Positions 1 to 64,000 of a DNA stretch of 64,000 nt are shown here, in pieces. The notes below the pieces were generated by a model, which did not search any database, was not told where the DNA came from, and saw nothing but the letters and a program-made list of their open reading frames with translations. Position numbers and translations under genes: made by a program. Each line of letters opens with the position of its first letter. Positions within the stretch are counted from its first letter, which is position 1. This DNA comes from Oxynema aestuarii AP17. Its GTDB lineage: Bacteria; Cyanobacteriota; Cyanobacteriia; Cyanobacteriales; Laspinemataceae. The stretch is taken from contig NZ_CP051167.1 of the NCBI RefSeq assembly GCF_012295525.1, forward strand, positions 1,674,001 through 1,738,000, in the 5' to 3' direction.

Positions 1-153
1 GTTATTTTCCTAATCGATCCCCTGTTCGCGCAACCCCACGAACCGGATATACAAGCCTTGTTGAGAATCTGCAACGTCCACCAAGTCCCCCTCGCCACCA
101 ACCTCGCCACCGCCGAAGCCATTTTAGCCAGTTTGGCGATCGCCGCAGAGTGA
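1..153 (+). CDS. mgsA: Methylglyoxal synthase, C-terminal part (cut by window start)
   Basis: Reading frame 1 is open from the first base to a TGA at 151-153 and gives 50 residues. The segment reads [19 protein letters not shown], then [17 protein letters not shown]. This matches the end of methylglyoxal synthase, where the DPL..QPHDPDV.AL and VP.ATN..TA motifs line the phosphate pocket. The enzyme converts dihydroxyacetone phosphate to methylglyoxal, a bypass of lower glycolysis in the cytosol. The N-terminal part with the catalytic Asp lies outside the window, so completeness cannot be judged. The match rests on two motifs only but both are characteristic. Confidence 0.8.
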
Positions 154-254
154 ACCCGCCAAAAACAGCGATTCCGGGGCGATCGGCGATCGTCCGACTC
201 CCCCCGAACGTGGTAAGTTTGAAAGCTGGGAATCATTCAGTATCCGGGATTTAG

Positions 255-941
255 ATGAACGCAGTAGACGATAAAACCGTTGTCAAAGACTATTTCAACG
301 CCACCGGATTCGATCGCTGGCGGCGAATTTACGGCACCGAACAAGTCAACAAAGTCCAACTCGACATTCGCAAAGGACATCAGCAAACCGTCGATACCGT
401 CATGGACTGGCTCAAAGCTGACGGTAACTTGCGCGGTTTGTCTGTTTGCGATGCTGGATGTGGGGTCGGCAGTTTGAGCATTCCCCTCGCGCAAGAGGGT
501 GCGATGGTCTACGGTAGCGATATTTCCGAAAAAATGGTCGCCGAAGCCTACGATCGCGCCAAAGTCTTTTTAGGCCCGAACAATAATATCAGTTTCAGCG
601 CCCAAGACCTCGAATCGATCGCCGGAAAATATCATACGGTGATTTGTCTCGACGTTCTCATTCACTATCCCCAAGAAGACGCCGCGCGCATGATTTCTCA
701 CTTATGCTCGATGGCCGAATCCCGCTTAATTCTCAGCTTTGCTCCGAAAACACTGGCATTGAGCGTTCTCAAAAAAATTGGCGAACTGTTCCCCGGACCG
801 AGCAAAACTACCCGCGCTTACCAACATCGCGAAACCGATGTCGTTCGGATCTTACAAGACAACGGTTTTTCGATCCAACGTCAGGGGATGACCAGTACCC
901 GTTTTTACTATTCTCGTTTGTTAGAAGCCACGCGCGGTTAA
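255..941 (+). CDS. chlM: Magnesium protoporphyrin IX methyltransferase (ChlM/BchM)
   Basis: The 228-aa product is the usual length for ChlM. It uses S-adenosylmethionine to methylate the C13 propionate of Mg-protoporphyrin IX, the step between Mg-chelatase and the cyclase in chlorophyll synthesis. The N-terminal half carries the family signature (VVKDYFNATGFDRWRRIYG) followed by the SAM-binding glycine motif VCDAGCGVGSLSIPLA at about residues 62-77, then acidic GSDIS. The C-terminal half has the family's FAPKT and GPSKTTRAY segments. The ATG at 255 gives exactly the family N-terminus (MNAVDDK). It is followed by a strong terminator at 990-1017 and appears monocistronic. Confidence 0.95.
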   Translation: MNAVDDKTVVKDYFNATGFDRWRRIYGTEQVNKVQLDIRKGHQQTVDTVMDWLKADGNLRGLSVCDAGCGVGSLSIPLAQEGAMVYGSDISEKMVAEAYDRAKVFLGPNNNISFSAQDLESIAGKYHTVICLDVLIHYPQEDAARMISHLCSMAESRLILSFAPKTLALSVLKKIGELFPGPSKTTRAYQHRETDVVRILQDNGFSIQRQGMTSTRFYYSRLLEATRG

Positions 942-989
942 AAGACGAGGCGATCGCGCCCAGTTCAATTTACCCCAAACACTCACTCG

Positions 990-1017
990 GACGGTCAAAA
1001 TGACCGTCTATTTTTTT
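990..1017 (+). terminator. Rho-independent terminator after chlM
   Basis: An 8-bp perfect stem GACGGTCA/TGACCGTC with an AAA loop (990-1008) is followed by a run of seven T at 1011-1017. It lies 48 bp after the chlM stop. Confidence 0.9.
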
Positions 1018-1149
1018 ACCCATTCCAGGCCATTAGCCGATCCCAAAATTGAATTTGTACAATTGAAGAAGAAAAAATCACAGCACTCCGCGATCGCCGA
1101 TCCGGCGATCTTCTTAAATTTAATCTTTTTAAATTTAATCCTTTAACCC

Positions 1150-4100
1150 ATGACATCTTCAGATTATCAAGTCGGTGGCAGTCTTTCGATTGACAATCCA
1201 ACTTACGTCAGCCGCCAAGCCGATACCCAACTTTACGAAGCCTTAAAACGCGGCGAGTTTTGCTACGTTCTCAACAGCCGACAAATGGGGAAATCTTCCC
1301 TATTAGTCAGAACCCGTCACCGCTTGGAAACAGAAGGATTTAAATGTACGACCTTAGACATGACCCGCATCGGCAGCGAAAACATCCAGCCGTTGCAATG
1401 GTACAAAGGCATCGTCACCGAATTATGGCAAAAATTCGGCCTATTAGGAAAATTCAACCTCAAAACCTGGTGGCGAGAGGAAGAAGACATTTCCTTAGTA
1501 CAGCGTTTGAGTAACTTTATCGAAGACGTCTTACTCGAAAAACTGCCCGACGATCGCCTCATCGTTTTCATCGACGAAATCGATACTATTCTCAGTCTTC
1601 CCTTTTCCGTCGATGACTTTTTTGCCTTTATCCGATTTTGCTACAACCAACGAGCGATTCAACCGCAGTATAACCGGATTAGCTTTGCCATTTTTGGCGT
1701 CGCCACCCCGTCGGATTTAATTCGCGATCGCCACCGAACGCCCTTTAACATCGGCACTGCAATTCCCTTGCGCGGCTTTACCTTGAGGGAAGCCGAACCC
1801 CTCGCCCGAGGCTTGGACGTCCTCGCCGAAGGTCACGACTTGTTAGAAAATATTTTCTCCTGGACCGACGGCCAACCTTTTTTAACCCAAAAACTGTGCA
1901 ATTTACTGTTAGACATCAGCCAAAAAATCCCGATGTTTGCGAAAAGCAAGCAAGGGTGGATTCAATCCGGAAAATATAGTTTTTGGGTCGGCTTGATCGT
2001 GCGCACCTGTATCGTTCAGAATTGGGAAGGACAAGACGAACCGGAACATTTAAAAACGATTCGCGATCGCCTATTAGCCGATGAAACTCGATGCGCTCGT
2101 TTGCTGGGAATTTACCAAAAACTCCTGCAAGGAGTGGAAGTATCAGCCGACGGATCCCCGGAGCAGAATGAACTAGTTCTCAGTGGCTTGGTCGCGCGAA
2201 GAAATCATCGCTTAACCATTAAAAATCGGATTTATCGCGAAGTTTTTAATTCCACTTGGGTCGAGCAGCATTTGGCCGAACTGCGACCGTACTCGCAAAT
2301 GATAAACGCTTGGATGGCGTGCGATCGCGCCGACCCGTCCCGACTGTTACGCGGACGAGCCTTGAAAGATGCCCAACAGTGGGCGCGGGGCAAAAGTTTG
2401 AGCGATTCCGACTATCAATTTTTAGCGGCCAGCGAAGCCTACGATCGCCAAGAAACCCAACAGAAATTAGAACTGGAACGGGCTCGCGAAATTGAAGCGC
2501 GCTTGATTCAAGAACAAAAAAACACCAAACTCCAGCATTTACTCTTAAAAGTCGTCAGCGTCGCCTTCGCGATCGCCCTGATCTTGGGAGGGACCACCTT
2601 CTGGCAATACCGACGGGCCAGCGATCGCGAACGAGAAGCCCGCTACAGCGAGATTAAAGCCCTCCTTTCCGCCGCTTACGGCAATTTTGACTCGAATCGC
2701 AAATTAGACGCCTTACTCCAGGCGATCGCCGCCCGTCAAAAACTCAAAGCCCTCAGCAGCCTCGATCCCCACCTCGACCGTCAAACCCAATTGACCCTCG
2801 GACGCACCATCTACGGTATCGAAGAATACAATCGTCTTTTAGGCCATCAGACCAGCGTCGTCAGCGCCGATTTCAGCCCGGACGGATCCCATATTGTCAC
2901 CGCCAGCAGTGACGGCACCGTCAAACTTTGGCAGGCCGACGGCACCCTAGAGCATACCTTCACCGGACATCTTGCTGCGGTCCGTGACGTACACTTCAGT
3001 CCCGACGGCCAGACGATCGCCTCCGGTTCCGCCGATACCACGGTCAAACTGTGGAGCCTCGACGGGACATTAAAACGGACTTTAACGGGTCATACCGCCA
3101 GCGTGTGGACCTTGAGTTTCAGTCCCGACGGTCAACAATTGGCCTCTGCAGGGGAAGACAATACGATTCGGATTTGGGACTGGCGCGGATCGGCAGTGAA
3201 AACCTTAAAAGGTCATCAAGCGGGGATTGTCGGAGTCGATTGGAGTCCGGACGGGAAGGCGATCGCCTCCGGTTCCGCAGACAAAACCGTCAAACTGTGG
3301 AGCGCCGACGGACGTTTAGAGCAAACCCTCACCGGACATCAATCTTTCGTCTGGGATGTGGCATTCAGTCCCGATAATCGTTGGCTCGCCTCGGTTTCCG
3401 ACGATCGCACCCTCAAACTATGGACCCGAGACGGACGCTTGCAACAGACCTTTACCGGACATCGCGGTCCCATCTGGGGCGTCCGTTTCAGTCCCGACGG
3501 ACGGGCGATCGCCTCCACCTCCAGCGACAATACGATTAAACTGTGGCACCTCGACGGCACTACATTTAAAACCCTCGCCGGACATGACGCCGGAGTCTGG
3601 TTCGCCGACTTCAGTCCCGACGGTCGCGATCTCGTCTCGGTCAGTAACGACCAAACCGCCAAACTCTGGCATCTGGACAATCCCTTACTCAAACAGGCGA
3701 TCGGCCACCAAGGCGCCGTTCGCGCCGTCGCCATTTCCCCCGACGGTCGTCACGTCATTTCCGGTTCCGGCGATAATACCATTAAAATTTGGACCAAAGA
3801 CGCTCGATTAGAGCGAACCCTCAAGGGTCACACCTCCATGGTTTTAGATGTCGCCGTCAGTGGCGACAGTCAAACGATCGTCTCCGGTTCGGTGGACGGA
3901 ACCGTGAGAATTTGGAATTTAGACGGAACCTTAGAACGCACGATCGCCGATCCTGCCGTCGCCATTCGCACCGTCGATATCAGTCGCGACGGCCAACAGA
4001 TTTTATCCGCAGGGGGAGATAATACGATCAAAATTTGGAAGCGCGACGGTACCCTGTTAAAAATCCTCAAAGGACACGCGGCCCCCATTTGGGATGTTGT

Positions 4101-4650
4101 TTTTTCCCCGGACAGGCAACGGATCGCCTCCGCCAGTGAAGATACCACCATCAAACTCTGGGACGACGAGGGTCGCTTGCTCAAAACCCTCCAAGTGCGC
4201 GATGTGGGAGTATATCAAGTGGCCTTCAGTCACGACAGCCAACAACTCGCCTCCGGCGCTGCCGACGACGCGATCGACCTGTGGACTCGGGAGGGGGAGT
4301 GGCTGCAAACCTTACCCGGCGAAGGCGGCGGCATTTGGGGGATAACGTTCACTCCCGACGATCGCCGCTTGATTGCTGGCAGCGTCCGCAATACGATCGC
4401 CATTTGGACTGTGGGGGGAACCTTAATGAAAACCCTGGAAGCCCACAGTGGAGCCGTCCGCAACATCGCCATCAGTCCCGATGGCACCTGGATCGCCTCC
4501 GGTAGCGACGACCAAACCGTGATTGTCTGGAATTTAGTTGAAATTCTCAAGTTAGATGAATTGACTTATGCCTGCCACTGGGTGCGCGATTACTTGCACA
4601 GCCATGACGAACTAGACCCGGGCGATCGCGCCTTATGTGATAATTTTTAA
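1150..4650 (+). CDS. AAA-like ATPase with transmembrane segment and 14 WD40 repeats (paralog A)
   Basis: A 1166-aa protein. Residues 1-380 are a cyanobacterial AAA-like (AAA_35) ATPase: the VGGSL...YVxRxAD start, a P-loop-like NSRQMGKSS (about 39-47), the [11 protein letters not shown] segment and a Walker B VFIDEID (about 138-144). A charged helix (430-462) precedes one hydrophobic segment at about 465-485. From about residue 564 to 1129 there are 14 WD40 units (FSPDG...IASGSxDxTVKLW), enough for two seven-bladed propellers. The C-terminus ends with a C.W..DYL...DR.LCD tail. The organisation suggests a membrane-anchored signalling NTPase with a large protein-binding platform outside the membrane segment. 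Substrate and role are unknown. The next gene is a full-length paralog. Confidence 0.85.
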
Positions 4651-5051
4651 TTTTATACGATTTTCCAAAAATAATGAGGGGTTTAGAACAATGGTATTAG
4701 ATTTTAGATTTTAGATTCTAGATTTTAGACTCAAAGAATAGAGGATGGGGAAACTACGGCGACGGCTTGGGTTTGAAATCACCAAACTTGGTATCGCTTG
4801 ACACATAAAATATGAATTAATCAACAAACATTGGACAAAAAGAGAGGAAAACAAGACCGTTGGGCGATCGCACTACAAGTTTCGTGACATTGGGTTGCAG
4901 TTACTCTGTAGTTTCTTGTTAAGATTAACGTGACCTTTAAAGAAAAATGAGTTGTTGAAGGGCAAAAGACTTAAATTAATAACAGACGACTCACCGCAAG
5001 AAAAGCCCTCGCTCGGGTCTCGACCTCTGCTTTTTTTCCTCTCTATTACTC
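4651..5051. other. Intergenic region between the AAA-WD40 paralogs
   Basis: A 401-bp AT-richer stretch without a credible gene. It holds a heptad array at 4697-4728. No terminator or promoter stands out clearly, so the two paralogs may or may not be cotranscribed. Confidence 0.6.
4697..4728. repeat. TTAGATT-type heptanucleotide array
   Basis: About four and a half copies of the unit TTTTAGA, the reverse complement of TCTAAAA, with one T-to-C change. It belongs to the same short tandem repeat family seen near 15.7, 31.7, 33.1, 34.0, 34.8, 41.7, 43.0 and 45.2 kb. Confidence 0.85.
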
Positions 5052-8000
5052 ATGAGCTTATCTTCCTATCAAGTTGGCGGCAGCCTCAGCCTCAGCAATC
5101 CGACGTACATCGAACGGAAAGCAGACCGCGAACTCTACGAAGCCTTAAAACAGGGTGACTTTTGTTATGTCCTCAATAGCCGCCAGATGGGGAAATCCTC
5201 CCTGTTAGTGCGGACGCGCCACCGCCTGCAAGCGGAAGGATTCCAATGCACGACCTTGGACATGACCCGCATCGGTAGCGAAAATATCGAACCGTTGCAA
5301 TGGTACAAAGGCATTGTCACCGAACTGTGGCAGGGATTCGGACTGTTCGGTAAGTTTAACGTAAAAAATTGGTGGCGCGATGAAAATGAAATTTCTTTAT
5401 TGCAACGGTTAAGTAAGTTTATCGAAGAAATTTTACTCGAAAAATTACCCGATCGCCATTTAGTTATTTTGATCGATGAAATCGACAGTATTCTGACGCT
5501 TCCCTTTTCCATCGATGACTTTTTTGCACTCATTCGCTTTTGCTATAACCAACGAGCGATCCAACCGGAATATAAGCGAATTACCTTTGCAATTTTTGGC
5601 GTCGCCACCCCGTCGGATTTAATTCGCGATCGCCACCGGACGCCCTTTAATATCGGACGGGCGATCGAATTGCGCGGCTTCGACTTATCGGAAGTCGATC
5701 CCCTCATCCAGGGCTTTGAAGGTCGGGTTAAGAATCCGAGAGAGTTAATTCAAGAAATCTTAAAATGGACTGGGGGACAACCGTTTTTAACCCAAAAATT
5801 GTGTAAATTACTGCTCCAACTGCTCGCCGATCGCCCCAGGAATTTGAACTCGCAAAGCGGGCAGATGAAAATGTTTCCGGGAACCGAATCTTTTTGGGTC
5901 GAAGATGCCGTGCGATCGCGCATTATCGACAACTGGCAAGGTCAAGACGAACCCGAACATTTACGCACCATTCGCGATCGCCTCTTGCGAAATCCCAAAC
6001 GCGCCGGACGCTTACTCGGAATTTATCAGCAAATCTTACAAGGGGGCGAGGTTGTCAGCGATGACAGTTCGGAGCAAATCGAACTATTTCTGAGTGGATT
6101 AATTGAAAAAAAAGATAACTTACTCGTTATCAGAAATCGTATTTATCGAGAAGTCTTTTGTCTCGAATGGGTCGCACGCAAATTGCAAGATCTGCGCCCC
6201 TATTCTCAAGCTCTCGATGCGTGGGTCGAGTCCGGTCAAACCGACGAATCGCGACTGTTACGCGGACAAGCATTATTTGACGCCCAAACTTGGGCTCAAG
6301 GCAAAAGTTTGAGCGATATCGACTATCAGTTTTTAGCCAAAAGTCAGGACCTCGATCGCCGCGAAATGCAGCAAGTTTTGGACTTGGAACGGGGTAAGGC
6401 GATCGCCAAAGAAGCCAAATTACAACGGCGATTTCTCCGGGTAGTTACTGCGGCGCTCCTCGTTTCTATCGGGTTGGGACTCTCTACCTTCTGGCAATAT
6501 CGAACGGCGATCGCCCGTCAAAAACAAGCTAGTATTAGTGAAATTCAAGCGTTAATTTCTTCCTCTCAAGGTTTATTTGCTTCCGAGCAAAGATTAGACG
6601 CCTTAGTTCAAGCACTTAAAGCCGATTTCAGGAAAAAACAACTCCACTGGGAAGATCCCAAAGTCCAGCGCCAAATTGATTCTGTTTTGCGACAAGCCGT
6701 ATATGGCGCGATCGAATACAATCGGTTGAATCACACCAGTCCGGTGATGGACGCGAGCATTTCTCCCGACGGTCAATCGATTACTTCGGTCAATCGGGAA
6801 GGTCGCCTCAAACTGTGGAGAATTGACGGGGTTTTATCTAAAATTATCGATAAAACTTTAACCACAAAAACGGCAGTTGTTTTCAGTCCCGACGGTCAAA
6901 AAATCGCCGTTGGAAACAGCGAAGGATCGATCCAACTCTGGAGTGCTAACGGAGTGAAATTACGAGAGTTTACCGGACATGAAGCGACGATCGAATCCCT
7001 GCGTTTTAGTCCAGATGGCAAATATTTACTATCTGCAAGTCGCGATCGCACGGCGAAACTGTGGACGGTCCGAGGGGAATTAGTTCGCAGTTTTAACGGT
7101 CATGACAATGAAGTGTTAATCGCCGTTTTTCATCCCGACGGGCAATCGATCGCTACCGGAAGTCTCGACAGTACGGTGAAACTGTGGAAACGAGATGGAA
7201 CCTTAGTCAAAACATTTGCACAAATCAACGGTCCGGTGAGTGGAATTGCCTTCAGTCCCGACGGGAAGGCGATCGCGATCGGTACCTGGAACGATAAGAT
7301 TTTTGTCTATGAAGAAAACGCCACCCAAGCGACTGAATTACTCGGACATACCAATTCAATTCTAACGGTCACCTTCAGTCCCGACGGCGAAACGATCGCC
7401 TCCGGTGGAGATGACAACACCGTGCGTTTGTGGAGTCGCGAAGGGGTGTTAATCGATACCTTTGAAGGACATACTGCCCCCGTGGTCAAGGTCGAGTTTA
7501 CCCCCGACGGCCAACAATTACTCTCCGGCAGTCAAGATGGAACGATCCGATTTTGGCGCTTCACTCACCCGTTACTTACCGTCTTGAATAAGCATTCTAA
7601 GCTTCTCCTCGGAGTCGGTTTCAATGTCGCGACGGGAGAGATCGTGACCGGGAGTCTGGATAACTATCTGTACTTTTGGAATCGGGAAGGGAAGTTATTA
7701 CGAAAAACCAACGATCCACCTGGGGGATGGATGAGACTCCATCCTAAAACTGGGGATATTATGAATGTCAATTTTATCGAAAGCAAGATTAACTTGAGAA
7801 AAGCGGACGGTACCCCGATCTCTACCTTGGTCGGACACGAAGATTATATTTGGGGGATTGTTTTCTCTCCCAATGACGATCGCCTCGGTTCTTTTGAAAA
7901 TCTCAACCGTCGTATTATTTTGTGGAAGCGTGACGGTAGTATAGTTAAAAAGTGGATTGCCCATGACGATGTGATTGGCGGGATCGATTTGAGTTCCGAC

Positions 8001-8552
8001 CGTCGTCTCGCCTCTGGCGACTGGGGAGGCGTGGTCAAAATTTGGAATCGGGATGGGGAGTTATTGCAAAGTTTCCAGGCCCATTCCGATCGGATTATCC
8101 GGGTGACGTTTAGTCCGAATGGGGAAACTCTAGCCACGGCGTCCGCCGACGGAACGGTTAAATTATGGGACGTTCGGGGGAAAGTCGAACCCTCCCGACA
8201 TTTATTGAACACTTTAAAAGGTCACGTGTCTTGGGTGTACGACGTTCAGTTTAGTCCGGACGGTCAAAGGATCGCTACGGCGGGACGCGATCGCACGGTC
8301 AAAGTGTGGAATCGATCGGGAGAATTATTGGTTAGCCTCAGTCGCCATAGGAAATTGGTCTGGTTTGTGAACTTCAGTCCCGATGGGAAATTCGTGATTT
8401 CCGGAAGTCGCGATCGCCAGGCGATTGTTTGGAATGTGGACGAGGCGATCGATCGCGATCGCGTCCGATCTGCGGGTTGCGACTGGATCGGCGATTATTT
8501 AAAAACTAATCGGGACATCGAGGAAAGCGATCGGGGTTTGTGCGATCGGTGA
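5052..8552 (+). CDS. AAA-like ATPase with transmembrane segment and 14 WD40 repeats (paralog B)
   Basis: Also 1166 aa, a tandem duplicate of the preceding gene. The AAA part (1-385) is strongly conserved: [22 protein letters not shown], a Walker B VILIDEID, and the [20 protein letters not shown] segment, identical in both. A hydrophobic segment lies at about 459-485. WD40 units run from about 562 to 1129 and also number 14, but several are degenerate: unit 8 lacks the SPDG turn, unit 9 lacks the D and W positions, and unit 10 has an insertion. The repeat half has diverged far more than the ATPase half, consistent with a conserved motor and divergent ligand specificity (inference). The tail CDWIGDYL...DRGLCD matches paralog A. 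Function unknown. Confidence 0.85.
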   Translation: MSLSSYQVGGSLSLSNPTYIERKADRELYEALKQGDFCYVLNSRQMGKSSLLVRTRHRLQAEGFQCTTLDMTRIGSENIEPLQWYKGIVTELWQGFGLFGKFNVKNWWRDENEISLLQRLSKFIEEILLEKLPDRHLVILIDEIDSILTLPFSIDDFFALIRFCYNQRAIQPEYKRITFAIFGVATPSDLIRDRHRTPFNIGRAIELRGFDLSEVDPLIQGFEGRVKNPRELIQEILKWTGGQPFLTQKLCKLLLQLLADRPRNLNSQSGQMKMFPGTESFWVEDAVRSRIIDNWQGQDEPEHLRTIRDRLLRNPKRAGRLLGIYQQILQGGEVVSDDSSEQIELFLSGLIEKKDNLLVIRNRIYREVFCLEWVARKLQDLRPYSQALDAWVESGQTDESRLLRGQALFDAQTWAQGKSLSDIDYQFLAKSQDLDRREMQQVLDLERGKAIAKEAKLQRRFLRVVTAALLVSIGLGLSTFWQYRTAIARQKQASISEIQALISSSQGLFASEQRLDALVQALKADFRKKQLHWEDPKVQRQIDSVLRQAVYGAIEYNRLNHTSPVMDASISPDGQSITSVNREGRLKLWRIDGVLSKIIDKTLTTKTAVVFSPDGQKIAVGNSEGSIQLWSANGVKLREFTGHEATIESLRFSPDGKYLLSASRDRTAKLWTVRGELVRSFNGHDNEVLIAVFHPDGQSIATGSLDSTVKLWKRDGTLVKTFAQINGPVSGIAFSPDGKAIAIGTWNDKIFVYEENATQATELLGHTNSILTVTFSPDGETIASGGDDNTVRLWSREGVLIDTFEGHTAPVVKVEFTPDGQQLLSGSQDGTIRFWRFTHPLLTVLNKHSKLLLGVGFNVATGEIVTGSLDNYLYFWNREGKLLRKTNDPPGGWMRLHPKTGDIMNVNFIESKINLRKADGTPISTLVGHEDYIWGIVFSPNDDRLGSFENLNRRIILWKRDGSIVKKWIAHDDVIGGIDLSSDRRLASGDWGGVVKIWNRDGELLQSFQAHSDRIIRVTFSPNGETLATASADGTVKLWDVRGKVEPSRHLLNTLKGHVSWVYDVQFSPDGQRIATAGRDRTVKVWNRSGELLVSLSRHRKLVWFVNFSPDGKFVISGSRDRQAIVWNVDEAIDRDRVRSAGCDWIGDYLKTNRDIEESDRGLCDR

Positions 8553-8631
8553 GAACGGGGGGCGATTTTCCTGGGGAGACGCTTCGCGAACGCCGCGACC
8601 CCCTTGGAAACCCCAATCCGGCAATTAACCC

Positions 8632-8660
8632 TTGACAAGTCGGGAACTTTTTGCTAGGTT
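8632..8660 (+). promoter_or_regulatory. Sigma-70-type promoter for the DAHP synthase leader
   Basis: TTGACA at 8632-8637 is a perfect -35 box. After exactly 17 bp comes TAGGTT (8655-8660), a moderate -10. The predicted start near 8667 would produce an RNA with about 40 nt before the first leader-peptide ATG and about 355 nt before the DAHP synthase ATG. Confidence 0.65.
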
Positions 8661-8706
8661 CAACAATCATAGCCATCATTAATTCTCGAAATTTAACCTT
8701 AATTCG

Positions 8707-8763
8707 ATGCACGAACGCGCCGCCTATTTTTATTTTTGGTTTAGCCAGGTTCACCGGGAGTGA
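8707..8763 (+). CDS. Aromatic leader peptide 1 (18 aa) of the DAHP synthase attenuator
   Basis: ATG at 8707 opens an 18-codon frame ending with TGA at 8761: MHERAAYFYFWFSQVHRE. Six of seven consecutive codons (8725-8742) specify Tyr, Phe, Tyr, Phe, Trp, Phe. Such density of exactly the end-product amino acids directly before an antiterminator/terminator pair is the hallmark of ribosome-mediated attenuation, as in the trp and phe leaders of enteric bacteria. A ribosome stalled on these codons leaves 8748-8758 free to form the antiterminator, whereas one that reaches the TGA covers it. No clear Shine-Dalgarno is seen, which is common in cyanobacteria. The peptide probably has no function after synthesis. 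Confidence 0.8.
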   Translation: MHERAAYFYFWFSQVHRE

Positions 8764-8827
8764 ATCGAGTTTCGCTTGCTCGTTACCCGGTGAACCGCAG
8801 ACCAAAGGCTGCGGTTCTTTTGTTTTT
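8748..8827 (+). promoter_or_regulatory. Attenuator 1: antiterminator and terminator hairpins
   Basis: GGTTCACCGGG at 8748-8758 (inside the end of leader peptide 1) pairs perfectly over 11 bp with CCCGGTGAACC at 8786-8796, giving an antiterminator with a nested CGAG/CTCG stem. The competing terminator pairs GAACCGCAG (8792-8800) with CTGCGGTTC (8809-8817), 9 bp, followed by CTTTTGTTTTT to 8827. The two stems share 8792-8796, so they exclude each other. Confidence 0.8.
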
Positions 8828-8857
8828 AAGGTTCTATTCACGTTCTCGGCGATCGAC

Positions 8858-8923
8858 ATGACACGGATTGGCAACTCCTTTTTTAGCTTTTACTTTTTTT
8901 GGCTCAGAAGCGGTTCTGGGTAG
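8858..8923 (+). CDS. Aromatic leader peptide 2 (21 aa) of the DAHP synthase attenuator
   Basis: ATG at 8858 opens a 21-codon frame ending with TAG at 8921-8923. The core NSFFSFYFFWL contains five Phe, one Tyr and one Trp codon between 8879 and 8902. The last codons and the stop overlap the 5' arm of the second antiterminator (8907-8921), so a ribosome at the stop codon would mask it. Together with leader 1 this gives two independent aromatic-codon sensors in one transcript. There is no recognisable ribosome binding site in front of the ATG. Earlier upstream starts in the same frame run through the first terminator and are unlikely. Confidence 0.8.
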   Translation: MTRIGNSFFSFYFFWLRSGSG

Positions 8924-8984
8924 GTAATTGCTGCGTCAATCGATCGCCTCCACCCGGAACTGCTTCAACGGTTCCGGGTTTTTT
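8907..8984 (+). promoter_or_regulatory. Attenuator 2: antiterminator and terminator hairpins
   Basis: The terminator is a perfect 9-bp stem ACCCGGAAC (8952-8960)/GTTCCGGGT (8971-8979) with a 10-nt loop and six T (8979-8984). The alternative antiterminator pairs GAAGCGGTTCTGGGT (8907-8921) with ACCCGGAACTGCTTC (8952-8966): 15 bp including two G-U pairs, using the whole 5' arm of the terminator. It stands 37 nt before the DAHP synthase start codon. Confidence 0.8.
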
Positions 8985-9021
8985 GTCGTCTACGTTCACT
9001 CCAGATCTTGAGGAAAACCCC

Positions 9022-9873
9022 ATGTTAAACGCCAAACTCGCCACTCAAACCCACAATCCCTCGGTCATCCGCATCGGTGAAAGCGTCACCGTCGGCGGTG
9101 AAGACCTGCTCGTTATCGGCGGGCCTTGTACCGTCGAAAGTCTGGCGCAAATGGAGCAGGTCGCCCGCCATCTGTCCCCGAGTCCGGTGCAAATGTTGCG
9201 CGGTGGCGCCTTCAAACCCCGCACCTCCCCGTATTCCTTCCAAGGATTGGGAGATGCGGGGTTAACGATTTTGTCCGAGGTCAGCCAACGCTACAACATG
9301 CCTGTAGTGACCGAAGTGATGGCAGTGAGCCAAATTGAGGCGATCGCCGATCGCGCCGACATGCTGCAAGTCGGTAGCCGCAACATGCAAAACTTCGACC
9401 TCCTCAAGGCCCTCGGCGAAGTCAACAAACCCGTTTTACTCAAACGCGGACTCGCCGCCACCCTGGAAGAATTCGTCTTCGCCGCCGAATATATCCTCAG
9501 TTCCGGAAATCCGAACGTGGTCCTGTGCGAACGGGGGATCCGCAGTTTCGACCCCTACACCCGCAACGTCCTCGACCTCGGCGCCGTGGTCGCCCTCAAA
9601 CAAATCACCCATCTCCCGGTCATCGTCGATCCGTCTCACGCCAGTGGGAAACGGGAACTGGTGGCGGGTTTGGCGCGAGGGGCGATCGCCGCCGGGGCCG
9701 ACGGTTTGATCGTCGAATGTCACCCGGAACCGGAAAAATCCGTGTCCGATGCGAGACAAGCTCTTTCCCTAGAAGCAATGGTCGCCCTGGCGGAAAGCCT
9801 ACGCCCGATCGCCGCCGCCGTCGGTCGCCGCCTCCCGGAAGCGATTCCCGCCGAGGTGGCGATCGCCGCCTAA
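9022..9873 (+). CDS. aroF: 3-deoxy-7-phosphoheptulonate (DAHP) synthase, type I beta
   Basis: The product has 283 aa from the ATG at 9022, which follows a good ribosome site (GAGGAA at 9010-9015). Upstream in-frame starts would cross the second terminator and are rejected. The enzyme condenses phosphoenolpyruvate and erythrose 4-phosphate, the first step of the shikimate pathway. Family landmarks are GGPCTVES, RGGAFKPRTSPYSFQGLG, LQVGSRNMQNF, LLKRG, CERGIRSF, VDPSHASGKRELV and the C-terminal DGLIVECHPEPEKSVSDA, with the metal ligands Cys, His and Glu in these motifs. There is no N-terminal ferredoxin-like or chorismate mutase domain, so allosteric control in the protein may be absent or weak. 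That fits with control through the leader RNA upstream. Confidence 0.95.
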   Translation: MLNAKLATQTHNPSVIRIGESVTVGGEDLLVIGGPCTVESLAQMEQVARHLSPSPVQMLRGGAFKPRTSPYSFQGLGDAGLTILSEVSQRYNMPVVTEVMAVSQIEAIADRADMLQVGSRNMQNFDLLKALGEVNKPVLLKRGLAATLEEFVFAAEYILSSGNPNVVLCERGIRSFDPYTRNVLDLGAVVALKQITHLPVIVDPSHASGKRELVAGLARGAIAAGADGLIVECHPEPEKSVSDARQALSLEAMVALAESLRPIAAAVGRRLPEAIPAEVAIAA

Positions 9874-9892
9874 ACCCCCCAATCCAAACAAG

Positions 9893-9911
9893 TCCCCCTT
9901 TCCAAGGGGGA
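9893..9911. repeat. TCCCCCTT/AAGGGGGA palindrome between convergent genes
   Basis: An 8-bp perfect stem with a TCC loop lies between aroF and the convergent GH31 gene, followed by ATTTAGGGG. It resembles the dispersed CCCCCTTAATAAGGGGG elements of cyanobacteria, also found near 41.6 and 58.9 kb. It may act as a bidirectional stop. Confidence 0.6.
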
Positions 9912-9938
9912 TTTAGGGGTATCTCCCTCTCGAACTAA

Positions 9939-12332
9939 TTACAACGGAAACACCAGGGAACGCGATCGCCCGTCATCCTCGAAACTTTGCCGTCCGATTC
10001 CGACGACCTCGACGACCGCTTCCCGCGATGGCGGCGTCCAATGGCCCTGACGTTCGCCAATCTCGACGACAATCTCGCGATCGCCCTGGCGGACTCGATA
10101 AGTTGTGGTCGCCCAATCCCCCTCGCGATACCCAAAACTCTCGCCGTCATCTTCATAATGAATAAATGTCGTCGGTAAACCACTCTCTCCCGGGGGCCAA
10201 ACGTTCACCGTGAGGCGATCGCCCGCCCCCTCGCCGACAAACTGCCCGACCTGCGCTAAGGGAATCACCGCCCCCGCCCTCACGTATAACGGCATCCGTT
10301 CCAACGGCGCCTCGGCTAAAATCTGCGTCGGGCCGCGATAATGCTGTCCGGTCCACCAGTCGTACCAGACCCCAGCCGGGAGATAGACCGCCTGAGTGGA
10401 GACCCCCGGACGACAAACCGGGGCCGCCATCAGCCACGGACCGACCATCACGCGATCGGCGATCGTGTAAGTTTGCTCGTCATCGGGAAACTCGTACAGT
10501 AACGGACGTAAAATCGGCGTTCCGGCGGTGGTCGCTTCCCAAAATAACGTATAGAAATAAGGCAGCAACCGATAGCGCAGTTCGATAAATTCGCGACAGA
10601 TCTGCTCGACGCGATCGCCGAAACACCACGGTTCGTGCGATCGCGTCCCCAACGCCGAATGACCGCGCATCAACGGATAGAGCATCCCCACTTGCATCCA
10701 TCGGGCGAATAGTTCCGGCGTGGCGTTGCCGAAAAAACCGCCGATGTCGCAGCCGACAAACGGCACCCCGGATAAGCCCATATTGCACAACATCGGTAGG
10801 GACATTTCTAAATATTCCCAGCGCGATTGATTGTCTCCCATCCACACCGCCGACCAGCGCCCGATTCCCGCATATCCCGATCGCGTCAGCACGAACGATC
10901 GCGCTTCGGGACGGTGACGTTCCATCGCCTCGGAGGAACTGCGCGCCATCAAGTGACCGTAAAGGTTGTGAACTTCCGCGTGAGTCGCCCCTTCTTCCGG
11001 CGGACCTTGGGGCGCATCTTCGGGAAACCAGATTTTCGTCCCCGGGTCGCCAAACGGGCGATCGGCGATCGCGGGTTCGTTCATGTCGTTCCAAATTCCC
11101 GCAATTCCAATCTCTGTTAGCGGTTGGTGCAAGTCTCCCCACCACTGGCGCACCTCCGGACGCACGAAGTCCGGGAATACGGCTTTATCGGGCCAAACGT
11201 AGCCGTGAAAGAGCTTTCCGGAGCGATCGCGCACCAAGTAATCCGAGGCGATCGCGCCATCGAAGACCTCGTAATCGGCGTCGGGTTCGTATTTAATCCC
11301 CGGATCGACGATCGTCACCGTTTTAAAGCCCTCGGCCCTTAAATCTGCCACCAAGGCGGCGGGGTCGCTAAAGCGATGGGGATGCCAGGTAAACACCCGA
11401 TAACCGCGCATGTAGTCGATATCCAGATGGATGACATCGCACGGAATCCGGCGATCGCGGAATTCCCGGGCGATCGCGCGCACTTCGTCTTGAGACTCGT
11501 AACTCCAACGGGACTGATGATAGCCGATCGCCCATTTTGGCGGTAACGGCGGGCGTCCGGTCAACTGAGTATACGTCGCCACCACCGCCGACGGTTGCGA
11601 ACCGTAAATAATGTAGTAGTCCAACTCGCCGCCGTCGGTTTCCATCCGCCAGCAGTTCGGATCTGCCTCGCCGAGGTCGAAGCGACTCCAGTAAGTGGAA
11701 TTGAGAAAAATTCCGTAAGTTAACCCCGGACGCAACACCATCAGGAACGGGATCGCCTGATACATTTCGTCTGTGAGTAAGTCGTAATCGAGGGAATCGA
11801 CGGTCCAATTCGTCGCTACCGTACCGCGTTTTTCTAACAGTCCGGTCCGTTGTCCCAATCCGTAAAAGCACTCTTGCGCTTCGATCGCCTTCACCGCCGC
11901 CACCCGGCGATCGCGCCAATGCATCCCCGGGGCGAGGTCTCGGGCGAATTCGCGCCCTTGAGGATCGATACAGGCGAGCAAACCGCTCTCACGCCGTACC
12001 CGCACCTCCATGCACTCGGTGGCGATCGCGATCTCTTCGGGGGTTTCGCTCAGCTCGAACCCCGTCGGCGTCCAGCTTTCATCTTCTGCGGCGATCGCCC
12101 ACGACCGTCGCGGTTTCCACTGTCCGTCCGGACTGAGGCGTACCCGAACTAAGTTCGGGGCCAGGACGCCGACCCGGATTTTGGCCTCCCCGCAGTCAAA
12201 ATCGACGTGACGCCCGTGGGTATGGAGCGATCGCACCCCACCGAGGACGGAAACCGGGCGATCGTTGCGGGGTAATTGTCGGAAGTTTTCTAACATGACG
12301 GATTGGGCAGAGGTTAACGGGCATTTGCTCAT
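9939..12332 (-). CDS. Glycoside hydrolase family 31 alpha-glucosidase
   Basis: About 797 aa from the ATG at 12332, preceded by AAGGTGAG; a start at 12365 is also open. GH31 enzymes hydrolyse alpha-glucosidic bonds by a retaining mechanism. Visible family features are a beta-sandwich N-terminal domain, YHQSRWSYESQDEVR, HLDIDYMRGYRVFTW and the nucleophile region GIWNDMNEP near residue 412, where the Asp is the catalytic base-nucleophile. These are followed by FVLTRSGYAGIGRWSAVWMGDNQSRW and the GVPFVGCDIGGFFGN block with the acid/base Asp nearby. No signal peptide is seen, so it is probably cytosolic and may act on maltodextrins from glycogen. The exact substrate cannot be read from sequence. 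It stands alone and converges on aroF. Confidence 0.9.
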   Translation of the reverse strand: MSKCPLTSAQSVMLENFRQLPRNDRPVSVLGGVRSLHTHGRHVDFDCGEAKIRVGVLAPNLVRVRLSPDGQWKPRRSWAIAAEDESWTPTGFELSETPEEIAIATECMEVRVRRESGLLACIDPQGREFARDLAPGMHWRDRRVAAVKAIEAQECFYGLGQRTGLLEKRGTVATNWTVDSLDYDLLTDEMYQAIPFLMVLRPGLTYGIFLNSTYWSRFDLGEADPNCWRMETDGGELDYYIIYGSQPSAVVATYTQLTGRPPLPPKWAIGYHQSRWSYESQDEVRAIAREFRDRRIPCDVIHLDIDYMRGYRVFTWHPHRFSDPAALVADLRAEGFKTVTIVDPGIKYEPDADYEVFDGAIASDYLVRDRSGKLFHGYVWPDKAVFPDFVRPEVRQWWGDLHQPLTEIGIAGIWNDMNEPAIADRPFGDPGTKIWFPEDAPQGPPEEGATHAEVHNLYGHLMARSSSEAMERHRPEARSFVLTRSGYAGIGRWSAVWMGDNQSRWEYLEMSLPMLCNMGLSGVPFVGCDIGGFFGNATPELFARWMQVGMLYPLMRGHSALGTRSHEPWCFGDRVEQICREFIELRYRLLPYFYTLFWEATTAGTPILRPLLYEFPDDEQTYTIADRVMVGPWLMAAPVCRPGVSTQAVYLPAGVWYDWWTGQHYRGPTQILAEAPLERMPLYVRAGAVIPLAQVGQFVGEGAGDRLTVNVWPPGESGLPTTFIHYEDDGESFGYREGDWATTTYRVRQGDREIVVEIGERQGHWTPPSREAVVEVVGIGRQSFEDDGRSRSLVFPL

Positions 12333-12530
12333 TATCTCACCTTCGCTGCTGCCAACAATACGCATTTCGATAGAGGCTCGATCCCTTCCATCGGTAGAGG
12401 CGATCGCCAGAACACTCCCTTACACTAAACTCAGGCTGTTCCCAATCCGAACAGTCTTTTAAATGCTTGTTAATTGTTCGTTTATTTAAGCGAATTTATC
12501 ACATCTTATTCTGTGGAGGAACTCAATTTT

Positions 12531-13355
12531 ATGCGCTCTTTTATTCTCGATCTCCAGAAGCAACTCAACACCCCCGTTCGTCTGCGCTTGGGGGCGATCG
12601 CTCTCGCCACTACTACCCTATTTCTCGGCGCTTGCAATCGCAGCGAACCGACGAACGTTTCCACTCAAGGTAGGGAACCGACAACGTCCGAACAGGTTGC
12701 CCAAAATACCGAACAGTTAGTCGGCGAAACGGTCACCGTTCGCGGTGCATTCGAGCAGCAAATCGATCGCATTTCTTTCTTAATCGACGAAGGAATGACC
12801 GCCGGAGGCGAGCCGATTCTGGTGATGAATATTTCCGGTCAACCGTTCTCGCTACCCCCCGAGGCAGAGGATCTCGACGTTCGCGTAACGGGTGAAATTC
12901 GCAATTTCAAGCGCATGGATTTTGAAAATGAATTCGGCTTGGATCTGCTTCCCGGAACTTACGACACTTACGAAGCGAAACCCACCATTCTCGCCAATTC
13001 GATCGAGTTAATTGCGCAACCGGGGGACGTTTCCGAAAATCCCGCAAGCTTCTACAATCAACCCCTCAATATTGAAGGGGAAGTCGAACAGATTTTGAGT
13101 CCCAATACGTTTACTTTAGACGAGGAAGAATTAGCCGGAGCCAGCGATCTGCTCGTGGTCAGCGTCCTTCCCGATCGACCCTATACCGAAGACCAGCAAG
13201 TGATGGTTAAAGGGGAATTGCGTAATTTCATCGTCAGCGAATTAGAGCAAGAATACGATTTAACTTGGGATTTACAGGTCAAAGAGCAGTTAGAAGCGGA
13301 ATATTCTAATAAACCCGTGTTTATCGCCACGGAAGTGATGCCCGCAGTCCAATAA
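12531..13355 (+). CDS. Putative lipoprotein with two OB-fold-like repeats
   Basis: 274 aa from the ATG at 12531, chosen for the GGAGGA at 12515-12520 and because it begins the signal peptide. A basic/hydrophobic N-terminus ends in a lipobox-like LFLGAC (Cys near residue 32), so it is probably lipid-anchored. The mature part contains two related units of about 100 aa, each with V.R(G)...I..N.F.L.....G...LLV and ending in a region rich in acidic residues (LEQEYDLTWDLQVKEQLEAEYSNKPV follows in the second, split here by its conserved positions). It is homologous along its length to the next gene. The repeats look like small beta-barrels of OB type (inference). I do not know a function. GC and HIP1 content match neighbours. 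Confidence 0.6.
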   Translation: MRSFILDLQKQLNTPVRLRLGAIALATTTLFLGACNRSEPTNVSTQGREPTTSEQVAQNTEQLVGETVTVRGAFEQQIDRISFLIDEGMTAGGEPILVMNISGQPFSLPPEAEDLDVRVTGEIRNFKRMDFENEFGLDLLPGTYDTYEAKPTILANSIELIAQPGDVSENPASFYNQPLNIEGEVEQILSPNTFTLDEEELAGASDLLVVSVLPDRPYTEDQQVMVKGELRNFIVSELEQEYDLTWDLQVKEQLEAEYSNKPVFIATEVMPAVQ

Positions 13356-13377
13356 ATTTCCCCTAGATTTTGAGTGA

Positions 13378-13439
13378 ATCTGGGAGGGGCGATCGCGCGT
13401 TCGCAAAGCGACGCCTCCGGCGTATCGCCCCTCCCAGAT
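13378..13439. repeat. 16-bp perfect inverted repeat with a 30-nt loop
   Basis: ATCTGGGAGGGGCGAT (13378-13393) is the exact reverse complement of ATCGCCCCTCCCAGAT (13424-13439). The loop includes the start of a 31-nt segment (13397-13427) that recurs at 45258-45288 with three differences. It lies 22 bp after the lipoprotein gene and may also stop transcription. Confidence 0.8.
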
Positions 13440-13662
13440 CGCGCAAAGTTCGTCACGCCACTTTGTTTGAAATAGCTTCTACAATACTCCCCAAAATACT
13501 CCCCAAAATACTCAATTAGAAAGAGGCGCAAACGGTTCTAAAGGGGGAGGCGATCGCCCCGCCGCGATCGTTATGCTAAAGGTAGCACAGAAAAAATAAC
13601 GAATAGCAATAAGATCTAGCCGATAACACACAACTAACACAAAATCATTGGGAGAAGACTGC

Positions 13663-14478
13663 ATGACTTTTACAACAGCTCAGAACACGACCTTAACTCG
13701 CTCGATCTGGCGCGGTGGGGCGATTTCCCTCGTCCTGACGGGATTGCTGCTGCCCTTCGCCGCCCCCCTGCAGGCGGGCGAACTCAAGCGCTCCGATCGC
13801 AGTACCATCGAGAACATCGAAGAACGCAGCGATCGCTACCTCGGTCAAGAAGTCACCGTGCGCGGCGAAGCGGCTAACCTCGTCGAACCGAATACATTTA
13901 AGCTCACTTCAGATAACTTTTTAGACGGCGAAGAAATCCTCGTCATCAACAACTCGGGGGAACCCTTCGTCCTCCCCTTCGACGATGGCGTCGCCGTTCA
14001 GGTGACCGGAGAAGTCCGCGAATTAGAAGTCGCCCAACTCGAAAGAGATTTCGATATCGAGTTTTGGGAATCGGATTTATACCTAGAATATCAGCAACAA
14101 CCCGCGATCGTCGCGGACTCCCTCGCCTTAGCTCCCGACCCGGGCGACATCGAAGACTATCCCAATCGCTTCTACAATATGAATTTAGCCGTGGAAGGGG
14201 AAGTCGAAGAAATTCTCGCTCCCGGCGTCTTCAAACTCGAAGAACACAACTTCCTCGATCTCGGGGGCAGCGATTTGCTCGTCATCAACCCGACCATGGG
14301 AGATTTCGTCAGAAATGGTGAAGATCTCGTCGTCACGGGGCAACTGCGTTCCTTCGATCTCTACGAACTCCAACGCGATTACAATCTCGATTGGGATTTA
14401 GGAGTCCAACAGCAAATCGAAGCTGAATTTACCAACAAACCCGTGTTAATCGTCGATGAAATCTACTCCACCGAGTAA
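13663..14478 (+). CDS. Exported protein with two OB-fold-like repeats, paralog of the preceding gene
   Basis: 271 aa from the ATG at 13663, placed 9 bp after GGGAGAAG; a TTG at 13648 is less likely. An N-terminal signal peptide (SLVLTGLLLPFAAPLQAGE) has an Ala-x-Ala-like cleavage site instead of the lipobox of its paralog, so it is probably soluble in the periplasm. Two internal repeats of about 100 aa follow, each starting near D/ERY-LGQEVTVRGE or NMNLAVEGEVEEI. Each has F.L....F...E/SDLLVIN, then V.VTG.(V/L)R.(F/L)....LxRDxxxxxD, and ends K/QPxxIVDxxxL/S. It is very acidic. Function unknown; domain shape is inferred. Gene tandem plus internal duplication gives four related domains in 2 kb. 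Confidence 0.65.
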   Translation: MTFTTAQNTTLTRSIWRGGAISLVLTGLLLPFAAPLQAGELKRSDRSTIENIEERSDRYLGQEVTVRGEAANLVEPNTFKLTSDNFLDGEEILVINNSGEPFVLPFDDGVAVQVTGEVRELEVAQLERDFDIEFWESDLYLEYQQQPAIVADSLALAPDPGDIEDYPNRFYNMNLAVEGEVEEILAPGVFKLEEHNFLDLGGSDLLVINPTMGDFVRNGEDLVVTGQLRSFDLYELQRDYNLDWDLGVQQQIEAEFTNKPVLIVDEIYSTE

Positions 14479-14517
14479 CTCGACCGACTAAATGGAGCCA
14501 CTATCGAGCGAAACAGT

Positions 14518-14543
14518 AGGGTGGGCGAGAGATCGCCCACCCT
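14518..14543. terminator. 11-bp GC-rich hairpin between convergent genes
   Basis: AGGGTGGGCGA/TCGCCCACCCT with a GAGA loop sits between the OB-fold gene and recA, which converge. There is no T run on either side, so it is a hairpin block or a dispersed palindromic repeat more than a classic intrinsic terminator. Confidence 0.55.
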
Positions 14544-14577
14544 AACGTCCATCCTCAAGAGATCTCGGCGACACTAA

Positions 14578-15669
14578 TTATTCGTTATCTTCGTATTCTT
14601 CGTATTCCTCATACTCCCCATCTTCCCCGTCGTTGTTCGATTTACCGACAGAATTCGCGGACACGACCACGCCGAGTTCGAGCTGTTCGCGCACTTTCTG
14701 TTCGACTTCGAGGGCCATTTCGGGATTTTCTTCTAAATAGGTGGTCGCATTATCCCGCCCTTGACCGATATTCTCGCCGTTGTAGTTATACCAAGCGCCT
14801 TTACGATTGACGACTTTGGTTTCTTCGGCGAGGTCGAGCAAGCAACCGAGGCGGGAAATGCCTTTACCGAAGAGAATGTCGAATTCGGCAATCCGGAATG
14901 GCGGGGCGACTTTATTTTTAGCGACTTTAACTTTGGCGCGAATCCCGTATTCTTCCGATCCTTTCTTCAGAGTTTGAATGCGGCGGATGTCGAGACGGAC
15001 GGAAGCGTAGAATTTGAGGGCGTTCCCCCCGGTGGTGGTTTCCGGGTTGCCATAACCGCCGATTTTTTGGCGCAATTGGTTGAGGAAAATGACGGTACAG
15101 CCGGATTTACCGATATTTCCGGTAATTTTACGCAAGGCGTGGCTCATCAAGCGCGCTTGCAAGCCGATGGAGGCATCTCCCATCTGTCCTTCGATTTCGG
15201 CGCGAGGGACTAGGGCGGCTACGGAGTCGATCACGACGATATCGACGGCGGCGGACCGCACTAGTTGGTCGGCAATTTCGAGGGCCATTTCCCCGGTGTC
15301 GGGTTGGGAAACGAGCAGGTTGGCGATATCGACGCCGACTTGGGACGCATAGGTCGGATCGAGGGCGTGTTCCGCGTCTACGAAGGCGGCGACGCCTCCC
15401 ATTTTCTGGACTTCGGCGATCGCGTGGAGGGCGACGGTGGTTTTACCCGCACTCTCCGGTCCGTAGACTTCGATCACCCGTCCTTTGGGTAAGCCGCCGC
15501 CCAAGGCTAAATCTAAGGTCAGGGCGCCACTGGCGATGGTTTCGACTTTCATCCGGGTGGCGTCCCCGAGGCGCATGATCGAGCCTTTGCCAAAGCTGCG
15601 CTCGATCTGCGTCAGCACCATTTTGAGGGCTTTCTCTTTTTCGGGGTTAAGGGTAGTTTCTATAGCCAT
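14578..15669 (-). CDS. recA: Recombinase RecA
   Basis: The 363-aa product carries out homologous strand exchange and activates LexA-type repressor cleavage. It has Walker A GPESAGKT (about 68-75), Walker [10 protein letters not shown], the L1/L2 region ([16 protein letters not shown] and [27 protein letters not shown]) and the [13 protein letters not shown]-terminal motif. The start [15 protein letters not shown] is typical for cyanobacteria. The C-terminal tail is unusually repetitive and acidic ([12 protein letters not shown]), encoded by a short imperfect 9-bp tandem repeat. Acidic RecA tails damp DNA binding in other species, so the repeat could tune activity. It is monocistronic. I cannot identify a clear SOS operator upstream. 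Confidence 0.97.
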
Positions 15670-15732
15670 TCGTGTAAATTGGGAATCGTAGGTGTGTTGA
15701 ATTTCTATTCTAGTTTAGAGCCCGGTCATTGT

Positions 15733-15755
15733 GGATTTTGGATTTTAGATTTTGA
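15733..15755. repeat. Short GATTTTAGATTTT heptad array upstream of recA
   Basis: About three copies of the heptad (one with G for A), between 64 and 86 bp before the recA start on its promoter side. Confidence 0.65.
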
Positions 15756-15960
15756 AGTTGAGCGGGGATTGTAGAGCGGAAGCGGGGGAAGTTAAGGACA
15801 TCATAGGGGAGTTCGAGCGGGGATGGGACGGGCAATCCTAAAGTCCGCATAAATTTTTTTTGAGCGATCGCCCCGGTCGGGAGGATGCGCGATCGCCGCA
15901 GTCGGAAACAGGTTTTACAATGCACGTACAGGCTAAATCACAAGATAAACGACAGAATTG

Positions 15961-17184
15961 ATGAGCGATCGCCCGGTTTCAGAACAAGCGGTCTCGGTGG
16001 CGGGACTGACCCAATACATCCAATCTCTCTTGGAACTCGACCCGCAATTGCGACAAATTTGGGTGGTCGGCGAAGTCTCTAGCGCCAACAACCACCGCAG
16101 TGGTTTATTTTTTACCTTGCAAGACCCGGAAGGAACCGCATCGATCCGGTGCGTGGTCTGGAATTCCCATCGCAACAGGTTGGTGCAAGTTCCCCTCAAG
16201 GGGGAGCAGGTGATGGTGTTGGGGTCGGTGGGTCTGTACCCGAAGCGCGGCGAGTACCAACTGAAGGTGTGGCAGGTGTTTCCCGGTGGGGAAGGCTTGC
16301 AGGCGTTGCGCTATCGCCAGTTACGATCGCGCCTGGAAGCCGAGGGCTTGTTCGATCCTCTTCGCAAGCGTCCCCTACCCGCGCACCCGCAGACCCTGGC
16401 GGTGGTGACGTCGCCCCAAGCGGCGGCGTGGGGGGATTTGCAGGCGAGTTTGAGCGATCGCTATCCGGGTTTACAGGTGCTGCTGTCTCCGGCGACGGTA
16501 CAAGGAGAGCGTGCGCCGGAGGAGATCGTGCGGGCGATCGCCCGGGTGGAAGCGGACGGACGGGCTGAAGTGCTGATCGTGACGCGCGGTGGCGGGGCGT
16601 CGGAAGATTTGGCCTGTTTCAATGACGAACGGGTGGTGCGCGCGATCGCCGCTTGTTCGATCCCGACGATTTCGGGAATCGGACACCAACGGGACGAAAC
16701 TCTATCCGACGAGGTGGCGGACGCCTGCGCCCATACGCCGACGGCGATCGCCAAGTTAGCGGTTCCGGAGTGGAGGCAATTATACAAGGAACACCGCGAT
16801 CGCCTGGGGCGCTTGTCCGAAACCGCGCGCCGCCAGTTGGATCGGGAGGGCGATCGCCTCGATCGCGCGCGATCGCGCCTGCAGCGTCTGCCCCTCGATC
16901 GCCAGCTTCACTTGCAGCAACGGGATCTCGCCCGCCAGCAACAACGGCTGCTCGCCGCTACCCGCCGTCAGCTCGATCGCCGCGAGCAACACTGTGCGAG
17001 TCTGCGCGATCGCCTCGCCAGTCTCGACCCCCATCGCGTTTTACAGCGCGGTTACGCACTGGTTCGCACTCCGGGGGGGGCGATCGTGCGATCGCCTGCC
17101 GATTTATGTCCCGGCGAAGAAGTCGTCGTCGAATTCGATCGCGGTCGGATGACGGTTAAAATTATGGACCTGCTCGACGAGTGA
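15961..17184 (+). CDS. xseA: Exodeoxyribonuclease VII large subunit
   Basis: 407 aa from the ATG at 15961 (a TTG lies directly before it). XseA with XseB degrades single-stranded DNA in mismatch and recombination repair. Order: an N-terminal OB domain (VSVAGLTQYIQSLLE... IWVVGEVSSANNHRSGLFFTLQD, about 10-100), then the catalytic domain with AVVTSPQAAAWGDL, ILVTRGGGASEDLACFNDERVVRAIA and SGIGHQRDETLSDEVADACAHTPTAIA. The C-terminus is a long Arg/Gln/Leu-rich coiled coil (about 275-365) that binds XseB, then LQRGYALVR. The coiled coil is rich in GATCGC-derived codons. No xseB is adjacent. recA lies nearby in divergent orientation. Confidence 0.95.
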   Translation: MSDRPVSEQAVSVAGLTQYIQSLLELDPQLRQIWVVGEVSSANNHRSGLFFTLQDPEGTASIRCVVWNSHRNRLVQVPLKGEQVMVLGSVGLYPKRGEYQLKVWQVFPGGEGLQALRYRQLRSRLEAEGLFDPLRKRPLPAHPQTLAVVTSPQAAAWGDLQASLSDRYPGLQVLLSPATVQGERAPEEIVRAIARVEADGRAEVLIVTRGGGASEDLACFNDERVVRAIAACSIPTISGIGHQRDETLSDEVADACAHTPTAIAKLAVPEWRQLYKEHRDRLGRLSETARRQLDREGDRLDRARSRLQRLPLDRQLHLQQRDLARQQQRLLAATRRQLDRREQHCASLRDRLASLDPHRVLQRGYALVRTPGGAIVRSPADLCPGEEVVVEFDRGRMTVKIMDLLDE

Positions 17185-17187
17185 GCC

Positions 17188-17967
17188 TTACGTCTGCGCC
17201 TCGCTCGCCTGTCGGTGAACCTCGCGCGCCAAAGCCATATCGAAATAGGTGGAGTTTCCGACTTCTCCCGCCAGTACGGTAAAGGGGTTGTCCGGTTCGC
17301 CGAGGTGGTCGATCGTCAGTGCTGCCTTGGGGAACGGGTAACGGGCGGTATAGTTATTCACTGTAATTACAGTATTCAAGCCCGCCCCGGTGGCGGCGGT
17401 CAAGCCTTGGGGCGAATCTTCGATCGCCAAACAGCTTTCCGGCGCTAAGTCCATCTGTTCCAAGACGTAATCGTAGATATCCGGGGCGGGTTTTTTGCGC
17501 TCGACGATATCTCCGGCGGCGATCGCTTCAAACCATTGGGGACTGTCCGGGGCGATCGCGTGTTCGATCAAGGCGATCGCGTTTTCCGGGGCCGAGGTGG
17601 TGGCGATCGCCAGTCGGATCCCTTGCTGTTTGGCTTCTTCGAGCAGGCGCCGCACTCCCGGACGTAAGGGAATTTGGCCGCTCGCACTCAGGGCGCGAAA
17701 ATGTTCGGTTTTGATCGCGTGCAGTTCGGCAATCCAGCGATCGCGATCCTCGGGTTCCCTAAACGGCGGCTGGTATTCTTGCAGGTAAAAAGCAATTCGC
17801 TCTTTCCCCCCGGCAACTTCTAGCAGTTCGCCGTACAACTCGACGGTCCAATGCCACTCCAATCCGGCATCGGCAAAGGCGCGATTGAAGGCAACTCGAT
17901 GACCGTCCCGTTCGGTTTCGGCGATCGTCCCGTCTACGTCAAAAATTAACGCCTTGAGTTCGCTCAT
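17188..17967 (-). CDS. cbbY: HAD-superfamily phosphatase, CbbY-like
   Basis: 259 aa. Class IA HAD hydrolase: motif I FDVDGTIAETE with nucleophile Asp near residue 10, motif II TTS (LAIATTSAPEN), motif III Lys in VERKKPAPDIYDYVLEQM, and motif IV CLAIEDSPQGLTAATGAG. The cap region with GHRVAFNRAFADAGLEWHW and GGKERI is typical of CbbY, which in Rhodobacter dephosphorylates the Rubisco inhibitor xylulose 1,5-bisphosphate. That role here is inferred from family similarity. The gene converges on xseA with only 3 bp between stop codons. Confidence 0.8.
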   Translation of the reverse strand: MSELKALIFDVDGTIAETERDGHRVAFNRAFADAGLEWHWTVELYGELLEVAGGKERIAFYLQEYQPPFREPEDRDRWIAELHAIKTEHFRALSASGQIPLRPGVRRLLEEAKQQGIRLAIATTSAPENAIALIEHAIAPDSPQWFEAIAAGDIVERKKPAPDIYDYVLEQMDLAPESCLAIEDSPQGLTAATGAGLNTVITVNNYTARYPFPKAALTIDHLGEPDNPFTVLAGEVGNSTYFDMALAREVHRQASEAQT

Positions 17968-18199
17968 CCTTAGTCTCCCTTGCGCGATCGAATCGAACCG
18001 ACGGTCAACGAGCTTTCCACGACCTTCGGTTTTTCAATGGAGAGCGGGCAATGCCTCCCTATTCCTTTTATCAGATTTTAGAGTTCTGTGGCTCACGATC
18101 GCGCGATCGCGACCCCTCGCAGAGGAGCTTAAAGAAGGGAATTCGTCGCGCCGATCCCGTCGAACTCCCCCCGACAATGGCTTTCAGGAAACGATTCCC

Positions 18200-18463
18200 T
18201 CAATTACAAGCCAGACGAGTGCAATGGATCGTATCGGATAAAATTGCCCCCGCCATGCCTCCGGTATGAATTTCTAACTGGGCGTGCGGCAGTGCCTCGA
18301 ACATCAACCGTTGACCGGGAAAGACGACCCGCTCGAAGTAGCGATCGGGGATATTCGAGATCCGGGCGATTTGAATTTTGCTCGTCGTGTTGACGTAGCA
18401 GCAAAGAATTTCTTTGGACGAATCGGTTTCCGGTAGGGGAGTTTCTAACTGTGCCATCATCAT
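18200..18463 (-). CDS. DUF1830 family protein
   Basis: About 87 aa. Three ATG codons in a row follow GAGAGG; the first at 18463 is used here, and the second is equally likely. The core ILCCYVNTTSKIQIARISN followed by F.R.VFPGQ..MFEA.P.A.LEI.TG is the pattern of DUF1830, a small domain found almost only in cyanobacteria. The function of the family is not established. No signal or membrane segment is seen. It stands alone between long intergenic stretches. Confidence 0.75.
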   Translation of the reverse strand: MMMAQLETPLPETDSSKEILCCYVNTTSKIQIARISNIPDRYFERVVFPGQRLMFEALPHAQLEIHTGGMAGAILSDTIHCTRLACN

Positions 18464-18488
18464 TTTGCCTCTCAACTTTGCCTCTCAA

Positions 18489-19183
18489 GTGCGATCGCGC
18501 GGCAGCCCACTGCCACCAAATGTCTCTTTAAAAGATTAACATTTTGTTACTGTTTTGATAAATACCTTAATATTGTGTTAACATTTGAAATTCTTTTGCT
18601 AAATCTTTATCGGACTGGGGGGATGGAAGGAACCGCGATCGCCGGAGCCTGACGCTATTGACGGCAGTAATTTGAATTAGTTTCTCCCCCTCGCCATCGA
18701 TCGCCACAAATGCGATCGTCCGATCTCGGATCGAGAGATTTTCAAATTCGTAACCAATTCGAGTTAGCGCGAACTTTCCCGAATATTCTCTGGGGGATCT
18801 GCGATCGTCCTTACTTAGCTATGCTAACGCAGTCGGCGGGGATTGGGTTGCGATCCCCATGCAGTTTTTGTATGGATTTCGATCGCAAACCGATCGCCGC
18901 GATCTCGGTTTGGGCGATCGTCATGTCGCCCAATTGGAGAACGGATCGAGCGCCGTTGAGAGAAAAAAAATGCCTCTTCCGACTGGGAACATCCCGATTT
19001 TTCCCTTCATAAATGCAAGGAATTTGGGGGATTTTACCCAGAGCCATTCGTGCCGGAGGCTCCCCGAATTCAATCTTTATCAAAATTGGCATTTTTCTGG
19101 GGCGCCCGTTAACCGCTTCAGGGGTCTAAAATTGACCCCCAAGCGGCCATTTTGAGAGCGACAATCGGGAGAACAGCGATCGC
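18489..19183. other. Intergenic region without a recognisable gene
   Basis: About 700 bp. The first 130 bp are AT-rich (AACATTTTGTTACTGTTTTG and similar) and probably hold promoters for the DUF1830 gene. The rest contains open frames of 90-100 codons on both strands that show no recognisable motif. Near the right end GGGGTC/GACCCC (about 19119-19140) can form a small hairpin beyond the 3' end of ribBA. Confidence 0.5.
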
Positions 19184-20941
19184 CTAAGATGGCGGCGAAC
19201 CCGACGGATCGAGTGGGCTTCCTTCCGCATCGAAACAATAGATCGTCTGTGCTTCGAGGCGATCGCACACCGACGACGGCATCTGAGAGAGCGAAAAGGT
19301 CTGACGCTTGAGTTGGACCCCGAGATTTCTAAGGGGATCCACCCCCGGCGACACCAAAAATTCCAACCGTTCCATATCGAACCACATCGCCATGCGATCG
19401 AGAATCTGGGCGATCGCCTTCAAATACGGATGTCCCGGTTGCCTAAACCAATCCGGCGTCGCCAAATTCGCTTGGTCGAGCCCCAAGTGAAACGTCAATT
19501 GCGGTTTGCCAAACAACGCCACGGTCACGGGTCGTTTTTCCTCTTGCAACACCAGATGTTCCGCTTCTGCTAATTGGCGAATTTTCTCCAAATGGTCGTA
19601 CCAGCGTTGCACCCGCACGTCATTGGTTGAGGGTTCGTCCGCCGGATGTCGTAACTGTTCCTCCCGCCAGTGCAGCGCCACGGTCAGCAAATAGGTTTGT
19701 AGCAACATGTGACCGAGTTTTTCCGCCTTCGTCGCCAGATAGGTGCAGTTATACGGATTGGCTTCGATCAACAACGGCACGCGATCGACCATCTCCAAAC
19801 CGTACCCCTTGAGTCCGGCAATTTTGCGCGGGTTATTGGTAATCAGGCGAATTTTACTCACGCCCAAATCGTTGAGAATTTGAGCGCCGACGCCGTAATT
19901 GCGTAAATCTGCCGGAAAACCGAGCCGTTCGTTCGCTTCCACCGTATCCAAGCCCATATCTTGCAGGGAATAGGCTTTGAGTTTATTAATCAGCCCGATG
20001 CCCCGTCCTTCTTGGCGCAAGTAGACGACCACCCCTTCCCCGGCATTTTCAATCATTTTGAGCGCCGCTTGCAGTTGCATCCGACAGTCGCAACGCAGGG
20101 AACCGAGAGCATCTCCGGTCAGACATTCGGAGTGAACCCGAACCATGATCGGTTTATCTTTAAAATTGGCCGGATCGCCTTTGACAATGGCCACGTGTTC
20201 GGAATCGTCGAGGCTGTTGTGATAGGCGTAAATCGAGAACTGGCCGAATTCCGTGGGTAAACTGGCAATCGTCTCGCGCCGGATAAAACGCTCGTGTTGG
20301 AGGCGGTAGGCGATTAAATCGGCAATGCTGATAATTTTGAGTTGATGGGTGTGGGCGTACTCGATCAGTTCGGGTAAGCGCGCCATCGACCCGTCCGGGT
20401 TTTGGATTTCGCAAATGACCCCCGCCGAGTAAAGTCCGCTCATGCGGGCGAGATCGACTGCTGCTTCCGTATGTCCGGCGCGTTTGAGTACGCCCCCTTC
20501 GCGGTAACGCAGGGGGAAGATATGACCGGGACGGCGTAAATCTTTCGGTTGGGTGGCGGGGTTGATGGTCGCTTGGATCGTGCGCGATCGATCTTCGGCG
20601 GAGATTCCGGTGGTGACGCCGAGATGGGGGGCGGCGTCGATGCTGACGGTGAAGGCGGTTTGATTGCGATCGGTGTTGTTGGTGACCATTAAGGGGAGGT
20701 CGAGTTGGTCGAGGCGATCGCCTTTCATGGCCAAACAAATCAATCCCCGTCCGTGAACGGCCATAAAATTGATGATTTCCGGGGTCGCAAATTGGGCCGC
20801 ACAAATCAAGTCGCCTTCGTTTTCGCGATTTTCGTCATCGACGACCACCACCATCCGTCCGGCAGCGATTTCGCTCAAGGCAGATTCGATCGAGTCAAAC
20901 TCGAAATGTTCTGTTTTTGAGGCGTTATCCGAGTGTTGCAC
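19184..20941 (-). CDS. ribBA: Bifunctional DHBP synthase / GTP cyclohydrolase II
   Basis: 585 aa. Residues about 15-215 form 3,4-dihydroxy-2-butanone 4-phosphate synthase ([15 protein letters not shown], then RPGHIFPLR and [14 protein letters not shown]). Residues about 220-410 form GTP cyclohydrolase II with the zinc site in [21 protein letters not shown] and the active Tyr/Arg region [11 protein letters not shown]. Both start reactions of riboflavin synthesis are therefore in one chain. A further C-terminal segment of about 165 aa (from about residue 420) contains W..HLE..RQLAE.E.L and [14 protein letters not shown]. It is absent from the bacterial core enzyme of about 400 aa but seems conserved in cyanobacteria. 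No FMN riboswitch is visible upstream. Confidence 0.95.
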
Positions 20942-21067
20942 GGCGAAATTCCAGCAGGTAGACTTAAGGTTTTCTTATCTCTCTTATTAACAATTGTAGC
21001 CGTTTTAGCCGTCGCGAGGCGATCGCGCCCCGGTCGGTCGTTCGGATTTTACTCCGGCGCTACATGC

Positions 21068-21092
21068 AAAAAAGCCCGCACGGGCGGGCTTT
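21068..21092 (-). terminator. Terminator downstream of rplY
   Basis: Read on the minus strand, AAAGCCCGC/GCGGGCTTT (9 bp, 4-nt loop, 21071-21092) is followed by a T run (A run at 21068-21073 on the plus strand). It lies about 95 bp past the rplY stop. Confidence 0.85.
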
Positions 21093-21187
21093 GACAATTG
21101 TTGAGTTGCTGATGGAGAAGCCCGCCCGATCTCAGAGGTCTGGTGCGTTCCGACTCCTGAATGCTGAATCTTCGCGGGCAGGTTGGG

Positions 21188-21829
21188 CTACTCTTCGCCG
21201 TAAGATTCCAGAAGTGCCGCCGTGGTCGGATCCAATTCGGCGCCTGCTTCTTCTTCCTCTTCCGCTTTACCCATGCCTCGGGGTACCAGGATGTTCGCCA
21301 GGGTGCGTTCGGGTTCGATCTGAGCGACGACCCCTTCGGGAAGGACTAATTCGCCCACGTGCAGGGATCCGCCGAGTTCGAGACCGGACACGTCTACGTC
21401 GATCGCCTCGGGAATGTTATCGGGGGCGCATTGAATCGGTAATTCGTTAATCACGCATTCCAAGACCCCGCCTTCTTTGGCTCCGGCAGGTTCGCCGATG
21501 TAGTTAACGGGAACGACCAGGTCGATCGTCGCTTGCGCGGCCACCGCAAAAAAGCTGATGTGATAGATGCTATTTTTCCAAGGGTGGGTTTGGACTTCCC
21601 GCAGGATGGTTTTCCCTTTCCAAGATAGATCGGGGATGCTCAGGTCGATGAGCGTGTTGTTGACCGCCGCTTCTTTGAGCAGGTTTTGAGCGGTTTTAGC
21701 ATCGATGGTCAGGGAAATTGATTCGGCGCCGTTGTGACCGTAGAGGTTCGCGGGAATCAAGTTATTGCGGCGAAGGGCTTTCGGTTTCGTTCCTTCTTCG
21801 CGCTTGTTACATTCGACGGTGACTAACAT
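21188..21829 (-). CDS. rplY: 50S ribosomal protein L25 (Ctc form)
   Basis: 213 aa, matching the long L25/Ctc type that binds 5S rRNA. The N-terminal L25 domain ([21 protein letters not shown] ... up to about 95, given here by its key positions Arg, Pro, Tyr-Gly) is followed by the CTC beta domain ([36 protein letters not shown]). The acidic tail contains [18 protein letters not shown]. Ctc homologues are induced in stress in Bacillus. It lies 62 bp downstream of purA on the same strand and is probably cotranscribed, with a terminator at 21068-21092. Confidence 0.93.
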
Positions 21830-21891
21830 GGTGGTAGCTTGGCTTGAGAGTGTTCAAAGGTGGGTGGGGCGATCGCCAGACCCGGCGGGAC

Positions 21892-23244
<1,353 letters not shown>

Positions 23245-23466
23245 CTAAAGTTCACACAATCTACGATTATCGTCATAGCGCGTCCCCCCTGTCAAATTAA
23301 TTTTTGTTAAAATCTAGCCAATTTCGCTCCCTCCCCCTCGTCCGCCGCCCATCCAGTTCTGATTCGATGCTGTTGTCCCGTTCGAGTCTGCGCTAGCGGG
23401 AACCCGATCTCAAATGGAGATCCCGTCGAACATTTTTCATTTTGAGAACACCTAGGAGAAACTGTC

Positions 23467-24495
23467 GTGGCTTTATATGCAGAACTACACCGCCATCTCG
23501 GCGGTTCCGTCGTTCCCCGGATTTTGTGGCGCTACTTCCAACGGCACGATGCCCACCTGGCCGATCGCTTCCCAGAATATCCATCATTCGAGCAATTTTA
23601 CACCCGAGCGCGCAACACCCTCGACGAATATTTAGAACTGCATACCTTGGTTGAAGGAGTGCAAACGGCGCAGACCTTACCTTATTTCATTTATCGATTG
23701 ATTCGCGGGGCTTACATCTTCGAGAATTTGGCCTATTTGGAATTGCGCTACACGCCGTATTTGCGCACGCCGGAAGGGTTGAGTCAGACCGAACGGATCG
23801 ACAAAATGGCGGAAATCGTCGAAATTGTCGGCAAAGCCTCCCAGGTGACCGAATATCCGATCGTCACCAGTCAGATTTTGTGTATGCACGCCCGATTACC
23901 CAAAGAAGTGAACCGGGCGATCGTCGATTTGGCTCGGCAACAGGGTCAGTATGTATGTGCGATCGATTTGGCTGGGGGAGATAATCATTACGGCGATCGC
24001 CTCGACGAATTGATCGAATTATACGAATACGCGCGATCGCACGGCATCCACACCACCGGACATGTTTATGAAACTCCCGACGGCTGCCATCCCGACTTAC
24101 TCCCTTACCTCGAACGCATCGGTCACGGCATCCAAATCCCCCTCAAACACCCCGAACTGTTGCCAGACCTGGCGCGGCGCGGTCAATGCTTGGAAATCTG
24201 CCCCACCACCTATTTAAAAACCGGAACCTTAGACGACCTACAGCAGTTAAAAGTAGTTTTCGATCGCTGCTTCGAGGCGGGAGTGGCGATCGCTATTTGT
24301 ACCGACAACGCCGGACTGCACAACGTGCGCCTGCCCTTCGAGTACGAGAACTTACTCACGTACAATATTATCGACTTCCGCCAGATGCAAGCCTGCCAAG
24401 CCGCCGCCTTCCGCCACGCCTTCGCCTGGCCCCACACCCAACCCCCCGGCGAAATGCTCTCCGGCTTGCTCAAAGAGCCAATTTCCAGCCTCTAA
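23467..24495 (+). CDS. Adenosine deaminase-like amidohydrolase
   Basis: 342 aa. The GTG at 23467 is taken as the start because TAGGAGAAA stands 9 bp before it and the frame begins with the metal motif at once. Family landmarks: H-R-H-L-G-G (metal His pair, residues about 8-10), FENLAYLELRYTP, an AIDLAGGD segment, HTTGHVYE (His and the proton-donor Glu), ERIGHGI and a final ICTDNAGLHNV. In classical adenosine deaminases these read HVHLDG, HAGE and NTDDP, so several substrate-side positions differ, including Asp to Asn after the metal Asp. Metal ligands are all present, so an active deaminase is likely, but the nucleoside used is uncertain. Confidence 0.75.
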   Translation: MALYAELHRHLGGSVVPRILWRYFQRHDAHLADRFPEYPSFEQFYTRARNTLDEYLELHTLVEGVQTAQTLPYFIYRLIRGAYIFENLAYLELRYTPYLRTPEGLSQTERIDKMAEIVEIVGKASQVTEYPIVTSQILCMHARLPKEVNRAIVDLARQQGQYVCAIDLAGGDNHYGDRLDELIELYEYARSHGIHTTGHVYETPDGCHPDLLPYLERIGHGIQIPLKHPELLPDLARRGQCLEICPTTYLKTGTLDDLQQLKVVFDRCFEAGVAIAICTDNAGLHNVRLPFEYENLLTYNIIDFRQMQACQAAAFRHAFAWPHTQPPGEMLSGLLKEPISSL

Positions 24496-24508
24496 AATCA
24501 AATAATAA

Positions 24509-24925
24509 TTACGGACAAGGAGCTTTATTGAGCTTACGATCTAGGGTGATATAATGGGGGTGAAAATACAAATCTCTAGCCCGATCGATACAGAAACACC
24601 GATATTCATATCCTCTTTTAATGGCCTCTGCTTTTGATGCAGTTGCATACAACTTTTGTCGGTGTACCATTTTTTGGCCACAAAAAGGACAGGGTTTACC
24701 TTTAAATTTTGCCCTGTATTGATTAGGAGTAATGGCACCAAATTAGCTCTTTTCCTAACAGCATTTTTTTGCGTGCGTCTCCTATTTTAGAGAGCGCATT
24801 GATTAATCATTTACCAGCAGAAATAATCTTGGAATTATGAGGATTTAGGAAGGATTTTAATTTTTCTTTGGCTTGTTCGAGTTCTGCCGTGACTTTTCTA
24901 GTTTGCTGGTTAGCTTTTTTGTTAT
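24509..24925 (-). pseudogene. Decayed gene ending in a zinc-ribbon-like domain
   Basis: On the minus strand a coding-like segment reads KKANQQTRKVTAELEQAK (coiled-coil-like) up to a TGA. It continues in the same frame as LINALSKIGDARKKMLLGKE and then shifts frame into ITPNQYRAKFKGKPCPFCGQ. It ends with an RCFC pair and LYFHPHYITLDRKL before TAA at 24509-24511. The last piece has no ATG near its start. One stop and one frameshift within 420 bp point to a broken gene. CPFC...CFC suggests a small zinc-binding fold. I do not recognise the family. The codon use is AT-richer than the neighbours, compatible with transferred DNA. Confidence 0.5.
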
Positions 24926-24959
24926 TTCAACGAAGAAAGGCGTGAGACACCGTGTCCCC

Positions 24960-26021
24960 TCAACCCGGTTGGGTGGCGAGGCGGTGACGGCCCAACTCGG
25001 CGGCTAGGGAGAGGGCGGCTTTCATGCTGGTGGGGTCGGCGATGCCTTTTCCGGCGATGTCGAAGGCGGTGCCGTGGTCGGGGGACGTGCGGATGAAGGG
25101 CAAGCCGATGGTGGTGTTGACGGCTTTATCGAAGGCGAGTAATTTGACCGGGATCAAACCCTGGTCGTGATACAAGGCGAGATAGGCATCGTGAGCGGTG
25201 ACTTCGGCGCCGTACCAGGCTTGGCCGGGTTTGACCCAGAGGGTATCGGGGGGAATGGGGCCGTCGAGATGGGCGTGGGGGTGGCGGTGGCGTTGGTCTT
25301 CCACCCAGGGGGTGAGCCAATCCCGTTCCTCGGTGCCGAGTTGGCCGTTTTCGCCACTGTGGGGGTTCAAGCCGGAAATGGCGACGCGCGGTCGGTCGAG
25401 GCCGAAATCGCGGTGGAGGCAGTCGAGTAAAAGGTCGAGTTTCCAGGCGAGCAGGTCGGGAGTGAGAGTATCGGGAACCTGGCGCAAGGGAATGTGAGTG
25501 GTGGCGAGCAGGGTTCGTAAGGTCCAGCCGTTGTGAGGGGAGCGGGCGACGAAGAACATGCCGAAGCGGGAGACGCCCGCGCGTTCGGCGAGCAGTTCGG
25601 TTTGGCCGGGATAGGGGTGTCCGGCGGCTTTCCACCAGGTTTTGGCGATCGGTCCGGTGACGATCGCCTCGAATTCTCCGGCCAAAGTGCGAGCGATCGC
25701 CGCTTCCATATAAGCAAAACTGGCGGCTCCACTGCTAACACTGGGAGATCCGAGGACGATATTGTGAGCTTCGTCTTCGATTTCAATAAAGTTGAGGTCG
25801 TCCGGGTCGGCCAGGCGATCGCCGATCCCGCGCAACTGTGTATGAAGTTGGCGGGCGATCGCGCGGCTGCCGACGACCACGATCTCACATTCTTCCCGCA
25901 TCCGGCGATCGTCGAGCGCTTTTAACACCACCTCCGGTCCGATCCCTGCCGGGTCGCCGAGGGTCACCGCGAGGCGAGGTCGAAGGGTTGCCGCGATCTG
26001 AGAATTTTGAGTCAGTTGCAT
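24960..26021 (-). CDS. pdxA: 4-hydroxythreonine-4-phosphate dehydrogenase
   Basis: 353 aa from the ATG at 26021; an upstream in-frame start at 26108 would add 29 residues that do not look like the family. PdxA oxidises 4-phosphohydroxy-L-threonine in pyridoxal phosphate synthesis. Motifs: [18 protein letters not shown] at the N-terminus, [20 protein letters not shown], the metal-binding His region in [26 protein letters not shown], the [21 protein letters not shown] block and [19 protein letters not shown] at the end. All key residues are present. It is divergent from the pRiA4b ORF-3-like gene. Many cyanobacteria make PLP through the DXP-dependent route and dxs is also in this window. Confidence 0.93.
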
Positions 26022-26161
26022 GGGATTAGAGCAAGAAACAGATCGATCGCCCCCGAACGGGCGCACTCTTATTTTAGGGGGGTTTGCGTCCTGTCGGCGA
26101 TCGCCCATCCTCAGAGGGGCGCTCTCAGCTTAAGATCGAGATATCCACAGATCGAATATCC

Positions 26162-26728
26162 ATGAGCCAAGCCACAGTCAAAACCGAATCGGTTTACCAA
26201 CTCAAAGTCAGCCTCACCGAGAGCAACCCGCCGATTTGGCGGCGGATTCAGGTTCCCAGCCACATTACCCTGTACAAACTACAGCGCATCTTACAGATAG
26301 TCATGGGGTGGAAAAACGCCCACCTGCACCAATTCACGATCGCGGGAACCGCTTACGGACAATCTCATCCCGAATACGGCTTGGAAATGAAAACCGAACG
26401 TCGGGCTCGTCTCGACGAACTGATTACCCAGGAAGGAGATCGGTTCATTTACGAGTACGACCTCGATGAGAGTTGGGAACATCAACTCGAACTCGAAAAA
26501 ATTCTGGCCCCGGAAGCAAAAGTTCACTACCCGCGTTGTCTAGACGGCGAACGGGCCAGTCCGCCGGAAGATTGCGGCGGCATGAGAGGATATCAAGAAT
26601 TGCTCGAAATTTTAGACAATCCCGACGATCCCGAATATGCGGAAACCGTCGAATGGTTGGGGGGAGAATTCGATCCGGATGCCTTCGACCTCGAAGGAGT
26701 AAACCGCCAACTGAAAACGATCCGCTAG
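26162..26728 (+). CDS. Plasmid pRiA4b ORF-3 family protein
   Basis: 188 aa from the ATG at 26162. The sequence YQLKVSLTESNPPIWRRIQV, LYKLQRILQIVMGWKNAHLHQF, then DRFIYEYDLDESWEHQLELEKI and PRCLDGERASPPEDCGG(M)RGY is diagnostic of the pRiA4b ORF-3-like domain, first seen on an Agrobacterium plasmid and common in bacteria. The fold has been linked to nucleic acid or regulatory roles but no biochemical function is settled. Cys residues in PRCLDG and PEDCGG may bind metal. It is divergent from pdxA and upstream of lepB by 164 bp. Confidence 0.85.
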   Translation: MSQATVKTESVYQLKVSLTESNPPIWRRIQVPSHITLYKLQRILQIVMGWKNAHLHQFTIAGTAYGQSHPEYGLEMKTERRARLDELITQEGDRFIYEYDLDESWEHQLELEKILAPEAKVHYPRCLDGERASPPEDCGGMRGYQELLEILDNPDDPEYAETVEWLGGEFDPDAFDLEGVNRQLKTIR

Positions 26729-26892
26729 AGAGGCGATCGCGCGGCGAACCTCGCCAATTGCAGCTAAAATGCCAAATTTGGGGGGAATTCGGGCGATCGC
26801 GCCGGGCCTTGGCGCGAACCCCGACTCGTCCGAACTCCGCCCCCTCTCATCCCCATTCGTACTCGTCAATTTAGCTATTTGTGGAGCATCCC

Positions 26893-27465
26893 ATGACATC
26901 AGAGGAAAAACAGGTCAACCCTAGCACTGCCGAGACGCACTGGTGGCCGAAAATCAGGGAAAATCTGCAAGTGTTAGGAATTGCCCTGATTTTAGCCTTA
27001 GTCATTCGGACCTTCATCGCCGAACCGCGTTACATCCCCTCCAACTCGATGCAGCCGAACTTACATATCGGCGATCGCCTCGTAGTCGAAAAAGTCAGCT
27101 ATAAATTCCGTCCCCCCGAAGCCGGAGAAATCCTCGTCTTCGACCCGCCGCCCGCCCTACAGAAATTTGGCTACAGCGAAGATCAAGCCTTCATCAAACG
27201 GGCGATCGCCACCGAAGGACAAACCGTGCAGATCGAAAGCGGACAAGTCTACCTCGACAACCGACCTCTCAGCGAAGCTTACATCGCCGAACCCCCCGCT
27301 TACGACTGGGGACCAAAACCCGTTCCCCCCGAGCAACTTTTCGTCCTCGGAGATAATCGAAATAATAGTAACGATTCCCACGTTTGGGGATTTCTGCCGA
27401 TCCAAAACGTCATCGGACGGGCCGCATTTCGGTTTTGGCCACTCAACCGGATCGGTTTTCTCTAA
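26893..27465 (+). CDS. lepB: Signal peptidase I
   Basis: 190 aa from the ATG at 26893, following GTGGAG. It cleaves signal peptides of exported proteins at the outer face of the cytoplasmic or thylakoid membrane. One N-terminal membrane segment (about 24-42, VLGIALILALVIRTFIAE) precedes the catalytic Ser in IPSNSMQPNLHIGDRLVVEK (about residue 52). Then come the Lys region DQAFIKRAIATEGQ and the box GDNRNNSNDSHVWG. This is the complete set of type I motifs for the P (Ser-Lys) family. Length is normal for cyanobacterial LepB. Confidence 0.95.
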   Translation: MTSEEKQVNPSTAETHWWPKIRENLQVLGIALILALVIRTFIAEPRYIPSNSMQPNLHIGDRLVVEKVSYKFRPPEAGEILVFDPPPALQKFGYSEDQAFIKRAIATEGQTVQIESGQVYLDNRPLSEAYIAEPPAYDWGPKPVPPEQLFVLGDNRNNSNDSHVWGFLPIQNVIGRAAFRFWPLNRIGFL

Positions 27466-27608
27466 AACGGCATTTAAACGCGGAAAAAAAGATGCTACTC
27501 GGGGCGATCGCGCCTAAACCGCAACAAAAAACTGCACTAAAATATGAGTGAACCCGGTGGCATCTTCCACCATTTTGAGAAACGACAATAAGGGAAACCG
27601 AGAGCAAA

Positions 27609-27926
27609 ATGAGCTTTTTTGATTCCGAAATCGTCCAACAGGAAGCCAAACAGTTATTTGAAGATTATCAATCCCTGATCCAACTCGGCGGCAATTACGG
27701 CAAATTCGACCGCGAAGGCAAAAAAATGTTCATCGAGCAGATGGAAGCCTTAATGGATCGCTATCGGATTTTCATGAAGCGATTCGAGCTTTCCGAAGAC
27801 TTCATGGCTCAGATGACCGTCGAGCAGCTCAAAACCCAACTGGGTCAATTTGGCTTGACCCCCCAGCAAATGTTCGACCAAATGAATCGAACCTTAGAAA
27901 AAATGAAAGGCGAAATCGAAACATAA
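27609..27926 (+). CDS. DUF1825 family protein
   Basis: 105 aa. The sequence FFDSEIVQQEAKQLFEDYQ, then YGKFDREGKKMFIEQME and a Met/Gln-rich C-terminal half (LKTQLGQFGLTPQQMFDQM) fits DUF1825, a short alpha-helical family conserved across cyanobacteria and without known function. No signal peptide or membrane segment is seen. An A-rich stretch and AAGGGAAACCGAGAGCAAA precede the ATG. It converges on the PBP gene with 138 bp between. Confidence 0.85.
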   Translation: MSFFDSEIVQQEAKQLFEDYQSLIQLGGNYGKFDREGKKMFIEQMEALMDRYRIFMKRFELSEDFMAQMTVEQLKTQLGQFGLTPQQMFDQMNRTLEKMKGEIET

Positions 27927-28064
27927 GCTCGAACCGCCAGAATGGCTAGCACAGTGGCCCGACAGCCTCGCGACTCTCATCGTCTGAGAAGGGCGATCGA
28001 GGACAGACGGCCAACCCCGGGCGAAATTCTACCGTCCATCCCCAATCCCTCAAACATACCGCTA

Positions 28065-29990
28065 CTAACGCGGGCGATCGAACTGGGAAGGCGATTTGAA
28101 GTTTTCCACAGGCATTCCCTGCATCGCTTGATGCATGAAATCCCGCCAGATCGGAGCCACAAACCCGCCCCCCGTCGCCCCGGACGCCAAGGGGGTGTAA
28201 TCGTCATTACCGACCCAGACCGCCACCGACAACTGCGGCACGTAGCCGACAAACCAAATATCCCGTTCCGAAGACGTCGTTCCCGTTTTTCCGGCAGCCG
28301 GACGACCGATACGCGCGTTCGTCGCCGTCCCGCGCGTAATTACCCCTTGCAGCACGTCATTGAGCGACGCCACCGCCCACGGATCGAGCAGCAAACGCGG
28401 TTTGGGCGTATTATCGAGCAGCACGTTGCCCGTACTGTCCGTCACCTGAACGATAAACGTCGGATCCGAATGCCATCCGTTGCTGGCAAACGTCGCATAG
28501 GCACCTGCCATCTCCATCGGCGTCAAGTCAATGGCACCCAACGGCATCGAAATCACGGGTTCCATCGGGCTTTCGATCCCCAAAGTCCGACAGACTTCAA
28601 TCACCTTATTGAGTCCGACCGCCTGACCGATTTTGACCGCCGGAACGTTGAGCGACGATTCTAGAGCTTTGCGAACGCTGACCGCACCGGAGAACGAACC
28701 GCCGTAGTTGCGCGGCGAATAATAGCCATTGCCATCGCGGTAGCTCACTGGAGTATCATTAACCGTCGATTCGGGAGCGAACTTACCCGACGCAAAAGCG
28801 GTGTAGTAGACAAACGGCTTGAAGGAAGAGCCCGGCTGGCGGCGCGCTTGAATGGCCCGGTTGTACTGACTCTTTTTAAAATCGGCGCCCCCGACCATCG
28901 CCTTGACGAAGTGGGTGCGCGGATCGACGGCCACCAGGGCAATTTGGCCGTTGTCGCGGTTGTAAAACAGTCCTTGATAGTAAAGGCGTTCGTGCCAAGA
29001 GGCGACGGTTTTTTCCGCCATCCGTTGGAAATTCATATCGATGGTGGTTTGCACGCGCATCCCACCTTTGAGCACCGCATCCCGTCCGAAGCGACGGGTG
29101 AGTTCTTGGATGACCGCATCGGTGACGTAAGGTAACTTGCTGGTGCGGAACGAGGTGACGCGACCGACGAGTAAGGGTTGCTGACGGGCTTCGGCTTCCT
29201 CTTCGGCGGTAATCCACTTGAGTTCCTTCATCCGGTTGAGGACGACCGCCTGCCGTTGTTTCGCCAATTTGTAATTGACAAAGGGACTGTAATCTTCCGG
29301 CGCTTGGATGATTCCTGCCATCATCGCCGCTTCCGCCAGGGTTAAATCGGCGGCGGACTTGTTGAAATAGCTTTGCGCGGCGGTCTCGACGCCGTAGAGG
29401 TTGTGACCCCAGTAGACTTGGTTGAGGTAGAGTTCGAGAATCTCGTTTTTTTCGAGAATTTGTTCGAGACGAATGGCTAAAACCGCTTCTGCTGCTTTCC
29501 GACTCAAGGCGCGTTTCGGCGAGAGAAACAGGTTTTTTACCAACTGCATCGTCAGGGTCGAACCCCCTTCTACGGTTTCGTTGGCTTCCAAGTTGGCGAC
29601 GAAGGCGCGCATCACCCCGCCGGGATTGATCCCGTGGTGGAGGTAGAAATGGCTGTCTTCAATGGCGAGAACGGCCCGTTTGAGATGAGGCGAGATTTTG
29701 TTGAGGGGGACCACTTCTCGGTTGGCTTCGTCGTGAATGCGGGTGAGAAGTTGGCCGTTGATGTCGTAGATGTAGGTGGTTTCTGTCGGGACGTAGTTGC
29801 GCAAAACCCGCACGTCGGGGAGGTTGCGGAAGCTCACCGCCAAGCCGACCAGCCCCCCGGCGACCCCCGAACTGGCGAGCATGGTCAACCCTAGCAGGGT
29901 GCCTGCCGTGACCTTGCTGATGCCTTGAAAAAAATTGAAGATCGGTGCGGAGTCTCCAGGGGGATTTTGTCCAATCGTGTTAGTAGACAC
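28065..29990 (-). CDS. Class A penicillin-binding protein (PBP1A-type)
   Basis: 641 aa. Bifunctional peptidoglycan synthase anchored in the inner membrane by a hydrophobic segment at about residues 27-52. The GT51 glycosyltransferase (about 75-245) shows AIEDSHFYLHHGIN with the catalytic Glu, ETVEGGSTLTMQLVKNLFL, and EKNEILELYLNQVYWG. The transpeptidase (about 320-600) shows SxxK in RQPGSSFKPFVYYTAF (near 390), SxN in ESSLNVPAV, and KTGTT near residue 567. All catalytic residues are present. There is no long C-terminal extension beyond the domain. The gene is preceded by a 436-bp region shared with tyrS. Confidence 0.93.
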   Translation of the reverse strand: MSTNTIGQNPPGDSAPIFNFFQGISKVTAGTLLGLTMLASSGVAGGLVGLAVSFRNLPDVRVLRNYVPTETTYIYDINGQLLTRIHDEANREVVPLNKISPHLKRAVLAIEDSHFYLHHGINPGGVMRAFVANLEANETVEGGSTLTMQLVKNLFLSPKRALSRKAAEAVLAIRLEQILEKNEILELYLNQVYWGHNLYGVETAAQSYFNKSAADLTLAEAAMMAGIIQAPEDYSPFVNYKLAKQRQAVVLNRMKELKWITAEEEAEARQQPLLVGRVTSFRTSKLPYVTDAVIQELTRRFGRDAVLKGGMRVQTTIDMNFQRMAEKTVASWHERLYYQGLFYNRDNGQIALVAVDPRTHFVKAMVGGADFKKSQYNRAIQARRQPGSSFKPFVYYTAFASGKFAPESTVNDTPVSYRDGNGYYSPRNYGGSFSGAVSVRKALESSLNVPAVKIGQAVGLNKVIEVCRTLGIESPMEPVISMPLGAIDLTPMEMAGAYATFASNGWHSDPTFIVQVTDSTGNVLLDNTPKPRLLLDPWAVASLNDVLQGVITRGTATNARIGRPAAGKTGTTSSERDIWFVGYVPQLSVAVWVGNDDYTPLASGATGGGFVAPIWRDFMHQAMQGMPVENFKSPSQFDRPR

Positions 29991-30426
29991 GGCGATTTCA
30001 CTTCCTCACTAAACAAGGCTTGATAAAGACTTTGGATTTCGCTGCTGACGCGGCTTTTGAAGAATGGGGGTGGGGCAGAGATCGCCCCTCCAGGAGAGGG
30101 TTCGATTCGAGGAGTCCTCGCCTGTCCGGGACACGCGATCGCGCTGACTCGAAAGGTTCTCCAAAAGACATAGGCCACAATTTTCAGAAGGTCCGAGGGT
30201 TTCGATTTCGGAGGGGTTCGCGCCCGATCTGCCCACTGCTCTAGTCCCGATCCTCAGTTGCCAAACGGCTCGATCCGGATAGGTCGAGCGGCGCGATCGC
30301 GCGATCGCAAGCCCCCAAACCCAGCGCACCCAACAGGCTGCAATGATATATAGATTAATTTTGGCGACTAATTTTTGCAATTATAGTAGTCTGACGGTCG
30401 AGCATTCGAGCGTTACTCCCTGTTGA
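29991..30426. other. Divergent promoter region between the PBP gene and tyrS
   Basis: 436 bp without a convincing gene. A TATAGT at about 30384 and AT-rich DNA before it (30345-30390) look like the tyrS promoter. No T-box or leader peptide rich in Tyr codons is seen before tyrS. Confidence 0.5.
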
Positions 30427-31692
30427 ATGTCAAAAGCCAATCCCGGCAAAACGCAAAGCATGGTCTGTGAACAACAAGCATCCTTGACTCAAAGTTTATC
30501 TTGGCTACACCGTGGTGTCAGCGAAATTTTTCCCGATCGCCCGGATTCTGACGACCCCAATGAAAATCTCGTCCGACGACTGGAAACGGTGGATCGCCCC
30601 TTGCGAGTCAAGCTAGGCATCGATCCGACCGGGACGGATATCCATCTCGGTCACAGTATCCCCGTGCGTAAGCTCAGAGCTTTTCAAGATGCCGGACATA
30701 CTGCCGTCCTTATTATCGGCGATTTTACCGCCCGCATTGGCGATCCGACAGGCAAGTCGGAGGTCCGCCGCCAACTGACCCAAGCCCAAGTCGAAGCCAA
30801 TGCTAAAACTTATTTGGATCAAGTTCGTTCTATTCTAGACTTCGATACTCCCGGACGACTGGAAATTCGTTACAATTCCGAATGGTTGTCCCAACTCGAT
30901 TTAAGCCAAATTTTGGAGTTGCTCGGGCAAATGACCGTCAGCCAAATGCTCGCTAAGGAAGGATTTGCCGAACGTCAAGCCCAAGAAAATCCCATCTTTC
31001 TGCACGAATTTCTCTACCCGCTCATGCAAGGTTACGATTCCGTCGCCGTCCGCGCCGATGTCGAACTCGGCGGAACCGACCAAAAATTTAATATCGCCGT
31101 GGGACGCGATTTACAACGTCATTTCGGTCAAACTCCCCAATTTGGTCTGTTGATGCCCATTCTGCTCGGCACCGACGGCACCCAGAAAATGTCTAAATCT
31201 CTCAACAATTATGTCGGGTTGACTGAAGATGCCTTGACCATGTACTCCAAACTCGAAAAAATTCCCGATACTTCAATTCCGGACTATTTCGAGTTGTTGA
31301 CCGATTTACCCTTGGACGAGTTGCCGGAAAATCCCCGCGATCTCCAAAAACTCCTCGCCGTCACCATCGTCAGCCAATTTCACGGCGAAACTGAAGCCCG
31401 TCAAGCCCAGAAAGACGCTCAAACCCTCGTCGGCGGTCAAACGGCCCAGGCGCGATCGGTTCCCGAATTTTCCGTCAGCTCGGTCGAATTCCCCGCCAAG
31501 GTCTTTTACTTACTCAACGCTAGTGGCTTGTGTAAAAGTTCTTCAGAAGCCCGCCGCCAAATCAAAGGGGGGGCGGTTCGCATAGACGGCGATCGCGTCG
31601 GCGACGAAAATCTCACCTTCGAGTCTCCCACGGACGCCCAAGGCAAAATTCTACAGGTCGGGAAGAAAAAATTTGTCCGGTTGGTCGAGTAA
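30427..31692 (+). CDS. tyrS: Tyrosyl-tRNA synthetase
   Basis: 421 aa. Class I enzyme that charges tRNA-Tyr. The HIGH motif is HLGH (about residue 75, in [15 protein letters not shown]) and the class I signature KMSKS lies at about residue 253 ([15 protein letters not shown]). The tyrosine pocket region is [21 protein letters not shown]-terminal S4 RNA-binding domain (about 355-420) contains [22 protein letters not shown]. The arrangement with KMSKS and VELGGTDQ is the TyrZ-like bacterial type. The ATG at 30427 gives a short N-terminal extension; ATG 30460 is possible. Confidence 0.95.
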
Positions 31693-31747
31693 ACTCCCTG
31701 CAATGCGGGCATCTTGCCCGCAACCCCCCACCCCCTCAAATTTAAAA

Positions 31748-31786
31748 AACTCTAAACTCTAAGCTCTAAACTCTCAACTCTAAAAT
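31748..31786. repeat. ACTCTAA heptad array before pyrF
   Basis: About five and a half copies of the unit CTCTAAA with two changed copies. It ends 7 bp before the pyrF ATG, where a ribosome binding site would normally lie. Confidence 0.8.
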
Positions 31787-31793
31787 CCCCTAC

Positions 31794-32501
31794 ATGTCTA
31801 TCGCCGATCGCATCATCGTTCCCCTGGACGTCCAAACCCGCCAAGCGGCCCTCGCCTTAGTCGATTTCCTCCCCCAAGTCTCTTTCTGGAAAGTCGGCTT
31901 AGAACTGTTCGTCAGCGAAGGACCGCAAATCGTTCGAGAACTCAAAGCTCGCCACAAACGGGTCTTTCTCGACCTCAAACTCCACGACATCCCCAACACC
32001 GTCGCCGGAGCTTGTCGCAGTGCAGCCCACCTTAACGTCGATTTACTCACCCTTCACGCAACTGGCGGTCGTCGCGCCCTCCAAGATGCCCAAGCTGCCT
32101 TGGTAGAGGTTCAAGGAGAAAACCCCCAAACGCGCTTAATTGCGATTACCTTGCTCACCAGCTTGAATGCCCGCGATTTGGCCTTCGATCTCAAAGTGCC
32201 GATCGAACTGCCCCAATATGCCCTAGAAATGGCTTTATTAGCCCGAGATTGCGGCTTGCCGGGGGCGGTGTGTTCCCCCCACGAAGCCGCACAGTTACGC
32301 GAAGTTTGCGGTCCGGACTTTCTGCTCGTCTGTCCCGGGGTACGTCCGACTTGGGCCGCGAAGGGGGACCAACAACGGGCGATGTCCCCGGCGGAGGCAT
32401 TTAAAGCGGGGGCGAACTATCTGGTCATCGGTCGTCCGATTACGACGGCACCGGATCCGGCGATCGCCTTCCAGCGAATTTGTGAAGAAGTTGACGGATA
32501 A
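31794..32501 (+). CDS. pyrF: Orotidine 5'-phosphate decarboxylase
   Basis: 235 aa. It decarboxylates OMP to UMP, the last step of de novo pyrimidine synthesis. Motifs: [36 protein letters not shown], the catalytic [14 protein letters not shown] tetrad (Asp-Lys-Asp), and C-terminal [20 protein letters not shown] with [12 protein letters not shown] for phosphate binding. No Shine-Dalgarno is seen; a heptad repeat array fills the region before the ATG. The next gene starts 1 bp after the stop. Confidence 0.96.
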
Positions 32502-32502
32502 G

Positions 32503-33117
32503 ATGGTATCGATCGCCGAGCGCCTTTTGGCGGCGATCGCTTCGGCGGCGATCGTCTCGGCTTCCCCTGGGGCGATCGCCCTTCCCCAACTTCCTGCCGA
32601 AACACCCGCCGAGAACGACCTCCCCATCTACGAACGGCGCACCTGTCCCGCCACCCTCGAACCCCTCGTCACCCAACTGATCGCCGATTTGCCCGGATAT
32701 GCAAATCGGGTCATCCAACGCACCAACGAGACTTACGTTCCCTACTACGTCATCGTTGCCGGAAATCCCCAATTTGAGCCCCTCCCCCTCGGCCCCGGAC
32801 GCACTCCCGGACCGGGTTCGACCTTGCCGGATCTCGAGAGGTCTCCCGACGCCCCCTCCCCCGACGTCCGTCAGGCATTTCTGACCACCTTGGAACGCAA
32901 TTATTTAGACCCCACAGGTCTGGTTTTAGAAGGCTATCACTGGTTATTCCTCACCCGAGCCGAGGACGGGTGGCGCTTGGTCACCATTTTCTCTCAAACC
33001 CGCCGTCTGCTTCCCGGAGAACCGCCCACACCCCCTCAAGAAAGCAGCGACAGCGCGATCGCCCAAGCAATTCGCTTGTGGTTGCGCGACTGCCGCCATT
33101 TAGATTTTAGATTTTAG
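32503..33117 (+). CDS. Secreted protein of unknown function downstream of pyrF
   Basis: 204 aa from the ATG at 32503, one base after the pyrF TAA, so probably translationally coupled. An earlier GTG start overlapping pyrF is also open. The N-terminus (LLAAIASAAIVSASPGAIAL) is a signal peptide. The mature part has YERRTCPATLEPLVTQLIADL, a hydrophobic YVPYYVIVAGNPQFEPL and GYHWLFLTRAEDGWRLVTIF, with two Cys (in RTCPA and RDCRH) that could pair. This looks like a conserved cyanobacterial periplasmic family but I cannot name a function. The last residues (HLDFRF) and the stop are encoded by a heptad repeat. Confidence 0.7.
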   Translation: MVSIAERLLAAIASAAIVSASPGAIALPQLPAETPAENDLPIYERRTCPATLEPLVTQLIADLPGYANRVIQRTNETYVPYYVIVAGNPQFEPLPLGPGRTPGPGSTLPDLERSPDAPSPDVRQAFLTTLERNYLDPTGLVLEGYHWLFLTRAEDGWRLVTIFSQTRRLLPGEPPTPPQESSDSAIAQAIRLWLRDCRHLDFRF

Positions 33118-33123
33118 ATTCTA
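33100..33123. repeat. TTTTAGA heptad array overlapping a gene end
   Basis: Three to four copies. It encodes the final residues of the preceding CDS and provides its TAG stop at 33115-33117. Confidence 0.8.
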
Positions 33124-33134
33124 GCTCGATCGCT

Positions 33135-33863
33135 TCAAAATTCCTCATCTTCTTGCAACAATTCGGTTAATTTATTACGAACCGCTTGAATATCTTGCCA
33201 CATCAACCATTTCGGACTACCTTCTTTGCGAGAAGGATTGCGCAGTAAATAGGCGGGATGGAAAATCGGCATACATAAAAAACCTTGCCAATCGAACCAC
33301 TGACCTCGAATTTTCGTAATCCCGCGCTTATCTCCGAGAGTCCCTTTAACCGCCGTAGCTCCGGTTAACAAGATAATTTTCGGATTAACCAAGCGCAATT
33401 GTTCTAATAAATAAGGTTTGCACGCTTCAATTTCTGGCGTCGTCGGCGTGCGGTTTCCCGGCGGACGGCATTTATTGACATTGCAAATATAAACGTCCCG
33501 TTCGGGATCGAGTTCGACGGAGGCGAGAATTTTATCTAAAAGTTGGCCGCTTTTACCGACAAAAGGTAATCCGGTTTCGTCTTCTTGCTGACCGGGGGCT
33601 TCCCCGACAATTGCGATCTTCGCTTGGGGATTGCCGCGACTGACGACGACATGAGTGCGACCTTTGGCCAGTTCGCAGCGATGGCATTGCTGGCAACTGG
33701 CGGCGAGTTCGTCGAGGCTGCTGTAGGTGCCGGAAGGAATGGCAATATTGGCGTCGGTGGGGATTAAATCTTTTTGAGAATCAGACCCTGGGGAGGTGGA
33801 TTGACCTGGGGATCGATCGGGATCGGACAGGTCAAATAGACTGAGCTGTTCGTTATCGGACAT
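33135..33863 (-). CDS. Family 4 uracil-DNA glycosylase (iron-sulfur)
   Basis: 242 aa. Removes uracil from DNA to start base excision repair. The catalytic motif A is GEAPGQQEDETGLPFVGKSGQLLD (read in two parts: GEAPGQQEDE, then G.PFVG) and motif B is HPAYLLRNPSRK. Four Cys for a 4Fe-4S cluster are visible: two in SCQQCHRCELAKGR, one in VNKCRPPGNRTP and one in EIEACKPYL. An N-terminal extension of about 45 polar residues precedes the domain. The gene is on the opposite strand to its neighbours and is followed by the heptad array at 33100-33123. Confidence 0.92.
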   Translation of the reverse strand: MSDNEQLSLFDLSDPDRSPGQSTSPGSDSQKDLIPTDANIAIPSGTYSSLDELAASCQQCHRCELAKGRTHVVVSRGNPQAKIAIVGEAPGQQEDETGLPFVGKSGQLLDKILASVELDPERDVYICNVNKCRPPGNRTPTTPEIEACKPYLLEQLRLVNPKIILLTGATAVKGTLGDKRGITKIRGQWFDWQGFLCMPIFHPAYLLRNPSRKEGSPKWLMWQDIQAVRNKLTELLQEDEEF

Positions 33864-34040
33864 GATAGTTTAAAAAATAGAAAAGCATTGACACGCGATC
33901 GCCAATCAAATCACAAATCGCTATGATTTTTAATAGTTTATAATATTTTGGATTTAAGATTTATCCATCATCCACTTGAGTTGAAAGTTTACGGGAATTA
34001 TGGATAATTTGCTGTCACGAGCTGACCCGTTTGAATCCCC

Positions 34041-34063
34041 AATCTAAAATCTAAAATCTAAAG
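34041..34063. repeat. AATCTAA heptad array before the phosphoribosyltransferase gene
   Basis: Three copies of TCTAAAA with flanks, about 20 bp before the TTG start at 34084. Confidence 0.8.
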
Positions 34064-34083
34064 TTATAAGAGGGCTACAGGAA

Positions 34084-34740
34084 TTGATCTCACCTGACCC
34101 GTTATTCCGCGATCGCGCCGAAGCGGGAGCGCTACTCGCGCGGGCGATCGAGGCTCGACTGAGCGAATATGCCCGCGAATGCCAGCGATCGCCCGAAACT
34201 GTGGTATTTGCCCTACCGCGCGGCGGTTTGCCGATTGCCGCTCCGGTAGCACGTCGCTTAGGCTGTCCGCTCGATATCGTGGTGGCGAAAAAGATCGTCC
34301 GTGCGCACAATCCGGAGCTGGCATTGGGGGCAGTCAGTGCCGACGGTCACGTGTTGTGGGCGCGGCGCTGGCGAAAGTCCCCCTGGAAACAGGCGGCGGT
34401 GGCTGCCGCACGGGAGAAGGCGCGAGCGCAATACGAGTCTATGGCGGGGGTTCGGGGTTCGACGAATCTCGCTGGGGCGATCGCGATCGTCGTCGATGAC
34501 GGAATTGCTACGGGGATGACGATTTCGGTCGCCGCTCGGGCGTTGCGATCGCGCGATCCGGCTCAAGTGTGGATTTGCGCTCCGGTCGCTCCTGCCGATT
34601 TAGAGGTGTATTTACAAAGATGGTGCGATCGCACGGTGATTTTGGCCACTCCCGAGGAGTTTTCCAGTGTCAGCCGTTTTTATGCCGAATTTCCCCAAGT
34701 GAGTCTGGAAGAGGCGATCGCCATCCTCCAGGAATTTTAA
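34084..34740 (+). CDS. Phosphoribosyltransferase-domain protein
   Basis: 218 aa from a TTG at 34084; no ATG or GTG with a better position exists, so the start is somewhat uncertain. FRDRAEAGALLARAIEARL, then VFALPRGGLPIAAPVARRL and the PRPP loop AIVVDDGIATGMTISVAARAL (Asp-Asp near residue 138) identify the type I phosphoribosyltransferase fold. The family is often annotated as a predicted phosphoribosyltransferase of unknown substrate. It does not match a specific hypoxanthine, uracil or orotate enzyme. Confidence 0.82.
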   Translation: MISPDPLFRDRAEAGALLARAIEARLSEYARECQRSPETVVFALPRGGLPIAAPVARRLGCPLDIVVAKKIVRAHNPELALGAVSADGHVLWARRWRKSPWKQAAVAAAREKARAQYESMAGVRGSTNLAGAIAIVVDDGIATGMTISVAARALRSRDPAQVWICAPVAPADLEVYLQRWCDRTVILATPEEFSSVSRFYAEFPQVSLEEAIAILQEF

Positions 34741-34793
34741 GCGTTTTTGGCGAAGAGATCTCTACAGACTTTGCGCGATCGCCGCCAACCGTT

Positions 34794-34826
34794 AAAATCT
34801 AAAATCTACAATCTAAAATCTACAAT
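34794..34826. repeat. AAAATCTA heptad array before the small membrane gene
   Basis: Four copies of TCTAAAA/TCTACAA, ending 5 bp before the ATG at 34831. Confidence 0.8.
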
Positions 34827-34830
34827 ACCG

Positions 34831-35127
34831 ATGAGACGCTGGCAATCGTGGTGGGAAACTCTCTTAGAATCGAGCCAAAACAATCCCCCAGTTTTTATTG
34901 AATTATTGATGTTAAGTTTGGCGATCGCCTTGCTCGGCAGTTGGGGAATGACGGAAAAATGGCCGTATTTAGTGCTGAGTTTGAGTTACGCGATCGGTGC
35001 GGCATTATCGAGTTTGGTTCGAGAGGCGATCGCCCCTTCCGCGCAAGGGAGGCTCACCCAGGCTACGGCAGTTTTATTATTATTAGTTAGTGGGTTGAGT
35101 TTCGTAGAACTGACCCGCTATTTTTGA
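34831..35127 (+). CDS. Small membrane protein of unknown function
   Basis: 98 aa from the ATG at 34831, which directly follows a heptad repeat array; a TTG in frame upstream would translate the repeat and is unlikely. Three hydrophobic stretches (about 22-36 FIELLMLSLAIALLG, 42-58 YLVLSLSYAIGAALSS, 74-90 AVLLLLVSGLSFVEL) suggest a small integral membrane protein. No motif is recognised. Its 3' end overlaps by 45 bp the end of a convergent 48-codon frame. Confidence 0.6.
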   Translation: MRRWQSWWETLLESSQNNPPVFIELLMLSLAIALLGSWGMTEKWPYLVLSLSYAIGAALSSLVREAIAPSAQGRLTQATAVLLLLVSGLSFVELTRYF

Positions 35128-35229
35128 GGGTTTCATTTGACTATTTCGCAATATCCACAACAGCAAACCTGCAACAATCAAGATATTGGTAACCAGAAAA
35201 AAATGAATTTTCCAGGTTTCCTGAGTCAT
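35083..35229 (-). CDS. 48-aa membrane peptide translationally coupled to the cyclase-NACHT gene
   Basis: The ATG at 35229 overlaps the TGA stop of the cyclase-NACHT gene in the sequence ATGA (35229-35226), the classic arrangement of coupled translation. The peptide MTQETWKIHFFLVTNILIVA continues with GLLLWILRNSQMKPSKI and ends at TAA 35083-35085. It has one hydrophobic helix (about residues 9-27) followed by basic residues, the form of a single-span membrane peptide. It overlaps the 3' end of the convergent gene ending at 35127. No family recognised. Evidence is positional plus composition. Confidence 0.55.
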   Translation of the reverse strand: MTQETWKIHFFLVTNILIVAGLLLWILRNSQMKPSKIAGQFYETQPTN

Positions 35230-37931
35230 TTCGATCGACCTCCCGACGATCGCGATCGCCAATCCATTGCGGCAAAGTGTTCTAACAGCAACCGATGGAC
35301 AAAAATATAACCACCACCAACTTTTTGTAGAAAAATACAGGACGTAGCATAGTTAAGAAAGCGGGCATAATTCCAAGGAATCAGACCGAGCGATCGCAAA
35401 TTTAACCGCAGTAAAAGATGTTTTAAAGCTGTTATTCCCCCACTCATCATACCTACAGCTACACCCAAAGGGATAGCAACAATAGAAAAATGGGAGCCGA
35501 ACGATGCAGCGATCGCACCCCAAATGAGAGTTGTCATTCCCCCTAAACATATTGCATTGTAGAGGGTATGCCAAATCCCTTGATTCGGCATCGTTGTTGT
35601 TGAAATCGTCATTCCCGTTAACCCGCCAATAAAGAAACCCAACATCCCACCAATCAATCCCCCAATCAATTCAGAGGCAAGAATTAAAATAGTTAACCTA
35701 GCTAAAGGAGAGAGTGGATAGGTTACAAGCAGAACCGTAGGTAAAATCTCTTCGACAAGGGTTATCCAGTAAATCAAACCAAGAATCAATCCACTTTTCA
35801 ATCCCCATATCATCCCATAAATTAGCTTTTTTTTAGCCAATGTGGGTGACCATTTTAATTTCATTGAGGGTGAAATTGAAGTTCGCAAAACTGCCCAAAA
35901 TGAGATGGCATTTAAGGCACTAATTAGATAAAACAATGGAAAAAACGATCCTAGATAAGCGATCGTAGATTGAAAACTGAAAAGCCCTTCAATAGCAAAA
36001 TTATCTATTAGACAGCTTGTCATGTAAACACTTGCTACAGTCGGTAAAATAGCAAAACCACCAACCAGACTAAAAATTAAACCCCCTACAGACGATCTAA
36101 TTCGCTTTCCTAAAAGTCGATTGAGTAGAGTCCAGGCGATCGCAGCATAAATTCCTACGCTACTTCCCCCCACCATTCCGTAAACTAGAAAAACCCAAGA
36201 AGGACAAGTTAGATTTGTGTGGGGAAAAACAACAGGGAATAAGAGAAACAACACCGCACCAAAAATCGCACCGAACAACAAACAAAACTCTAGATGATAC
36301 TTAAACTTTCCCCACGAATTCGGCAGCCAACTCGATTGTATTTGCTCGATCGAGAAAATAGTTTCCCCTTGTTTCTTTAATTGTTTAGCTAAATAACTTA
36401 GCCAATATTTAGTTGTTTTAAGACTGTATTTTTGTTGGCCGCCGCGATGGTCGAAAAGCTTGCAAACGTAAGTATCAAATAAATGCTGGCGTCGCTCTTC
36501 CAAAGTTTCCTTTTTGATGAGATTTTCGACAGGTATGCCGCGATAGGCAAACATCATGATGCTTAGCATCAAAGGAGATCTCGCCAGTTTCTGTAAAGTT
36601 TTATCTGTCTCAATGAGTAGAGAAAGTGCGGCCAGTTTTTCGCCCCCGAAACTCAGATAAGCTCGAATTTGTTCCAGGCGCAACGGTTGCAAGTAAATTG
36701 CATCCTGTAACTGCAAGCGATGATGGAGAGCTTGATAATCGCGAAGGCGACAGCATACTATCATTTCAGTTTGTCCGAACTGATGACAGAAATCATTGAT
36801 AGCTTCGACGCAAGCTTCACGACTTTCTACGCTGACTTCATCTAATCCATCAAGAAGTAACAATAAATTTTGCTCTTTTACACATTTTTCAGCAATTTCT
36901 TTACTGAGTTGATATTTACCCTTGAGTTCTCCTATCAACCACCGATCGATCGGTTGCTTTTTTGCCGACCAAGATGATAGATTAAAAACTACAGGAATCG
37001 CCAAAGATACATTATATTTGGCGCGATCGATTAAGGATCGGGCAATTTCTAGTAAGGTAATCGTTTTTCCCGAACCGGGTTGTCCTAAAATTAATAAAGT
37101 TCGTCCCGCACCCAAGTTGTTAAAAATATCGATCGCCCGCGTTCTCGCTGAATAACGCTGCCATGTTTGTGCAGTTTTCAAAACACTGTTCCACGAACCA
37201 TCGAGCATATCCGGTCGTGGGGTTATTCCGATTTCCCATAAAAGGCGCGCGTGCAGCGAGTGTTCTAACACCCCTGTTATCCAATAATTGTAAACTTTAT
37301 CGAGCAGAACTTGGCGGTTGCGATAGTCTTGTTTTGAAAGCCGAGTTCTCGATAGAGCTCCAGAGACATTATTTGATTCTGTCCCCAATGAAATGTGATA
37401 AACGGGAAAAGAATTGCTGATGTTTTTGAGTTCTCTGTGACCTAAATACCTGACTTGAACGGATAGGGTCTTTTTTGTAAGGTCGTAAACCGTTTTAGAA
37501 AGGCAAATTCCACCGGGTTCGGCTTGGCTTTCTAGCCGCGCTGCAACGTTTACTGTATGACCCATCACGTCGTTAGAGATTGCAAAAACTTCACCGAAAT
37601 GAATACCGATTCTGTGGTATAAAATGGCTTCTGAGTCTAAATTTTCTGCGTTTTTTGCTAACTCTTTTTGAATTTCAATGGCACAATTGACGGCTTGAAG
37701 ACTACTGTTAAGGTTACTAAATTTAATCAGTAAACCGTCCCCCGTGGATTTGATAACCTCACCTTGATAACGCTCGCAAATAGCTTTCATAATGGTTTGG
37801 TCGCGTTGTATTAAAGCGAGGGTTCGCGGTTCGTTAGACCTCATCCTCGCGCTAAAATCCACGGCATCGCTAAAGACGATCGCGGCGAGAACGCGCTCGC
37901 AACCGTCAAGATCGCTGGTAATATTATTCAT
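35226..37931 (-). CDS. Class III nucleotide cyclase fused to a NACHT NTPase and polytopic membrane domain
   Basis: 901 aa. Residues about 12-190 are a class III cyclase catalytic domain with both metal Asp (FSDAVDF near 21; STGDGLLIKF near 64) and the transition-state Asn/Arg in VNVAARLESQAEPGG (near 128-132), so it is probably active on ATP or GTP. Residues about 270-480 are a NACHT NTPase: P-loop LGQPGSGKT (near 284) and Walker B LLLLLDGLDEV (near 355), then VCCRLRDYQAL and RSPLMLSIMMFAYRG. Residues about 553-830 hold eight or more hydrophobic segments. The end GGGYIFVHRLLLEHFA is typical of cyanobacterial NACHT membrane proteins. The combination suggests a sensor that couples ligand-driven NACHT assembly to cyclic nucleotide production. 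A small membrane peptide overlaps its stop. Confidence 0.85.
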   Translation of the reverse strand: MNNITSDLDGCERVLAAIVFSDAVDFSARMRSNEPRTLALIQRDQTIMKAICERYQGEVIKSTGDGLLIKFSNLNSSLQAVNCAIEIQKELAKNAENLDSEAILYHRIGIHFGEVFAISNDVMGHTVNVAARLESQAEPGGICLSKTVYDLTKKTLSVQVRYLGHRELKNISNSFPVYHISLGTESNNVSGALSRTRLSKQDYRNRQVLLDKVYNYWITGVLEHSLHARLLWEIGITPRPDMLDGSWNSVLKTAQTWQRYSARTRAIDIFNNLGAGRTLLILGQPGSGKTITLLEIARSLIDRAKYNVSLAIPVVFNLSSWSAKKQPIDRWLIGELKGKYQLSKEIAEKCVKEQNLLLLLDGLDEVSVESREACVEAINDFCHQFGQTEMIVCCRLRDYQALHHRLQLQDAIYLQPLRLEQIRAYLSFGGEKLAALSLLIETDKTLQKLARSPLMLSIMMFAYRGIPVENLIKKETLEERRQHLFDTYVCKLFDHRGGQQKYSLKTTKYWLSYLAKQLKKQGETIFSIEQIQSSWLPNSWGKFKYHLEFCLLFGAIFGAVLFLLFPVVFPHTNLTCPSWVFLVYGMVGGSSVGIYAAIAWTLLNRLLGKRIRSSVGGLIFSLVGGFAILPTVASVYMTSCLIDNFAIEGLFSFQSTIAYLGSFFPLFYLISALNAISFWAVLRTSISPSMKLKWSPTLAKKKLIYGMIWGLKSGLILGLIYWITLVEEILPTVLLVTYPLSPLARLTILILASELIGGLIGGMLGFFIGGLTGMTISTTTMPNQGIWHTLYNAICLGGMTTLIWGAIAASFGSHFSIVAIPLGVAVGMMSGGITALKHLLLRLNLRSLGLIPWNYARFLNYATSCIFLQKVGGGYIFVHRLLLEHFAAMDWRSRSSGGRSK

Positions 37932-37967
37932 CAGTAGATGCCCCCTCCCCTGGAAGCTTTCTCTATT

Positions 37968-38363
37968 TTACAAGGATTCGATGGGGGGAGTCCCTATTTC
38001 TTCATATAAAATTAACCGATTGCCTGCGGGGTCGCGAGCGTAAATTTCACGCCCGTGGGAACTTTCTTCAACTCTGCTAATAGACGGATAACCCAAGGCA
38101 TTCAATTGGCCGATCGCCTCATCAAGATCGGTTACTGCAAAGCACAAACTCATCGCGCTTTTTTCGATAGTTTCAAATTCAGATTCATGAGTGGATTTTG
38201 GTTTAAAAATGCCCAAGCGCATTCCAGTTAACTCGAACTCGGCATAAACTCCGTGAATATACGGATAGGGCAGGCGATCGAGCAAATGTTGATAAAACTC
38301 GACGACAGGTTCAAAATTGATGACGGCGATCGCCATCCATGCTTTTCGATAGTTGAGAGCCAT
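37968..38363 (-). CDS. VOC (glyoxalase/dioxygenase) superfamily protein
   Basis: 131 aa. The pattern MAIAVINFEPVVEFYQHLLDRL, then FELTGMRLGIFKP, CFAVTDLDEAIGQLNALGY and final YARDPAGNRLILYEE is the two beta-alpha-beta-beta-beta units of the vicinal oxygen chelate fold. Metal ligands typical of glyoxalase I are only partly evident (Glu in LILYEE), so the activity is open. Resistance or dioxygenase functions cannot be distinguished. It lies 36 bp upstream of the cyclase-NACHT gene on the same strand and could be cotranscribed with it. Confidence 0.75.
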   Translation of the reverse strand: MALNYRKAWMAIAVINFEPVVEFYQHLLDRLPYPYIHGVYAEFELTGMRLGIFKPKSTHESEFETIEKSAMSLCFAVTDLDEAIGQLNALGYPSISRVEESSHGREIYARDPAGNRLILYEEIGTPPIESL

Positions 38364-38636
38364 GTTGAAATCGGTTTTTCGATGGTTTTCCTCAATAGCA
38401 GGTGGGGCGATCGCCCGGTTAAGTTTACCAGAGCTTCATAATTTAACCGAGAAAACCCCAGTTTCTTGTAAAGAATTCGTGAAATCCTTAGATCGCTCTG
38501 GTCGATTCAATTTATACGAATTAAATTATAAATAGGGTTGGATTTAAAAGTTAGTCGCGATCGGATTCTCGGATCCGATCGCGCCAGGATTTTAGGGGAA
38601 GTCATAGCCAATCGTACCGTTTCTGGAGAGGAAAAA

Positions 38637-39359
38637 ATGAACTTATCTAAAAACCTGTTTTCTTTGACTGTCGCTACATTAGGATTATTAGCGCTTCCGA
38701 GTGCAGCCCGAGCTTTTAGTTTATCGGCAGTCGATAACGACTACGACTTCAACGCTTTAAACCCCAATCTCTCCTTTGTGGCTGAAGGACGGTTTGGCAA
38801 CAACGCCCGCAACGGAGATTACGAACTCGACATTCATGGGGTGGATACGAGCAACCCCACCCGCACTCAAGACCAGGCCAACTTCACGTGGACTAATGGT
38901 TTACTCACCGAGTTTAGTCTCACTTTCGATGCCTTAACCCGGGCAGTGACCTACATCGTCGGCGGTCAAACTTTAAACGCGACGGCAAACAGCAATCCCA
39001 TCAACGATATTTTCATCCGGACCCGGGCCGCCACTGCGGACACCAGCATTCTGCTGAGCAACTTATTTTTAAACGGCGTTGACTTGTTGGGTTCGTCCCT
39101 CGCCGACAATGCCGATGATGGCGTCGAATACCTGAGAATTAGTGGCGTCAGTGATAGCTTCACCCTCACGGGAACCTCCCTGATGAGCTGGACCGACAGT
39201 AATATGCCGCGTAACTCCCGTTTGGCGTATCAAATTAAAGTCGGTAGTGCCGATGGTGGCGCCGAAGCCGTTCCCGAACCCGTCTCGATTCTGGGATTGG
39301 CGTTAGGGGGCAGTGGTTTGGCGATGATGCGACGCAAACGCAACCTGCAAAAAAGCTAA
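38637..39359 (+). CDS. PEP-CTERM sorting domain protein
   Basis: 240 aa from the ATG at 38637, preceded by GGAGAGGAAAAA. A signal peptide (LFSLTVATLGLLALPSAARA) is followed by an extracellular beta-rich domain with Asn/Thr-rich composition. The C-terminus has the PEP-CTERM signal: VPEPVSILGLALGGSGL then MMRRKR. Such proteins are exported and processed by exosortase. The middle domain (GDYELDIHGVDTSNPTRTQD..., FTWTNGLLTEFSLTFDALT) looks like a choice-of-anchor type domain of cyanobacterial PEP-CTERM proteins, but I cannot assign it firmly. A perfect terminator follows at 39437. Confidence 0.82.
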   Translation: MNLSKNLFSLTVATLGLLALPSAARAFSLSAVDNDYDFNALNPNLSFVAEGRFGNNARNGDYELDIHGVDTSNPTRTQDQANFTWTNGLLTEFSLTFDALTRAVTYIVGGQTLNATANSNPINDIFIRTRAATADTSILLSNLFLNGVDLLGSSLADNADDGVEYLRISGVSDSFTLTGTSLMSWTDSNMPRNSRLAYQIKVGSADGGAEAVPEPVSILGLALGGSGLAMMRRKRNLQKS

Positions 39360-39436
39360 CCGATGCCAGATGCCGTCAACTGACGCTCTCTCCAGGATCG
39401 AGTTTGAAGCTTTCTGAATTCCCTCATCTCAATGGT

Positions 39437-39472
39437 TTCCCGATCGCGCGATTGTTGCGATCGGGAATTTTT
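39437..39472 (+). terminator. Rho-independent terminator after the PEP-CTERM gene
   Basis: TTCCCGATCGC (39437-39447)/GCGATCGGGAA (39457-39467), 11 bp perfect with a 9-nt loop, followed by TTTTT to 39472. Contains two half HIP1 sites in the stem. Confidence 0.88.
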
Positions 39473-39647
39473 ATGGGGAATGGTTTCGCCGAAAGCCTGA
39501 GATTGCCTACACTGATGAAAGATCCTGATGGGTCTTGTATCCTAGTAAATCAAGCGAACTTATCAATCGATTCAGCAAATCTTATTTTAAGATCTTGCCC
39601 TTGTACTCCTGGAAAACACCCCGATTGGCTAACTTAGGTAAAAACGT

Positions 39648-41552
39648 ATGCATCTAAGCGAATTGACCCATCCCAACCAGTTGCACGGTTTATCGATCCC
39701 GCAACTGGAGCAAATCGCCCGACAAATTCGGGAAAAGCATCTCGAAACCGTCGCCGCCACAGGCGGTCACCTCGGTCCGGGTCTGGGTGTGGTCGAACTG
39801 ACGATCGCACTCTATCAAACCCTCGATCTCGATCGCGATAAAGTCGTTTGGGATGTGGGTCACCAAGCCTACCCGCATAAAATGGTGACGGGTCGTTACA
39901 ATCGTTTCCATACCCTGCGGCAAAAAGACGGCGTGGCCGGATATCTCAAACGCTGCGAAAACAAATTCGACCATTTCGGTGCAGGTCACGCCTCCACGAG
40001 TATTTCCGCCGCCCTGGGGATGGCGATCGCCCGAGACCTCAAAGGCGAACAATTCAAAAGCGTTGCCGTAATTGGCGATGGCGCCCTCACCGGAGGGATG
40101 GCCCTCGAAGCGATCAACCATGCCGGACACCTCCCCCACACCAACGTGATGGTCGTCCTCAACGATAACGAGATGTCCATCTCCCCGAACGTCGGCGCCA
40201 TCCCGCGTTACTTAAACAAAATGCGCCTCAGTCCCCCGGTGCAGTTCCTCAAAGACAACCTCGAAGAACAATTTAAACACCTCCCCTTTGTCGGCGACAC
40301 CTTCAGCCCCGAAATGGAACGCCTCAAAGAAGGGATGAAACGCCTCGCCATCCCCAAAGTCGGCGCGGTCTTTGAAGAACTCGGCTTTACCTACATCGGT
40401 CCGGTAGACGGACATAACCTCGAAGAACTGATTACCACCTTCAATCAAGCCCACCAGATCCCCGGTCCGGTCTTGGTTCACGTGGCCACAACTAAAGGTA
40501 AAGGTTACGCGATCGCCGAAAAAGACCAAGTCGGCTACCACGCCCAAAGCCCCTTTAACCTCGCCACCGGGAAAGCCATCCCCTCCAACAAACCCAAACC
40601 CCCCAGCTATTCCAAAGTTTTCGCCGAAACCCTGATCGAACTCGCCGAAAACAACCCCAAAATTGTCGGCATCACCGCCGCCATGGCCACCGGAACCGGA
40701 CTCAACAAACTCCAAGAAAAACTCCCGAAACAATATATCGACGTCGGTATCGCCGAACAACACGCCGTCACCCTCGCCGCCGGGATGGCCTGCGAAGGAA
40801 TGCGCCCCGTTGCTGCCATTTACTCCACCTTCCTACAACGGGCCTACGACCAAATCATTCACGACATTTGCATTCAAAAACTGCCCGTCTTCTTCTGCCT
40901 CGATCGCGCGGGCATCGTCGGCGCCGACGGTCCCACTCACCAGGGACTCTATGACATCGCCTACCTGCGTTGCATCCCCAATATGGTGCTGATGGCCCCC
41001 AAAGACGAAGCCGAATTGCAACAAATGCTCGTCACCGGAATCGAATACACCGACGGCCCGATCGCCATGCGCTACCCCCGAGGCAGTGGCTACGGCGTCC
41101 CCCTGATGGACGAAGGCTGGGAACCCCTCGAAATCGGTAAAGGCGAAATCCTCCGCAACGGCGACGACGTCCTGATTTTGGGCTACGGATCGATGGTTCA
41201 TCCCGCCTTGCAAACCGCCGAAATCCTCAGCGAACACGGCATCGAAGCCACCGTCGTTAACGCCCGCTTCGTCAAACCCCTCGACACCGAACTGATTTTG
41301 CCCCTCGCCGAACGCATTGGCAAAGTCGTAACCATGGAAGAAGGCTGCATCATGGGCGGTTTCGGATCTGCCGTCGCCGAAGCCTTACTCGATAACAACG
41401 TCCTCACCCCCGTATTGCGCCTCGGCGTTCCCGACGTTCTCGTCGATCACGCCAAACCGGACGAATCCAAGGCCGATCTCGGGTTAACCCCCGCCCAAAT
41501 GGCCGATCGCGTTTTGCAAACGTTTAAAGTGCAACTCTCTAGCGTTCGCTAG
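39648..41552 (+). CDS. dxs: 1-deoxy-D-xylulose-5-phosphate synthase
   Basis: 634 aa, standard length. It joins pyruvate and glyceraldehyde 3-phosphate with thiamine diphosphate, the first step of the MEP isoprenoid pathway that feeds carotenoids, phytol and quinones. Key motifs: [34 protein letters not shown], the ThDP site [26 protein letters not shown]-like [14 protein letters not shown], the catalytic Glu region [18 protein letters not shown], and [23 protein letters not shown]. It is monocistronic and followed by two hairpins. Confidence 0.97.
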
Positions 41553-41569
41553 GGAATTTCCACATCAAA

Positions 41570-41596
41570 GTAGGGGCGATTCGCTTTCGCCCCTAC
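41570..41596. repeat. GTAGGGGCGA/TCGCCCCTAC palindrome after dxs
   Basis: 10-bp perfect stem with a 7-nt loop. The same style of GGGGCGA/TCGCCCC hairpin occurs at 13378-13439 and 14518-14543 and resembles dispersed cyanobacterial palindromes. Confidence 0.65.
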
Positions 41597-41627
41597 AGCG
41601 ATCGCACCTCTGGCAAAATTAGAAAAA

Positions 41628-41650
41628 GCCCCCCTCGAAAAGGGGGGTAT
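41628..41650. terminator. CCCCCC/GGGGGG hairpin after dxs
   Basis: Six C (41629-41634), loop TCGAAAA, six G (41642-41647), followed by TATTGCAATTTTT. A plausible terminator of the CCCCCT...AGGGGG repeat family. Confidence 0.6.
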
Positions 41651-41679
41651 TGCAATTTTTCTGAACAATGTAAGAAGTC

Positions 41680-41727
41680 AAAATCTAAACTCTAAACTCT
41701 AAACTCTAAACTCTAAACTCTAAAATT
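41680..41727. repeat. ACTCTAA heptad array before the flavoprotein gene
   Basis: At least six copies of CTCTAAA, ending 6 bp before the ATG at 41733. Longest array of this family in the window. Confidence 0.88.
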
Positions 41728-41732
41728 CCTAG

Positions 41733-42974
41733 ATGCAAAGCTTTGATATCGTCGTTGTCGGCGCCGGACCAGCCGGGGGTCACTGCGCCCGCACGTTAGC
41801 AAAAAATGGTTACCGGGTGTTACTCGCCGAACAACATTCTAGTTTTGAAATTAATAACTTTTCGAGTGCGGCAACCCCTTTAAAAACTTTAGAATTATTC
41901 AACTTACCCGAACAAACGATCGGCAATGTTTGGGATAAATTAACGATTGTCAGTTCCAATGCGCGTAAAACGTGGACTTCGCCCGAACCGTTAGGCGTCG
42001 TCTTTGATTTTGCCAAACTGCGCCAATTTCTCGCCGACGAAGTGACCGAAGCGGGTAGCGAAGTCTGGATGGGTTATCGCTATTTTAAACATTATCGAGA
42101 GAACGGAGAAACGATCGCCGAGTTTAAGCGCAAAGGAACCACAGAACCGACCCGGGTTAAAACGAAGGTGCTCGTCGATGCGACGGGTTCGGCGAGGGCC
42201 GTAATGTATCCCCAAAAGAGAAATCGCCCCTCTTTTTCAAAAGCGACTGGGATCGAATATTTAATTGAAGTCGAACCGTACTGTTATCGAAAACTAGAGC
42301 AAGAATTAGTGTTTTTTTTGGGATCTAAGTGGATGCCTCAGGGCTATTCTTGGGTGTTTCCAATGGAGGGAAATCGGTTAAAAATTGGGGTAGCTCGGTA
42401 TTATGGCAAGCACGCGATCGCCCCAGTTGAAGATCGATTTAAAAATCGAATCAATTTGATTACTAAAAACTACTTAAATTTAGAAGATAACTATCAATTA
42501 ATTGACGTTCACGGCTCGACATTATGTTATAGCATGGGTTTGAAAGATGTTTATTATCGAGACAATACGATCGCCATTGGCGATTCGGTATCGACCTTTA
42601 ACTTTTTGGGGGGCGAAGGAATTCGCTACGCGATGCTCGCTGGAGAAGTAGCGGCTCGCTATATCGGTCAATATGTAAAAGGGGAGATCGGGGAATTTGA
42701 CCCTTATAGAAAAGAATTGAGGAATTATTTTTTAAGGCGTTGGCAAATTTCCGAGAGAATTGCTAAAAAAGTTTATTTCGAGTACGACGATCGCGCGATC
42801 GATCGCGGAGTTAGTTATATCGGATCGATGAATTTAAAAGATGCTTTCGATATTTTATTTGAATATAAGTTTGAGAAGGCCACTCAAGGAATTTTACCCT
42901 TATTAAAACGTCAATGGATCGCCTTCTTGCAATCGATTAGAGAAAGGTTCGATTTAAACCAATCTAAAATCTAA
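41733..42974 (+). CDS. FAD-dependent oxidoreductase of the geranylgeranyl reductase-like family
   Basis: 413 aa. The N-terminal Rossmann motif [17 protein letters not shown] binds FAD (residues about 6-22), with AEQHSSFEI as the acidic end of beta2. [12 protein letters not shown] and the second FAD motif [24 protein letters not shown] (read as [16 protein letters not shown]) follow. The family includes GGR-type reductases and lycopene or tocopherol pathway flavoproteins. Substrate not identifiable; the charged C-terminus and lack of a membrane span differ from chlorophyll GGR. The last residues (QSKI) and the stop are encoded by a heptad repeat. The codon use is AT-richer than in dxs. Confidence 0.78.
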
Positions 42975-42997
42975 AATCTACAACCTAAAATCTCAAA
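42959..42997. repeat. AATCTAA heptad array overlapping the end of the flavoprotein gene
   Basis: Four to five copies of TCTAAAA/CCTAAAA. It supplies the TAA at 42972-42974 and ends 8 bp before the mtnA ATG. Confidence 0.85.
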
Positions 42998-43005
42998 TTC
43001 CCATC

Positions 43006-44067
43006 ATGTCGAATTCCAACCCAGTTTATCCCGTCATTTGGCACGACGATCGCGTATTACTCATCGATCAAACCCGCTTACCTCAAGAATATACCGTCGT
43101 CGAAATTCGCCATTACGAAGATATGGCGGCAGCGATTAAAACGATGATCGTGCGCGGCGCCCCGGCGATCGGGGTAGCGGCGGCTTACGGGATGTATTTG
43201 GGCGCCCGGGCGATCGCCGCGACCGACCGCCAGCAGTTTCTAAGCGAACTCGAAACCGTCGCCGAAACCTTGCGTCAAACGCGACCGACGGCGGTGAATC
43301 TATTTTGGGCGATCGCGCGGATGCTCAAAACGGCCCGAGGGACATTAGGATCGGTAGACCATCTCAAAGCGGTGCTACTCGAAACTGCCCAAACCATTCA
43401 GGCGGAAGACTTACAAACCTGTCGGGCGATCGGCGAACACGGGTTAAATGCGTTGCCGAAAACCCCGGAAAAACTGCGCTTGCTCACCCACTGCAATGCA
43501 GGCGCCTTAGCGACGGCGGGCTACGGTACGGCGTTGGGAGTGGTGAGATCGGCGTGGATCGCCGGACGCTTAGAACGCCTGTATGCGGACGAAACCCGTC
43601 CCCGGTTGCAAGGGGCGAAATTGACGGCGTGGGAGTGCGTGCAAGAAGGGATCCCGGTGACGGTCATTGCCGAAGGGATGGCGGCCCACTGCATGAATCG
43701 CGGGATGGTCGATGCGGTGGTGGTGGGCGCCGATCGCATTGCCGCCAATGGGGATACGGCGAATAAAATTGGGACCTATCAGGTGGCGATCGCCGCCCGA
43801 GCGCACGGGATCCCCTTTTTCGTAGCGGCGCCGTTTTCCACCGTGGATTTTGAACTCGCCAGTGGTCGGGAAATCCCCATCGAAGAGCGCGATCCAGTGG
43901 AGTTATATCAAATTGGCACCACTCGGCTGACCCCAGAAAGGGGAGTGGACTATTACAATCCCGCCTTCGACGTGACGCCAGCATCCTTAATTGCGGCGAT
44001 CGTCACCGAACGCGGGGCGATCGCCCCCGGTGAATTGGCGCAATGGCGAGGGGTTCAAGCGGGATAG
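43006..44067 (+). CDS. mtnA: S-methyl-5-thioribose-1-phosphate isomerase
   Basis: 353 aa. It isomerises the aldose to the ketose in methionine salvage from methylthioadenosine. eIF-2B-like fold with [20 protein letters not shown], a catalytic Cys in [19 protein letters not shown] and the catalytic Asp in [21 protein letters not shown]; the [11 protein letters not shown] and [14 protein letters not shown] motifs close the domain. All expected residues are there. It overlaps the convergent ABC ATPase gene by 13 bp at the stop codons. Confidence 0.95.
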
Positions 44068-45158
44068 AGCGTGCTTCCGGTAGCACGGTCGAAGACGAAC
44101 AACCGATCGCCGTCGAAGCTGACCGTGAGACGATCTCCCGGGTGGGATTGCACCCGTCCGGGGGCGATCGCCGCAAAGGAGGTGGGACTTCCGGGGAGCG
44201 TCAGACGCATTAAGGTTTCCCGTCCGAGGGGTTCGACCAACTCGACGATCGCCGTCAACGTGGCGAGATCGCCTGGGGGAGAAGACTGGGGAGAACCGAT
44301 CGCGATCGCCTCCGGACGCAGGCCCAGATCGAACGTCTGACCGGGAGACGGGGCGATCGCGCGGCGAAGGACACCCGGACAAGGCATCGTCTGTCCGGCG
44401 ATCGCAAAGTGTCCCTCATGGTAAGTCGCACTGAAAATATTCATCGGCGGATTGCCGATAAACGTTGCCACCATGCGATTCGCGGGTTGAGTGTAGACCG
44501 TTTGCGGGTCGCCGATTTGCTGAATGCGACCGCCATCGAGAATCACGATGCGATCGGCGAGAGTCATCGCTTCGATTTGGTCGTGGGTGACGTAAATCGT
44601 CGTAATTCCCAGGCGTTGGTGCAGTTGCTTGAGTTCGGCGCGGGTATCGTCGCGCAGTTGGGCGTCGAGATTGGAGAGGGGTTCGTCGAGTAAGAACACC
44701 TTCGGTTCGCGGGCGATCGCCCGACCGAGGGCCACCCGTTGCTGTTGTCCGCCGGAGAGTTGTTTGGGTTTGCGATCGAGCAGGAGTTCCAGGGAGAGCG
44801 ATCGCGCCACCGCTTGCACTTGTCGTTGTTGGGTTTGGCGATCGGCCCCGCGCATTTTCAGCCCGAAAGCGAGGTTATCCGCCACACTCATGTGAGGGTA
44901 GAGGGCGTAATTTTGAAAAACCATCGCCACGTCGCGATCGCGCGCCGGGATGTCGTTGACGAGACAATTATCGATATAAATCCGCCCACTTGTCGCCGAT
45001 TCCAACCCGGCGATCGTCCGTAAAATCGTAGATTTACCGCAACCGGACGGCCCGACCAAGACCCAGAATTGACCGTCGGGAACCTCAAAACTAATATTTT
45101 CAATGGCTGGGACGCGATCGAATTGACGGGTAATTTCTTCTAAGCGAACGATAGCCAT
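44055..45158 (-). CDS. ABC transporter ATP-binding protein of the MalK/UgpC type
   Basis: 367 aa. Walker [10 protein letters not shown] (about 36-44), Q-loop [12 protein letters not shown], signature [16 protein letters not shown], Walker [13 protein letters not shown] and switch His in [15 protein letters not shown]. The C-terminal TOBE-type domain (about 235-367, [19 protein letters not shown]) identifies the CUT1 family that energises uptake of sugars, glycerol phosphate or glucosylglycerol. No permease or binding protein gene is adjacent, so it may serve several transporters. Symbol not given because the substrate cannot be decided. Confidence 0.88.
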
Positions 45159-45165
45159 TTGGGGA

Positions 45166-45187
45166 ATTTTAGAGTTTAGATTTTAGC
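45166..45187. repeat. TTTAGAG heptad array upstream of the ABC ATPase gene
   Basis: Three copies of TTTTAGA/TTTAGAG located 8 bp before the start codon of the minus-strand gene. Confidence 0.75.
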
Positions 45188-45648
45188 GCTTAACTCGAAC
45201 ATCGAGGACCGCGACACGGCGACGGTCACCCTGCAAATAATGCGACCCTGGATCGGTGCGTTCGCGAAGCGACGCCTTTGGCGTATCGACGCCAAATCCC
45301 CGTCAGTTCAGTGCGGGTCATATCAAAATTGTACATAAGTTATCAATCGCGCAGGGATCGAGGGATAATTAGGAGCAATCGGGGGATCGCTCCCCCCACA
45401 CAACCCCCAGTCCTTGCGATCCTCGACTTGAGCCTGAAACGGGCGAAAAACCAGGCACGCAGGCGGGGTTTGGTAAACTGCACTACAACGTTACGGTATC
45501 GATCGGGAGGCTTGTGGCGAGTTATGCTATCGTCATTTTCGGTTAAGGTCACCCTAAACTCGAACGCAGCAAGGTCTAACAACCGCATCCCAACCCGTTT
45601 CATCCGTTTGTTGGAACTCGACTCGTTGCCCCTCTCAGGTTTAGCAAT
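45188..45648. other. Intergenic region upstream of rbcR
   Basis: About 460 bp with no credible gene. It includes the 31-nt repeat at 45258-45288 and a GGGGGATCGCTCCCCCC hairpin near 45383-45400. A promoter for the regulator could lie in the last 150 bp but no strong match to -35/-10 is seen. Confidence 0.5.
45258..45288. repeat. Dispersed 31-nt repeat copy 2
   Basis: Starts GCGTTCGCGAAGCGACGCCT and differs from 13397-13427 at three positions. Part of the GCGTTCGCGAAGCG family; a third, partial copy in reverse is at about 8574-8592. Confidence 0.7.
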
Positions 45649-46659
45649 ATGTCCGATCTACCTTTCACCTTAGATCAGTTACGCATCCTCAAAGCCATCG
45701 CTGCTGAAGGGAGCTTTAAACGTGCTGCGGATAGTTTATATGTTTCCCAGCCTGCGGTGAGTCTGCAGGTTCAAAATTTAGAACGCCAGTTGGATGTGCC
45801 ACTGTTCGATCGAGGGGGACGGCGGGCCCAACTGACCGAAGCGGGTCACCTGTTACTCAGTTACGGCGAAAAAATTCTGACCCTATGTCAGGAAACCTGC
45901 CGAGCGATCGAAGATTTACAGAATTTGCAAGGGGGAACCTTAATTGTGGGAGCCTCCCAAACTACCGGAACCTACTTGCTACCGCGCATGATCGGGTTAT
46001 TCCGACAGAGTTATCCGGACGTGGCGGTTCAGTTGCACGTTCACTCGACCCGGCGGACCGCGTGGAGTGTGGCGAACGGTCAGATCGACTTGGCGATCGT
46101 CGGCGGGGAAGTCCCGCCGGAATTGCAAGATTCCCTCCAAGTCAAAGCTTATGCGGAAGATGAATTAGCACTGATTTTACCCGTGTTTCACGCTCTGGCG
46201 AAACAAGAAACCATTCAAAAAGAAGATCTTTACAAACTGCAATTTATCGCCTTAGATTCGCAATCGACTATTCGCAAGGTCATCGATCAAGTGCTTTCGC
46301 GCTACGATATCGACACGCGCCGTTTGAAATTGGAAATGGAGCTCAATTCGATCGAAGCGATTAAAAATGCAGTTCAATCCGGTTTGGGGGCGGCGTTTGT
46401 GTCGATCTCTGCCATTGAAAAAGAATTGCAAATGGAGGTGCTGCACCGGGCGCCGATCGAGGGAGTCGTGGTCAAACGGATGCTGTCGTTAATTTACAAT
46501 CCCAATCGCTATCGCTCGAAAGCGGCGGAAGCGTTCAGTCGGGAAATTTTACCGAAATTTTCGACCCAAGATTTGGGAGACGGCCCGGTAGAGCAACCGA
46601 CGGCAGCGTTAGAATCGGAGACCGTCAGTAGTGCAGCGTCTAACCCCACGGGTAAATAG
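45649..46659 (+). CDS. rbcR: LysR-family regulator RbcR (CbbR-like)
   Basis: 336 aa. The N-terminal winged helix ([40 protein letters not shown]) is the LysR DNA-binding domain. The effector domain begins with [23 protein letters not shown], and [23 protein letters not shown] is found in the CbbR/RbcR/CmpR branch. RbcR activates Rubisco genes in cyanobacteria and red-type plastids (ycf30). A C-terminal tail of about 30 residues is less conserved. The following kinase gene starts 46 bp downstream and may be cotranscribed. Confidence 0.88.
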
Positions 46660-46705
46660 TCGAGTGGCGGCGATCGCTCGCCTCCCTTTCCGATCGCGAG
46701 GATCT

Positions 46706-48100
46706 ATGGAAATTTACTGTACTCGTCCGGGATGTCCCCGTCCCCTCAATCAGTTTGCAGATCTCGACGATCGCACGACGTTGAAAACCGTACAGCAAAA
46801 ATACTGCACTGCTTGCGGGATGCCTTTAATTCTCGACGGACGTTATTTAACTGAGCGGTTGCTCGGACAGGGGGGGTTCGGGACGGCTTTTTTAGCGCGC
46901 GATCGCCGTACCCCTGCAATGCGCCTCTGTGCGGTCAAGCAGTTTCAGCCCTCCGGGGATCTGAGCCCCGAACAGTTGGCGATCGCCCATACCCTATTCG
47001 AGCGCGAGGCGATCGTCCTGGAACAACTCGGCAACCAACATCCTCAAATTCCCGATTTATTCGCCTTTTTTCCGTTAGAAATCCCCGGAAAAACGGCGGG
47101 AACGTCGGAGCAGTTTTTTTATCTGGTTCAAGAATATATCGACGGCTCCACCCTCGAAGGAGAACTCGAAACCAAAGGGCCGTTTTCCCTCGCGGACACG
47201 ATCGCCGTTTTTGAGGAAATTCTCTCCATTCTCGACTTCATCCACACCCGTCACGTCATCCACCGGGATATTAAACCGTCCAATATCATTCGCTCCAACG
47301 CCGGACCGCTTTACCTGCTCGATTTTGGCGCCGTCAAGCAAGTGGCGCAAACCGCAACCCTTTCCGCAGGGGGCCAGTCTACGGGGATTTATTCGATGGG
47401 ATTTGCTCCGCCAGAACAAATGGCGGGACGCACGGTGTTTCCCGCGACCGATCTCTACGCTTTGGCGGTCACCTGCATCGTTTTACTGACGGGAAAAGAC
47501 CCTCAAGAATTGTTTGACGCTTACAGCAATCAGTGGAACTGGCGATCGCACGTTCCCCTTCCCCAGTCCGGTTCGGACGCCAAAGAAGCTCGATTTGCCG
47601 ATCTGCTCGATCGCCTCCTGCTCGCCACTCCCAGCGAACGCTACCAGTCGGTCCGGGAGGTCTGTGAGGCCCTCAATCCGCCGGGTTCGCCCGTTTCTGC
47701 GCCGCCAACCCCCGCCCCGACGCCGATGGGCGGCGCTTCCGGGTCGCCCGTTTCCCGTCGCCGTTTTTCCGATCGCGAAATCCAGATCGCCGCCCTGTTT
47801 ACCGGGTATGAAGCGGGTTTGGGCTGGATCGTCCTGGCGAGTCTCGATCTACCGCCGTCGGTGAAAACGATCGCCTGGTTGCTGTTTTTATCGGCCCTAT
47901 ATTTTGCCCAGGCGACCCGAGCGATCCAAAAATACGACCTGGCGATCTTGGCGGGGGTATCTCTGGCGATCGTGCTGATTGTCGAACCGTTGCGGATCGC
48001 CTTTTCCTGGATCGCCGCGATCGGTTTACCTATCTCGATCGCCCTGTTGGCGTTCGTCCTCACCTGGGTATGGTTGTGGCTTTACCGACGCTTTTTTTAA
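46706..48100 (+). CDS. Ser/Thr protein kinase with N-terminal zinc ribbon and C-terminal membrane segments
   Basis: 464 aa from the ATG at 46706. Residues 1-45 carry CTRPGC and YCTACG, a four-Cys zinc-ribbon-like motif typical of one class of cyanobacterial kinases. The kinase domain has the glycine loop LLGQGGFGTAFLA (near 54), the Lys in CAVKQF (near 76), the catalytic HRDIKPSN (near 185), DFGAVK (near 205) and GFAPPEQM in the activation segment. A Pro/Ala linker (about 335-355) leads to four hydrophobic segments. All catalytic residues are present. The protein is probably a membrane-bound sensor kinase; its substrate is unknown. Confidence 0.9.
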   Translation: MEIYCTRPGCPRPLNQFADLDDRTTLKTVQQKYCTACGMPLILDGRYLTERLLGQGGFGTAFLARDRRTPAMRLCAVKQFQPSGDLSPEQLAIAHTLFEREAIVLEQLGNQHPQIPDLFAFFPLEIPGKTAGTSEQFFYLVQEYIDGSTLEGELETKGPFSLADTIAVFEEILSILDFIHTRHVIHRDIKPSNIIRSNAGPLYLLDFGAVKQVAQTATLSAGGQSTGIYSMGFAPPEQMAGRTVFPATDLYALAVTCIVLLTGKDPQELFDAYSNQWNWRSHVPLPQSGSDAKEARFADLLDRLLLATPSERYQSVREVCEALNPPGSPVSAPPTPAPTPMGGASGSPVSRRRFSDREIQIAALFTGYEAGLGWIVLASLDLPPSVKTIAWLLFLSALYFAQATRAIQKYDLAILAGVSLAIVLIVEPLRIAFSWIAAIGLPISIALLAFVLTWVWLWLYRRFF

Positions 48101-49411
48101 AAGAAGGGAGGCGATTTCGAGCCAATTTGGCGCTATTTTAGGGCGCGATCGCCGCAATTGGGGATCGCATGAATGAAGCGAGATTGTTCTGAGGAAAGCG
48201 ACAAATTGAGCGGGGTTATCGGGGGTCGAGAGCGGCAGTTCTGCTCGACCTAGCGGGTCGAAGGATCGCCCCTCGATATTAGCGACGACGGCGATCGCGC
48301 GCCGGACGGTTGCCCAAAACACGACCCTCGATCGCGGACGTTCCCATCAGGACGATCGAGGGGTTTTGCCCGGTTAAATCCCTACCGATCCCCGCTTCAG
48401 TCGCGCCAATGGCGATCGCGCCATCCCCAGCTTATCGACAGGCTGCTTCCTCATTTTATCCCCTCGGTTTAATGCCAATTGCGGCGATCGAGGTCGGCTA
48501 AATCTCGATTTTGCTGCGCTTCGTTCCGGGAATCGCAATCGAGGTTTTCTCAATCCCCATTCGGTTGTAGACCCCCCGATCGCCCTCCCGGTCATCAATG
48601 TATTTACTCCTCAAAAGTTGCAATAAAAATTAAACTAAAAAATATTAATTTTTTTATTTCTACGGATGAGTATTGGCAGAGAAGGGGAATGGAGCCGAGA
48701 GAAAAAACGGGGAAGCCAGAGTCGAAAAGCAGCAATGGCGTCTTTTTCATAGAGCTACACCGTTCCGGGGGGATAATTTTATCGAACCCCGAGAGAACTA
48801 TTGCTGTTTCATCAAAAAAAGGGGTCATCTTAAAATAGAATACGAAAAAATACCGAGCTTTCAAAGTTGCCAAGTCCGGGCGATCGTAAAAATTATCGAT
48901 CGATTTTCTAATTTTCTTTTCAAGAAAGCTAAGCTATAAAGTAAGAGTAGATCTTAAAATTTATAGATCCTCCAAAAGCGAACCGCTCGATCCGATGGGC
49001 GCGTCGGAAATTCGGATTTGAGGCAGTCGCCGATCGCGATCGGGTCACGCCATCCCAGCCGCCCCAGGGTTGAGACATGGGGATTCCAAACATCTCGTTC
49101 GCGCGAACGCCCTCGGCGAGGCTTGGCGATCGCCTCAAAAACGGCTGGCACGGGCAAAAATGCGGGGAAGAGCGCGTCCGGGGCTGGATGCGAACCGGGG
49201 CGACAGACACCACACCCACCTCATCGTCCAGACCGCCGAAACACCTCTATTGCCGAAGTCAAACGGTCGGGAGCTTGCCGTGAATAGGAAACATTTATTA
49301 TCAAGCCAACCATCGAGAAATGGGAATCGTCCTCGGGAGATGGCTTCACCCGACCGTTGTCATTGGATAGAATCCGCGCAAATGCAGCCAGACCATTGCC
49401 AGCCTGAAATC
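48101..49411. other. Long intergenic region between the kinase genes
   Basis: About 1.3 kb. A terminator lies at 48325-48367. The part 48600-48960 is AT-rich (for example AAAAATATTAATTTTTTTATTTC). Open frames in it give no recognisable protein. The histidine kinase frame is open upstream to 49070, but that stretch does not look coding. Confidence 0.45.
48325..48367 (+). terminator. Intrinsic terminator in the intergenic region
   Basis: CCCTCGATCG (48325-48334)/CGATCGAGGG (48353-48362), then GTTTT. It lies 225 bp past the kinase stop, so it may end the kinase mRNA or a short independent transcript. Confidence 0.7.
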
Positions 49412-52150
49412 ATGTCTCGTCTCAACATTCCCCGTTCCATCCGCCACGAATTGGGCGATCGCCTCTTTTGGGATACTCCCGTCGGCATTGTTTGCGAAAC
49501 CGCAGACGGAGGCATTTTGATGGCCAATCCGGCATTTTGTCGGATGACCGGGTACAGCGACAAGCAATTGCGTCATTTAGATCGAAAGGCGATCGCCCAC
49601 CCGGAAGACTTCGAGATCGAACTCGACACGATCGCCCACATGGTTCGAGAAGGGGTCAAAAGTCAAACCCTACGCAAACGCTACCTCCACCACAACGGGG
49701 GCATCGTCAGTTGCGATATCGAGGTGCACCTCGTCGGGGAACCCCTCGAAGAAAGCTATTTATTAAGTTTTGTACGCGATCGCGGCGAACGGGCGATCGT
49801 CGAGCGCGAACTGCAACAACACCGAGAACGGGAAATCCTCCTCGACGAACTCTCCGCCACGATCCGGGCGACCTTCGACCTGCCGACGATCCTCGATCTC
49901 GGCGTCAATCGCTTGCGAGAAGCATTAGGCGGCCATCGCGTATTAGCGTATCAATTTAGCGCCGACGGACGGGCCGTTTGCAGGGCGGAAAATGTCGATC
50001 CGGCTTATGCCTCGGTTCGAGAACAAGTCCTCACCTTACCGAGGATCGACCCTTCCGAGTTTAAAGACTACCGGAGCGGACGGGTATGGTCGATCGACGA
50101 TCTCGACTATGCCAACTTGCCCGCCATCTATTTAGATCGGCTCAAACCCTTTCAAGTGCGTAGCATCATGGCAGTGGGCATTCCCCACAGCGAGAAACCG
50201 GTCCTTTCGGGACTCGACGGCGATCGATTGCCCTTAGCGGGCGATCGCCCCTCCTTCCCCTTATGGGGTTTGTTAGTCGTTCACCACTGCCACGCGCCCC
50301 GTCGTTGGCTCGACGAAGAACGCCAGTTGCTCGAAACCGTCTCGGACCGCCTCGCGATCGCCATCCAACAAGCCGAACTGGTCGAAGGGCTGCAAAATTA
50401 CGCCTGTCAACTGGAACGACGAGTCAACGACCGAACCAAATCCCTAGCGCGATCGCTCCAATTCGAGCAACTGATCCGCCATCTGACCGAATCCTTACAT
50501 CGCGCTCGCGACGAAGACAGCGTACTCGATACCGCCGTCGAAGGCTTGGTCGATACCTTGGGGGCGCGTTGTTGCTTCGCCTGTTTATTCGACCCCCAAG
50601 CAGAGATCTTCGAGATCCGTTCCCTGCACGGACGCGACCTGCAAGAGCGAGACCCGCAACTCGGCCAACGCTTCCCCCTCAACCACTGGCCCGCTTCCTG
50701 TCGCGAGCATTTGTTGAACGGCGAAATTTGTTTTCACGACCTGTTTTCCCCTGTCGCTACGCGACAACCCGTCACCGAAAGCGAATTAGATACTGGGTTG
50801 TTGCAAACCATTTGTCCGATTCTCAGCAACGGTGACACGATCGGCATTTTAGGGTTGTCTTACGACGAAGCGATCGCCTGGTCGGCGCCGGAATTGCAAT
50901 TGCTCGAACAAGTCGCCGTGCAGTGCGCGATCGCCATCCGTCAGGCGCGCCTGTTGCGCGAAGAGCAATCCCTGCGCTTGAGCGCCCAATATTTTCGTTC
51001 GTTTATCGAACAATCGAAGGAAATTTTCGCCGAATACGACGATCGCGGGCGTTACTTGTCGATCAACCCTGCCGGATCGGTCCTGTTCGGCTTTCCTCTC
51101 GATCGCATTGTCGGTCATACCAATCGGGAACTCCTCGGCGAAACCGGGGAGATCTTCGATCGCGCGATCGCCCAAGTCCTAACCACCGGGGAACCGTTAG
51201 TCACCACCCTCGAACTGGATTTGGCATCGGAAACGAAAACCTTCGAGACGGTCTGTTCGCCGATCTCCGAACCAGATGGCTACATCCATCGGGCGATCGT
51301 TATCGCCCAAGATATCAGCGACATTCGCCAGCAGTGGCGGCTTTTGCAACAGCAAAATCAAGAACTCGCCGCCATCAACCGTCTCAAAGAAGAATTCATC
51401 GCCACCACCTCCCACGAACTGCGAACCCCCCTGACCGCGATTCTCGGCTTTTCCAGCGTCCTGCTCGAAGAATCCTTCGGTTCGCTCAACGACAAGCAAA
51501 AAATTTATGTCGAACGGATGCACGCGAGCGGCCAGCATTTGTTAGAACTCATTAATGATATTCTCGACCTGTCGCGCATCGAAGCCGATCGCCTCGAACT
51601 CGAACCGCAATTAGTGTTTATTCACGATATTTGCGAAGGGGTCATCAGTTTGGTGCAAGAGCGCATCACCAATCACGGCTTGCAACTCGAAGTTGAGGTC
51701 ACCCCGGAGATCGAATCGGTGGTGGTGGATCCCCGGCGTTTGAAACAGATGTTGCTCAATTTGCTCAGTAATGCGATTAAGTTCACCCCGGAAGGATCGG
51801 TCGGTTTGAAGATCGATCGGGTCTGGCGCGATCGCTACAGCTCTTCGGACGGCAGAAGTCGGGAATTACATAAGCAAGAGCGCATCGAGTTCACGGTCTG
51901 GGATACGGGAATCGGCATCGACGAGCGCGATCGCCCCCGCTTGTTTTCGCCATTTTCGCAAATTGACTCGTCCTTAGCCCGCCAATATCAAGGAACCGGG
52001 TTGGGACTGGCGATTACGCGCAAGTTGGCGGAACTGCACGGCGGCGAGATTTTTGTGGAGACCCAACCCGATCGCGGCTCTTCGTTTACGATTTCTCTAC
52101 CGTTGGAAATGTTTCCCCCGGTGTCGATGGCGGCTGAGTCGTCCTCGTGA
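49412..52150 (+). CDS. Multi-sensor histidine kinase (PAS-GAF-GAF-PAS-HisKA-HATPase)
   Basis: About 912 aa if started at ATG 49412; ATG 49382 or 49340 is also possible. A PAS domain (about 15-130) has ANPAFCRMTGYSDKQL. GAF 1 (about 150-335) resembles phytochrome-type GAFs (VLAYQFSADG..., FQVRSIMAVGIP, LWGLLVVHHC) but has AIYL where a bilin-linking Cys-His would be, so it probably binds no bilin. GAF 2 (about 355-510) and a second PAS (about 530-650) follow. HisKA: SHELRTPL with His near 668. HATPase: NLLSNAIKFTPEG, DTGIGI and GTGLGLAI (near 861). No receiver domain and no membrane segment, so it is probably a soluble sensor kinase. Confidence 0.9.
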   Translation: MSRLNIPRSIRHELGDRLFWDTPVGIVCETADGGILMANPAFCRMTGYSDKQLRHLDRKAIAHPEDFEIELDTIAHMVREGVKSQTLRKRYLHHNGGIVSCDIEVHLVGEPLEESYLLSFVRDRGERAIVERELQQHREREILLDELSATIRATFDLPTILDLGVNRLREALGGHRVLAYQFSADGRAVCRAENVDPAYASVREQVLTLPRIDPSEFKDYRSGRVWSIDDLDYANLPAIYLDRLKPFQVRSIMAVGIPHSEKPVLSGLDGDRLPLAGDRPSFPLWGLLVVHHCHAPRRWLDEERQLLETVSDRLAIAIQQAELVEGLQNYACQLERRVNDRTKSLARSLQFEQLIRHLTESLHRARDEDSVLDTAVEGLVDTLGARCCFACLFDPQAEIFEIRSLHGRDLQERDPQLGQRFPLNHWPASCREHLLNGEICFHDLFSPVATRQPVTESELDTGLLQTICPILSNGDTIGILGLSYDEAIAWSAPELQLLEQVAVQCAIAIRQARLLREEQSLRLSAQYFRSFIEQSKEIFAEYDDRGRYLSINPAGSVLFGFPLDRIVGHTNRELLGETGEIFDRAIAQVLTTGEPLVTTLELDLASETKTFETVCSPISEPDGYIHRAIVIAQDISDIRQQWRLLQQQNQELAAINRLKEEFIATTSHELRTPLTAILGFSSVLLEESFGSLNDKQKIYVERMHASGQHLLELINDILDLSRIEADRLELEPQLVFIHDICEGVISLVQERITNHGLQLEVEVTPEIESVVVDPRRLKQMLLNLLSNAIKFTPEGSVGLKIDRVWRDRYSSSDGRSRELHKQERIEFTVWDTGIGIDERDRPRLFSPFSQIDSSLARQYQGTGLGLAITRKLAELHGGEIFVETQPDRGSSFTISLPLEMFPPVSMAAESSS

Positions 52151-52181
52151 ACCCTGCCGATCTTCCTACGATGTTGCCCCG

Positions 52182-52979
52182 ATGGTTCTCTCGATCGTCG
52201 ATTGTCTCGATCGCTTCAGCTTTGAGGCGATCGCCACTGCCGAAATCCGCCGCGCCACCGCCGCGAACGATCTCTCTCCTCCCGCCTCGATTCCGTTAAA
52301 ACGAGTCGAAGACCCCCAGCGCTTGCTTTACAGTTGCGCGATCGCCCTGCCATTGGCCGCCTCCGAGGGCGCGGACCCCCGGAAAATAGCCGAGGCGATC
52401 GCCGCCGCCTTCGTCCGCTCTCCTGGCGGGGATTTGGACTTTTCCATCGAAGCGGTCGGTTCCGGTTGGCTGCACTTATGGCCGAGCGATCGGGCCGTAG
52501 CGGGTCAATTGCAACGCCTGAGCGAGTTTCCCTGGCCAAACAGCGTGTCGCAGCCCATCGAGGGCATTCGCCGGGATGTCTTTCTCCTTCAGTACGCCCA
52601 CGCCCGATGTTGTTCCTTGCTGCGGATGGCACGACGGGACGGTGCGATCGCGTACATCGAGGGCGAAGACTTCCCGTGGCTCGATGGCGCGGGACGGCTC
52701 AACCTCTGTCGCCGCGCCGAATTCGAGGCGATCGGGGCCTTGTTCGCCAGCTTGGATCGCTGCGCGCGATCCGGCGATCGCGCCGCCGTTCTCAAAGCCG
52801 CCACCGCTTTAAGTCACCGTTTCTTAAACTTCTATCGAGATTGCCGCATTTGGGGGGACATTCAAGCGGAACGGCCCGATCTGGCGCGATCGCGCCTCGG
52901 TCTGGTCGCCGCCACCCGCCCCGTGCTGAAATTCTTACTGGAAGAGCGATTGGGAGTTTTCGCCCCCGAGGAACTTTAG
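52182..52979 (+). CDS. DALR anticodon-binding domain protein, ArgRS-like without catalytic core
   Basis: 265 aa from the ATG at 52182. The N-terminal half (LYSCAIALPLAASEGADPRKIAEAIAAAF, FSIEAVGSGWLHLWPS) matches the additional N-terminal domain of arginyl-tRNA synthetase (there NIALPLA...NPR.IAE, GPGFIN). The C-terminal half (FLLQYAHARCCSLLR, ALSHRFLNFYRDC, RLGLVAATRPVLKFLLEERLGV) matches the DALR helical bundle. The class I catalytic Rossmann domain with HIGH and KMSKS is missing between them. It probably evolved from ArgRS by internal loss. A role in RNA binding or regulation is an inference. It starts 31 bp after the histidine kinase stop. Confidence 0.8.
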   Translation: MVLSIVDCLDRFSFEAIATAEIRRATAANDLSPPASIPLKRVEDPQRLLYSCAIALPLAASEGADPRKIAEAIAAAFVRSPGGDLDFSIEAVGSGWLHLWPSDRAVAGQLQRLSEFPWPNSVSQPIEGIRRDVFLLQYAHARCCSLLRMARRDGAIAYIEGEDFPWLDGAGRLNLCRRAEFEAIGALFASLDRCARSGDRAAVLKAATALSHRFLNFYRDCRIWGDIQAERPDLARSRLGLVAATRPVLKFLLEERLGVFAPEEL

Positions 52980-53076
52980 GAAAAACGCCGCCGTCATCGA
53001 AGTTGGGGACAGCAATGGAGCCGACCGATCCCAGAGTACTTTCGAGAAAAATTTTCGAGAAAAGTTTAATGGGGGG

Positions 53077-53105
53077 GTGACAAATCCAAATCTGTCCGAT
53101 ATAGT
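53077..53105 (+). promoter_or_regulatory. Sigma-70-type promoter of a candidate small RNA
   Basis: GTGACA (53077-53082), 17-bp spacer, TATAGT (53100-53105): five of six consensus bases in each box. Confidence 0.7.
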
Positions 53106-53111
53106 TACAGG

Positions 53112-53186
53112 TGTGTGAGGAGCGAACCAGTAAGGGTACCGAGACGAAACACGGCCAGTCGTCGGTACCCTTTCTGCATTTTTACA
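53112..53186 (+). ncRNA. Candidate 75-nt small RNA, possibly Yfr2-like
   Basis: A predicted transcript from the promoter at 53077-53105 holds an 11-bp stem AAGGGTACCGA (53132-53142)/TCGGTACCCTT (53162-53172). It is extended by GAC/GTC (53143-53145 with 53158-53160) and capped by the loop GAAACACGGCCA. It ends in TTTCTGCATTTTT. Upstream is an unpaired GTGTGTGAGGAGCGAACCAG. Size, a single long hairpin with a GAAAC-containing loop and an independent promoter resemble the Yfr2 family of cyanobacterial RNAs, but I cannot align it. No ORF fits the region. Confidence 0.6.
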
Positions 53187-53205
53187 ACTTCATAGGCTTT
53201 CCGAG

Positions 53206-54090
53206 TCAGAGGATGAACTCTTCGATCGCCGCCGCCACCCCATCGCGATCGACACTCGGCGCCAGCCAGTCCCCCACGGCCCGCACCGCATCCGGCGCAT
53301 TGCCCATCGCTACCCCGATTCCCGCATAGTCGAGCATTTCGAGGTCGTTGAAATTATCCCCGATCGCCATCACGTTCGCCGCCGATAAGCCTAGAATTTC
53401 TTCAGTTAAATAACGAACCGCCACCCCTTTATTGACTTGAGGATTGCCTGCTTCTAAAAAGTAGTCGTGGGATTGGGTCAGGTAGAGTTCGCCACCTCGG
53501 TAGCGACGCCGGAAGGTGTCTAGGAGTTGGGAAATCACCTCGATTTCGTGCCCCAACGCGAGCACTTTCGTCGGCGCCGAGTCCGCCACCACGGACCGCA
53601 AGTCCCCCACGGCGATCGGTTCGACCCCGGTGCGATCGCCGTAAGCGCGACTGGCTGGGGTTAACTCGCGAACGTAGAGGCGATCGTCGATATAGCAATG
53701 CACGGAAAACAGCGATCGCACTTCCGGACGGTCGAATTCATCGAGCAACTCTAACGCAATTTCCGACGCCAACGGCCAATGTCCGTGACGCCGATTGTTT
53801 GTCGGATCGGCAATCCACGCCCCTTGATAGGCAATTAACGGTAATGTCGAGCCAATTTCGCGATAGAAACGCAAGGCAGAACGGTACATCCGTCCCGTGG
53901 CGATCGCCACGGACACCCCCTGACGTTGCGCCTCGACGATCGCCTGTTTGACGCGATCGCTCACCTGATTCGAGACCCCGGCGATCGTCCCGTCAATATC
54001 GAGAACGAGCAGTCGAATATCCTGACAATTCTCTTGACAATTCGATGAAGTCCCAGTCTGTACGGCGGTATCGGTCGCTGTTTGAGTCAT
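53206..54090 (-). CDS. Cof-type HAD phosphatase
   Basis: 294 aa. Class IIB HAD: motif I LLVLDIDGTIAG (nucleophile Asp near 30), motif II ATGRMYRSA, a cap domain in the middle, motif III Lys in GNPQVNKGVAVRYL and motif IV MAIGDNFNDLEMLDYAGIGVAMGNA. Members dephosphorylate sugar phosphates, flavin or other metabolites; the substrate cannot be decided. An N-terminal segment of about 20 residues rich in Thr/Gln/Cys precedes the domain and could be trimmed by a later start. Confidence 0.88.
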   Translation of the reverse strand: MTQTATDTAVQTGTSSNCQENCQDIRLLVLDIDGTIAGVSNQVSDRVKQAIVEAQRQGVSVAIATGRMYRSALRFYREIGSTLPLIAYQGAWIADPTNNRRHGHWPLASEIALELLDEFDRPEVRSLFSVHCYIDDRLYVRELTPASRAYGDRTGVEPIAVGDLRSVVADSAPTKVLALGHEIEVISQLLDTFRRRYRGGELYLTQSHDYFLEAGNPQVNKGVAVRYLTEEILGLSAANVMAIGDNFNDLEMLDYAGIGVAMGNAPDAVRAVGDWLAPSVDRDGVAAAIEEFIL

Positions 54091-54366
54091 GAGATTTGAG
54101 CGCTTAAATTTGAAATGTACGATCGACAGTTTCAGTATAATCTTATCTTGAATAAGAGCAATTTACGTTTCCATTTTGCTTGTGTTATCGGCAAAATGCT
54201 TCTGTAAAAATCATTAATTATTAGGAATTGTCGATCGTTACCCAAGTAATCATTTTTAGCCGTTTCTCATGCCAATTTTCTAAAATGGCGATCTCTCTCA
54301 TTATTTTTAAAAATGGGATTACCGTCCCCTGTTCATCATAAAAACAATAATCGATCTTTCTAATTT

Positions 54367-55515
54367 TTATAATTCCGATTCGTTTAAAAACCAACGATTC
54401 TCCAACGCTTCGAGTTCGCCTTCTTCTTTTAACTTCAACAAAATGCGATTGATGCGTTCGCGATAGGGACTGCTTTCGGGGAAAGCAATGCCATATTGTT
54501 GTTTGGCAAACAGACGACCGACGACACGAAAATCCGGGTCGCGTTTGGCACGATAAAGTAAGGTAGGGGCGTCACTGACCACGGCTCGAATTTTTTGCTG
54601 TTTCAGGGCTTGATAAGCGGCTTCGCGGGTGGTAAATTCGACTAATTGAATCGGACGCGATCGCAAGTACGAAGCGGAGGTCGTGCCTTCAATTGCGCCT
54701 ATTCTGTGTTGATATAAATCATTGGGACCTTCGATGCGCGATCGCATTTCCAAGGAGGCAATGGTTGCGGTAAAATAAGCAAATACAAAAATCGCCGCCA
54801 TCATCCAAACGATCGCGATCGCCCGTCCGATAACTGACTGGGGACATTTATCGCCATATCCCACGGTAGTTGCGGTGACAAACGACCACCAAAACGCCTC
54901 CCAAATCCCGGGAAAATAGCGTTTAGGAAACATTTCCGGGTTGAGACGGCGCTCGAAAAACCAGAGTAAATGAGCGGAAACCAAAGCCGCACCGAAGACG
55001 ACGGCAAACGCTTGTAAAGTGGTGCTGGAAAAGAGATAACTGGAAAAAATTTGGATAGGATTGATAGGCCGATCTAAAACTAAAATTCGCAATCCGGTTT
55101 CGTAATAACCGTGCGAAAAATCGATCGTTTGTTCTCGTTGGGCGGTAATTGTAATTCCGGCGATCGCCGCATCGACTTCTCCTGATTCTACGGCTTCTAA
55201 AACGTCGGCGACGGAATCAAAAACGACGAATTCCGACTCGCCAATTTCCAATTCAGTTTCGATCCGATCCCACAGTTCGATACTGTATCCGACAGGTTTT
55301 TCCGAGATTTCATCGACAAAAACAAACGGTTCGAACACGTTCGTCCCGACTTTCAACGATTCGGCGACACCGGGAAGACATCCCCAGAGTAAACTACCGA
55401 AAATAAGAACACTAACGATCCAGGGTCGAGAAGTCACGGTATAGCTCGATCGGTTGAGGACGACAGGGAAGAGGAGTTGTAAGTGAGAGAAAGGTAAAGG
55501 CAGGAGCGGCGTCAA
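54367..55515 (-). CDS. GluR0-like ligand-gated potassium channel
   Basis: 382 aa. An N-terminal hydrophobic segment (about 32-50) is a signal or anchor. The periplasmic ligand domain of solute-binding type is split: S1 (about 53-150: FEPFVFVDE, GYSIELWDRIE, VDAAIAGITITAQREQTIDFS) and S2 (about 270-382: IGAIEGTTSASYLR, YGIAFPESSPYRERIN). Between them is a two-span pore with the K+ filter TVGYGD near residue 215. This is the architecture of prokaryotic glutamate receptor channels (GluR0 of Synechocystis), where amino acid binding opens a K+ channel. Ligand not determined. The start could be later; the first 30 residues precede the signal segment. Confidence 0.88.
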   Translation of the reverse strand: MTPLLPLPFSHLQLLFPVVLNRSSYTVTSRPWIVSVLIFGSLLWGCLPGVAESLKVGTNVFEPFVFVDEISEKPVGYSIELWDRIETELEIGESEFVVFDSVADVLEAVESGEVDAAIAGITITAQREQTIDFSHGYYETGLRILVLDRPINPIQIFSSYLFSSTTLQAFAVVFGAALVSAHLLWFFERRLNPEMFPKRYFPGIWEAFWWSFVTATTVGYGDKCPQSVIGRAIAIVWMMAAIFVFAYFTATIASLEMRSRIEGPNDLYQHRIGAIEGTTSASYLRSRPIQLVEFTTREAAYQALKQQKIRAVVSDAPTLLYRAKRDPDFRVVGRLFAKQQYGIAFPESSPYRERINRILLKLKEEGELEALENRWFLNESEL

Positions 55516-55572
55516 AGCGAGGGCGATCGCCTAATGTTTCTCAATATTTAGTCCTAATAGTGAGAGCGTCAT

Positions 55573-56658
55573 TTAGGGAGTCGAAGATCGGGCGGCTTTT
55601 TCCAGGGAATCGCGCACCAGCTTGGCGAGGCGATCGCTACTGTCGGGAACGGCCAATTGCCCGGCATTTTCGCTCATTTCCACCAAGATTTGCGGCTGGT
55701 TCAACCATTGCAAGACTTGCGCTTTTAACCTGTCCGCCGTCAATTCAGCTTGGGGGTAAACCACGGCGGCCCCGGCTCGAGCAAATCCTGCGGCGTTGAC
55801 CGATTGATGGTCTTCCGCCGCAAAGGGAAAGGGAATCAGCACCGAGGGAGTGCGCGTCACCGCTAATTCGGTCAGGGTTCCGGCGCCAGCGCGAGAAATG
55901 GCTAAATTCGCCCGTTGAAATAAGCCCGCCATATTGTCGTAAAACGGGAGGGAAAGATAGTGAGGATGCTCGAAACTGTTGGCGTCCGGGTCGTTTTCTC
56001 CGGTCTGATGGACGATCCAAGCTCCTGCATCGAGCCAAGCGCTGGCGCACTGACGCACCAGTTGGTTGACGGCGACGGCCCCTTGAGATCCGCCGACGAC
56101 GGCGATTAAGGGAACCTCTGGCGGGATCGGTAGATCGAGGGGAGTGGGGGTTAAAAAGGTTTGGCGCACGGGAGTACCGACCCAGACGACGCGGGCGCCT
56201 GGTAAGTAAGAGCGAGCGTGTTGGAAGCCGACGGCGACGACTTCGCACCAGCGACTGAACCAGCGCGTGACTTTACCGGGTAAGGCGTTGGATTCGTGGA
56301 GGATGACGGGTAAGCCGAGGGAACGCGCGGCGAGGATGGCGGGTGCGGCGATGTAACCGCCTGTGGTGAAGACGCCGTTAAAGTGACCGCGTTGGAGCAA
56401 GCGACGGACTTGGAAGGTGGAGGCGAGGAGGCGAGCGAGGATTTTGAAGGTTCCGAGTCCGAGGCGGGTTTGAAAGCCTTCGACGGCGATCGTGTGGAGG
56501 GGATAGCGATCGCCGATCAATTGGGTTTCCATGCGGTGGGGGACGCCGAGCCATTCGATCTGATAGTCGCTCAGTTGCTCGGCAGTGGCGATCGCGGGAA
56601 ATAAATGACCGCCCGTACCACTGGCGGCAATTAACAGTTTAATCGGTTGGTTGCTCAA
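55573..56658 (-). CDS. murG: UDP-GlcNAc:lipid I N-acetylglucosaminyltransferase
   Basis: 361 aa. MurG adds GlcNAc to lipid I on the inner face of the membrane to form lipid II. GT28 family: N-terminal AASGTGGHLFPAIATAEQL (glycine loop), FTTGGYIAAPAILAARSLGLPVILHESNALPGKV, C-terminal VVGGSQGAVAVNQLV and the UDP-GlcNAc site SRAGAGTLTELAVTRTPSVLIPFPFAAEDHQSVNA. Full length, active-site residues present. Its partner genes are not in the window. Confidence 0.95.
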   Translation of the reverse strand: MSNQPIKLLIAASGTGGHLFPAIATAEQLSDYQIEWLGVPHRMETQLIGDRYPLHTIAVEGFQTRLGLGTFKILARLLASTFQVRRLLQRGHFNGVFTTGGYIAAPAILAARSLGLPVILHESNALPGKVTRWFSRWCEVVAVGFQHARSYLPGARVVWVGTPVRQTFLTPTPLDLPIPPEVPLIAVVGGSQGAVAVNQLVRQCASAWLDAGAWIVHQTGENDPDANSFEHPHYLSLPFYDNMAGLFQRANLAISRAGAGTLTELAVTRTPSVLIPFPFAAEDHQSVNAAGFARAGAAVVYPQAELTADRLKAQVLQWLNQPQILVEMSENAGQLAVPDSSDRLAKLVRDSLEKAARSSTP

Positions 56659-56934
56659 GAGTAGGGAGTTCTCCTAGGGCTGAAATTCGGTTGAGTTGAG
56701 ATCGTGAAGGTGAGAAGCGTTCGGGGGGCGACGCCGTGCGCACTCCCACTTTAAAAGCGAGAGAACCGGAAAATCAAGAGCGATCGCCCTGGCGGAATTT
56801 CCCGGACGCCAGAGAGATTTTGCTATGTTTTGCAAGGAATTCGGAGTAGGGACGGTGAAGAGATCCCATAGGATCGGTTGAAATCGCCCCGGCGATCGCC
56901 GATCTGGCCTTCTGTAGTTTTGACACGAGTTGCG

Positions 56935-57825
56935 ATGCGTAATTTCCCCCCTGTTCCGGCTCTGAGCCTCACCGTGCGCGATCTCGGCCAGATCGCGCGA
57001 TCGCCCCTTTTGCGTTGGCTGCGCTGCCGTTCGCTCGCTTCCGTACTGTTGAGCGCGACCTTGTGGACGGCGGGGGGAATCGGGCCGCAGGCGATCGCCA
57101 CCGCGTCCCCGCAGCAAGTTCCGCCGACCCTGACCAACTTAATCCGGCAAATCGACGGGGCCGCCAACCGTCAGGATCTCGGCAGTTTGTTGCAATTTTA
57201 CAGCCCGCGCTTCACCCATTCCGACGGCTTGACTCGGGAGACCCTCGCCGCCGCTCTCACTCGCCTGTGGGAACGTTACCCAGACCTGGACTACCGCACC
57301 CGGGTCGAATCCTGGGAAGCGGTGGATAATGGCTTTGAAGTGGAAACGGTGACGGAGATCGAGGGAACGGGGATGTCGAGCGATCGCGCCGTGCGCCTGA
57401 AAGCCACCTTGCGATCGCGCCAGCGCTACGAAAACGGGCAAATGGTGCGCCAAGATCTGCTCGCGGAGAATACCGAGGTCACCTCCGGGGACAATCCCCC
57501 CGAGGTCAAAGTCAATTTACCCGACGAAGTGCGCGTCGGCGGACGCTATAACTTTGACGCGATCGTTTTGGAACCGTTACGCGACGATTTGCTGTTAGGA
57601 TATGCGATCGACGAACCCGCGCGGGCCGATCGCCTTTTAAACCCTTCTCAAGTGCAATTACAACCCCTTGCGGCGGGGGGGATTTTCAAAGTCGGTCGAG
57701 CCGGGGCGATCGAAGATAGTCTCTGGATTTCCGCCGCCTTGTTCCGTCACGACGGTTTGAGTTTGATCACCCGCCGCCTGCGGATTCTAGAGCGCGGCGA
57801 TCGCAACAGTCATTTGCCCTTGTGA
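56935..57825 (+). CDS. Secreted or membrane-anchored NTF2-like protein, C-terminus set by an IS remnant
   Basis: 296 aa from the ATG at 56935; the frame is open from 56878. An N-terminal hydrophobic stretch (LASVLLSATLWTAGGIGPQA, about residues 33-55) suggests export or anchoring. Residues about 65-160 (LIRQIDGAANRQDLGSLLQF, YSPRFTHSDGLTRETLAAAL, LWERYPDLDYRTRV) have the cone-shaped nuclear transport factor 2-like pattern. The second half (LPDEVRVGGRYNFDAIVLEP, LLGYAIDEPARA) is of unknown type. The TGA stop at 57823-57825 lies in the GTGAC end of the IS200/IS605-like remnant that follows, so the natural C-terminus may have been changed. Function unknown. Confidence 0.7.
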   Translation: MRNFPPVPALSLTVRDLGQIARSPLLRWLRCRSLASVLLSATLWTAGGIGPQAIATASPQQVPPTLTNLIRQIDGAANRQDLGSLLQFYSPRFTHSDGLTRETLAAALTRLWERYPDLDYRTRVESWEAVDNGFEVETVTEIEGTGMSSDRAVRLKATLRSRQRYENGQMVRQDLLAENTEVTSGDNPPEVKVNLPDEVRVGGRYNFDAIVLEPLRDDLLLGYAIDEPARADRLLNPSQVQLQPLAAGGIFKVGRAGAIEDSLWISAALFRHDGLSLITRRLRILERGDRNSHLPL

Positions 57826-58008
57826 CGTACTCCCGACGCCGACCGCTTAGGCAGTACGGCGCGGGCTTCTCCGCCCAGACCGTTTGGATCTGGGTTTCGC
57901 GTTTTTGAGTGAGGCGACGCCCAACCGCTCTCTAAAACTTACTCAAACTTAATCATTTGATGTTTAGTTCCTAGCTTGGATCTTCCGAGACCTTTCCATC
58001 ACGCTTGC
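57822..58008 (-). mobile_element. IS200/IS605-type right end with omega-RNA-like structure (element 1)
   Basis: Read on the minus strand after the TnpB fragment stop, the sequence reaches GAAGCCCGCGCCG, then CGGCGTCGGGAGTACGTCAC ending at 57822. CGCCG/CGGCG and CCCG/CGGG can pair, the conserved terminal fold of IS605-like omega RNAs that ends just before the guide. The adjoining guide position would be in the 3' end of the NTF2-like gene. Confidence 0.65.
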
Positions 58009-58131
58009 TTACACGGCTGAGCTCTCCGCGTTTTCTACATTAATTGCCGCATTTAAGTCACGATCTATGGAGGCGTGACAGCTCGGACAATCATACTGTC
58101 TTTTGTCCAGGGGCATTTTTTGTCGGTGAAT
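58009..58131 (-). pseudogene. TnpB C-terminal fragment (element 1)
   Basis: Forty codons on the minus strand: IHRQKMPLDKRQYDCPSCHA, then SIDRDLNAAINVENAESSAV and TAA at 58009. CPSC is half of the TnpB zinc finger and DRDLNAAIN is the third RuvC motif. Everything N-terminal is missing. The break lies exactly where the start of the next, oppositely oriented TnpB gene begins (58130), so one element was cut by a deletion or by arrival of the other. No activity is possible from this piece alone. Confidence 0.8.
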
Positions 58132-59356
58132 GTTCAAGGCGTACAAATACCGCATCTATCCAACCCACGAGCAACAAGCGACTTTAGCCAAGAGCTTTGG
58201 TTGCGGTCGTTGGTATTGGAACTATGCGTTAAATTTGTGCCAAGAGACTTATCGATCGACCGGAAAAGGTCGATCGAGGGGTGATCTTCAGGGATTATTA
58301 CCCGCCCTCAAAAAGGAATACCCTTGGCTTAAAGAAGATGTCTATTCCCAATGCTTGCAAGTCGTGGCGTTGAACTGATCGACCGCTTATCGAAACTTCT
58401 TTGAGAAACGGGCAAAATTACCCCGATTCAAATCCAAGCAGGGAAAGCAATCTATCAGTTACCCTCAAAATGTTAAGTTTGAGGGAAATTACATCAAACT
58501 GCCTAAAGTTGGGTTAGTGCGTTGTCGTCAGCATCGAAGTTTTGAGGGAAAAATCAAAACTGTAACCCTCTCCAAAAATCCAGATGGTAAATATTATGCT
58601 TCAGTTTTGGTAGAGGGTAAAAAAGAACCTCCCTTTCTCTCAACTGAAGGAAAAGCCATTGGCATTGATTTAGGGCTGACCGATTTTGCGATGACCAGTG
58701 AGGGGTCGAAATATAATAATTCCAAGCATTTTGATAAACACGCGCGCAACCTAAAAAGAAAACAGCAAAAACACGCTCGAAAAAGGAAAGGCAGCAACAA
58801 CCGCAATAAATCGCGGGTAAAAGTTGCTAAGATTCACGCCAAAATAAGTCGCTGTCGTGAAGATTTTCTCCACAAGCTATCCCGTAAGATAGTGAACGAA
58901 AACCAAGTGATTGTGGTCGAATCCCCCCTAACCCCCCTTAATAAGGGGGGAACTAAAGGGGGGATAGGCATGGTTCGCAATCACCAACTCGCCAAAGCGA
59001 TTAGTGATGTCGGTTGGGGGATGTTTTGTACGATGTTGAAGTACAAGGCTGAATCAGAAGGAAAAGTTGATCTAGAAGTCGATCGATTTTTTCCTTCCTC
59101 TAAAACCTGCCATGTATGCCTCAATCAAATCAAAAGCTTGTCTCTTGATGTAAGAAGCTGGACTTGCGAACATTGCCAAACCCATCATGACAGGGATATC
59201 AATGCCGCCATCAATCTCAAAAATGAAGGCTTACGGATATTAGAGTTAGGGACTAGCTCTACTGCCCTTGGAGGGGATGTAAGACGAGGTGGTAGAACTT
59301 CAGTTCTATCTAGCGCAGTCCCCAGTGAAGAGGGAAGCCGCTATTGTAATCTTTGA
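58130..59356 (+). pseudogene. tnpB: TnpB (IS200/IS605 OrfB) gene with an internal stop (element 2)
   Basis: TnpB is the RNA-guided nuclease ancestor of Cas12. The frame starts FKAYKYRIYPTHEQQATLAK and reads to an in-frame TGA at 58376-58378. It then continues without shift as STAYRNFFEKRAKLPRFKSK to the natural end. RuvC I GIDLGLTDFAM, RuvC II VVVE and RuvC III DRDINAAINLK are all present, as are the zinc-finger Cys pairs CHVC and CEHC. Between RuvC II and GMVRNH a palindromic repeat encodes about 15 extra residues (SPLTPLNKGGTKGGI). One stop and the insertion make it likely inactive unless TGA is read through. The left end is missing. Confidence 0.88.
58921..58965. repeat. Palindromic CCCCCT/AGGGGG element inserted in the tnpB RuvC region
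   Basis: Nested palindromes: outer ATCCCCCCT (58921-58929)/AGGGGGGAT (58957-58965), inner CCCCCCTTA (58932-58940)/TAAGGGGGG (58942-58950). Length 45 bp, a multiple of three, so the frame is kept. It resembles the intergenic elements at 9893 and 41628. Confidence 0.85.
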
Positions 59357-59375
59357 TTCAATAGCGGTAGTTCAC
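59300..59375 (+). ncRNA. Omega-RNA-like 3' end of element 2
   Basis: The end of tnpB and the following 19 bp contain AGTGAAGAGGGAAG, then CCGCTATTG/CAATAGCGG (9-bp stem) and TAGTTCAC ending at 59375, with GTGAA/TTCAC also able to pair. This is the arrangement of IS605-family omega RNAs, where the scaffold overlaps the tnpB 3' end and the guide follows TTCAC. The 5' boundary is an estimate. Confidence 0.65.
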
Positions 59376-59409
59376 GGCGATACATCGAACAGCAAGACTC
59401 CTCCGATTC

Positions 59410-59444
59410 GGGAAATGGAGGGGCATCGAACCCCTCCATTTCCC
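59410..59444. terminator. 14-bp perfect hairpin downstream of element 2
   Basis: GGGAAATGGAGGGG (59410-59423)/CCCCTCCATTTCCC (59431-59444), loop CATCGAA. Very stable, no T run. Lies between the tnpB and pntB ends, so it may block convergent transcripts. Confidence 0.6.
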
Positions 59445-59450
59445 CTGGCT

Positions 59451-59505
59451 CTCATCCCGACGCTCACCAAGCACGGTTAGAGCGCGGGGCTTCCCGCCGA
59501 GAAGC
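59451..59505 (-). mobile_element. Third IS605-type right-end remnant
   Basis: On the minus strand: GGCGGGAAGCCCCGCGCTC, 14 nt, GAGCGTCGGGATGAG. The order CCCCG-CGCTC...GAGCG-T-CGGG copies the pairing pattern of element 1 (CCCG-CGCCG...CGGCG-T-CGGG). No tnpB sequence remains next to it. Confidence 0.5.
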
Positions 59506-59566
59506 TAAGTGAGGAGATCGCGGAAGCGTCTCTTCAGGAGAACCGCTCGCCCCAGGTGCTCGAAGG

Positions 59567-60973
59567 TTAGAGCTGTTTGACTTCACCGACGAGTTTGGTC
59601 ACCACATCTTTAGCGCTGCCAAAGAGCATCATGGTTTTGTCCTTATAGAACAAGTCATTTTCAATTCCGGCGAAGCCCGTACTCATACTGCGCTTGATCA
59701 CGATCGTGTGATTCGCTTTATCCACGTCGAGAATCGGCATTCCGTAAATGGGACTGCTGGAATTTTCGCGAGCTGCGGGGTTGACGACATCGTTGGCGCC
59801 GATGACTAAGGCGACATCGGTTCGCTCGAATTCGCTGTTGATATCTTCCATATCGTAGAGTTGCTCGTAAGGCACGTTGGCTTCGGCGAGCAGTACGTTC
59901 ATGTGGCCCGGCATCCGTCCGGCGACGGGGTGAATGGCGTATTTGACCTCGACGCCGAGACGTTCCAACTGGTCGGCGAGTTCGCGGACGGCGTGCTGTG
60001 CTTGAGCGACGGCCATCCCGTAACCGGGAACGACGACCACCGATCGCGCGTAACCGAGCATCATGGCGCTTTCTTCCGGGTCGATGCTGTGGACGACGCG
60101 ATCGCCCGTGGTGCCACCGCCACCGCCTGCGACGGTTCCTTCTCCGGTTCCGAAGGCGGCGAACAGGACGTTAGTCAGCGATCGGTTCATCCCCTTACAC
60201 ATAATCACGGTCAGGATGATCCCGGAAGCGCCGACTAAAGCCCCGGCAATAATCAACATGTTGTTCATGACCACGAACCCGGCAGCCGATGCGGCCAAAC
60301 CCGAGAACGAGTTCAACAGGGAGATGACCACAGGCATATCGCCGCCGCCGATGGGGATCACGAACATCACCCCGAGAACGAGGGAGATGCCGACGAGGGT
60401 GAGAAAAATGGGGGTATTGAGCGGGTTGAGGCACAGATAGACACTCAACGCCAGGAAACCGCCGAACAGGGTCGCGTTAAACGGTTGTTGCAAGGGGAAG
60501 ACGATCGGGGAGCCACTGACGAGTCCTTGCAGTTTGGCGAAGGCGACTAAGGATCCGGTGAAGGTGACACCGCCAATGAGGACGCCGAGGAGGACGACGA
60601 GGGTGGTGTCGATGCCGGGGCTTTCCAGGCTGCCGAAATAGCGCCAGAATTCGCCGACGGCGACTAAGGCGGAGGCGGCACCTCCCAAGCCGTTGAAGAG
60701 GCCGACCATTTGCGGCATGGCGGTCATTTCGACTTTTTGGGCGGCTACGGCGCCGATCCCCGAACCGATGGCGATGCCGAGGAAAATCATCGGGTAGTTG
60801 AGGACTTTGGCATCGAGCAGGGTGGCGACGATCGCCAAGAGCATCGCCGCCGAGGCGATCGTGTTACCGGATCGCGCCGTCGCCGGAGAACTGAGTTTTT
60901 TCAGACCGACGAAGAATAAGGAAGCGGCCACCAAGTAGCTCAACTGAATGCCCGTTGGGATCAGGTCGCTCAT
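59567..60973 (-). CDS. pntB: NAD(P) transhydrogenase subunit beta
   Basis: 468 aa. Proton-translocating transhydrogenase subunit with about nine membrane segments (residues 1-265: ATLLDAKVLNYPMIFLGIAIG, GLFNGLGGAASALVAVGEF, VTFTGSLVAFAKLQGLVSG). The NADP(H) domain follows (about 290-468), with VPGYGMAVAQAQHAVRELAD and AIHPVAGRMPGHMNVLLAEANVPY, then NDVVNPAARENSSSPIYGMP and KRSMSTGFAGIENDLFY. Complete set of motifs. Its start ATG overlaps the pntA2 stop by 4 bp, so translation is coupled. Last gene of the pnt operon. Confidence 0.96.
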   Translation of the reverse strand: MSDLIPTGIQLSYLVAASLFFVGLKKLSSPATARSGNTIASAAMLLAIVATLLDAKVLNYPMIFLGIAIGSGIGAVAAQKVEMTAMPQMVGLFNGLGGAASALVAVGEFWRYFGSLESPGIDTTLVVLLGVLIGGVTFTGSLVAFAKLQGLVSGSPIVFPLQQPFNATLFGGFLALSVYLCLNPLNTPIFLTLVGISLVLGVMFVIPIGGGDMPVVISLLNSFSGLAASAAGFVVMNNMLIIAGALVGASGIILTVIMCKGMNRSLTNVLFAAFGTGEGTVAGGGGGTTGDRVVHSIDPEESAMMLGYARSVVVVPGYGMAVAQAQHAVRELADQLERLGVEVKYAIHPVAGRMPGHMNVLLAEANVPYEQLYDMEDINSEFERTDVALVIGANDVVNPAARENSSSPIYGMPILDVDKANHTIVIKRSMSTGFAGIENDLFYKDKTMMLFGSAKDVVTKLVGEVKQL

Positions 60974-61263
60974 GCTTTCACCTCTTTCTTTTTGAACATT
61001 TGCAACATGCGATCGGTCACCAAAAAGCCACCGACGACGTTAATCGTGGCGAAGACGACGGCAATTAAGCCGAGAATGACGGTGACGTTCCAATCTTTAT
61101 CGCCTGCGACGATCAAAGCGCCGAGAATGGCAATTCCTGAAATGGCATTGGCGCCGGACATTAAAGGGGTGTGCAAGGTGGGCGGAACTTTAGTAATGAC
61201 CTCGAACCCGGCAAAGGTGGCCAGGACGAAGATAAATAAGGCAGAAATCAAGGCTTCTGTCAT
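60970..61263 (-). CDS. pntA2: NAD(P) transhydrogenase subunit alpha part 2 (membrane part)
   Basis: 97 aa from the ATG at 61263 after GGAGAATTGAG. Three hydrophobic segments (ALISALFIFVLATFAGFEVI; SGANAISGIAILGALIVAG; VILGLIAVVFATINVVGGFLV) and VPPTLHTPLMSG match the membrane portion of PntA, which is a separate gene in cyanobacteria and Rhodospirillum. The C-terminus ends FKKKEVKA. ATGA overlap with pntB. Confidence 0.93.
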   Translation of the reverse strand: MTEALISALFIFVLATFAGFEVITKVPPTLHTPLMSGANAISGIAILGALIVAGDKDWNVTVILGLIAVVFATINVVGGFLVTDRMLQMFKKKEVKA

Positions 61264-61360
61264 TTCACTCAATTCTCCTGTGGACGAGGGGGAGGCGTAT
61301 CGCCGGAGGCGATCGTCGGATCCCCTCAAAACTTCATTGAGGCAACAACAAACGTTCGAT

Positions 61361-62500
61361 CTAGCAACTCACGCGATCGAGGGCCTCGCGCACTCGGGCA
61401 TTGCGAATTTCACCGCCCGTGGTGACGCAGGTGTTATCGATGATGTCGTCTTCAAAATTCAAGTTGACTTCGGTCTTGTCGATCAAAATCTGCAAGAAGG
61501 TCAAAATATTTTTGGCGTACATTTGGCTGGCATGGACGGGCATCGACGAGGGCAAGTTGATCGGCCCGAGGATGGTCACGCCATTGACTACTACATCTTT
61601 CCCGGCTTCGGTGCAGGCGCAGTTGCCGCCTTGTTCCGCAGCTAAATCGACGATGACCGCACCGGGTTTCATGCGGGCGACCATTTCTTCGGTCACCAGT
61701 AAGGGGGCTTTTTTCCCGGGCACTTGGGCGGTGGTCACCACCACGTCGGCCCCGGCGACGGTTTCGGCGACCAGTTCTTGAGTGCGTTTTTTCGATTCTT
61801 CCGAAATTTCTTTGGCGTAGCCCCCTTCGGCGACGGTGTCTTCGTCGAGTTTGATTTCGACGAATTTCGCCCCGAGGCTTTGCACTTCTTCTTTGACGGC
61901 GGGACGGATGTCAAAGGCTTCGACGACGGCGCCCAGACGGCGGGCGGTGGCGATCGCCTGCAAGCCTGCCACGCCAGCGCCCATGACGAAAACTTTCGCC
62001 GGACGAATGGTTCCGGCGGCGGTGGTCAACATCGGGAAGAATTTCGGCGCGGTGGCGGCGGCGAGTAAGACTGCTTTGTACCCGGCGACGGCAGCTTGGG
62101 AGGAAAGCACGTCCATACTCTGGGCCCGACTGGTACGCGGGATGGTCTCCATCGCAAAGGCGGTGACCCGGCGATCGGCTAATTTTTGAATGGTTTCCGG
62201 CTTCCCTAACGGGTTGAGCAAGCTGATGACGATGCTCCCTTCGTTGAGGAGGGAGATTTCTTCGTCTTTCGGAGGAGCCACCTTGACGACGATCCCGGCT
62301 TCGCCCCACAATTTGGCCTTGTCATCATATATGGTTGCCCCAGCTTTTTCGTAAGCTGCGTCGGAGAAGAAGGATTTCTCTCCCGCCCCAGCTTCGACGC
62401 CCACTTCGAGTCCTTGTTTGACTAATCGAGCCACGAGATCGGGGATTAAACCTACCCGGCGCTCGCCGACTTCGATTTCTTTTGCTAGCGCAATTTTCAT
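61361..62500 (-). CDS. pntA1: NAD(P) transhydrogenase subunit alpha part 1 (NAD-binding part)
   Basis: 379 aa from the ATG at 62500, preceded by GAGGAAA. It binds NAD(H) on the cytosolic side. Alanine dehydrogenase/PntA N-terminal domain: AKEIEVGERRVGLIPDLVARLVKQGLEV (read in parts AKEIEVGERRVGLIP), GAGEKSFFSDAAYEKAGA, the Rossmann motif VFVMGAGVAGLQAIATARRLGA and the RQD-loop-equivalent region of part 1 type I (AQSMDVLSSQAAVAGYKAVL). No membrane segments. First gene of pntA1-pntA2-pntB; a 97-bp gap separates it from pntA2. Together they couple the NADH to NADPH transfer to the proton gradient. Confidence 0.94.
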   Translation of the reverse strand: MKIALAKEIEVGERRVGLIPDLVARLVKQGLEVGVEAGAGEKSFFSDAAYEKAGATIYDDKAKLWGEAGIVVKVAPPKDEEISLLNEGSIVISLLNPLGKPETIQKLADRRVTAFAMETIPRTSRAQSMDVLSSQAAVAGYKAVLLAAATAPKFFPMLTTAAGTIRPAKVFVMGAGVAGLQAIATARRLGAVVEAFDIRPAVKEEVQSLGAKFVEIKLDEDTVAEGGYAKEISEESKKRTQELVAETVAGADVVVTTAQVPGKKAPLLVTEEMVARMKPGAVIVDLAAEQGGNCACTEAGKDVVVNGVTILGPINLPSSMPVHASQMYAKNILTFLQILIDKTEVNLNFEDDIIDNTCVTTGGEIRNARVREALDRVSC

Positions 62501-62518
62501 TCGACTTTCCTCTTGCAT

Positions 62519-63422
62519 GATAACTACGACGACCCATCGGCACTCGACGAGGCGCGATCGCTTGCGATGACGCGAACTCGCTTTGATTTTTGATGGAAAA
62601 GGAGGATCGTTAAACCCTCAAAGGTTGAAAGGGGACGACCGTCGGCTCCTTCGTTGTTCTGTGCCGCGATCGCATCGAAACCTCGATTGTCTGGCTCGTT
62701 GAAGTGCTACCCTTTGCATCCTAGTCGATCCCAAAACTGCTGTTTAGATTTTTACCTTGTCTTAAGAAGTGACGAAGTGTCAAAAATCACCAATTTTGCC
62801 GTTTAAGCGCTCCATACTGCCTTAATTTCCACGATTCGGTCTTACGGATGTTCCTCAACTCCGACTTTTCCTTCCTTTAAAGTCTGCGGGCTTCTGTTTC
62901 CCTCCGCGATCGAAATAGTAGCGCCTTTTTTTTTACCGGGTGACCCTTTTCCCCCCATTTCTTCTTAGATTTTAAAATTAATTTAGATAAGTTTATGAAG
63001 CTGCCTCTCCTGCCCTCCTTTGACTGACTCTCATTGACGGATACGACGGTTACAAATTGCTAAAAAAATACGGTAATTTTGACAAATTGTTCCCAAAAAT
63101 TTCAAGTTTTCTTGACCTTTTCAATGGGGATCGCTCGAAAATCTTGGAAAATCTTGTCTGAAGGAATAGGGAGAAAGAAATGAGAACGTTTGAGGAGAAA
63201 AAGGCGCTATCCCCAGCAGCGAGCGGGCGATCGCCGAGATCGCGATCCGCCAAACGAGAAGCCTCCAAACTCTTGAAAATTCCCGGTTTGCGCGGGGGTT
63301 TTTCGCCGCAACTCGGAAATTTATTACAAAATCTAACAAGCTTCTCAGACGCAATATATCATTACACTTGCGATCGCCTCTGAATTTTAAGCTCAACTTT
63401 AAGATTGCACCTCAGATCGCCC
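62519..63422. other. Upstream region of the pnt operon, no gene seen
   Basis: About 900 bp rich in T and A runs, for example TTTTTTTTTACCGGG near 62930. No credible gene; the frames of 60-90 codons lack any motif. The pnt promoter is probably in the first 250 bp (62519-62770), but I do not see a clear match. Confidence 0.5.
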
Positions 63423-64000
63423 CTAGAGCATCGGCGGTGTTTTCAACCCGCGCAAGCTTTGTTGGCGTCGGTTCGCGTCGAGTCCCTTGCATTGCACCAA
63501 CACCCCAAAACCGCCCAAACCCAACGGATCGATCGCCCGATGCAAAACTTCCCGACGTTGCAGAACCGTAGAAATATCCAAATTTTCACCCCGGGACAGG
63601 GCCGCGAGGCGATCGCCCCATCCCAACGCCATCAAAAATAATCCCTGTTGAGTCCGTCCGAGGGTTTCCAACCCCCGCGCTTGGCCTCGTTGTTCTAACG
63701 TAGTGAAATCGACGTGCGCGGTTATATCCTGTTGTCCTACATACAGATAAGGATTATCGTGATAGTTGTGGCGATAATAACACTGTAACGTCCCGCGATC
63801 GCGCGCCGGGGCGTAGTAACGAGACGCCGGATAGCCGTAATCCACCGTCAAAACATAACCGCAGTGCAGTTTAGCCGCCACTCCATCGATCCAATCCACG
63901 GCGGCGAGATTGACTTCCGTGCGATATCCCTCCGGGTAATGGCTCTCACTCCAGTCGATCCCGAGGCGATCGAAATAATCGGCGATCGCCTCCGTAGATA
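63423..64000 (-). CDS. MidA/NDUFAF7-family SAM-dependent methyltransferase (5' end beyond the window)
   Basis: The minus-strand frame is open from the window end to the stop at 63423, giving about 192 C-terminal residues; the ATG is outside. WIDGVAAKLHCGYVLTVDYGYPA, RGTLQCYYRHNYHDNPYLYVGQQDITAHVDFTTL and GRTQQGLFLMALGWGDRLAAL match the COG1565/MidA family. Its mitochondrial member NDUFAF7 methylates an arginine of complex I subunit NDUFS2. The motifs visible belong to the family's second half. A role in NDH-1 assembly is plausible (inference). Confidence 0.85.
   Translation of the reverse strand, partial: STEAIADYFDRLGIDWSESHYPEGYRTEVNLAAVDWIDGVAAKLHCGYVLTVDYGYPASRYYAPARDRGTLQCYYRHNYHDNPYLYVGQQDITAHVDFTTLEQRGQARGLETLGRTQQGLFLMALGWGDRLAALSRGENLDISTVLQRREVLHRAIDPLGLGGFGVLVQCKGLDANRRQQSLRGLKTPPML

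Follow-up and report, generated by a model that had tools for sequence, protein, structure and literature searches.

Why is the aroF gene of the cyanobacterium Oxynema aestuarii AP17 preceded by two short open reading frames rich in aromatic codons, each followed by a terminator-like hairpin? The window analyzed here is the whole stretch of 64,000 nucleotides, taken from a genome that consists of a single contig of 6,357,750 bp, and all features of the system lie on its forward strand. The favored answer, to which we assign a probability of about 0.87, is that two complete attenuators stand in series behind one promoter and before aroF in this cyanobacterium. The aroF gene (9022–9873) encodes a DAHP synthase of 283 amino acids that holds the catalytic domain only (PF00793, E = 1.9e-75; TIGR01361, E = 6e-106; no PF18152). 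A large ORF with an AAA_35 domain and WD40 repeats (5052–8552) lies 5' of the system. On the other side, a glycoside hydrolase family 31 gene on the minus strand (9939–12365) is convergent with aroF, and two neighboring ORFs (12474–13355 and 13648–14478) are alike in sequence by eye and gave no Pfam match.

A sigma-70 promoter was predicted at 8632–8660, with −35 TTGACA at 8632–8637 and −10 TAGGTT at 8655–8660. Leader 1 (MHERAAYFYFWFSQVHRE) occupies 8707–8763. The 5' arm of antiterminator 1 (strand 2, 8748–8758) ends two bases 5' of the leader-1 TGA, and its partner, placed from base-pair counts, is the 3' arm at 8786–8796 (strand 3). Terminator 1 (T1, 8792–8827) consists of the hairpin 8792–8800/8809–8817 and the U-rich tail 8818–8827. 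No Shine-Dalgarno sequence was evident by eye 5' of either leader in the window.

Leader 2 (MTRIGNSFFSFYFFWLRSGSG) runs from the ATG at 8858 to the TAG at 8921–8923 and contains five Phe, one Tyr, and one Trp. The first-pass annotation of this DNA had given the same composition and placed leader 2, its antiterminator arm, and terminator 2 (T2) correctly. T2 (8952–8984) has an 11-bp hairpin (8952–8962/8969–8979) and the U-tract 8980–8984. Antiterminator 2 pairs 8907–8921 (strand 2) with 8952–8966 (strand 3, from base-pair counts) over 15 bp, including two G-U pairs, and in the window it occupies the entire 5' arm of T2 plus four loop bases. The proposal that it takes up the whole terminator arm was thus borne out; the length of 15 bp belongs to the window, since the outer 5 bp are paired in a minority of genomes and the core conserved across genomes is 9–10 bp (5' strand 8912/8913–8921). 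The arm had also been said to cover the last five leader codons and the first base of the stop codon: it does include the T of TAG, together with 14 of the 15 bases of those codons.

The position of this arm was retained across relatives. In 90 of 91 loci, the first base of the stop codon was also the last base of the arm; a pattern match in L003 was a chance one and was excluded by eye, as the stop codon there is shifted 12 nt upstream with the strand-2 letters retained. The final leader-2 codon was GGG in 40 of 43 genomes, though Gly has four codons, a preference that points to a constraint at the RNA level. A further hairpin formed by the end of the leader, the 1:2 or protector hairpin (8902–8921; 8902–8909/8914–8921), was present in the minimum free energy (MFE) folds.

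Conservation was analyzed in orthologues taken at 70–80% gene identity, with 80 named loci kept of 322 relatives and 39 related genomes. Many Nostoc species among these relatives carry the system. The resulting 97 orthologous loci, including the window, were reduced to 93 by excluding four with less than 250 nt upstream. By script, an ORF similar to leader 1 was found in 89 of the 93 upstream regions and one similar to leader 2 in 91, and the same numbers of regions had a hairpin followed by a U-tract downstream of the respective leader (leader 1, 89; leader 2, 91). Two regions (L012 and L094) were scored as lacking leader 2, yet each shows a variant of it.

The promoter was confined to one place. 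Of 89 loci, 88 had the pattern TTGAC-N(16-18)-TAnnnT 5' of leader 1, compared with 0.64 expected by shuffling, and each match had a spacer of 17 or 18 and ended 34–66 nt before leader 1. None of the 89 loci had a match between leaders 1 and 2 (0.42 expected) or in the stretch from leader 2 to aroF, so that a second promoter between the gates was rejected. With a looser pattern, the count was 27 of 41 for the sequence before leader 1 and 1 of 41 for the stretch from T1 to leader 2; a general promoter scan with a stricter −10 rule did not list the promoter at 8632–8660. With one promoter before leader 1 and none between, the two gates are probably in series on one transcript.

Folding of the window was compared with 200 dinucleotide shuffles per region. 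No shuffle (0/200) folded as well as the leader 2 region (z = −3.9), antiterminator 2 alone (z = −4.95), T2 alone (z = −4.3), or the leader 1 region (z = −4.85), and T1 alone was less striking (z = −3.2, 1/200). The unconstrained MFE structure of the leader-2 module (−57.4 kcal/mol) combined the 1:2 hairpin and T2 with the S helix, a pairing between the leader-2 start region and the spacer that is described below; an untranslated leader 2 is therefore predicted to terminate. The unconstrained leader-1 module folded into antiterminator 1, and an untranslated leader 1 is predicted to read through.

Covariation was measured in two alignments. Alignment A1 held 44 of 46 dereplicated leader-2 regions (without L024 and L044, and with L003 shortened by 15 nt), and A2 held 41 of 44 leader-1 regions (without L029, L059, and L060). 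Antiterminator 1 was paired in 92.5% of cells across 41 genomes, with changes on both sides in 8 of 11 pairs, and on four of five measures 0 of 500 shuffles did as well. Antiterminator 2 was paired in 77.4% of cells over its 15 pairs across 44 genomes, 8 of them with both-side changes, and its covariation score and percentage paired were each reached by 0 of 500 shuffles. For T2, 87.8% of cells were paired and 4 of 11 pairs had both-side changes (44 genomes). Thus, both antiterminators and T2 covary. T1 was paired in 99.5% of cells with both-side changes at one pair, and because it is nearly invariant it barely tests covariation. Shifting the partner by 1–3 columns lowered the paired fraction of both antiterminators, T1, and T2. 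The 1:2 hairpin, 8 bp in the window, was paired in 80.4% of cells across 44 genomes; its percentage paired was reached by 132 of 500 shuffles and its covariation score by 52 of 500.

A variant form of T2, CCCGGAACC...GGAACCGGG with an AA/AA internal loop, was observed in L019, L026, L038, L057, L061, L073, and L096 (A1 columns 109–139), where the pairing of strand 2 with strand 3 is intact by eye. The loop should tilt the balance to the antiterminator.

A structure-free scan was also performed, in which 14 segments (91 pairs) were tested with their own partner against partners from other genomes, in 42 of 44 genomes (L006 and L098 lack leader 1) and with spacer 1 long enough in only 24. The first rank went to start region 2 with spacer 2 (p = 5e-8), the sole pair that passed correction for 91 tests. 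Ranks 2 to 5 were antiterminator 1 (p = 0.0019), T2 (0.0035), antiterminator 2 (0.0059), and T1 (0.015), and close behind T1 came a pair that had not been predicted, the antiterminator-1 3' arm with the terminator-2 3' arm (p = 0.019). Under stricter dereplication, antiterminator 1 stayed significant down to n = 19 (p = 0.014) and the signals of T1, T2, and antiterminator 2 faded, with T1 missing p = 0.05 at thresholds below 93% similarity and antiterminator 2 at thresholds below 80%.

The top-ranked pair is the S helix, predicted to form between the start region of leader 2 and the spacer; it is new and had no place in the first-pass account. Its start-region strand lies at 8848–8866 around the leader-2 start codon and its spacer strand at 8931–8948, paired as 8848–8856/8940–8948, 8859–8862/8935–8938, and 8864–8866/8931–8933, of which the first two also appear in the MFE fold. 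The duplex energy was −15.5 kcal/mol with the own partner and −11.6 kcal/mol with swapped partners (p = 1e-9, n = 44). The S helix outlasted every other helix under stricter dereplication, with p = 4.5e-4 among 21 genomes less than 75% alike and p = 0.0034 among 12 less than 70% alike. In 39 of 44 genomes, the helix took in two or three bases of the leader-2 start codon, and genome by genome 24 of 44 beat 95% of simple spacer shuffles. In the window, the 9-bp core joins two GATCG stretches that we take to resemble the HIP1 repeat, so coincidence may contribute there.

The S helix was further analyzed in other loci. Of 35 taken, three (L136, L137, and L147) were dropped when the script found no leader 2 with a terminator motif, despite a leader being visible in L136 and L147, and the starts of L131, L134, L140, and L143 are possibly misassigned. 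The helix gave p = 0.027 in the 32 loci, five of which are 98–100% the same as discovery regions, and p = 0.12 without those five (n = 27). It was not seen in the 21 genomes least similar to the discovery set (p = 0.42). The idea of the S helix as a universal part was weakened by this result: it is robust in nearer relatives and belongs to part of the group.

The spacer sits between strands 2 and 3, so the S helix and the antiterminator cross each other, whereas the S helix and the terminator can coexist. When the start region was removed from the folding model, gate 2 was closed by default in 35 of 44 genomes, compared with 43 of 44 when it was present. These models allow a tentative reading of gate 2 as a translation-gated lock, in which the start region-spacer pairing would block the antiterminator, and RNA polymerase would get past only where a ribosome had been loaded and had come to a halt in the aromatic codons. 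With no lock of its own, gate 1 would then fail open, and gate 2 would fail closed. We consider this reading rather doubtful, the more so as the S helix was not seen in the more distant genomes. If it is true, the system would be an attenuator with two steps, able to distinguish a shortage of amino acids from a loss of translation.

The effect of ribosome position was modeled by equilibrium folding with an assumed footprint of 30 nt and with only the RNA downstream of the ribosome allowed to fold. In the window, a ribosome at codons −15 to −9 of leader 2, counted from the stop, left strand 3 paired upstream with P of 0.45–0.96, and these codons hold four of the five Phe and the Tyr. Gate 2 terminated with the ribosome at −8 (the last Phe), at −7 (Trp), and at the stop (P at least 0.98), and also with the ribosome before −15 and without a ribosome. 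The lone Trp codon thus lies at a position of predicted termination, and shortage of Trp should hardly be sensed by this leader. In gate 1 of the window, the ribosome-free RNA was open (0.99), a ribosome within the Tyr/Phe run gave a near balance (0.37–0.57), and the gate was closed from −8 on.

Across genomes, the terminator probability of gate 2 (n = 44) was 0.92 without a ribosome and 0.95 with one at the stop, and it was 0.63–0.77 when the ribosome stalled at −15 to −7. For gate 1 (n = 42), it was 0.29 without a ribosome, 0.35–0.38 with a stall at −12 to −9, and 0.69 with the ribosome at the stop; at that last position, just 25 of 42 genomes exceeded 0.5. When pairing across the ribosome was allowed, gate 2 of the window was predicted to terminate in nearly every state. 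Equilibrium folding backs the switch clearly for the window and weakly across genomes.

The codons of the leaders were compared by position, with L003 left out for leader 2 and L024 and L071 for leader 1. All 43 genomes had an aromatic residue at position −14 of leader 2 (Trp in 30, Phe in 7, Tyr in 6), and position −9 was Tyr in 37, Phe in 5, and Trp in 1 (n = 43). Position −10 of leader 1 was Tyr in 33, Phe in 5, and Trp in 1 (n = 39). Because Phe, Tyr, and Trp interchange at fixed positions, selection appears to keep aromatic codons, which favors tRNA sensing over an arrest peptide. Judged from these alignments, the retention of aromatic codons looks as expected for sensing of charged tRNA at the common first step of the pathway. 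Amino-acid composition differs between leaders 1 and 2, and both carry aromatic codons; their sensitivities may differ, as the first-pass annotation suggested. Leader 2 had been described as mainly Phe; this holds for the present genome, and in the system as a whole Phe exceeded Tyr plus Trp in 12 of 44 dereplicated genomes. All three aromatic residues were present in 91 of 91 leader-2 and 87 of 89 leader-1 peptides, so the Phe bias of the window leader 2 is local.

The same features bear on the other explanations of this locus. The leader peptides might bind free aromatic amino acids in the exit tunnel and arrest the ribosome, in the manner of TnaC, a peptide that stalls the ribosome in this way, so that tRNA shortage would not be what is read. 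The peptide cores are indeed well conserved (WFYGFYFWPR in leader 2, YFYFWF in leader 1). The identity of the residues varies at the leader-2 positions −14 and −9 as given above, however, the Pro and Arg after the leader-2 core are replaced in 14 and 12 of 43 genomes, and an arrest at the stop codon would hide the arm; we regard nascent-peptide arrest as very unlikely. Slightly less credit still is given to direct binding of a metabolite, a tRNA, or a protein by the leader RNA (as in a riboswitch, a T-box, or a TRAP-like system), with the ORFs incidental. Alternative structures that covary would suit such an RNA, but the leader frames are retained (leader 2 in 91 and leader 1 in 89 of the 93 regions), their aromatic codons keep fixed positions, and the window gave no Rfam match at the gathering threshold. 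A known RNA family was rejected on the same search, which ran all 4227 models at curated thresholds with 0 window matches; at E up to 10, positions 8600–9025 gave only four matches, to unrelated families and far below the thresholds.

The terminated leader RNAs or the leader peptides might instead act in trans, with attenuation in cis secondary. Termination at the two gates is predicted to yield short RNAs of about 160 and 320 nt, and trans action of a leader peptide (peTrpL in Sinorhizobium) is reported for S. meliloti in the available part of PMC7298713. The covarying antiterminators speak for a role in cis, and trans action as the main function seems more improbable again than direct binding. 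The least probable explanation, to which we give almost no weight, is ordinary sequence, that is, two terminators of the upstream gene accompanied by chance ORFs. Intergenic hairpins with U-tracts are common, and a T2-like one (L113) stands by two convergent genes in the same genome, but chance leaves the conservation of both ORFs, the promoter 5' of leader 1, and the covariation of the antiterminators without an account, and a paralogous gene lacks such a tandem. Two leader-peptide attenuators in series remain the favored reading: each module appears to combine the testable defining features of such a system, namely an ORF with codons for products of the pathway, a terminator, an exclusive antiterminator, and a biosynthetic target gene.

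In the proposed mechanism, RNA polymerase would start near 8667 and reach gate 1 and then gate 2. At each gate, a ribosome would translate a leader rich in Phe, Tyr, and Trp codons. With charged aromatic tRNA plentiful, the ribosome would arrive at the stop codon and cover the 5' arm of the antiterminator, and the terminator would form. A ribosome stalled in the aromatic run would leave the arm free to pair with the terminator 5' arm, and transcription would continue. Passage of both gates would allow aroF to be made; otherwise it would not be. In this genome and its nearer relatives, the S helix and the 1:2 hairpin would make termination the default of gate 2 when leader 2 is untranslated; no start region-spacer pairing of the S-helix kind was found for gate 1. 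The first-pass annotation had proposed that a stall frees the arm and a ribosome at the stop hides it, which fits the anatomy and the comparative data; these default-setting elements, as modeled, had been missed. The computations show the parts, their conservation and covariation, the single promoter, and the specificity for aroF, whereas translation of the leaders, stalling, the termination efficiency, the direction of the response, and the role of the lock are what we infer.

The attenuated aroF was compared with 14 paralogues, namely the 49%-identical one of the same genome and 13 of relatives. Within 600 nt before the gene start, 13 of the 14 had no ORF with five aromatics in 10 residues; the remaining region (L101) held one such ORF and not a tandem. 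In the attenuated set, this mark was present in 88 of 89 leaders 1 and 91 of 91 leaders 2. The paralogues without such leaders carried the ferredoxin-like domain PF18152 in 6 of 6 tested, and the attenuated enzymes in 0 of 6. The best-matching chains in the DAHP synthase comparison were 3pg8 and 1rzm, which we take to be the Thermotoga enzyme. In Thermotoga, the ferredoxin-like domain mediates inhibition by Tyr and Phe. In the enzymes tested, the domain is found only on the leaderless paralogue, so control of the transcript may stand in for allostery. This suggests a division of labor: no leader of this kind precedes the gene for the DAHP synthase that carries the ferredoxin-like domain, whereas two precede the gene for the enzyme that lacks it.

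The enteric trp, his, phe, ilv, and thr attenuators, as we understand them, are alike in having an ORF with codons for the product, an exclusive antiterminator and terminator, and an arm that overlaps the end of the ORF. The aroF system differs from them in phylum, in the absence of an Rfam match, in its two attenuators in series, in its DAHP synthase target, and in its leaders, each of which usually combines codons for Phe, Tyr, and Trp; a further difference, in gate 2 of the nearer relatives, is the start region-spacer pairing. The multivalent attenuators of ilvGMEDA and thrABC, again as we understand them, are similar in that one leader holds codons for several products of a branched pathway, whereas they are single, proteobacterial, and serve other pathways.

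The available part of PMC3641672 describes the Salmonella mgtCBR leader, which is like the aroF system in having two leader ORFs, each tied to alternative RNA structures, one of them sensing a charged tRNA (Pro). According to the same part of PMC3641672, the signals read by mgtM and mgtP are different ones, ATP and proline; the two aroF leaders both carry codons for one class of amino acids. Each aroF gate has its own intrinsic terminator; in that text, the mgtCBR leader is set against the metE leader, which has two intrinsic terminator sites (PMC3641672).

An excerpt of a 2010 statement held that leader-peptide systems were not known beyond Proteobacteria and Actinobacteria, and the available part of a 2016 article (PMC4833913) noted no reliable data on attenuation in cyanobacteria. 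The excerpts of PMC4787780 and PMC10875765 held nothing on such a system. Searches of the open-access literature, with subscription journals mostly outside their scope, yielded no report of this aroF system and no well-supported example of such a switch in Cyanobacteriota. If the reading is true, the coupling of translation and intrinsic termination in cyanobacteria would be tight enough to support sensing of amino acids. To our knowledge, cyanobacteria are a phylum without Rho. In Synechococcus elongatus, intrinsic termination accounts for a minority of transcript ends, according to the available part of PMC13289151. For the engineering of aromatic products in cyanobacteria, the attenuators would be a practical target.

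We searched 291 genomes of the class with two covariance models, R1 for the leader-2 module and R2 for the leader-1 module; searches of more than 40 genomes used stricter filters, by which weak matches are lost. R1 matched 106 genomes and R2 matched 108, and the AroF protein at E ≤ 1e-90 matched 112. Both modules were upstream of 95 of the 112 AroF-like genes, R2 only of 9, R1 only of 3, and neither of 5; R1 was thus upstream of 98. At least one leader module was present at 107 of 107 AroF genes that were at least 68% identical, and the five AroF-like genes with neither module were 55–58% identical. Among the 108 R2 matches, 104 shared a contig with aroF, and three off aroF contigs (G161, G290, and G143) lay where the contig ends at most 0.75 kb downstream. 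The leader modules are specific for the attenuated aroF.

Eight of the nine R2-only regions were analyzed by script. Four hold a diverged leader 2 overlooked by the model, for example MQISITNWYYGFFYTTGSGLW. The other four (L153, L154, L155, and L156, family f38) have a single-gate version with leader 1 and T1, and neither leader 2 nor a second terminator was found by the script in these four regions. The ninth region (G094), outside the eight scripted, is also of family f38. The f38 genomes with leader 1 and T1 only indicate that the modules are separable, and gate-1-only genomes are natural comparisons.

The remaining R2 match, in G150 (L170, C48:71000–74500), is a leader 1 immediately followed by what is left of a truncated and decayed aroF. 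The locus lacks leader 2 and the 3' half of T1, and the genome has no aroF match at E ≤ 1e-90.

A wider regulon within the same genome as the window was rejected after searches with both leader models. The leader-1 model matched one site at E ≤ 1. The leader-2 model gave nine matches at E ≤ 10: its own site (E = 2e-19), a second match over model positions 53–126 (E = 8e-5), and seven further ones at E = 0.06–9.7. The second match is the terminator L113 (G000:C1:3295773–3295841), a T2-like terminator adjoining the two convergent genes, and a terminator of this type is a possible kind of source for the second gate.
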